DNA of 35,867 nucleotides from Candidatus Martarchaeota archaeon (GTDB lineage Archaea; Micrarchaeota; Micrarchaeia; Micrarchaeales; CABMGC01), in assembly GCA_023379055.1 (NCBI GenBank), contig JAMCSX010000017.1, forward strand, positions 1 to 35,867, in the 5' to 3' direction. The notes under the pieces are model-generated. The model saw nothing but the letters and a program-made list of their open reading frames with translations. It made no database searches and was not told the DNA's origin. Shown here piece after piece: positions 1 through 35,867 of the stretch (the stretch's first letter is position 1; each line of letters begins with the position of its first letter). A program made the translations under genes and the position numbers.

Positions 1-2
1 CC

Positions 3-71
3 TCTGCACCTCAAAAGGAGGCTGCAAGCAGGATCGTTGAATCAGGAACTACACTTGGCGTTTCACGATGA
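3..71 (+). pseudogene. tnpB: 3' end of a probable TnpB (IS200/IS605 family) ORF entering from outside the window
   Basis: Frame 3 reads SAPQKEAASRIVESGTTLGVSR* and stops at TGA 69-71, immediately inside the right-end-like element; a degenerate copy of the tail (IVAPGLG..LGVSR*) precedes the second element copy. Whether the gene is intact cannot be seen. Confidence 0.45.
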
Positions 72-127
72 CCAATCAAAAAGACACCATTGGAAGCCCA
101 CGCCGTTTACGGGTGGGAGGAAGTCAC
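60..127 (+). mobile_element. IS200/IS605-type right end / TnpB omegaRNA 3' scaffold-like element, copy 1
   Basis: GATGACCAATCAAAAAGACACCATTGGAAGC + hairpin CCCAC(G)CCG-TTTA-CGG-GTGGG + GAGGAAGTCAC; nearly identical flanks to copy 2 at 24770-24836 with a different but paired stem. Confidence 0.65.
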
Positions 128-133
128 TGCATT

Positions 134-775
134 ATGCAAGCGTTCAGGGTAATCGTTGACAACAGGGAGAGAAACCCAGGAATACTGGAACGCCTCTCGG
201 AAGCAGGCATATCCTTGGATTTCGCACAGCTGCCCGTAGGCGATTACATAGTCTCGGACAGGATATGTATTGAAAGGAAGACTGTGGAAGATTTTGAAAA
301 CTCCATAATAGACAACAGGCTGTTTGATCAGATGGAGAGGCTGAAGGCAAGCTTCGAGAAACCCATTCTTATAATAGAAGGCGAAGAAAGCCACCACAGG
401 CTCAATGGAAATGTGATAATTGGCGCGATACTGAAACTGTACGCAGATTACAATGTGCAGATGCTTCGTTCTGATGGACCTGCAGGGACAGCAGATATGC
501 TGTCAAGGTTTGCGCAGCGTGAGCAGGCCGGAGAGAAAAGATTGCCAAGGATCATGGGAATAAAGAAGGCATACAGTACGCGACAGTGGCAGATGCTTAT
601 ACTTGGCGCTGTTCCAGGCATAGGCCCAAGCCTCGCCAGCAGGCTTCTATTGCATTTCGGCACTGTAAGGAATGTGGCCAACGCAGACGTTGATAGCCTT
701 ACTGAGATTGACAAGATAGGAAGCAAGAAAGCGGAAAGAATATATGGTATACTCAATGCGGAGTTTGAAAGGTGA
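134..775 (+). CDS. XPF/ERCC4-type nuclease with C-terminal HhH domain (helicase-less)
   Basis: VGDYIVSDRICIERKTVEDFENSI (GDY..ERK..D nuclease motif) and helix-hairpin-helix region PGIGPSLASRLLLHFG. Start set to ATG 134 (MQAFRVIVDNRE) because the N-terminus of the 68-775 ORF is read-through of the right-end element. Confidence 0.9.
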   Translation: MQAFRVIVDNRERNPGILERLSEAGISLDFAQLPVGDYIVSDRICIERKTVEDFENSIIDNRLFDQMERLKASFEKPILIIEGEESHHRLNGNVIIGAILKLYADYNVQMLRSDGPAGTADMLSRFAQREQAGEKRLPRIMGIKKAYSTRQWQMLILGAVPGIGPSLASRLLLHFGTVRNVANADVDSLTEIDKIGSKKAERIYGILNAEFER

Positions 776-1416
776 AACGTGTGGGAATACTTGACAGGAT
801 ACTTGACGGAAGGTCTGAGAACCAAATCATGGAAAGCGGAAAAAGAATAATAAGGCATGCGTCTGCTGCAAACAAGATGCTTGTAAAGATAATAAGGGGA
901 TCGGATGACCTTGACGGGATCAGGGATATAGAGCAGCTTGCGGATAAGGAGGTGTTTGAAGCGGCAAGCGCGGTGACATCAGGGGCGATAGCGCCAAACC
1001 TCATTGATGACATGATACGCTTTCTGGATATGGAAGATGATATAATAGATACCATGTTTAATCTTGCAAGAGCCTTGGTGAGATCGCGTGGCAAGGACAG
1101 GACAACGGACAGGTACGTAAACGCGCGGCTTCTGGAGCTTACTGAACTTACAAACTCTGCACTAACGCTTCTGTATGAGATGCACAAGATAGAAAGGCTC
1201 TCTGACGCGAGAAAATACCGCATTAAGATAGAGGGAGTGGAACAGCGTGGTGACAGCATAAAGGACGCCATGCTCGATTATGCATATTCAAAGAAAATGG
1301 ACTTCAAGTCATTTTATTACATGCAAAATGTCGCATATCTTGCAGACAATATACTGGACAGATGCGAGGATACGGCAGACATGATAGTGAGCATAGAACG
1401 CTCCATACTAACATAG
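772..1416 (+). CDS. DUF47/PhoU-like phosphate transport regulator
   Basis: Helical DUF47-type sequence (KEVFEAASAVTSGAIAPNLIDDMIRFLDMEDDIIDTM) immediately upstream of a PiT transporter. Confidence 0.85.
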   Translation: MKRVGILDRILDGRSENQIMESGKRIIRHASAANKMLVKIIRGSDDLDGIRDIEQLADKEVFEAASAVTSGAIAPNLIDDMIRFLDMEDDIIDTMFNLARALVRSRGKDRTTDRYVNARLLELTELTNSALTLLYEMHKIERLSDARKYRIKIEGVEQRGDSIKDAMLDYAYSKKMDFKSFYYMQNVAYLADNILDRCEDTADMIVSIERSILT

Positions 1417-1423
1417 TGGTACG

Positions 1424-2359
1424 GTGTTTATAGAACTCATCTATCCGCTCCTGTTCATCCTTGTAGCCCTGATAGCAGGCAATAATCTATCAGCATGTAC
1501 CGGTGCCATAATATCGTCAAGAATAGTCAGTAGACGCTTTGGCATCTCGACCGCCATACTTGGGTATGTATCTGGATTCCTGATCGAAGGAGGAATGCTG
1601 AAGGCTGGCCTGCTTGCCCTAATGCCAGTACATACCGCCACGCTTGTGATAATCGCCCTGCTGGTCTCGCTTATTGTATTTGTGGTAGCGCATTTGGCAA
1701 GGGTTCCCATGTCGCTGTCAATGACACTTGCAATGGCAGTAGTAGGGATAGAGCTTGCGTACAGTGGATTCCTAAATCTGCAGTTCCTGTCTTACATTAT
1801 TATATTCTGGATACTCTCTGCCGTGCTGTCGGTAGTGTTCACGCTAGTAACCATGCGTGCATCGTACAGATTTCTGGCAAATTCAAAAATATGGCCCATG
1901 GTAAGGAGAATAAAGCTGCTTTTAATAATAATCTCATTCTTCACCGCGTTCGTTCTCGGAGCAAATACCATAGGTTTTCTTTTTGCAGCAACATTGGGCA
2001 TGCTTGACCAGGTATACGGAATCGTGACAGTGGTTGCTGCGGTAGTAGTAGGCAGCGTACTGCTCAGCAAAGGGGAGCTGAGAAGAATAGGAAATGAGAT
2101 ACTGCCGCTTAGATACGTTAATGCCCTGATAATACAGATGGTGTCGGTGCTTGTTGTACAGGCAGCGACAATGCTAAGCATACCGTCATCCAATACGCAG
2201 ACATTCACAGCGAGCTTGTATGGTGCTGGACTCAGCTATAGGACAAGAATGATACTCAAGAAGCCCATGTTTATCATAATACTGTCCTGGACTGCCACTG
2301 CGGCGATAAGCCTGGTGATGGGATATGCAGCAACCTTCACTATTTTTCATCCCTTATAG
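1424..2359 (+). CDS. PiT family inorganic phosphate transporter
   Basis: Multi-TM protein with PHO4-type motif (IAGNNLSACTGAIISSRIVSRRFGI) near the N-terminus; paired with DUF47. Confidence 0.85.
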   Translation: MFIELIYPLLFILVALIAGNNLSACTGAIISSRIVSRRFGISTAILGYVSGFLIEGGMLKAGLLALMPVHTATLVIIALLVSLIVFVVAHLARVPMSLSMTLAMAVVGIELAYSGFLNLQFLSYIIIFWILSAVLSVVFTLVTMRASYRFLANSKIWPMVRRIKLLLIIISFFTAFVLGANTIGFLFAATLGMLDQVYGIVTVVAAVVVGSVLLSKGELRRIGNEILPLRYVNALIIQMVSVLVVQAATMLSIPSSNTQTFTASLYGAGLSYRTRMILKKPMFIIILSWTATAAISLVMGYAATFTIFHPL

Positions 2360-2807
2360 CTGTAACAGCCACTGCGGAGCTCTTTGACAGGTCAACGCTT
2401 AATCCTATTTTCCTGGCAGTTATGTCAAATCCTGACAGAATTCTTCTTATAAGTGCCATGCTATCTGAGAAAATTACAAATCTCTTGCTGCTGGTTGCAG
2501 ATGCCAGCTTCATGGCATTTCCTATGTTCATGGTGCCTGCTATGAACAGCATTATCTCGATGGACAGAGATTCGGCATGCATCGATCCATCGTTACGTCG
2601 TATAATTGCGTTAAGATACGCAGGTATAAGCAGTTTATCGATGTTTTTTATATCGTCCAGTATTACTATGAAATTCGCGCCTTCGGATAGCCGACTTGCA
2701 CAGTCTATTATCTCTGATATGTCAGCGCCTGAAGATGACTTAAATGCAAAAAGCTTTTTGCTGAACCTCGGTAGCGCATAGCCGTAACCAGAAATGCCGC
2801 ATTTCAT
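2340..2807 (-). CDS. Cgi121-like KEOPS complex subunit
   Basis: SMHAESLSIEIMLFIAGTMNIGNAMKLASATSSKRFVIFSD resembles the Cgi121/TPRKB core (E-[IL]-LLY-x-AGTRQI..A...G); convergent with the PiT gene. Confidence 0.65.
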   Translation of the reverse strand: MKCGISGYGYALPRFSKKLFAFKSSSGADISEIIDCASRLSEGANFIVILDDIKNIDKLLIPAYLNAIIRRNDGSMHAESLSIEIMLFIAGTMNIGNAMKLASATSSKRFVIFSDSMALIRRILSGFDITARKIGLSVDLSKSSAVAVTAIRDEK

Positions 2808-2934
2808 AGTTTATTATTAACAACATGCATTTTATACTTTGTTGCTGACGGCACGCGCAATGCGCAGTGCACCAATACGTTTAAAATCCTTTATTGTGAG
2901 AATTATAGCGGATGTTTATACCCCCAGTGATATT

Positions 2935-3327
2935 ATGAGCCAGTTTGGATCGCAATTCCATGGAAAATCAAGCACAAAACTTAAAGGAAACGGTAAGGTA
3001 AGGCTGAAGAACGCGGATAAGAAGAGACATGAGATGGGCGGGTACTTCGCTGCAACAAAGCTCGGAGAGCAGAACAAGTTGAATAGGATAAGAATACGCG
3101 GAGGAAACGAGAGAGACAAGATGCAATATGCCGCATATGCAAACCTCCTTTCAGGAAAGACTTACAAGAAGACTAAGATAAAGGCGATACTCGAATCCAA
3201 AGACAACCGGAACTTCGCAAGGCTTAACATAATAACGAAGGGCACTATCATAGATACCGAGGACGGCAAGGCAATGGTTACAAACAGGCCGGGAAAGGAG
3301 GGCTTCATAAACGCAATAAAGCTCTAG
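2935..3327 (+). CDS. rps8e: 30S ribosomal protein S8e
   Basis: MSQFGSQFHGKSSTKLKGNGKVRLKNADKKRHEMGGYFAATKLGE; S8e family. Start trimmed to ATG 2935. Confidence 0.9.
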   Translation: MSQFGSQFHGKSSTKLKGNGKVRLKNADKKRHEMGGYFAATKLGEQNKLNRIRIRGGNERDKMQYAAYANLLSGKTYKKTKIKAILESKDNRNFARLNIITKGTIIDTEDGKAMVTNRPGKEGFINAIKL

Positions 3328-3336
3328 TGATGCCAT

Positions 3337-3711
3337 ATGCCTACAAGGGTATACGAATGCGACAGCAAGGAGTCTGAGGCTCTGAAGAAGATTATGTCAT
3401 ACGACCCTTACCTTGACAAGAGCAAGAGTAATGCGGATCTTGCGAAGCTGAATGAGGATCCTGACGCGAATATAATATTCGCAAGGCAAGATTACTGGAT
3501 AAAGGATGGCATGGCGTTGGGGCTTGACAGGAACAAGGTATACCTGATAATAAGCGCGGTAGACGACTTCCTCAATAAGGCGGAACAGAAGCTGAAGAAA
3601 GACGTGCCCGATATAAAAAGGGCAGAGCCAGAGTCCGAATCGAAGATAGTGGGAGAGATTGAAAGGGAGAGGAAAGAGAGTGAAAGTGGCCTTGGAATGA
3701 TCTTTGGGTAA
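3337..3711 (+). CDS. conserved hypothetical protein
   Basis: ORF tightly packed between S8e and argF; charged C-terminal tail ending GLGMIFG. No family recognised; not SRP19-like. Confidence 0.7.
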   Translation: MPTRVYECDSKESEALKKIMSYDPYLDKSKSNADLAKLNEDPDANIIFARQDYWIKDGMALGLDRNKVYLIISAVDDFLNKAEQKLKKDVPDIKRAEPESESKIVGEIERERKESESGLGMIFG

Positions 3712-3715
3712 TTGA

Positions 3716-4618
3716 TTGAATTTTTTGCACTCTGATGATCTGTCAAGGGAGCAAATAAATGAAATATTTGAAATGTCTGACAAGCTGAAGGGCATGAATA
3801 AGAGGCCCCTGAAGAAGTCCTCGCCGATACTTGCACTCCTTTTTGAGAAATCTTCTACACGCACAAGGATATCATTCGAATCTGCAATGATCCAACTTGG
3901 AGGGAGCCCCATATACATAGATTCAAGGACATCACAGATGTCAAGGGGAGAGAGCCTTGGTGACACCGCAAAGGTACTGAGCGGATACGTGGACATCATA
4001 GCCGCAAGGATGTATAGCCAACAGGATATAGAAGAGCTTGCAAGGCATGCGGAGATTCCGGTAATAAACGCGCTTACTGACCTGGAGCACCCATGCCAGG
4101 CCCTGAGCGACATGTATACAATACGTAACGAATTCGTTAAGGTAGAGGGATTGCGCATTGCATTCCTGGGAGACATAGCGGCAAACACGGCAAATTCACT
4201 TATGGTAACTGCTTCAAAACTAGGCGCTGGCATATCGCTTGTCGGGCCGAAGGGATACATGCCAGACGAGAGGTATGTGAAATTAGCAAAGAAATATGCC
4301 AATGTGGAAGTAACAAGCAGCGTTAAGGAGGGCCTGGCGGACTGCGATGTGATATATACGGATACGTTTGTGAGCATGGGACAGGAGGAAATTGCAAAGG
4401 AAAGGAAGGCGCTCTTTTCAGGATATCAGCTTAATGCAGAGGCTCTCAGATATGCAAAAAAAGGTGCAAAGGTAATGCACTGCCTCCCAGCACACCGAGG
4501 AGAGGAGATTACCGCAGATGTGATTGATGGTGGAAGCAGCATGGTATGGGAGCAGGCAAAGAACAAGATGGCGGTCGAGAAGGCTATATTATTATATTTA
4601 TTGAATGCAAAAAGCTAA
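3716..4618 (+). CDS. argF: ornithine carbamoyltransferase
   Basis: STRTR, HPCQALSD and MHCLPAHRGEE motifs (MHCLPA is the OTCase rather than ATCase form). Confidence 0.9.
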   Translation: MNFLHSDDLSREQINEIFEMSDKLKGMNKRPLKKSSPILALLFEKSSTRTRISFESAMIQLGGSPIYIDSRTSQMSRGESLGDTAKVLSGYVDIIAARMYSQQDIEELARHAEIPVINALTDLEHPCQALSDMYTIRNEFVKVEGLRIAFLGDIAANTANSLMVTASKLGAGISLVGPKGYMPDERYVKLAKKYANVEVTSSVKEGLADCDVIYTDTFVSMGQEEIAKERKALFSGYQLNAEALRYAKKGAKVMHCLPAHRGEEITADVIDGGSSMVWEQAKNKMAVEKAILLYLLNAKS

Positions 4619-4629
4619 TGGTGTATTGA

Positions 4630-5313
4630 ATGAATACAATCTGTGTTTCCCTTGGAGGAAGCATGGTATCGAGGAAGACTGGCGTGAACGTTTCCTACAT
4701 AAGGAGGCTTGCAAAGCTCCTGAAAAAGCATGTGAACAAGCACAGGTTCATAATAACTGTTGGGGGAGGCTATGCCTCCAGGCTGTATATCAACTCGTCA
4801 AGGCAGATACTCACAAACGAGGCAGTGCTTGATGAGATAGCCATTGCCATAACAAGAATAAACGCGCTCATAGTGAAGGACCTGTTTTCTGACATGGATG
4901 TATATCCGAACGTTGTAACCGACCTAAATGAATTGAGAATGGCGCACAAAAGTAGTGGAATAGTATTCCTGGGCGGCCTGCTTCCTGGAATATCCACAGA
5001 TGCTGTCGCAACGCTTACATGCGAGGTGTCCGGAAGCAAGACGCTGATAAATATAAGCGAGGACTCTTATATCTATGATAGGCCGCCTACAGACAAAAGT
5101 GCAAGAAGACTCGAGTCGGTAAGCCATGACAGGCTGATAGAGGTGGCTGCAATAAGGGACAGCAGGGTTGCAGGATCAAATTTCGTGTTCGACCTAGTGG
5201 CTGCAAAGCTTGCGAAGAGGGGAAACATCGAGGTGCGGTTCGTGAACGACGATATGGAGCAGCTTGAACTGGCGCTCAGCGACAAGAAGTACAAAGGCAC
5301 GGTAGTAAAGTAA
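4630..5313 (+). CDS. pyrH: UMP kinase (archaeal type)
   Basis: Amino-acid kinase fold: VSLGGSMVS, ITVGGGYASRLY, NISEDSYIYDRPPTDKSARRLESVSHDRL. Confidence 0.9.
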   Translation: MNTICVSLGGSMVSRKTGVNVSYIRRLAKLLKKHVNKHRFIITVGGGYASRLYINSSRQILTNEAVLDEIAIAITRINALIVKDLFSDMDVYPNVVTDLNELRMAHKSSGIVFLGGLLPGISTDAVATLTCEVSGSKTLINISEDSYIYDRPPTDKSARRLESVSHDRLIEVAAIRDSRVAGSNFVFDLVAAKLAKRGNIEVRFVNDDMEQLELALSDKKYKGTVVK

Positions 5314-5320
5314 AGGTATT

Positions 5321-5400
5321 GATCACTAACCGGCAGCAACGGAGCTTAGGGAAACCTGAAGACCTGCTCGGCAGGAAGTAGTGGATGACACGCACTTTCT
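5321..5400. ncRNA. candidate structured RNA between pyrH and sdhA
   Basis: Hand folding: closing helix 5322-5328/5379-5386 (one bulge), TTAGG-GAAA-CCTGA tetraloop hairpin, CCTGC-TCG-GCAGG hairpin; no ORF; ends before a TTTTAAATTT promoter-like box of sdhA. Confidence 0.25.
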
Positions 5401-5437
5401 GCTCACTCTTTTAAATTTGTAAGTAGAGATATGGCCA

Positions 5438-7174
5438 ATGGAACTGCTGGATTATGACATGGTGGTTTTGGGAAGCGGCATAGCAGGCCTTACTGCAGCA
5501 ATTCATGCAAGCAGGGAATCGGGGCATCGGCTAAGCATTGCAGTAGTATCAAAACTGCACATTATGAGGAGCCACTCGGTAGCTGCAGAGGGAGGCATAT
5601 CTGGCGTACTCTATTCGGGACTTGACAATGACAACGAAAAACTTCATGCGTATGATACAATAAAGGGATCGGATTATCTTGCAGACCAGGACGCAGTAGA
5701 GGTGCTTGTGAAGGGAGCGCCTGATGAGATAAAATTCTTTGATCACATAGGCGTGCCATGGAGCAGGAGGGATGACGGAAGGATATCACAGAGGGCATTC
5801 GGGGGAATGAGTGTACCGCGCACGGCGTTTGCAGCAGACAAAACAGGCTTCTTTATGATGAGGGCGCTTTATGACGAATTGCTTAGATACAAAAATGTGG
5901 ACGTGTTCAACGAGCACTTCGCCACAGAATTCATAATGGACGGAAAGAGAATATCCGGATTTGTTGCATTAGACATGCAGAGTGGAGAAGTAAAAGTGTT
6001 CAAGTCAGGGTCAGTAATAATAGCAACTGGCGGATTCTCGAGAATATACGGATTTACCACAAACTCGTACTCCAATACTGGAGATGGTACCGCTATGGCT
6101 TACAGAGCGGGCATGCCTCTTAAAGATATGGAATTTGTCCAATTTCACCCCACCGCACTCATACCAAGCGGCATACTGATAACAGAGGCAGCGCGGGGCG
6201 AAGGTGCATACTTAAGGAACAAAAACGGAGAGCGGTTTATGAAGAGATATGCAGAAAGCAAGATGGAATTGGCACCAAGAGATATTGTCTCCAGGTCAAT
6301 AATAAGCGAAATAAGGGCGGGCAGGGGATTTGAGGACAAGGGCACGGGGATGGGTTATATCCATCTGGATCTCATGCATCTTGACAGCAAAAAGATAGAT
6401 GAGAGGCTGCCAATGATAAAGGAGATGACAATAAAGATGCTTAATATAGATCCAAGCGTAGAGTCAATTCCGGTAAGGCCTGCGGCACACTTTACAATGG
6501 GAGGCATAGATACGGATATAAAAGGCAGGATAGGCTCAGGAAAAAGCGTGTTCAGCGGAGTCTGGGCTGCGGGAGAGTGTGCATGTGTAAGCGTGCATGG
6601 CGCAAACAGGCTTGGAAGCAACTCGCTAAGCCAATGCTCAGTATGGGGCAGGTCAACTGGCATTGAAGCTGCGCGCACTGCAGGAAACAGACGCACCAAA
6701 AAGACAAGAAAGTTCCTGAATGCGGCCGAGAAGGAGGAGAAGAAAATATATGATATGCTGGAGAAGGAAGGTAACTTGAATCCATATGAGCTAAGGGATT
6801 CATTGCATGACATAATGAACTCTGAGCTATATGTATACAGGAGCATTAAAGGCATGAAAAATGCAAAGAAAAGGATATCGTCATTGCTTAAAGAATTTCC
6901 TGATATATATGTAGCTGACAAGGGTAGAGTCTATAATACAAATCTAAGGGATGTACTTGAGATAAAGAATATGCTAGACCTTTCAGCCATAGCGGTAGAG
7001 TCTGCATTAAGGAGGCATGAGAGCAGGGGTGCACATGTTGTAGCGGAATATCCGAAAAGGGATGATAAGAAGTGGCTGAAGCACACGATTATATCGAAGT
7101 CTCTGGGCGGCATGAGGATAGCTTATGCTCCGGTAAAGCTGACAAAGTGGCAGCCAGAAGAGAGAAAATATTAG
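5438..7174 (+). CDS. sdhA: succinate dehydrogenase/fumarate reductase flavoprotein subunit
   Basis: VLGSGIAGLTAAIHAS FAD-binding motif, RSHSVAAEGGISG flavin-His region, ERFMKRYAESKMELAPRDIVSRSI, HFTMGGIDTD, GECACVSVHGANRLGSNSL. Confidence 0.95.
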   Translation: MELLDYDMVVLGSGIAGLTAAIHASRESGHRLSIAVVSKLHIMRSHSVAAEGGISGVLYSGLDNDNEKLHAYDTIKGSDYLADQDAVEVLVKGAPDEIKFFDHIGVPWSRRDDGRISQRAFGGMSVPRTAFAADKTGFFMMRALYDELLRYKNVDVFNEHFATEFIMDGKRISGFVALDMQSGEVKVFKSGSVIIATGGFSRIYGFTTNSYSNTGDGTAMAYRAGMPLKDMEFVQFHPTALIPSGILITEAARGEGAYLRNKNGERFMKRYAESKMELAPRDIVSRSIISEIRAGRGFEDKGTGMGYIHLDLMHLDSKKIDERLPMIKEMTIKMLNIDPSVESIPVRPAAHFTMGGIDTDIKGRIGSGKSVFSGVWAAGECACVSVHGANRLGSNSLSQCSVWGRSTGIEAARTAGNRRTKKTRKFLNAAEKEEKKIYDMLEKEGNLNPYELRDSLHDIMNSELYVYRSIKGMKNAKKRISSLLKEFPDIYVADKGRVYNTNLRDVLEIKNMLDLSAIAVESALRRHESRGAHVVAEYPKRDDKKWLKHTIISKSLGGMRIAYAPVKLTKWQPEERKY

Positions 7175-7182
7175 GCGGCATT

Positions 7183-7602
7183 ATGGAAACTGAAAATTCT
7201 TACGATGTGCGCGGAAGGCAGTCAGGCATATTCAGGCTGTATGGATTTGACAATGAAGGGCTGGTGCACATGATATTCTACAGGATCGCGGTGTTTGCTG
7301 CGCTTCTTCTTGCCGCAGCAATAATAATTGGCTTTGCATTTGATGGCCAGCCATTTACGCCTTACTCCAAGGTGCTTGTCCTGATTGTCTGGATACTCTT
7401 CACTCCTCAGCTTTTTGAGACAGGAAAAGCCATGTCAATAATCGCAACCAGAGGCATAGTATTCGGCAGGTTGAACGAGTCGTTCCTCAAGTATGGAGTA
7501 AAGATGAAGGGCATGTACAAGATTTACAGATCCGTACCATACATTATACTTATGATGTGGGCGGCGGGATTTGTGGGAATATGGTATCTGTGGTTTGTAT
7601 GA
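7183..7602 (+). CDS. small multi-TM membrane protein, putative SDH/FRD membrane anchor
   Basis: METENSYDVRGRQSG..., about 3 hydrophobic segments; lies between sdhA and sdhB and overlaps the sdhB start (ATGA). The longer 7072 ORF start overlaps sdhA. Confidence 0.7.
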   Translation: METENSYDVRGRQSGIFRLYGFDNEGLVHMIFYRIAVFAALLLAAAIIIGFAFDGQPFTPYSKVLVLIVWILFTPQLFETGKAMSIIATRGIVFGRLNESFLKYGVKMKGMYKIYRSVPYIILMMWAAGFVGIWYLWFV

Positions 7603-8591
7603 AAGCGTCTAGATATGACATATTCATGTACGGAAGCATAATTGGGGTGCCTGTGCTGCTTATACTCATAACAATAGGGTTATACCTGGGAGGCGGTTAC
7701 GCATATACAGTCACGGTACTTGCCGCACTTCTTGTCCTGACACTTGTCGTATTTGCAGCCACAGGAATAAAAGAGATATACATACACAGAACCTACCCCG
7801 GAAGCAGGAAGGTATTTGGTAGGGGCACGGATGAGCATGCAAGTACGAAGCCGAAGGTCAGAAAAGGGGAGGAAGTAGACATTGTTCTGGATAGGTTTAA
7901 CAATGAAACCTCGAAGATGGACACAAAAACATACAAGTTTTATGCAGATAGGCTTACCACGGTGCTTGGGGCAATACTCGATATAAAAGCATACCAGGAT
8001 AATACTGTCTCGATTAGATGCAACTGCAGAATGGGGATATGCGGCTCGTGCGGCGTGGTGGTAAACGGGAAGCCCAGACTTGCCTGTGAAACAAACCTCC
8101 TGAATGCTGTCGAGAACAGGAGAGTCAGGGTATCACCGATGCTTGGCCACCCATTACTTAAGGACATGGCCAACAACTTTGAGGATTTCTTTGAGAAACA
8201 CAGGTCAGTGGAGCCTTTCTTATACCGGGAGGATGAACGTGAACGGGAGTCGGCCAGACATGAGTATGGACAGGGTTCCGAAGATCTTAGCAGGTTCCTT
8301 CCGTATTCTTATTGCATAATGTGCGGACTCTGCCTCGATGCATGCCCGGTAGTTAACTCTAACCCCAACTTTGCAGGCCCACAGGCCCTTTCCCAGGTGT
8401 GGAGGTATTACGCCGACTCGCGCGACCAGAAGGGAAAGAAGAGACTTTTTGATGTCGACACTGAAGAAGGCGCATGGGGATGCGAATTTTCTGGCTCGTG
8501 CTCAAAGGCGTGCCCAAAGGGGGTAGGCCCAGCATCAGCAATACAGATGATGAAAGGCGAGCTTATGAAGCGCATTTTTGAGGATAAATAG
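7599..8591 (+). CDS. sdhB: succinate dehydrogenase/fumarate reductase iron-sulfur subunit with N-terminal two-TM extension
   Basis: RCNCRMGICGSCGVVVNGKPRLAC (2Fe-2S), CIMCGLCLDACPV and CEFSGSCSKACPKG clusters; N-terminal ~60 aa has two hydrophobic helices. Confidence 0.93.
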   Translation: MKASRYDIFMYGSIIGVPVLLILITIGLYLGGGYAYTVTVLAALLVLTLVVFAATGIKEIYIHRTYPGSRKVFGRGTDEHASTKPKVRKGEEVDIVLDRFNNETSKMDTKTYKFYADRLTTVLGAILDIKAYQDNTVSIRCNCRMGICGSCGVVVNGKPRLACETNLLNAVENRRVRVSPMLGHPLLKDMANNFEDFFEKHRSVEPFLYREDERERESARHEYGQGSEDLSRFLPYSYCIMCGLCLDACPVVNSNPNFAGPQALSQVWRYYADSRDQKGKKRLFDVDTEEGAWGCEFSGSCSKACPKGVGPASAIQMMKGELMKRIFEDK

Positions 8592-8599
8592 GTGTAACT

Positions 8600-9988
8600 A
8601 TGAGATATAGGATTGACAGCGATGTGCTTGGCAAGGTAAAGGTGCCCCATGACGCATACTATGGATCGGAGACACAGAGGAGCCTTAATAACTTCACTGC
8701 CTCAGGAATCAAGGTACCGATGGAGATAATATATGCGTACGCAGCGCTGAAGAAGGCAGCTGCGATAGCTAACAGAAGGGATGGGAAACTTGATGGCAGG
8801 CGCTCAAAGGCAATCTCAAGGGCATGCGATGAGATACTAGCGCATAAGCTTGAGGATCAGTTCTGCCTTGACATATTCCAGGCTGGTGCTGGCACCTGCA
8901 TAAACATGAACGTTAACGAAGTAATAGCAAATAGGTCGATAGAGATCCTTGGCGGGAATAAGGGAGATTATCGGATAGTGCACCCGAATGACCACGTGAA
9001 TATGTCGCAGTCTACAAACGACACAATGCCGTCCGTCGTACACATAGCCGTGTATCTGCTGATAAGGAACAGACTGCTGCCTGCGCTGGCACAGCTTAGA
9101 AAGGCGCTTGATAAGAAATCGATGGAATTCGATGGGATTGTAAAGGTAGGAAGAACCCATCTTCAGGATGCAGTTCCCATCACCTTGGGAAGGGAGTTTT
9201 CCGGATACTCGTGGGCCTTGAAGAATGCAACTGCTATGCTAAGTGATGCAAATAACAGACTGCTAAAAATCCCGATTGGAGGCACTGCAGTAGGTACGGA
9301 AATGAATTCTGATGACAGATATGCGAAATTTGCCGTGAGGGAGCTGAATGGGATCCTAAAGTCCAGTTTTAAGCTTGCCCCAAACAGATTTGCAGTAATG
9401 CAACAGAGACTTGAGGAGCTCTCGGTTGCAGACGGACTGAAGGAGGTTGCAACAGCCATAAACAAGATAGGGAACGATTTGAGGCTCCTTACCTCAGGTC
9501 CAAGGGCTGGCATGGGTGAGATAACGCTTCCTGAGATTCTGCCAGGATCATCTATAATGCCAGGGAAGATCAACCCAAGCATGGTTGAGATGATGAATAT
9601 GGTGTGCATGGAGGTTATAGGTAACTGCACAACGGTCACAGAAGCAGCAAACGGAGGGCAGCTGGAGATTAATGTATTTACTCCAATAATTGTATACAAT
9701 CTTATTTTCTCTGCAACAATAATGTCTAATGCTTCGGTACTTTTTGCAGAAAGATGCATCAAGGGCATAAGAGTGAACAAGGACAATATTTCACGCCATA
9801 TAGAAATGGATACGTCACTCGCCACAGCACTGAGCCCATATGTAGGATATGCAAAGGCCGCGGAGATTGCAAGGATAGCGTATAGGGAGGGTAAAAGCGT
9901 CAAACAGGTATGCGTGGAGTTAAACATCCTTGACAAAAAATCCCTTGATAGGATACTTGACCCAGCAAGCCAAGCCAAGAAATACTGA
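8600..9988 (+). CDS. class II fumarase/aspartase superfamily lyase (fumarate hydratase or aspartate ammonia-lyase)
   Basis: GAGTCINMNVNEVIANR, HPNDHVNMSQSTND, GRTHLQDAVPITLG and signature GSSIMPGKINPSM; resembles both FumC and AspA. Confidence 0.9.
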   Translation: MRYRIDSDVLGKVKVPHDAYYGSETQRSLNNFTASGIKVPMEIIYAYAALKKAAAIANRRDGKLDGRRSKAISRACDEILAHKLEDQFCLDIFQAGAGTCINMNVNEVIANRSIEILGGNKGDYRIVHPNDHVNMSQSTNDTMPSVVHIAVYLLIRNRLLPALAQLRKALDKKSMEFDGIVKVGRTHLQDAVPITLGREFSGYSWALKNATAMLSDANNRLLKIPIGGTAVGTEMNSDDRYAKFAVRELNGILKSSFKLAPNRFAVMQQRLEELSVADGLKEVATAINKIGNDLRLLTSGPRAGMGEITLPEILPGSSIMPGKINPSMVEMMNMVCMEVIGNCTTVTEAANGGQLEINVFTPIIVYNLIFSATIMSNASVLFAERCIKGIRVNKDNISRHIEMDTSLATALSPYVGYAKAAEIARIAYREGKSVKQVCVELNILDKKSLDRILDPASQAKKY

Positions 9989-10020
9989 TGGAACAGAGCC
10001 AGCGCGGGCCCGCTGTTTCC
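9989..10020. terminator. inverted repeat downstream of fumarase/aspartase gene
   Basis: GGAACAG...GCGGGCCCGC...CTGTTTCC inverted repeat with embedded 10-nt palindrome; TCTTTTTT tract about 20 nt downstream; convergent gene pair. Confidence 0.35.
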
Positions 10021-10127
10021 TTCTTGAATGCTGCTTGAAGTCTTTTTTCATGCATCTACAGTCCGATGTTGTTTGGCGGGAAACGTGTAGGCGCGGGACT
10101 TTGCTGCGTTTCCTTCGGATTCCTTGC

Positions 10128-11357
10128 TCAATTGTTTGGCAGTATGTTGTCAACAACGAATCCCGGATCGTATCTCATTATGTCCGTGTATTTTTCTCCG
10201 GTGCCAAAAAACAGTATCGGCACTGTAGTGTCCCCCAATATCGATAGGGTGTTTCCTCCCTTTGCATCTACGTCTAGCTTTGTCAGTATTATGCCGTCGA
10301 GCCCAATGGCATCGTTTATTGCCTTTACCTGCTCCAGAAGTGCGTTTCCGGATATGCTCTCCCCTACAAATATCTTTAAGTTTGGTTTTGCAATCCTTGC
10401 CATTTTTTTGAGCTCCTCTATAAGGCTCTTGTTCGTTTCCTGCCTGCCAGCGCTGTCTATCAGCACGGCCATTATTCCGTGTGCCTTTGCATGGGCTATG
10501 GCATCGAATGCCACGCTTGCGGGATCGGCGCCGTACGTCCCTTTTATTACGTTTATGCCGAGCTTGGAGGCATGATATGCAGTCTGCTCTATTGCAGCGG
10601 CCCTGAATGTATCGCTTGCGGACAGGACGCAGGATATGCCATCGGATAGCAGCATGCTTGCTATCTTTGCCATGGTAGTGGTCTTGCCGGCGCCATTTGG
10701 CCCTATGAACATTATCTTGAATGGAAGATTACCTGATGATTCCTCTCTTATCCTCTTTACTATGTCTACATCGGAACCTTTGGTAAGCACATCCATTATC
10801 GCGTTGCGCATTGTTTTGCGTATCTCCACATTCATGCCCTTTGAACTTATCTCCTTCCCCACCAGCCCGTTCCTTATGCTCATGGCCATCTTTTCTGCTA
10901 TATCATAATTGACATCGGACTGCAGCATTCCTATCATTAAGTCTTCTATGAAAGGATTCACATCTTTATCGCTGATCCTGGTTTTTCCGAATATAAAGCC
11001 CTTTATTTTGGTTGTTGCGGTGACTTTTGGTTGGCTTGCAGTGGCACGCTGTGCATGTGTTTTTTTAGCATCTTCATTTTGCAGGGCCGGCTTGTAATCC
11101 GATACCTCCTGCTGCGCGGCTTTAGGAATTGTTTGGAATAGTTGCTTCGGAGCAGGCTCCCCATTGGCGTCTTCGTTTACCATGGTCTGCGGAGCGTCGT
11201 TTGACTTTGATACCTCGCCCCCGGCAGATCGCATTGCTGTGACTTCCTGCACAGGACCGCTTTGTACCTGCGCTTCCTCCTGCTTCATCTCTTCCTTTTC
11301 CTTGTTTGATAGCGAATCTATAAAGCTAGAGAATTTCTTTTTAAGTCCATCAAACAT
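10128..11357 (-). CDS. ftsY: signal recognition particle receptor FtsY
   Basis: SRP GTPase: GPNGAGKTTTMAKIA, DTFRAAAIEQ, DSAGRQETN, TKLDVDAKGG; variable charged N-terminus. Confidence 0.95.
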   Translation of the reverse strand: MFDGLKKKFSSFIDSLSNKEKEEMKQEEAQVQSGPVQEVTAMRSAGGEVSKSNDAPQTMVNEDANGEPAPKQLFQTIPKAAQQEVSDYKPALQNEDAKKTHAQRATASQPKVTATTKIKGFIFGKTRISDKDVNPFIEDLMIGMLQSDVNYDIAEKMAMSIRNGLVGKEISSKGMNVEIRKTMRNAIMDVLTKGSDVDIVKRIREESSGNLPFKIMFIGPNGAGKTTTMAKIASMLLSDGISCVLSASDTFRAAAIEQTAYHASKLGINVIKGTYGADPASVAFDAIAHAKAHGIMAVLIDSAGRQETNKSLIEELKKMARIAKPNLKIFVGESISGNALLEQVKAINDAIGLDGIILTKLDVDAKGGNTLSILGDTTVPILFFGTGEKYTDIMRYDPGFVVDNILPNN

Positions 11358-11368
11358 CAGAATACCCG

Positions 11369-11836
11369 TTATCTCCTTTCAGATCCCTGCGATGCCTGAT
11401 ACTGCATTGCGCCAATCTTGTACTCTATATCAACAAGCTCTGATTCCAGCCTCTTCTTATCTGACAGCATGCGGTTAAGCAGCTCCTCCGCAGTTTTACT
11501 GTTTGATTTAAGGAATTCTATCGCCTCGGCTACGGACTTTTCAATCATGTAGCCACCACCAACATAGGTCATTATCCTGTCTATTTTTTCTATCTTTGCA
11601 GGCACATATGCGCCGCCCTCGCCGCTTATCATTATGCGTGACCCTTCAACAGACTTTGACTTCTCAAGAAGTTCTATGTTTCTAAGAAGAGAGGTGTTTG
11701 TCATGGTATATGTAGCTATGCTGTTCTCCAGGTTTTCATACTGCTGCGCATAGAGATTTTGGAGGTATCTAAGCTGCATGAGCAGCTCGTCTGCACTCTG
11801 CGGTTGATTCGATGGTGCATTTGGCATAAAATACAC
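11369..11836 (-). CDS. pfdA: prefoldin alpha subunit
   Basis: Coiled coil - GEGGAYVPAKIEKIDRIMTYVGGGYMIEKSVAEAIEFL - coiled coil; between ftsY and aIF6 as in the common archaeal cluster. Confidence 0.85.
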   Translation of the reverse strand: MYFMPNAPSNQPQSADELLMQLRYLQNLYAQQYENLENSIATYTMTNTSLLRNIELLEKSKSVEGSRIMISGEGGAYVPAKIEKIDRIMTYVGGGYMIEKSVAEAIEFLKSNSKTAEELLNRMLSDKKRLESELVDIEYKIGAMQYQASQGSERR

Positions 11837-11887
11837 TGATTATTGAATTGCGCAGAATGTTTAAAAGCCTGTGTTATGGCTTGGCGG

Positions 11888-12556
11888 TCAGGCCATGTCA
11901 AGGCCCTCGGTTACTCGCGTAAGCTCAAATCCAGTGGTCTGCGCCCCTACAACAACGCCGTTTGAATTGGCTATTGTGCACAGGCCTATACTTGGAGATC
12001 CGAGATTTGCAGTTGTCTGTGATGTGCAATGCACAATCCTATTTAAGAAGTGTACGTCTGATTCATCTGCGCTGTTTGTTATTACCATGCCTTTATTTGT
12101 CAGTATGTTATTGGCACCGACAGTTGCATAGCCGCCTATCTGCCTTGCAATTACCTCGACGCCGAGTGCATGCTCAATCTCATTGATCTCCTTCTTCCTA
12201 AACTCGGGATTTACGAACGCGATCTTGTCATTGACTAGAATGTTGTTGCGCAATGCATTAAGGTCTGTGCATAATACCGACACTTCAACGCCGCCGAGCT
12301 CCTTCCTTATCCTGTGGATCTCTGATTGATCAGCCATCTCTGGTAGGAGAAGGCCCCTTGAATTGCCAACGGCGTAGACGCCAAGAAGCCCAGACCCGTT
12401 GATAGTGGCACTAAAAACGCCTGCGCCGAGAGCATCAGCGATTATCTCCCTCTCGGTGTGCGTTGAATGAGACGTGAGGATCACATAGGAGTCGGTCGCA
12501 AAGGCATATGCGCCTATATAGCTGCTGTTGCCGATGCTCATTTTTGTTATGCCCAT
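11888..12556 (-). CDS. eif6: translation initiation factor aIF6
   Basis: Pentein repeats: SYIGAYAFATDSYVIL, NGSGLLGVYAVGNSRGLLLP, LGSPSIGLCTIANSNGVVVGAQTTGFELTR. Confidence 0.93.
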   Translation of the reverse strand: MGITKMSIGNSSYIGAYAFATDSYVILTSHSTHTEREIIADALGAGVFSATINGSGLLGVYAVGNSRGLLLPEMADQSEIHRIRKELGGVEVSVLCTDLNALRNNILVNDKIAFVNPEFRKKEINEIEHALGVEVIARQIGGYATVGANNILTNKGMVITNSADESDVHFLNRIVHCTSQTTANLGSPSIGLCTIANSNGVVVGAQTTGFELTRVTEGLDMA

Positions 12557-12565
12557 CTACTTGAC

Positions 12566-13039
12566 CTATGCCTGGTTCTTGGTTTCTGCAGGCTTTTCTT
12601 TGTTTTGTTTCTCCTTGGCGCTCTCGGCATTCTGCACTTTCACCTTCTTTCTGGCACTTTTTCCATCAGACCTTTCTGTTGCTTTCCCAGATCCTTCTAA
12701 GGACGACGTATCTGTCTTTTTACCTTCTGGCTTCGCCGTGTCGGCTGCGGACTGCGGCTTTGCCGCAGCAGCACCGGCCTGTGGATGGGTTGTAACCTCC
12801 TCTGCAAGATTGACTTTTATTATATTGCCGCTTTTTACTACATCTACCTTAATGGAATCGCCGCTTGGGAGTATGTGCATTACCTGCGCATTCAGCTTTG
12901 GGTCTATGCTCACCAGACTGGCTTCGGATTTGTTGAACCGTGCAATGTGGGTTCGCAGATAATCAGCAGCCTTGTATCTCTTCCTTGTAGATCTCAGGCC
13001 GGCAAACACTCCACGGAATCGAATAGTAGATATTGCCAT
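12566..13039 (-). CDS. rpl31e: 50S ribosomal protein L31e with long low-complexity C-terminal extension
   Basis: N-terminal L31e-like core (YKAADYLRTHIARFNKSEASLVSIDPKLNAQV) and genomic position between aIF6 and L39e; K/A/E/S-rich tail of ~80 aa. Confidence 0.8.
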   Translation of the reverse strand: MAISTIRFRGVFAGLRSTRKRYKAADYLRTHIARFNKSEASLVSIDPKLNAQVMHILPSGDSIKVDVVKSGNIIKVNLAEEVTTHPQAGAAAAKPQSAADTAKPEGKKTDTSSLEGSGKATERSDGKSARKKVKVQNAESAKEKQNKEKPAETKNQA

Positions 13040-13043
13040 CCAA

Positions 13044-13202
13044 TCACTCGCTTATCCTTAGCTTTCTTCTTCTCCAGTCCCTCTGCTTCTTGTTGTACTG
13101 GATCCTTCTGTGCGTCTTTAGCACCGCAAGAACAGGCATTCTGCCATTCTGCTTTAGTTTTCTGCCAAGCCTCATCTTCTTTCTAAGCGTTTTCTTGCCC
13201 AT
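13044..13202 (-). CDS. rpl39e: 50S ribosomal protein L39e
   Basis: Missed by the ORF track (52 aa): MGKKTLRKKMRLGRKLKQNGRMPVLAVLKTHRRIQYNKKQRDWRRRKLRISE*, a typical L39e, next to L31e. Confidence 0.93.
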   Translation of the reverse strand: MGKKTLRKKMRLGRKLKQNGRMPVLAVLKTHRRIQYNKKQRDWRRRKLRISE

Positions 13203-13212
13203 TCTTTCACCA

Positions 13213-13518
13213 TTATTTATGTTGAAATGTTATATTTGATTCCTTTTTCGGAGTGAGTTTTAACAGTATTTGCTTAATATTATCTTCGGTTATTGCAGCG
13301 CCTATTCTGCCCTGTTGCGACATGGATATCAGCATGTCCACAAGCTGCGAATATAATTCATAGTTTGCTATGCGCACATTCATAAGCCTCTCGTATGCCT
13401 CTGGCGTTACAAGCCTCTTGATAAGCATTCTTTTTTGCTGCTCAATCTGAAGCGCACGGTATCTCTTCTCCATCATCTTCTTTTCGCGATTCCCTTCATG
13501 CTCCTGGGGCTCGGCCAA
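13213..13518 (-). CDS. PDCD5 family DNA-binding protein
   Basis: YRALQIEQQKRMLIKRLVTPEAYERLMNVRIANYELYSQL...LLKLTPKKESNITFQHK. Confidence 0.9.
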   Translation of the reverse strand: MAEPQEHEGNREKKMMEKRYRALQIEQQKRMLIKRLVTPEAYERLMNVRIANYELYSQLVDMLISMSQQGRIGAAITEDNIKQILLKLTPKKESNITFQHK

Positions 13519-13520
13519 GT

Positions 13521-13937
13521 CTACGCACCCTTGATTGTCTCATTTGAGAGCTTGTCGAGAAAAGATTTGCCTGCAGAAGTCACGATTCTTCCCTGCCTGG
13601 TCTGCTTCAGGTACCCTTTATTCTCAAGTGCATCAAACGCATCTTTTATTATGGAGCCTCCTGCTCTCACGTGGTGGTGCCTGCTTACTACATGACCTTT
13701 CTTGCTACCATAGAGCGTCCTAAGCCGCGATATGCCTATTGGACCCATTAGATACACGTGCCTGAGTATTGAGGCACATCGGGTATACCAGAAATCCTCA
13801 CTCTGCGGTACCCTTTCCCTTCCAGCCCCACTCTTCACGTATAGCACATATGCAGGTCTTGCGATGCCAGATTCCTTCAGTCTCAACGCCGCAAGAGCTA
13901 TGAGCTTTGCCGGATCAGATTCCAATACGTTTGCCAT
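13521..13937 (-). CDS. rps19e: 30S ribosomal protein S19e
   Basis: ERVPQSEDFWYTRCASILRHVYLMGPIGISRLRTLYGSKK...VRAGGSIIKDAFDALENKGYL. Confidence 0.93.
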   Translation of the reverse strand: MANVLESDPAKLIALAALRLKESGIARPAYVLYVKSGAGRERVPQSEDFWYTRCASILRHVYLMGPIGISRLRTLYGSKKGHVVSRHHHVRAGGSIIKDAFDALENKGYLKQTRQGRIVTSAGKSFLDKLSNETIKGA

Positions 13938-14045
13938 CTAAAAAAGCCTCTAGAATGTTAAAAATTTATGTAGTATATCATGCGTTAGATATATATTTAT
14001 TGCTATCGATAGAGTATGCGTACCTGCACAAAATAATAGTGCTTA

Positions 14046-14336
14046 GTGCCTATGCATGATGGTGTATTTGTGAAGCTTAACATTTTAGAAGATGAGACAA
14101 AGAGCCTTGTTGTGGAATTTGTTGACGTTGACAGAAGCATGCCCGACATGATAAAGGCAAAATTGATAGACAACAAGGATGTTGAATTTGTCGGAGTGGT
14201 AAAGGAGCATCCAGACATAGCAAGGCCAAAACTGATTGTAAAGTCTGCCAAGAATGCAAGGACACTCGTGCTAAAGGCAATAGGGGAGCTTGAAGACGAC
14301 ATAAAAGAGCTCTTATCAAGCCTTCCAAAGAAGTAG
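14046..14336 (+). CDS. rpoL: DNA-directed RNA polymerase subunit L (Rpb11-like)
   Basis: Position, size and VEFVGVVKEHPDIARPKLIVKSAKNARTLVLKAIGEL. Confidence 0.85.
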   Translation: MPMHDGVFVKLNILEDETKSLVVEFVDVDRSMPDMIKAKLIDNKDVEFVGVVKEHPDIARPKLIVKSAKNARTLVLKAIGELEDDIKELLSSLPKK

Positions 14337-14342
14337 CGTTGC

Positions 14343-16109
14343 ATGAAGAGTGGGATACGCATACTTGCACTTGATGATTCAAGAATAAATAGGATGGAAC
14401 GCACTAACCTTATCGTAGGCGTTGTAGGCCGCAAGGGGATGGTGGAAGGTGTGCTGTCGTTCAGGGTTGGTATAAACGGAGATGACGCAACGGATGGCAT
14501 AATAAATTCAGTAAGATCGTCCAGATTCATTGATCAGATAAGACTGATTGCAATAAACGGCACGACATTTGCCGGCATGAACGTTATTGATATTGGAAAG
14601 ATAAGATCCTCACTCGGTGTGCCGGTAATCGGGATTACCAGAAAGAAGCCGCACCCATCATTGCTTAGGAAGAGTATAGGTGCTGCGGATATCACTGGCA
14701 AGAAGGAAAAGGCAGCAATAATAGGCAGAATCGCAAAACAGGCTGCATTGGATAGGTTTCGGGGTTTCTATGTGCAGCGCATAGGGATTGAGGCAACGCA
14801 GGTGGAGAGATACATTGAAAGTTCAACTGCACTGCTCAGGCTTGCGCACATGATTGCAAGCGGAGTAACAGGCAGCGAATCGAGGGGAAGGGTGCCGCAG
14901 AGTGAGGATTGGTTTGGGAGGGTAATTAGGCTTATAGACACATACAGTGACGAAGCGATAACCACGATGTCGAACATGATACCGATTAAGGCAATATCGC
15001 CAATGAGCGGCGGAGAGGGCGAGCTGAAAAGGGCCGAGTTTCTGGAAGGAATTCTGAAGACCTGGGGCCTGCGGCCGAGGCGCCATGACTATACAGACAG
15101 CACGGGGACGGTGAGGCCGAATATAGTCTCAGTGTTCGGGGATTCTGACAGGACTATCTGGTTCGTAGCGCATATGGATACGGTGTCAGAGGGTGACAGG
15201 TCATTATGGAGGACAGAGCCATTCATCGCAACAGTAAAAGGAGATAGAATTTACGGGAGGGGTGCCGAAGACAACGGGCAGGGAGTCGTCACAGCAATAT
15301 ACGCACTTAGGGCGCTTAAGGAATCCGGCGCAAAACCTAAGTATAACTTTGGGCTGATGCTGGTGGCCGATGAGGAGGTAGGCAGCAGGTTTGGGATGCA
15401 GAAGCTAATGAAAGAGGGAATAATCAAGCAGGGGGACCTTGCGGTGGTCCCTGATTATGGAATCGAAGACGGTTCGCAGATAGAGATAGGCGAAAAGGGC
15501 ATGTTGTGGCTTAAGGTAACGGTAACTGGAATGCAGGCACATGCAAGCGAACCTGAAAAGGGAAGGAACGCATTCAGGTATTCTGCCGCGTTTGTTGGAG
15601 AGGTTGATGATCTTCTTCACAGAAAATATGCGGCTGTTGACAGTCTCTTCAACCCAAGCAGGTCAACGTTCGAAATGACGAAACATGAGAAGAATGTTGA
15701 TAGCATTAACATAATACCCGGCACTGATATCTTCTATATTGACTGCAGGGTCCTGCCGCAGTATAAGCTTGACGATATTGTGTCTGATGTAAAGTCCGTT
15801 GCTGCATCACAGAAGTTCTTCGAAGTCAAGATAACTATAGATACCTTTAACAGGGAGGATCCTGCACCAATAACTAATGCTGATTCGGAGATAGTACGTC
15901 TGCTGAAGGACTCGATTAAGGAATTGCGCAACATTGACGCTGGGACAGTTGGGATAGGAGGAGGCACATGTGCAGCGTTTACCAGAAAGGCCGGAATACC
16001 TACTGCCGTATGGTCAACGCATACTGACTGTGCGCATCAGCCCAACGAATCCATAAGGATAGGCGAAATTATGGGCGATGCAAAGGTATTTGCACGCCTT
16101 GTACTCTGA
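14343..16109 (+). CDS. fusion protein: N-terminal DUF99 + C-terminal M20 family metallopeptidase (DapE/ArgE-like)
   Basis: N-half DUF99-like (ILALDDSRINR..LIVGVVGRKGMVEGVLSFRVGINGDDATDGI...LLRLAHMIASGVTGSESRGR); C-half M20 motifs FVAHMDTVSEGD, GRGAEDNGQG, VADEEVGS, HTDCAHQPNESI. One uninterrupted frame. Confidence 0.88.
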   Translation: MKSGIRILALDDSRINRMERTNLIVGVVGRKGMVEGVLSFRVGINGDDATDGIINSVRSSRFIDQIRLIAINGTTFAGMNVIDIGKIRSSLGVPVIGITRKKPHPSLLRKSIGAADITGKKEKAAIIGRIAKQAALDRFRGFYVQRIGIEATQVERYIESSTALLRLAHMIASGVTGSESRGRVPQSEDWFGRVIRLIDTYSDEAITTMSNMIPIKAISPMSGGEGELKRAEFLEGILKTWGLRPRRHDYTDSTGTVRPNIVSVFGDSDRTIWFVAHMDTVSEGDRSLWRTEPFIATVKGDRIYGRGAEDNGQGVVTAIYALRALKESGAKPKYNFGLMLVADEEVGSRFGMQKLMKEGIIKQGDLAVVPDYGIEDGSQIEIGEKGMLWLKVTVTGMQAHASEPEKGRNAFRYSAAFVGEVDDLLHRKYAAVDSLFNPSRSTFEMTKHEKNVDSINIIPGTDIFYIDCRVLPQYKLDDIVSDVKSVAASQKFFEVKITIDTFNREDPAPITNADSEIVRLLKDSIKELRNIDAGTVGIGGGTCAAFTRKAGIPTAVWSTHTDCAHQPNESIRIGEIMGDAKVFARLVL

Positions 16110-16110
16110 A

Positions 16111-16791
16111 TCAGCAGAGATTCTTTATTATGGTTCGGAGTATGACCCAGCCGTCCCTGAACGTCCTCAGCTTCGGTTCGCCAGCAGCCCTTCTCTTCTC
16201 TATGCTTGGCACCTCCAGCACCTTGAGATTCTTTTTGACCGCCTTTATGCTTATCTCAGTCTCTATCCCGAAGCCAGTCTCGCTGAGCTCCAGCTTCTTC
16301 AGTATTCGCCTGCTGAATGCGCGATAGCCATAACACATGTCGCTGTAATTTGCACCGAATATTGTATTCACAAGAAGCACGAAGAACTTGTTTCCGGCCT
16401 TGCGCAGAAGCGATATGTCCTCCGAATTGCCGCCAGACATGAACCTTGAACCCATGCAGACGTCATAGCCTATATTTATTCCGTCTATCAGCAGGTTCAG
16501 CTCCTTTGCTTCATGCGACAGGTCGGCATCCATGGAGATGAGTATATCGCCATGTGCAGAACGCAGGCCCTTTATCAGTGCCGATCCCTTTCCAACATTA
16601 TCGTGCATAACAATGGCGCGGCACCGCTCTGCTATGCCAACAGTACTGTCAGAGGAGTTTCCGTCTACCACTATTATCTCGTACCTCCTTCCTACAAGGG
16701 AAGACCTGACGTCTGCTATCACGTTGCCTATGTTCTTCTCCTCGTTGAGCGCAGGTATAACGATAGAAATTAATGGAGTTGCATTGACCAT
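16111..16791 (-). CDS. GT2 family glycosyltransferase (dolichyl-phosphate sugar synthase-like)
   Basis: ISIVIPALNEEKNIGNVI, IIVVDGNSSDST, ILISMDADLSH, CYGYRAFSRRIL. Confidence 0.92.
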   Translation of the reverse strand: MVNATPLISIVIPALNEEKNIGNVIADVRSSLVGRRYEIIVVDGNSSDSTVGIAERCRAIVMHDNVGKGSALIKGLRSAHGDILISMDADLSHEAKELNLLIDGINIGYDVCMGSRFMSGGNSEDISLLRKAGNKFFVLLVNTIFGANYSDMCYGYRAFSRRILKKLELSETGFGIETEISIKAVKKNLKVLEVPSIEKRRAAGEPKLRTFRDGWVILRTIIKNLC

Positions 16792-16799
16792 GAAATTGC

Positions 16800-17120
16800 C
16801 TAGTCAAATCTTATGGCGTATGTATTCTTGTATACCTGCTTCCCGCTCTTCACGCCTGCAAGCGTATAAGACATCTGCGGATGAAGCTTCATCTTTGATA
16901 TGAATGCATTGGCAAGAGACTTGCTGCTGAGATAAACGTCAAGGCCGCCGTCCTTCTCCTCAACCTTGGTCACGAACCCGTTATTGATCTCAAGGTAGCG
17001 GGTTATGCGCTCGACAAAACGTTCTATCTTAGACATGTTTCCTCTGAGCTGCACAACAGCCTCATGATAATTGCACGCCCTCTTGTCAGCACATGTCGCA
17101 CATCTTCCTCTTGAACTCAA
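16800..17120 (-). CDS. NMD3-like protein, C-terminal part in shifted frame
   Basis: CADKRACNYHEAVVQLRGN continues the NMD3-like Zn-ribbon protein of ORF 17086-17454 in the +1 frame. Confidence 0.65.
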   Translation of the reverse strand: MSSRGRCATCADKRACNYHEAVVQLRGNMSKIERFVERITRYLEINNGFVTKVEEKDGGLDVYLSSKSLANAFISKMKLHPQMSYTLAGVKSGKQVYKNTYAIRFD

Positions 17121-17454
17121 TCTCCACTTCGTGCTCTACGGACAACTTCCCATGCTCAGTCTCATCTGATATATCGAGCCTTGCAGTCTTGTCAGTATAG
17201 TCTATAAGATGGCAGTTGTATCTGCGGAAATGCTGGCTTATTGCAGATTCGAGGCTCTTGCCGCTTATCTCTTCGTACGACTGCCCCTTTCCAGATTTTA
17301 TTTTCCCGCATTTTTTACACAGCAGCACCTCCGCAGTGATATCCAGAGATTTATTGAACCGCTCCTTTGCGCAATTCATGCAGAAATTCCCCAGAAATGC
17401 TATCTTATCGCTTGAATTCCCGCATGTCGGGCAGAATTTAGGCATTCTCTGCAC
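17086..17454 (-). CDS. NMD3-like protein, N-terminal Zn-ribbon part
   Basis: KFCPTCGNSSDKIAFLGNFCMNCAKERFN...LLCKKCGKIKSGKGQSY...EFKRKMCDMC*, ending at UGA 17088-17086 within the next CxxC region. Confidence 0.75.
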   Translation of the reverse strand: MQRMPKFCPTCGNSSDKIAFLGNFCMNCAKERFNKSLDITAEVLLCKKCGKIKSGKGQSYEEISGKSLESAISQHFRRYNCHLIDYTDKTARLDISDETEHGKLSVEHEVEIEFKRKMCDMC

Positions 17455-19033
17455 CTGTATAGTGTCTGCTGAGTATCGCGCCGTACGAGGGCCTTGTCAC
17501 GAATGCGCCCAGCAGCGCGCCTATTATCGTTGATTCTGAAAAACCGATCACGGATACAAGTGATGTTGAGAAGAATAGAGGCAGCATTGCAATGGTAAGC
17601 AGGAATGCATCGGCCCATACTATGTAGAATGCGCTGCTTAGCCTGAGTTTCATTGCTGAGCCCCTTCCGTGCTGAAGCACTTCGTCTGATATTATTATCT
17701 GGGCATCCACGCCAGTACCTATAACTGCGATCATACCTGCTATTGCAGACAGGTCTATTGTACCGATAAGCCCTATTATTGAGATTATTATAAACAACTC
17801 GGAAAGAGTTGTGAGTATTATTGGAGTTATGAGGAATGCACGCCTGTATCTTATTGCTATTACGATTGACACTGCAATCACTGCCAGAAGAAGTGCCATC
17901 ACGCTTATCTGCTCAAATTTAGAGCCAAGTGTTGGTGGCGTGACAGTGGGCTGCCCCACTATTACGTGCACTGGAAGCGCACCGCCGTTAAGTATGCTTG
18001 TTATTAGCTTTGACTGGTTTGTCGCGTATGAGACCCTGCCCGAAAGGGCCAGAGTTGAAGGTGAGAAACCTGAGATAACGTATCCTTGGCTAATTGTGCC
18101 GTTCGTTATGCCGGAGTTGAGTATTGGTGCTGACAGGAGGCCTATGGCTGGCCAGGACTGAAGTCCAATGCCAGTGCCCAGGGTCGCGTTCTGTATTGCT
18201 ATGAATGTTGGCGTCATGTTCACTGCGCTGTTCTTCAGTACAGTATAATTGAGCAGGGTAAGGTTAGATATTATGTACTGTGGCGTGTCACTCGAGAGTA
18301 TTACATCGCGGTACTTGCCTGCATTTGACTCGAAGAAAGGAGATATTGCACCCCAGTTGCTGGCATCGGGATTGAGCAACTCGACAGGTATTATGCTTGT
18401 GCCAAGCTGCGATGCTGATTCAAGTGTGGCAATCTCCTTCTGCGGGGTAGTGCCTAACTGCGTGCCGAGCTCTGATGAGTTTATGAGCACTATTGCACTC
18501 GTAGGCCTGTCAAGGAACATGTAAAGGGGTTTGTTGGCCTGGCCAAATGCCACCTTGGAAAATGACACTGCAGCAGTCTGGGTAACGTAGAAGTTTACAG
18601 ACCAGGACACGTTGCCCCCAGATATTATTGGCTGGCTTGCACCTACGCTTCCGCTCAGTATTGAGGAGCCGTTTATTGCCACCCTCCCGTTGACTATCCC
18701 CTGGAATACACCCTGGCTCTGTATTATGCCCATTGTGCTCTGTATGTCACTCTCAGATACACTCGGTATTTGCACTATTACCTGAGAATTTCCTATGCCC
18801 TCCACAGTGACCTGCTTGAGCCCGAAGGTAGACAGCCTTTGCTGAAGTATGGATATTATCTGGTTCATCTGTGTAGGCGTGACGCTGTGCTCAAGGGTCA
18901 CGGGTATCTGTGTGCCCCCCGCAAACTCTATCCCAAGATGTATGCCGTAATGGAAGTCAAGAAGCCCGAGCAGCGCCACAATTATTATGACTGTAAGCAC
19001 CCTCTTGTCCTTTACATAGTCTATTATTGACAT
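17438..19033 (-). CDS. secD: protein-export membrane protein SecD
   Basis: LGIEFAGGTQIPVTL, periplasmic-type loop, C-terminal TM block with GMIAVIGTGVDAQIIISDE. Confidence 0.92.
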   Translation of the reverse strand: MSIIDYVKDKRVLTVIIIVALLGLLDFHYGIHLGIEFAGGTQIPVTLEHSVTPTQMNQIISILQQRLSTFGLKQVTVEGIGNSQVIVQIPSVSESDIQSTMGIIQSQGVFQGIVNGRVAINGSSILSGSVGASQPIISGGNVSWSVNFYVTQTAAVSFSKVAFGQANKPLYMFLDRPTSAIVLINSSELGTQLGTTPQKEIATLESASQLGTSIIPVELLNPDASNWGAISPFFESNAGKYRDVILSSDTPQYIISNLTLLNYTVLKNSAVNMTPTFIAIQNATLGTGIGLQSWPAIGLLSAPILNSGITNGTISQGYVISGFSPSTLALSGRVSYATNQSKLITSILNGGALPVHVIVGQPTVTPPTLGSKFEQISVMALLLAVIAVSIVIAIRYRRAFLITPIILTTLSELFIIISIIGLIGTIDLSAIAGMIAVIGTGVDAQIIISDEVLQHGRGSAMKLRLSSAFYIVWADAFLLTIAMLPLFFSTSLVSVIGFSESTIIGALLGAFVTRPSYGAILSRHYTGAENA

Positions 19034-19034
19034 G

Positions 19035-20189
19035 TTATCTTCCCTCTTTTCTCCTTACATACATGAGTATTATAGACGCATTACCTAGCCACGTGGTGGC
19101 AAGGTCGCCGATAAGCCCAAAGAGCACTACCCCGGAGATCTCGTAGTATGTGGGTACGTATGCAATTAGCGATATGGCAAATAACACTGCAAATGATACG
19201 ATTGCAGTAATTGTCATTGTCATTCCAGTCTTCATTGAGCTATATGCCCTTTCTTCGGGAGTTCCCTCGTGCCTTTTAATTATCCTGATCGCGGTCAGCA
19301 CGTCAGTATCTATCGAGTATCCAAGAAGCATCAACAGACCGCCTATGCTTGCTATGCCCAGGGGTATGCCAAATAATGCCATTGCTCCAAGCGCGACTAT
19401 TATGTCGTTTGCTGCGCCGAATACAACGGCGAATGATGGCACTATACTTCTGAATATTACGAATACCACTATGGATATCAGTATAAACGCGACAATTATT
19501 ATCGTCTGCAACTGCTGAAGGAAGAAGCTGCTCTGCAGTACCGTGACCTGCTGGAAGGAATATGAACTAAATGGGATTATGTCGGATATTTTCGAAACGA
19601 TACGATTCTTGTATGACGCACTTGCATTTGAATAGGTATCCTGCGCCTGCGTTATCATCACCTGGGCGCTGGTATAGTTCCTGCTGACATTGCCTATGAA
19701 CGGATACAGCGAATCCAGCTCTGAATTAAGGTTGTTTTTGATCCCCACAAGGGAACTGTTCTCGCCTTTCTGTGCGGCAGCCGATAATGCGGCAAGTGTC
19801 TGGTTTGATGGGTTATTCTTCAATGCTATCCGATAGCCAGTGGCATTCAAGACGTAATTGGTATAATTCGCATTGTATGCATATGCAGCCATGAGGTAGT
19901 CTTCTGCATCTGACAGGCTCTTGTTCGCAGCTATTGTTATCTGCACCTCTCCGCTGCTGGTCTGCACTGATGGACTCGATACATGCAACTGCTGCACGAC
20001 CATTGAAGCGATGTGCGATGCGCTCATTGTGGAGTTTGTCTGGAGTATGAGTGCGACTCCACCACTAAGCGACGAATCCAGGGTTATGTTGCGCGCCAGG
20101 AATATGCTGATCAGCATAAGCACTACGGGTATGGCCACAAAAACCTTTAGATTCCTGTTCACATATATGTTCGGGATAGAGAACTCCAT
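19035..20189 (-). CDS. secF: protein-export membrane protein SecF (extended extracytoplasmic loop)
   Basis: LDSSLSGGVALILQ, C-terminal TM block with LLMLLGYSIDTDVLTAIRIIKR and MTMTITAIVSF; adjacent to SecD. Confidence 0.92.
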   Translation of the reverse strand: MEFSIPNIYVNRNLKVFVAIPVVLMLISIFLARNITLDSSLSGGVALILQTNSTMSASHIASMVVQQLHVSSPSVQTSSGEVQITIAANKSLSDAEDYLMAAYAYNANYTNYVLNATGYRIALKNNPSNQTLAALSAAAQKGENSSLVGIKNNLNSELDSLYPFIGNVSRNYTSAQVMITQAQDTYSNASASYKNRIVSKISDIIPFSSYSFQQVTVLQSSFFLQQLQTIIIVAFILISIVVFVIFRSIVPSFAVVFGAANDIIVALGAMALFGIPLGIASIGGLLMLLGYSIDTDVLTAIRIIKRHEGTPEERAYSSMKTGMTMTITAIVSFAVLFAISLIAYVPTYYEISGVVLFGLIGDLATTWLGNASIILMYVRRKEGR

Positions 20190-20214
20190 CGCATCAGTCA
20201 GATTGCTTCTTTTT

Positions 20215-20499
20215 TTATCCGTACTTTCTCATGAACTTGTGGTGAAGCGCCTCCATAAGTCCGTAAAGTATAAGCATTACCGCAAATATTAAAAATGCCG
20301 TGCCGAAAAACAGGTTTAGCGTAAGCCCTAGCTGCACATAGTATACAAGCAGAAGCCCGACAACTATGAGGTATATGCTCCAGTACAGCGACCTGAATAC
20401 ATACCATGCATGGTGCCTTTCCTTGTAATGCAGCATCCTGTCCATTATCATCTGCGGGTCTACTACAACCACGTCCCTCTCTTTTTGATGTATCGGCAT
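20215..20499 (-). CDS. small two-TM membrane protein
   Basis: 94 aa with hydrophobic segments WSIYLIVVGLLLVYYVQLG and LFFGTAFLIFAVMLILYGLM; AT-rich promoter-like sequence about 25-30 nt upstream. Confidence 0.65.
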   Translation of the reverse strand: MPIHQKERDVVVVDPQMIMDRMLHYKERHHAWYVFRSLYWSIYLIVVGLLLVYYVQLGLTLNLFFGTAFLIFAVMLILYGLMEALHHKFMRKYG

Positions 20500-20586
20500 G
20501 ATATTACGTATTTGATATGAATATAAGCTATTTTAAATGGTGTGGTGCAGCTTGGTGAAACGCTCATGGGCATCTGCCTGAAGTTA

Positions 20587-20641
20587 TCGGAAAACCTATT
20601 GAGATCTTCCTTCCTAGAAGATTTACTTCTCGGATTTCCGA
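20587..20641. ncRNA. candidate structured RNA hairpin with internal loop
   Basis: Outer stem TCGGAAA-a-CC / GG-a-TTTCCGA (9 bp with a 1x1 mismatch), internal loop, inner stem ATCTTC/GAAGAT; intergenic next to tRNA-Leu. Confidence 0.3.
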
Positions 20642-20670
20642 ACCCTTGCTTATCGCCGCAAATTGGATTT

Positions 20671-20756
20671 GCAGGGGAAGAGATTTGAACTCTTGCATCC
20701 ACTAAAGGAAGCGGGTCCTAAGCCCGTCGCATTTGGCCAGGCTCTGCCACCCCTGC
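20671..20756 (-). tRNA. tRNA-Leu (anticodon TAG)
   Basis: Minus strand GCAGGGG...CCCCTGC acceptor, loop CTTAGGA, class II variable arm, T arm AGAG-TTCAAAT-CTCT; no encoded CCA. Confidence 0.93.
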
Positions 20757-20828
20757 ATTAAATAAGCATTCTCTGCAAATCAATATATATTATCCTGCGC
20801 CGATAATAATGTGCTTGCACGTGTTTCC

Positions 20829-22124
20829 ATGCTAACAACCCGTTACATAAAGGAGAACCTCGATGCCATAAGAAAGTCGATGGCAAAGAGAAAGAGCGAT
20901 TACCCTGTAGACGAGCTTCTTGGGCTTGAGGATAAGTCAAAAAAGCTTGAACTGGAATTGCAGGACCTTCGGTCGCAGCGCAATAAGGGCAGTCTTGCCG
21001 TGGCCGAGCTCAAAAAATCGAAGAAAGATGCCTCGAGGGAAATAGAGGGACTGGCATCAGTAAAGAAGAGGATAGGCGAGATGGAGGCCGAGATCCCGAA
21101 GTATCGGGACAGGATAGATGGGATACTGTGGAATATGCCCAACACACTCCAGGAATCCGTTCCGTATGGCAAGGACGACACTGAAAACATAGAGATAAAG
21201 AAAGTCGGGAAAATACCTGAAAGGAAGCCTTCAATGGGACACGAAGAGGCGCTTACAAGGCTTGGACTGCTGGACATAGAGCAGGCGTCAAAGGTTTCCG
21301 GTGCAAGATTCTTCTACCTTAAAGGCGATCTTGCTTTGCTTGAGCAGTCACTGATACATTTCTCCATATCTGAACTTACAAAGAGGGGATATACCCTCGT
21401 GGCGCCGCCAATGATGATGCGAAAAGAGTACTACCGCGGGGTTACTGCACTTAGCGACTTCCAGGAGATGCTCTACAGAGCAGGAGAATCGAAAGAGGCA
21501 GAATCGGACAAGGATGCAGAGCATGTGGATGATGGCCTGTTTATGATAGGAACATCAGAGCACCCGCTGGCAGCCCTTCATGCTGACCAGGTATTCTCCG
21601 CAAAGGATCTGCCAAAGAAATACATAGGATTTAGTCCGTGCTTCAGGCGGGAAGCTGGCGCGCATGGAAAGGATACCAAGGGCATATTCAGGGTGCACCA
21701 ATTCTATAAGGTGGAACAGTTCATATTCTCAAACCAGGATTCGTGGCATTTCTTTGACGAATTGATTGCAAATTCCGAAGATCTGTTCAGTAAGCTTAAT
21801 CTGCCTTACCGCGTAGTGAATATATGCACTGGGGATATAGGCACTGTTGCAGCGAAGAAATTTGATCTTGAGGTATACATGCCAGCCCAGGAAAGGTATA
21901 GGGAGATGGTCTCATGCTCGAACTGCACCGATTGGCAGGCAATGCGGCTGAACATAAGGTATGACGAAGGCGGCGAGAGGAGATATGTGCACACGCTGAA
22001 TTCAACTGCAATAGCCACGAACAGGACCTTGGTTGCAATTGTGGAGAATTACCTTAACGAAGACGGTTCGATAACAGTCCCTGATGCACTTGTGCCTTAC
22101 ATGGGCAAGGACAGGATAAGGTAG
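20829..22124 (+). CDS. serS: seryl-tRNA synthetase
   Basis: N-terminal coiled coil, class II motifs (FSPCFRREAGAHGKDTKGIFRVHQFYKVEQF; LNSTAIATNRTLVAIVENY). Start probably ATG 20829. Confidence 0.95.
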   Translation: MLTTRYIKENLDAIRKSMAKRKSDYPVDELLGLEDKSKKLELELQDLRSQRNKGSLAVAELKKSKKDASREIEGLASVKKRIGEMEAEIPKYRDRIDGILWNMPNTLQESVPYGKDDTENIEIKKVGKIPERKPSMGHEEALTRLGLLDIEQASKVSGARFFYLKGDLALLEQSLIHFSISELTKRGYTLVAPPMMMRKEYYRGVTALSDFQEMLYRAGESKEAESDKDAEHVDDGLFMIGTSEHPLAALHADQVFSAKDLPKKYIGFSPCFRREAGAHGKDTKGIFRVHQFYKVEQFIFSNQDSWHFFDELIANSEDLFSKLNLPYRVVNICTGDIGTVAAKKFDLEVYMPAQERYREMVSCSNCTDWQAMRLNIRYDEGGERRYVHTLNSTAIATNRTLVAIVENYLNEDGSITVPDALVPYMGKDRIR

Positions 22125-22130
22125 CGTGAC

Positions 22131-23327
22131 ATGAAGAACGAGTACAATATGCTTAGAGAGATAAAACGGCTAAAGTCTATTCGCGGATACGGGACCGAGC
22201 TCGTAAGCGTATATATACCTGCGGGATTCAACATTGCAGAAGAGATGTCAAAGCTCAGGGAGGAGTCGAGCCAGTCATCCAACATAAAATCGAAATCAGT
22301 AAGGTCCAACGTGCAGGCAGCGCTTGATAAGATAATGCAGTATCTGAAGCTCTACAGGGAGACTCCGAAGAACGGCATCGCAGTGTTTGCCGGAAACATA
22401 TCCGATAATCCTGGGAAGGTGGACATAGAGCTGTTCTCGATGGAGCCTCCGATACCGCTGAAGGTGAACATATACCGGTGCGATTCTGTTTTTCTGCTCG
22501 ATCCGATCGAGGACATAGTTGGCTCGAAGGACACATATGCGCTCCTCGTGATGGACGGCAGAGAAGCTACGATTGCAACCCTTAAAGGATCACACATACA
22601 TGTGATAAAGAAGCTTAATTCCATGGTGCATGCCAAGGTCAACAAGGGCGGGCAGTCGCAGCAGCGGTTTGCAAGGCTCAGGGAGGAGAGCATAGGCGAA
22701 TATCATACACGCATATCCGACATAATAAACTCCACATTCATCTCTTCCAGTTTCAAGATTAAAGGGCTTATACTGGGAGGCCCGGGACCCTCCAAGGAAT
22801 CGTTCCAGAAGTCGAACACGTTGAATTACCAGATAAAGATACTCGGCGTGTACGATACTGGATATACGGACGAGTTCGGGCTTCACGAGCTCGTTGAGAA
22901 GGCAGCTGACCTGCTTAAGGAGCAAGAGGCATACATGGAGAGAAAGGTTATAGAGAGGTTCATGCAGGAGATAGTGAAGAAGGCGCTTGCAGTGTACGGA
23001 TACGAGGATACGAGGAAGGTGCTGGTGTCAAACCAGGCAAACATGCTGATACTGAACGATGCCATAGAGATAGAATTGGTAAAGTACAGATGCAATTCCT
23101 GCGGCCAGACCATAGAGCGTATAGAGTACGGACATAACAGAGAGCAGAAGCACGAAGACGGTGGAACGATGGTGGTGGTTGAGACAAAGGATGCTATAGA
23201 GGAGCTGATAGGAATGGCCGACAAGAATGGAGCTGACACAGTTTTCGTTTCAAGCGAAAGCTCATACGGCCGCGAATTCCTAATGGGATTCAAGGGAATT
23301 GGCGCGTTGCTGAGGTACAGGATTTAA
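22131..23327 (+). CDS. prf1: peptide chain release factor aRF1
   Basis: SNIKSKSVR (NIKS) and HAKVNKGGQSQQRFARLREE (GGQ) motifs. Confidence 0.95.
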   Translation: MKNEYNMLREIKRLKSIRGYGTELVSVYIPAGFNIAEEMSKLREESSQSSNIKSKSVRSNVQAALDKIMQYLKLYRETPKNGIAVFAGNISDNPGKVDIELFSMEPPIPLKVNIYRCDSVFLLDPIEDIVGSKDTYALLVMDGREATIATLKGSHIHVIKKLNSMVHAKVNKGGQSQQRFARLREESIGEYHTRISDIINSTFISSSFKIKGLILGGPGPSKESFQKSNTLNYQIKILGVYDTGYTDEFGLHELVEKAADLLKEQEAYMERKVIERFMQEIVKKALAVYGYEDTRKVLVSNQANMLILNDAIEIELVKYRCNSCGQTIERIEYGHNREQKHEDGGTMVVVETKDAIEELIGMADKNGADTVFVSSESSYGREFLMGFKGIGALLRYRI

Positions 23328-23420
23328 ATCTGGACTGCCACTATTCGCTTATTTTCTGCAGCTTTTTAAACCTTATTATTTAACTCATATAGGTTTTTGA
23401 TTTTTGACAAATAGGGTGAT

Positions 23421-23636
23421 ATGATGGGGGATAGATCATTTAGTCTATATGAGATAGAGCAGTTTATAAGGGAGGCTGGGGCTGAAAGGGTAACAGAGGA
23501 CGCAGTAAAGGATCTTGAGCGGGAGATAGAGAAGCTTGCAAACTCCGTTGCAAGGAATGCCAAGAAATACGCCGAGCATGCCGGCAGGAAGAAACTGATA
23601 CGCACCTCTGATGTTATGCTTACAAGGAAGGACTGA
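23421..23636 (+). CDS. archaeal histone
   Basis: 71 aa histone fold: EIEQFIREAGAERVTEDAVKDLEREIEKLANSVARNAKKYAEHAGRKKLIRTSDVML. Confidence 0.93.
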   Translation: MMGDRSFSLYEIEQFIREAGAERVTEDAVKDLEREIEKLANSVARNAKKYAEHAGRKKLIRTSDVMLTRKD

Positions 23637-23641
23637 CACAG

Positions 23642-24679
23642 CTACATGATCCCAGATGCCTTGAGCGCCAGACCGAGTATTACAAAAAACGCCTCAAATG
23701 CTACCAGATAGGCAGTTACCTCATATTCCCGCAGTCTTCGCATATTCATCACTGCATGCGTAAGGCTGTATATTCTGCCCCCGTAGGGAGCCCTGAACGT
23801 GCCGTCCTTCCGCCTTATGCCCAGGTCTGTGACATTAAATCTTTTTCTTAGGTGAAGAAAGAACTCGATTATCCAAGGTATGAATATTATTATTCCGAAT
23901 ATCTCCGCGTTTCCCATAACCATTATGGCAACCATCGCGCCCCCCGCAGTATACGTAAAGCTGTCTCCTGGCATTATCCTCGCTGGATATGTGTTAAAAG
24001 GGGTAAACATAAGTATAGATACAAACAGAAGCGCAGAAAGCAGAAACCCCATATAATTGCCGTAGAACAGCGAGTATACAAGCATGCCAAGGCTTGCCAT
24101 AAGCGTCATTCCGGGCTGGAGCCCATCAAAACCCCCAAGAAGGTTTACCGAATTGGATACGAACACCACTGCAAGAGGTATCACTATCAGGGGATAAATG
24201 TACCCCAAGGTCACTGTACCGAGGAACGGAACACTTATCTGATGGACACCGGCATTAATTGCCATGAGTGGAAGCGCGCCAAGAAGCGTGAGGATTGGCT
24301 TTTGCCATTGCTTCAGGCCCTTCCGTATATCCTTCCTATCCGTAGACTGCACGCGCGTTGCCTTTACATTTATATCATCAAGAAATCCAACGAACGCTAT
24401 CAGTATTATGGAAAGGGCAACAGCAAGAAGCCTTGAGACACTGAGCGCAGATGTGAAAATAAAGCGGGCGCCAAAAGTATACGAGAGCATGCCTACTATT
24501 ATTCCGAGTGCAACTGCAAGCCCTCCGCTGCTCGGTATTCTCACAGTTTTTTTCTTGTTCCTGTCTTCGGCAATGACGCCTGCATCATAGAAATATGACA
24601 TGAGAAACTTTGTCGTGATTAGCGTAACTATAAGGCTTATCGCCGAAGGCACAAGTACTGTAAGGTAAGTGTCGTACAT
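23642..24679 (-). CDS. MraY/WecA-family (GT4) UDP-sugar-1-phosphate : polyprenyl-phosphate transferase
   Basis: Multi-TM; RIPSSGGLAV, GFLDDINVK, NSVNLLGGFDGLQPG, NTYPARIMPGDSFTYTAGG. Confidence 0.9.
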   Translation of the reverse strand: MYDTYLTVLVPSAISLIVTLITTKFLMSYFYDAGVIAEDRNKKKTVRIPSSGGLAVALGIIVGMLSYTFGARFIFTSALSVSRLLAVALSIILIAFVGFLDDINVKATRVQSTDRKDIRKGLKQWQKPILTLLGALPLMAINAGVHQISVPFLGTVTLGYIYPLIVIPLAVVFVSNSVNLLGGFDGLQPGMTLMASLGMLVYSLFYGNYMGFLLSALLFVSILMFTPFNTYPARIMPGDSFTYTAGGAMVAIMVMGNAEIFGIIIFIPWIIEFFLHLRKRFNVTDLGIRRKDGTFRAPYGGRIYSLTHAVMNMRRLREYEVTAYLVAFEAFFVILGLALKASGIM

Positions 24680-24719
24680 GGATTAGATTATAACTGAAGC
24701 ATATAAAAATACTACCTGA

Positions 24720-24769
24720 CAACTACTTGCAGTGGTAAGATTGTGGCTCCTGGTCTCGGTAGCTAGGTG
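24720..24769 (+). pseudogene. degraded remnant of a TnpB C-terminus
   Basis: Reads KIVAPGLGS then, after a frame change, LGVSR*, parallel to RIVESGTTLGVSR* at 3-71. Confidence 0.35.
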
Positions 24770-24836
24770 TTTCAAGATGACCAATCAAAAAAGCACCATT
24801 GGAAGCCAACGACCTTCAGTCGTTGGAGGATGTCAC
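24770..24836 (+). mobile_element. IS200/IS605-type right end / omegaRNA scaffold-like element, copy 2
   Basis: GATGACCAATCAAAAAAGCACCATTGGAAGC + perfect 8-bp hairpin CCAACGAC-CTTCA-GTCGTTGG + AGGATGTCAC; matches copy 1. Confidence 0.65.
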
Positions 24837-24898
24837 AACCATGCGAATGTATCGAAGAAGCCAAAGGTTTTATAATTGAAATCTGTCAATTGGTATTC

Positions 24899-26236
24899 AT
24901 GTACAGCAAGGAACTCATCGATCTCTTCAAGGGACTTGGCATAAACATAGGGGATGCAGTAAGGGTATCTGGCTCTGGCGATGTCCAAGAGGGCATACTC
25001 ATGCCCCGCGCAGATGTTGGCGACAGCGACGTAATAGTGATAAAGAGGAAGGACGGGTACAATATAGGCATACGGTTCAATAAAGAATCGAGGATTGAGA
25101 GGGTATCTCCGGGGCATCCGGGAAATTTCCTGTTTCCAAAGTTGGACACTGGAACAAATAAGTCACTTAAGCCCATTGCCATGCTCTATACCGGTGGAAC
25201 GATAGGAAGCAAGGTTGACTACGTATCAGGAGGCGTATATATGCTTACAAAGCCTGAAGAGCTGCTCTCAGAGGTTCCGGAGCTCCAGGACATAGCAAAT
25301 ATAGATATAAGCAACCTGATGAGCATAGCAAGCGAAGATATGACGTATGTGGAATGGCAGAAAATTGCGGAGAAGGCTGCAGACGCCCTTAACAAAGGAG
25401 CCAATGGGATCGTGATAACGCATGGCACTGACACAATGCATTATACCTCTGCAGCACTCAGTTTTATGCTGAAGGGCCTAAATGCGCCAGTGGTCCTTAC
25501 AGGCGCGCAAAGGAGCAGCGACAGGGGATCGAGCGACGCTTTCATGAATCTGATCTGCTCGGCATACGCAGCTTCAAGGAGCGATATTGCGGAGGTAGGC
25601 GTATGCATGCACAGTGCAAGTTCAGACTCTACAGACTCGTTCATACGGGGGACAAAGGTGCGCAAGATGCACACGTCGCGCAGGGACGCGTTCAGGCCAG
25701 TAAACAATCTCCCCATATGCGAGATAGATATAAAGGGCAACATAAGGTATCTCAGCGAATACAAAAAAGTATCCGAAGAGAAGAAAAAGGTTGAGCTGGT
25801 GTCCGGATTTGAGCCGAAGGTTGCACTGATCAAAGCATATCCGAACTCCGATCCCGAGGTAATAGACTACTATCTGGGCAAGGGATATAAGGGAATAGTA
25901 CTGGAAGGAACCGGACTAGGCCACGTCCCTTCATCCCCGAGCATCAGGGAGTTATCATGGATAAGCCATGTAAAATCTGCAGTTGATTTCGGGATGGTTG
26001 TTGGTGCAACATCACAATGCATTTATGGTAGGGTGAACGAAAGCGTGTACAGGAATCTTAGGCTGCTGCATGGAGCTGGCGCAATATACTGTGAGGATAT
26101 GCTTCCTGAGGTTGCATACGTCAAGCTCGGCTTTTTACTGGGCAATTATGGCGCAGACAAGGCAAAAAGGATGCTTAATGCAAACATTGCCGGGGAGATA
26201 ACGGAAAGGACAGAGCTCGATTTTGCAATGGAGTGA
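24899..26236 (+). CDS. gatD: Glu-tRNA(Gln) amidotransferase subunit D
   Basis: Asparaginase-like: IAMLYTGGTIGSKVDY, ITHGTDTMHYTSAALSF, TGAQRSSDRGSSDA; followed by gatE. Start ATG 24899. Confidence 0.95.
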   Translation: MYSKELIDLFKGLGINIGDAVRVSGSGDVQEGILMPRADVGDSDVIVIKRKDGYNIGIRFNKESRIERVSPGHPGNFLFPKLDTGTNKSLKPIAMLYTGGTIGSKVDYVSGGVYMLTKPEELLSEVPELQDIANIDISNLMSIASEDMTYVEWQKIAEKAADALNKGANGIVITHGTDTMHYTSAALSFMLKGLNAPVVLTGAQRSSDRGSSDAFMNLICSAYAASRSDIAEVGVCMHSASSDSTDSFIRGTKVRKMHTSRRDAFRPVNNLPICEIDIKGNIRYLSEYKKVSEEKKKVELVSGFEPKVALIKAYPNSDPEVIDYYLGKGYKGIVLEGTGLGHVPSSPSIRELSWISHVKSAVDFGMVVGATSQCIYGRVNESVYRNLRLLHGAGAIYCEDMLPEVAYVKLGFLLGNYGADKAKRMLNANIAGEITERTELDFAME

Positions 26237-28104
26237 TAAACGTGCATGATTCTGAATATTACCGGAAGATAGGCTTCAAGTGCGGACTCGAGATTCATCA
26301 GCGGCTCTCAACAAAGGGAAAGCTATTTTGCTCATGCTGCACAGACTCTGCTGGTGACAGCGTAATAGCAAAGATATCGCGCAGGCAGAGGGCTGTCGCA
26401 GGGGAACTTGGAGCAATAGACAGGTCAACCAGCTTTGAGAGCAGCAGAGGCAGGGAATTCGTGTATAACATATTCAAGCGCAGTTCATGCCTTGTAGAAA
26501 TAGACGAAGAACCACCGCACCACATAAACATGTCGGCAGTGGAATCCGCGCTTCGCCTTGCCTCAGGATTCGGCGCCAACGTGCCATACGAGATAGAACC
26601 CATGAGAAAGGAGGTTGTGGATGGAAGCGACCCAAGCGCATTTCAGAGAAGCATGATGGTGGGATACGATGGACGGATAGTTGTCAATGGTAAGCAGATA
26701 CCGATTACATCAATATTCCTGGAAGAGGAGTCAAGCGGGATAGAGTCCGCTTCTGAAGGCTCGGTTGTATACAATGTAGACAGGCTGGGCATACCGCTCA
26801 TCGAGATAGATACTGATCCGTCAATCGCAACCCCAAGCGAGGCAAAGAACGTCGCACTTGAAATCGGGAGGATAATAAGGCTTACCGGGAAGCGTGAGGG
26901 AGATGCAGTATCCTCAGAGGTGCAGCGCGGGATAGGAACCATAAGGCAGGACGTCAATGTGTCAATAGCCGGAGGGACAAGAGTCGAGATCAAGGGCCTC
27001 CAGGAGATAGATACTGTTGACAGGATAATAGAGAATGAAGTTGAAAGGCAGCTTAAGCTCATCGCAATCAAGAAGGAGCTGCTTTCAAACGGCGCGGAGG
27101 TATGCAAACCCAAAGACCTCACAAAGGCGCTTCGGCGCACGGAGGCCAAAATAGTAAAGGATGCATTATCAAAAGGGGGCATTGTGGCAGGCGCAAGGCT
27201 TGCCAAATTTTCAGGATATCTTGGAATGAATATAAATCCGGAGAGGAGGCTAGGCAGTGAATTAAGCGATTATGCCAAGATGGGAGGAGTAGGGGGAATG
27301 ATGCACAGCGACGAGGATCTATCAGGGTATGGCATGGGCAAGGAGGATATTGAAAGGATATGGCATGAGCTGGATATGGAAAACGGGGATGCATTCATAC
27401 TCATAGCTGCTGAAAAGGGAGTGTGCAAGAAGGCAATGGAATTTGCACTTGGAAGGGCGTCTATGGCTTTGTCAGAGGTACCTCCGGAGACCAGGGCTGT
27501 AGCTGATTCGAAGAAGGGGACTACGCGCTTCATGAGGCCGCTTCCTGGAGGGTCAAGGATGTATCCTGAAACTGATACGGAGCCAGTAACTGTTGACAGG
27601 GAATTCTACAACAGGATAAAGGAATCAACGGTATATATGGATGAGAGGGCAGCAACAATAAGAAAGGGGCTGCCAAATGCCCAGCTGGCAGACCAATTAG
27701 TGGCCTCCCAGAGGCTTCAACTGTACGAGTATATAACCTCCAAGGTAAAAGGAATAAACATGGCGGTGGCAGTCATCCTCCTTGAGAAAGTCAAGGAGAT
27801 AGAGCGATCAGGAATCACAGTAAACACAGACCCCCAGATAATGCTGGAGATATTTAGGATATACAAGGAGGGCAGAATAACCAAGGCCGGAATAGGGGAG
27901 ATAATAAGAGAGCTTCCGAAAGGCGTAAAAGATATTGGTGTTATAATAAATAAGAAGTCCCTTTCGAGAATATCCGGCGATCAGCTGAAGAGAATAATAA
28001 CCAATACTGGGGGAAAAAGCAGGGAAGATGTGATGCGTGAAATAATGTCAAAATACCGACTGATCGTAGATGGCGACGAATTAAAGAGGATACTGGGTTT
28101 TTAG
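26233..28104 (+). CDS. gatE: Glu-tRNA(Gln) amidotransferase subunit E
   Basis: KCGLEIHQRLSTKGKLFCSCCTD, TRFMRPLPGGSRMYPETDTEPV, C-terminal helical domain. Confidence 0.95.
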   Translation: MINVHDSEYYRKIGFKCGLEIHQRLSTKGKLFCSCCTDSAGDSVIAKISRRQRAVAGELGAIDRSTSFESSRGREFVYNIFKRSSCLVEIDEEPPHHINMSAVESALRLASGFGANVPYEIEPMRKEVVDGSDPSAFQRSMMVGYDGRIVVNGKQIPITSIFLEEESSGIESASEGSVVYNVDRLGIPLIEIDTDPSIATPSEAKNVALEIGRIIRLTGKREGDAVSSEVQRGIGTIRQDVNVSIAGGTRVEIKGLQEIDTVDRIIENEVERQLKLIAIKKELLSNGAEVCKPKDLTKALRRTEAKIVKDALSKGGIVAGARLAKFSGYLGMNINPERRLGSELSDYAKMGGVGGMMHSDEDLSGYGMGKEDIERIWHELDMENGDAFILIAAEKGVCKKAMEFALGRASMALSEVPPETRAVADSKKGTTRFMRPLPGGSRMYPETDTEPVTVDREFYNRIKESTVYMDERAATIRKGLPNAQLADQLVASQRLQLYEYITSKVKGINMAVAVILLEKVKEIERSGITVNTDPQIMLEIFRIYKEGRITKAGIGEIIRELPKGVKDIGVIINKKSLSRISGDQLKRIITNTGGKSREDVMREIMSKYRLIVDGDELKRILGF

Positions 28105-28791
28105 ATGAAATATGAAATAATAGGTCACAACATGCAGCTGCTCAAGGTCACGCTTGCACCTGGCGAGAGAATATTCGGCGACTCAGGCACCCTGGTAAGC
28201 AAGAATGGCAGCATAATAATGACCCCGAGGATTGTCGGGGGGATTGGCGGGCTGTTTGCAAGGAAGATAACAGGGGCAACAGGCATGCTCACTGAGTTCA
28301 AATCCACCGGATCCGAAGGGCACGTATCACTTGCGGGCGTATATCCAGGAAAGGTACTCGAAATCGACCTTGACGACAATCAGGTCTTCATAGCAGAGCA
28401 GAAGGCATACCTGGCATCTGAGGATACAATAAAATTCACATTCCAGATGATGAGCCTGGGCGCAATGTGGTTCGGAAAGTCCGGCATAACGATGCAGAGG
28501 TTCGTCGGCCCGGGAAAGGTGTTCCTGCACATAACAGGAGACATAATAGAGCACGAAGTGACCAATGCAAATCCGATAGAGATAGACCCCGGCCATGTGG
28601 CTGGATTCGACGGAGGGCTGCAATACAAGATAACATTCGTGGACAACATAAAGACCGCGATGTTTGGCGGGGTAGGGCTGTTCCTTGTGACATTCAGCGG
28701 GAACGGCAGGGTAGTAACGCACAGCATATCAAGGACAAAATTTGCAGCGCAGATCTACATTGACGGGAAGTCGCAGCAGAAGAACAAGTGA
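28105..28791 (+). CDS. AIM24/TIGR00266 family protein
   Basis: GERIFGDSGTLVSKNGSIIMTPRI...VDPGHVAGFD-type region (IEIDPGHVAGFDGGLQYKITF). Confidence 0.85.
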   Translation: MKYEIIGHNMQLLKVTLAPGERIFGDSGTLVSKNGSIIMTPRIVGGIGGLFARKITGATGMLTEFKSTGSEGHVSLAGVYPGKVLEIDLDDNQVFIAEQKAYLASEDTIKFTFQMMSLGAMWFGKSGITMQRFVGPGKVFLHITGDIIEHEVTNANPIEIDPGHVAGFDGGLQYKITFVDNIKTAMFGGVGLFLVTFSGNGRVVTHSISRTKFAAQIYIDGKSQQKNK

Positions 28792-28797
28792 ATTCAC

Positions 28798-29307
28798 ATG
28801 TCAAAGGTAGTTTACAGGTCGAAAATGTTTGAGGTGGAAAAGCACAGAGTAAGGATGCGAGACCATCCGTTCACCTTCCACGTGGTAAAAGGGCCTGACA
28901 CAGTAAGCGTGGTAGCATTGCTGCGCGATAACAGGATAATACTGGAGCGCCAGTACAGATATCCCATAAGAAGATATATCTACGAGATACCTGCCGGCCA
29001 CATAGATGCTGGTGAAACCCAGAAGCATGCGGCAGCCAGAGAACTTGAAGAGGAGACAGGATACGCCGCGGGATCGCTGGACGTTCTGTTTAAGTCCTAT
29101 CCCAGCCCCGGCATCAAGACTGAACTCTCAACGGCATATCTGGCGCGCGGACTGAAAAAAACAAGGTTAGATCGCGATCCTGACGAACTAATGACGCTAA
29201 GATATGTGGGCTTGAAGGAGGCGATGGCCATGATAAGAAAAAACAAGATAATAGACCAAAAGACAATTGCCGCGCTTCTTTTCTATTCAAACTTTATAAA
29301 GAGATAG
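28798..29307 (+). CDS. NUDIX hydrolase (ADP-ribose pyrophosphatase-like)
   Basis: Nudix box: GHIDAGETQKHAAARELEEETGYAAG. Confidence 0.93.
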   Translation: MSKVVYRSKMFEVEKHRVRMRDHPFTFHVVKGPDTVSVVALLRDNRIILERQYRYPIRRYIYEIPAGHIDAGETQKHAAARELEEETGYAAGSLDVLFKSYPSPGIKTELSTAYLARGLKKTRLDRDPDELMTLRYVGLKEAMAMIRKNKIIDQKTIAALLFYSNFIKR

Positions 29308-29989
29308 CATTCCTTTTTCTGCTGTCATAATGATTCAACTGCTTTCTAAGGCTCTTGTAATTAGGACATAGCTGTGAAACCACCTTCCAAAAACTTTCGG
29401 AATGATTCATCTCAATCAGATGTGCAACTTCATGCGATATGACGTAATCCTGAAGGTCGTCCGGCAGCATGGATATGCAGTAGTTTATCGTTATGGATCC
29501 GCCGCTTCTGCATGCACCCCACTTCCTGTATCTCCTTATCTTTACCGAACTGGGCCTCCTGCCTATGGCCTCCGCTTTTCTGCATGCCATTTCTCCGGAG
29601 ATCCTCTCGGACCTTGATCTTATCATCCTGTCTATGTGCCTGTTTGCGGCATCCGGGCTGTTTGCATATACCGTTATTGCAGATCCAGACATGTCAGATC
29701 TGGGCCTTGCACTGGAGAACACGTAATTTATGGCATACCTCTTCGAGTTTAGAAAAATGGAATTCGAATCGAATAGCCTGATGGAGTTCTTTATTTCAGC
29801 ATAATGCTTGGCTATCCAATGCTTATGCGTCTCAAGCGCTTCTTGCATCAGTCTCCTGTTTCTTGCAACCACCACAAGCCGGCTGTCCCTGAATTTGATG
29901 TAGGTATTCCTTAGCCCGTGTTTCTGCACAAAATCAAGCTGTACCAGTTCGCCATTCACCTGTACAGTATCCGCCTGGCTGCCAAACAT
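29294..29989 (-). CDS. YgjP/DUF45-type metallopeptidase
   Basis: YVISHEVAHLIEMNHSESFWKVVSQLCPNYKSLRKQLN (HExxH...H). Confidence 0.9.
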   Translation of the reverse strand: MFGSQADTVQVNGELVQLDFVQKHGLRNTYIKFRDSRLVVVARNRRLMQEALETHKHWIAKHYAEIKNSIRLFDSNSIFLNSKRYAINYVFSSARPRSDMSGSAITVYANSPDAANRHIDRMIRSRSERISGEMACRKAEAIGRRPSSVKIRRYRKWGACRSGGSITINYCISMLPDDLQDYVISHEVAHLIEMNHSESFWKVVSQLCPNYKSLRKQLNHYDSRKRNAISL

Positions 29990-31747
29990 CTATATCTTGC
30001 CCCGCTTCTTACTGCTTATTTTGGAGAGCCTGTCAAGGAGGTCCATATCCTCATCGTTGAGCATTGCATTATACTTGTACTTAAGTGCACGTATCTGGTC
30101 ATCGCTTATGAATGTATAGAGCGTATCATTATCTCGTATCTGCCTGCCGAACGTTATGTCATCCATTGACATCGCCACGTCCTCGCCCCTCTTCGCCTCC
30201 TGCTTGTTTATTCCATTGTCCTGTATCTCCTTTACCTTTCCAAGTATCTCTCCGAGTTCATTCATCAGCAGGTATCCTGGCTTAATCCTTCCTGCAGAGA
30301 CCCCGACGCCGAATACCGCAGGATGCGACATTCTGAAGCAGTGATTCGGCAGCACCTTAATCATCCCTGGGAAGGTAAGCAACTTCTCAAGCCCCTCCCT
30401 CTCCATGTTCACTTCGTTTTCAGCCCAGGCCTTGAAATCGTCTATCAGTTTGTATATTATATTTGAGCTTATTACAGATATCCCAGTAGCGCCGCTCTCT
30501 GCAAGTGCATCATCCTCGATCCCAACGTTGAATGCGAGTATCACGGCATTTTTTGGGTCTGTTGATCTCATAGAAAACGCATCTAAGACGTCTCTCTTCG
30601 TAACCCTGCCAAGCCCCTTCTTGCTTATTCCTACATTTATTGACTTGAGGAGCCGTGACAAGGCTTCTATGCTCCCTATTGTGTCAGCCTTCAGTATTAT
30701 CCCTGCCTTGTCCGAAGAGAATACCTCTGCAAGCTCGGAGGATATGTCTTGTTCATATCCTGGCTTGTTTGTCGATATAACCAGGGATCCCGGAAGTGCG
30801 TCATCCATTCCACTGCCGCTTATCTTTATTCCAGACGCCGCGCTGACGAAGTCTATGTAATAGAATTTGCTTGCAGACTCGCGCAGCTCCTGCAGGGGCT
30901 TTGGTTTGAGGAGAGCGCGTATCTTTGCGGTTCCTATTCCCGTCGATGTTGCAAACGCTATTATGTCGTTTACCCTAAGAGTGCCGTTATATAGTATCAC
31001 ATCAAGCGTTATGCCTAGCCCTTTCTCATCTTTTTTCTCTATTATGCCCCCGACTCCTGGCTCGCCAGGATCAATGTCAAGCCTCTTCTCAAGGAATCTC
31101 TGTGATAGGCCTGCGGCGTACATCAGCAGTTCTGCAATGCCCTCCCCGGTCTTTGCACTTAGCGGTATTATGGACAGCTCCTTCTTTACGTCAGTAACCC
31201 TGTCAAACCTCTCGCTTGCGAAACCCAGTTCGCTGAGTTTTCCCACGAGTTCATAGATCTTTGATTCAAGCTGTTCCTTTGCCGCTTCGCTCTGCCCGGA
31301 GAGGGATTCTGCGAAAGAATGCGTTTGGGCAGGTTTCCATCCGGTAATGAGGTCTATCTTGTTTGCAGCCACTATGAACGGGGTCTTGTACTCTTTAAGT
31401 ATATCTATTGACTCGTATGTCTGCTGCTCAAAGCTTTTTGTAATGTCGACCACAAGTATTGCGAGGTCGGATACTGAGCCCCCCCTTTTCCTTAGGTTTG
31501 TAAACGCCTCGTGCCCTGGCGTATCTATGAAAAGCAGCCCGGGAATGGTTATCCCTGCGCTCATCTTCTTGAGCAGAGAGCCACATATCTTCGTTATAAC
31601 ATCCAAGGGCACCTCGCTTGCGCCTATATGCTGCGTTATCCCTCCGGCCTCCCTGCTTGTTATGACGGTGTTCCTTATGCGGTCAAGCAGGCTAGTTTTA
31701 CCATGGTCTACATGCCCCATCACAGTTATTATTGGCTGCCTTATCGT
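29990..31747 (-). CDS. infB: translation initiation factor aIF5B/IF-2
   Basis: VMGHVDHGKTSLLDRIR, FIDTPGHEAFTNLRKRG, AANKIDL. Coding sequence extends upstream of the listed start (TIRQPIITV); probable start ACG at 31747-31745. Confidence 0.92.
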   Translation of the reverse strand, partial: TIRQPIITVMGHVDHGKTSLLDRIRNTVITSREAGGITQHIGASEVPLDVITKICGSLLKKMSAGITIPGLLFIDTPGHEAFTNLRKRGGSVSDLAILVVDITKSFEQQTYESIDILKEYKTPFIVAANKIDLITGWKPAQTHSFAESLSGQSEAAKEQLESKIYELVGKLSELGFASERFDRVTDVKKELSIIPLSAKTGEGIAELLMYAAGLSQRFLEKRLDIDPGEPGVGGIIEKKDEKGLGITLDVILYNGTLRVNDIIAFATSTGIGTAKIRALLKPKPLQELRESASKFYYIDFVSAASGIKISGSGMDDALPGSLVISTNKPGYEQDISSELAEVFSSDKAGIILKADTIGSIEALSRLLKSINVGISKKGLGRVTKRDVLDAFSMRSTDPKNAVILAFNVGIEDDALAESGATGISVISSNIIYKLIDDFKAWAENEVNMEREGLEKLLTFPGMIKVLPNHCFRMSHPAVFGVGVSAGRIKPGYLLMNELGEILGKVKEIQDNGINKQEAKRGEDVAMSMDDITFGRQIRDNDTLYTFISDDQIRALKYKYNAMLNDEDMDLLDRLSKISSKKRGKI

Positions 31748-31840
31748 GCAATCACCGCATTGGATATAAACCTTATCGGATATATACTACACAACATATT
31801 AACAAATATGTAGGTCTGTTAACTGCGCAAGGCGAGATAA

Positions 31841-32851
31841 ATGGATGGCGATATTGTAGAAAAGATAACAGATGTTGCACTCAAGTGCACGAATGTCGAT
31901 TTAATTGACGATGTTAAAATAGGGCAGGGGGACTGGGAAAACGAACTGCTATTCTTCATAAAGCCCGAGGTATTCCTGCTGAAGGACAGGCAGCAGATTA
32001 AGAATACCGTCTCGCTGTTACTTGAGACTCTCAGCAAATTCAATGCAAAAATAGAAGGCACATGCGCCGTAAACGGCACTGTCCTTGACAAACACAGGAT
32101 AATGAGCAGCCATTACGGCTTCATAAACGTGATGTCAAATTCCGCCTCAAAGACTGCCGACGAGCAGAGCAGGAAGAGGATAGGGGAGGTGTTCAACATC
32201 ATACCGAGCCAGTTTGAGATACTGGGCGGGCACGAATATCTGAACAGATACAAGGATGTGAATGGCGACGAACTAGACAGACTGTGGTTCGCAGAGAAAT
32301 CGGTGAAGATAAGAAGTGGATTTTACGTAAGGCTGATAAAAAAAGACGGGAATAACATAGTGCTTGTGAATGGATTCCATCCAAAGCAGCTCTCATATTT
32401 TACCGACCCCAAGCACACCATAGTGCTCATGCTGCTGCATTCGAATACCAGATGGCCTGAACTAAAGAACAGCATGGTTGGCGCAACGTTCCCTGAGAAA
32501 GCTGCGCCTGAATCCATGAGGGGAATCCTTTATGCCAGGGCAAGGGAATTTGGATTCGAGGAAGTGACCATAGCAAACAACTGCGTGCACCTTTCGGCAG
32601 GCCCGTTCGAGGCCATGTCGGAGATCGTTAATTTTTTTAGCAAACTTGCGGGCGTGGATATACGCGAGTCGCATCCAAATGCATTGAAGAAAATGCTGGA
32701 ACAGGGGGTAAGCTATGACAATGGCGTATCCGCGTTGAATAATCCAACGTTTGAGTATAATGGCAAGCAGACTGACTTATTCTCCGCAACAGAGGAGATG
32801 GATACGGACAAGGCCATAACGGTATTCAGGGAAAGGATACTGAAGGCATAG
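31841..32851 (+). CDS. enlarged nucleoside diphosphate kinase-like protein
   Basis: N-terminal LLFFIKPEVFLLKD and C-terminal NSMVGATFPEKAAPESMRGILY...NNCVHLSAGPFEAMSEIVNFF resemble NDPK (MIKPD...; MIGATNP..A.PGTIRG...NIIHGSDS), separated by a long insertion. Confidence 0.6.
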   Translation: MDGDIVEKITDVALKCTNVDLIDDVKIGQGDWENELLFFIKPEVFLLKDRQQIKNTVSLLLETLSKFNAKIEGTCAVNGTVLDKHRIMSSHYGFINVMSNSASKTADEQSRKRIGEVFNIIPSQFEILGGHEYLNRYKDVNGDELDRLWFAEKSVKIRSGFYVRLIKKDGNNIVLVNGFHPKQLSYFTDPKHTIVLMLLHSNTRWPELKNSMVGATFPEKAAPESMRGILYARAREFGFEEVTIANNCVHLSAGPFEAMSEIVNFFSKLAGVDIRESHPNALKKMLEQGVSYDNGVSALNNPTFEYNGKQTDLFSATEEMDTDKAITVFRERILKA

Positions 32852-32858
32852 CATAGCT

Positions 32859-33170
32859 TCAGATATTCATCGACATCCTTGCTTCATCGCTTATCATCTC
32901 CGGGCTCCATGCAGGATCCCATACAAGGTCTATGTCTACATCCCCTATGCCCTCCAGGTGCTCGAGCCTTAGCTGCACGTCTGCCAGTATGACGCTTGTA
33001 ACCGGGCACATTGGGCTTGTCATGGTAAGCTTGACCTTCACATTGCCATTCTCATCCACATTTATTCCCTGGATCAGTCCAAGGTCGACTATATTCAGCC
33101 CTATCTCCGGATCTGCGCATCCTTTAAGCGCATTTACTATACGTTCCATCGCGATCTTTACCATATTCAA
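32859..33170 (-). CDS. MIP18 family (DUF59/SufT/PaaD-like) Fe-S assembly protein
   Basis: DPEIGLNIVDLGLIQGINVDENGNVKVKLTMTSPMCPVTSVI...VWDPAWSPEMISDEAR. Confidence 0.92.
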   Translation of the reverse strand: MNMVKIAMERIVNALKGCADPEIGLNIVDLGLIQGINVDENGNVKVKLTMTSPMCPVTSVILADVQLRLEHLEGIGDVDIDLVWDPAWSPEMISDEARMSMNI

Positions 33171-33215
33171 TATACCCCCTCCAAAGTTTATAAAAGATGC
33201 ACAACCAGGCTTGTG

Positions 33216-35867
33216 CTATTTGTTCTTGCAGAATGGCGATGTTATCCAGAGGCAACCGCTTGCCCCAGTCGGGCATATGTTAGTGCCAAGGTCTGTTATT
33301 GCACTTGAGCTTGATCCGGATGTGCCTGAACAGAACAATCCGTACGACTTCGAATTTGTGAACACGTTCTTTCCGAGGGTGAGCGTTGTCGCATTTACCA
33401 GCACTATTCCGGACTGCGTATCATTAAAGTTATTATCAAGAAGATTTACATTAGAGCTGGAGTTTAGGTATACGCCTATGGTTACGTTGCTGAAGGAGTC
33501 GCCGTTAATCGCACCGTTGTCGTATCCGTAAAGGTCTGCGCCCTTAAGCACATTTATCAGGGTATCGTTGTTCACGTTGGAGTTTGAAGCATTTTTGATG
33601 GTAATGCCGACATTGGACTTGAATATGGTATCATTTACTAGGGATATGCCAGATGATGATCCATGAGAGGTGTCAAAGACCAGGGGGTTGGAGAAGCCGA
33701 TAAGTACGCAGTTCTCGATCGTGATTCCGCCATTGCCATTTAGGTATGCAAATGATCCGCCCGTTGTTGAGAGTATTGTGTGCCCCTCGCAGTTTATTGT
33801 AGTTCCAGAGACTGAGATTGAGCTGTTGGATGTGATCGCACTGAAGCAGTATGTCCCTGAGGTTATCATGTCCTGGCTAAGGCGGATATACGTGGGTCCC
33901 TCAAGTGCCTGGCATTGCTGCAGCTGCTGTATTAGGGGAGACTCTACAAGCCAATGGCAGTTGAATTTACTATTGCCAGAATTTATCGATACGGGTTGTG
34001 CAGTAACGCCGCCGGAGTTCTGGCTGCAGTAGTAATCATATGATGTTGAGCCAGATGCGATATTGTTTGATATCATGTTATTTCTTGAATCGCTTATGTA
34101 ATACCCATACGCTGACAGATTGGCTGCGTTGTTCTCTACGCTGTTATTAAACGACCCTTGAAGTATGATCCCCTTGCCTGCTGATCCGTAGCTTATACGG
34201 TTATTATCCACTGTACTTTCATTGCTATAATTAAGCATTATTGCGCCTGCAGAGAATCGGGTTATGTTGTTCTCCAGTATGTCCGAATTGCTACTGTTTG
34301 TTAGACTTAACCCGTATTGTACGTTGCTTATTCCTGTATTCTGCACAGATATGTGTCCTGCGTTGACGGCATGCACTCCCTCAAGGAATCCGTTTATCTT
34401 GCATCCGTTTATTGCCACGTTTGTCCTGTTACTGACATCAAATGCATAGCCGGACGTGCTTCCGGGCCCGGTTACAAGATGCCCTGCGCAACTGAGGTCC
34501 ACGCCGCTTGCTTTTATCTTAAAGCATGTACCCGTATCCGAAAACACGTTGTTCTCAAGCTGATATTCCCCAGGTATTGTTATAGTGGTACATGCTGTTA
34601 TCGGATACGCAGCAAGTCCCGGCAGGTATTTTATGGGGCATGATGGTGCCCAATTGCAATCAGTGCTCCTGCACGCGCTCTGCGATAAACCAAGAAGAGT
34701 CGAGTTGTATGTGTCGGTGGAGCAGAAAAAGTCTATTTTGGAGTTCGACACTGCCGTACCTTCCTTGAAGAAGACGTCAGTTGAATTGTCCATGTACACC
34801 CCATAGGTGTTGTTCGCAGCTGTGAATTCCGATACTGTGGTGTATGTTGTGCCGTTTACATAATATCCGTAGGTATTTTTGTCGGATGTCACGCCGGCCA
34901 GGCTACCGCCGGTTGAATTAACAATAAACACACCATAGCTCCCGCCGTTTGCACCGACATTATGCAGCTTAAACGTAATTATGTTGTCAAGGTAGATCCC
35001 GTATGTATTATTCTCGAAGTTGCAGTTGCCTACAGTCACGTTGAACTGGCCTACTGACTTAACCCCGTAGTGGGCATTTGATATTGCATGCCCATTGCAA
35101 TTAAGGTATACGTTAGACGCATTCACTAATATACATGGGGCTGTCTTCCCCTCTTCAAGCGTAAGGTTAAGGTAGTTATTCATGTCAAGGTTGGAAGAAA
35201 GCGAGTATGTTCCGGGGTGGTTTATACTGCCGCATTCATTCATGCTATACGGGAGGGTGATGCTGCTTATGTCAGACTGTATATTTGTCTGCGAGCAGTA
35301 TGCAAAGTTGCATCCTATGTTGGTATAGCAGGTCGTATTGCTGAATTCGTTGGAGAACTTGAAGCTGGAGTTTGCAAGGCATGAGATGTCAGCAGTTGGA
35401 TTTCCTATAAGCGTGCTGTTTGACACCCTGTTTCCCGCCGAATTGGATATGTTTAATCCCGAGTAGAAATTATACTCAGAAGTGACAAAATCAAGCGTGT
35501 TGTCCTTTCCATATGCAACTACCATGCCTCCCGACTGTGACTCAGCCCCATGTATATTGTCCCGATACATAAGGATATTGCTTGAACTGTTCAGGTATAT
35601 TCCAGACATTGTTGCGTTATTTACGGTTATTCCTGATACTTCCCCGACATTGTCATTCTGCAGATACACTCCATACGAGAACTTTGATATCACAAGATTG
35701 CTCACAATAATGTTTGACACAGAATCTGCAGATACCGCATACGAATACGGTTGGCGGGACGCGAAAGGCCCGCTCCCGGTGATCGTATGGCCTGAACCTT
35801 CTATATTGACATTGTTGGCAGTTATCTTGATGCAACTGCCGTTTATCACTGACGTGCTGATATCACC
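33216..35867 (-). CDS. secreted/surface parallel beta-helix (NosD/CASH-like) repeat protein, partial (start beyond window)
   Basis: Repeated GVYLxNSSxN-type beta-helix coils; four related Cys-flanked modules; frame is open to the window end (GDISTSV upstream of 35849). Confidence 0.85.
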   Translation of the reverse strand, partial: GDISTSVINGSCIKITANNVNIEGSGHTITGSGPFASRQPYSYAVSADSVSNIIVSNLVISKFSYGVYLQNDNVGEVSGITVNNATMSGIYLNSSSNILMYRDNIHGAESQSGGMVVAYGKDNTLDFVTSEYNFYSGLNISNSAGNRVSNSTLIGNPTADISCLANSSFKFSNEFSNTTCYTNIGCNFAYCSQTNIQSDISSITLPYSMNECGSINHPGTYSLSSNLDMNNYLNLTLEEGKTAPCILVNASNVYLNCNGHAISNAHYGVKSVGQFNVTVGNCNFENNTYGIYLDNIITFKLHNVGANGGSYGVFIVNSTGGSLAGVTSDKNTYGYYVNGTTYTTVSEFTAANNTYGVYMDNSTDVFFKEGTAVSNSKIDFFCSTDTYNSTLLGLSQSACRSTDCNWAPSCPIKYLPGLAAYPITACTTITIPGEYQLENNVFSDTGTCFKIKASGVDLSCAGHLVTGPGSTSGYAFDVSNRTNVAINGCKINGFLEGVHAVNAGHISVQNTGISNVQYGLSLTNSSNSDILENNITRFSAGAIMLNYSNESTVDNNRISYGSAGKGIILQGSFNNSVENNAANLSAYGYYISDSRNNMISNNIASGSTSYDYYCSQNSGGVTAQPVSINSGNSKFNCHWLVESPLIQQLQQCQALEGPTYIRLSQDMITSGTYCFSAITSNSSISVSGTTINCEGHTILSTTGGSFAYLNGNGGITIENCVLIGFSNPLVFDTSHGSSSGISLVNDTIFKSNVGITIKNASNSNVNNDTLINVLKGADLYGYDNGAINGDSFSNVTIGVYLNSSSNVNLLDNNFNDTQSGIVLVNATTLTLGKNVFTNSKSYGLFCSGTSGSSSSAITDLGTNICPTGASGCLWITSPFCKNK

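Follow-up and report, generated by a model that had tools for sequence, protein, structure and literature searches.

A probable 5'-truncated relic of an IS200/IS605-family TnpB-type insertion upstream of gatD in a Micrarchaeota genome

The window, that is, the whole stretch of 35,867 nt analysed here, contains two related copies of a right-end sequence, one at the start of the contig (copy 1) and the other, on the gatD strand, between the promoters of gatD and of a divergent glycosyltransferase gene (copy 2). The features discussed below are as follows.

3-71, plus strand: C-terminal end of the tnpB of copy 1, cut by the contig start (95% over 22 aa)
54-127, plus strand: copy 1, type-B right end with its tnpB cut off by the edge of the contig (match to copy 2 and to the profile)
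23642-24679, minus strand: glycosyltransferase family 4 gene (PF00953), divergent neighbour of copy 2
24763-24836, plus strand: copy 2, 3'-terminal piece of an IS605/TnpB element of type B, with the right end and the last five tnpB codons (homology)
24763-24780, plus strand: tnpB stub LGVSR-stop (sequence; homology ends upstream of the stub)
24766-24797, plus strand: stem P2, 24766-24772 paired with 24791-24797 (RNA fold; compensatory changes in relatives)
24802-24805, plus strand: GAAG, putatively the right guide sequence (GR) used by TnpA, as it precedes the hairpin in the way described for IS608 (PMC5934647)
24806-24826, plus strand: right-end terminal hairpin CCAACGAC-CTTCA-GTCGTTGG (RNA fold and family covariation)
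24833-24836, plus strand: TCAC, putative right cleavage site (CR) by the IS608 code and family-conserved end of the element
24837-24856, plus strand: 3' flank in the would-be guide position (single occurrence in the genome)
24899-26236, plus strand: gatD, neighbour of copy 2 (GatD_N and asparaginase domains)

About 55 nt upstream of copy 2 is an AT-rich stretch that resembles a promoter. By eye, the segment directly upstream of gatD (24862-24898) is similar to the same region in other members of the genus, and copy 2 is hence situated upstream of an apparently intact gatD promoter region. This bears on the idea that copy 2 is a domesticated regulatory element or leader of gatD, to which its position between two divergent promoters and its orientation on the gatD strand would be suited; nonetheless, the genus-like stretch separates copy 2 from gatD, and in the syntenic relatives G006 and G007 this divergent gene pair occurs without the fragment, so that we regard a role in gatD regulation as most improbable. 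Elsewhere in the window, a 28-nt inverted repeat (13793-13820 and 14883-14910) is 93% complementary, with its arms 1062 nt apart.

Copy 2 and copy 1 are 81% identical over 74 nt without gaps, and outside the terminal hairpin they agree at 47 of 53 positions when counted by hand. The observation in the sequence-only reading that there are two copies with different but paired hairpins, both of which fold, was thus borne out, as was its recognition of a TnpB/IS605-type right end and omega-RNA tail with no tnpB of its own; indeed, copy 2 shares 96% identity (query 63-136) with the right end of L002, a copy that does carry tnpB, and matches a 192-nt omega-RNA profile at positions 121-192 only (E 3.5e-19). 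The limits of the unit had to be redrawn, however, since homology starts at about 24763 and not at 24720. Also, of the supposed frame-broken trace of the TnpB C-terminus, only LGVSR-stop (24763-24780) is homologous; everything upstream of it, including IVAPGLG, falls away, as the segment 24700-24762, when aligned with the 3' end of tnpB, does not outscore shuffled sequence (p about 0.6-0.9). The argument against a protein from the different reading frames of the two copies was uninformative, because it relied on extended ORF calls (68-775 and 24767-26236).

The repeat family of copy 2 occupies 16 places in its own 862-kb genome at E<=1.1e-8, plus further partial ones, and copy 2 is accordingly not the second of only two copies. 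A covariance-model search of the kind that the sequence-only reading had proposed, with a model built from 24 members and E-values that are rough, gave hits in 45 of the 61 genomes of a Micrarchaeota group that were searched, its own genome included; in an exact-pattern scan, the named genomes hit were all Candidatus Micrarchaeota, among them the complete Candidatus Micrarchaeum sp. A_DKE. The element gave no match in Rfam at gathering thresholds. Most members of the family adjoin the 3' end of a tnpB gene whose stop codon lies 57-61 nt short of the element's end, and this association is the one characteristic of IS200/IS605 right ends, which are found with tnpB or Y1 tnpA. In the intact type-B representative L050, TnpB is 401 aa long when counted from the first methionine, carries the OrfB_IS605, HTH_OrfB_IS605 and Cas12f1-like TNB domains, and matches solved TnpB structures, including that of ISDra2 TnpB, with E about 4e-56. 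The outcome that the sequence-only reading had named as damaging to itself, namely only two copies and no tnpB association, was therefore not encountered; a multicopy, tnpB-associated occurrence supports the family and not a function of copy 2.

The ends of these elements can be read against the code of IS608, in which the left cleavage site TTAC pairs with the left guide AAAG and the right cleavage site TCAA with the right guide GAAT (PMC5934647). The family right end reads GAAG-hairpin-AGGATG-TCAC, while left ends read TTAT followed by the element with AAAA before the hairpin in type B, and TTAA followed by the element with AAAT before the hairpin in type A. Read by eye and with no statistical score, each end obeys the IS608 code including the matching fourth letter, which identifies the copies as IS200/IS605 right ends; in copy 2 itself, a guide tetranucleotide 5' of the hairpin and a cleavage tetranucleotide 3' of it are likewise recognised by eye, unscored, as GAAG-hairpin-TCAC. 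Intact type-B relatives start after TTAT, carry tnpB and end in the right-end hairpin and GTCAC. At copy 2, no left end of an IS605 element was found and the left junction has no TTAT target motif, so that copy 2 is not a complete IS200/IS605 element with a left end after its target, and mobility is not expected of it. The suggestion that copy 2 is a non-autonomous mobile element (a PATE or MITE-like element) moved by TnpA in trans would draw on its complete right end and on the Y1 TnpA genes in the genome. Such elements have both ends and several copies with common boundaries, whereas copy 2 is a right end only, and no other copy in the genome shares its left boundary (of the 24763 type). With no left end and no TTAT, we consider this suggestion of the sequence-only reading very unlikely. 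Near the Y1 TnpA loci, a run of the covariance model R1 on those loci detected no right end of the copy 2 type.

Other TnpB-less copies present a different picture on the left side. At least 13 TnpB-less right-end tails begin immediately after TTAT, the target motif of intact type-B elements: L003, L005, L015, L004, L010, L013 and L016 in the own genome, and L056, L076, L170, L228, L229 (= L198) and L230 (= L217) elsewhere. With the junction marked by a slash, nine tails in seven genomes read TTAT/CAAT, and four, all in the own genome, read TTAT/GATGACC; these numbers do not represent an unbiased sample, for the classes were noticed only in hindsight and were in part sought by pattern. Several of the own genome's type-B copies read TTTCAC/GATGACC at the second point, where the right cleavage motif TCAC thus recurs internally. 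Possibly, TnpA cleaved the true left site together with a false right one (TCAC or TGAC), the donor was sealed, and the tail was left behind. Against such an excision scar, the commoner junction follows TGAC and not TCAC, and some left ends start with TTAT/CA, so that recurrent short-homology deletion could also have produced the tails. The tails of the own genome bear different hairpin alleles, which speaks against a single amplified mini-element. Copy 2 was considered as a TTAT-flanked tail of this sort and rejected, since its junction has no TTAT. A separate case, L018 (G000:C3, about 21312-21336), has a type-A left-end-like hairpin running straight into the right-end tail (GGTGGGAGGATGTCAC), looking like a fusion of the ends only.

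The terminal hairpin of copy 1, CCCAC(G)CCG-TTTA-CGGGTGGG, folds with z = -0.9 against shuffles, and that of copy 2 with z = -2.9. Among the 24 family members, two-sided changes were seen at seven of the eight pairs and affected 26 cells, compared with 9.9 in shuffles and far fewer in slid controls; judged from this covariation, the terminal-hairpin stem is truly conserved as a structure across the family. The second stem, P2, in which GGTG at the tnpB end pairs with CACC, has T-A to C-G changes in its core in three haplotypes, and two flanking pairs covary. The family thus has the conserved secondary structure of a TnpB omega-RNA in the terminal hairpin and P2, and copy 2 itself has no mispair in either of these 3' stems. 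CCAAT with ATTGG was tried as a further hairpin and discarded, with no two-sided changes and with pairing broken in several members.

The claim of a selected structure is supported for the family but not for copy 2. The copy-2-type hairpin also occurs in L002 and L050, and the copy-1-type in L031 and several others, all of them copies carrying tnpB sequence; because both versions occur in such copies, the covariation is no proof of selection on copy 2, and the difference between the two hairpins of the window appears to reflect pre-existing alleles rather than selection at this locus. The hairpin versions are common to TnpB types A, B and C in the own genome, so that exchange of end modules would be a simpler source of the difference than mutation and compensation at this site. 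When L031, L038 and L032 are set against L008, L007 and L002, the same three right-end hairpin versions are found behind types A, B and C, and this sharing suggests end-module exchange or a common TnpA.

How much of a guide-RNA scaffold remains in copy 2 was estimated from intact relatives. In 12 type-B tnpB ORFs, synonymous positions have an identity of about 0.4-0.7 through the greater part of the gene, but of 0.92-0.97 across most of the final ~40 codons, with the exception of one 10-codon block at an indel (0.62); identity is also high in the first seven codons. In a nucleotide profile of the final 190 nt, blocks of conservation begin at about position 36 (CTACC...CGGGAAGT, GGAGAC, AAGACC and RRGAAC). 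Together, these indicate an omega-RNA scaffold of ~155-175 nt. Copy 2 keeps the last ~72 nt; more than half is gone, including about 85 nt of the constrained 5' part, and the CDS-derived part is reduced to 18 nt. RRGAAC, present in 55 of 56 comparison copies, is absent from copy 2, as are the 5' hairpin and the GAGAC block, which pairs with the 3' end in the consensus fold. Copy 2 hence does not have the complete scaffold, with its CDS-derived part, of a TnpB omega-RNA.

These results weigh on the proposal that copy 2 is a stand-alone guide RNA, which would load a TnpB encoded elsewhere and target matches to 24837-24856. The terminal hairpin, P2 and GTCAC are intact in copy 2, and the genome has five full-length TnpB ORFs, all of other types than B. 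Type-B tnpB ends sit at contig edges (C1, C17 and C22) in the own genome, a draft that is 84.7% complete in 28 contigs and broken at these repeats; an intact type-B tnpB may thus be absent from the assembly. Nonetheless, the missing half of the constrained scaffold makes guide function unexpected: in SisTnpB7, with an RNA of ~176 nt, activity is sharply reduced when the CDS-derived part is shorter than 113 nt (PMC11043419). Moreover, the 20-nt flank 3' of GTCAC, for which a second match had been proposed as a check, has none in the genome, and thus no genomic target, at <=3 mismatches. A working guide at this locus is accordingly held to be highly unlikely. The own genome also encodes divergent TnpB-like proteins of other lineages (L037, L039 and L040), unlinked to this right end.

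Copy 2 is, in our view, very probably a 5'-truncated relic of an IS200/IS605-family, TnpB-type (type B) insertion, of a kind common in archaea, and most likely an ordinary and inert one. A former IS605/TnpB insertion would have been stripped, presumably after it had inserted, of all that lay 5' of the final five tnpB codons. What is left is probably neutral sequence lying between the two divergent promoters, and we expect it neither to be moved by TnpA nor to serve as a guide RNA. In intact relatives, the 3' region would be transcribed as the TnpB guide-RNA scaffold, the guide being the DNA just past GTCAC; here the TnpA and TnpB biochemistry of the family is presumed by analogy. At odds with the relic, besides the promoter-like stretch upstream, the TnpB-less tails L178, L141 and L186 also start near the base of P2 (profile positions 116-122), and together with the intact stems of copy 2 this could mean that this part is kept by something. 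The 74-nt tail might be a minimal TnpB-less guide or decoy RNA still binding a TnpB encoded elsewhere, which we think hardly probable; if true, short 3' omega-RNA fragments scattered through Micrarchaeota genomes would act in trans. With the relic preferred, a candidate stand-alone guide RNA is struck from the list. Structure conserved in a family and at a locus can be separated by seeking each hairpin version in tnpB-bearing copies and by measuring how far the constrained scaffold reaches. As a by-product, a Micrarchaeota TnpB element family is now described by its ends, its target motif and the extent of its omega-RNA.

Among known systems, the PATE-like element of Halanaerobium (PMC7290912) is, like copy 2, IS605-derived, without tnpA, and composed of the very end of tnpB and the right end; unlike copy 2, which has no left end, it is about 271 nt long with a 28-nt left end bearing a hairpin. 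IS200/IS605 elements of the IS608/ISDra2 type share with copy 2 the subterminal hairpin with a guide tetranucleotide before it (GAAG) and a cleavage tetranucleotide after it (TCAC), and share with its family the association with tnpB, intact relatives inserting after TTAT or TTAA; copy 2 differs in having neither left end nor target motif. Compared with the omega-RNA/reRNA of TnpB from ISDra2 and Sulfolobus islandicus (TnpB7), copy 2 has about 72 of ~155-175 nt and no tnpB, whereas the overlap with the tnpB 3' end and the conserved (T)CAC end followed by the guide position are alike, and in the intact relatives the total length of the scaffold is similar as well.
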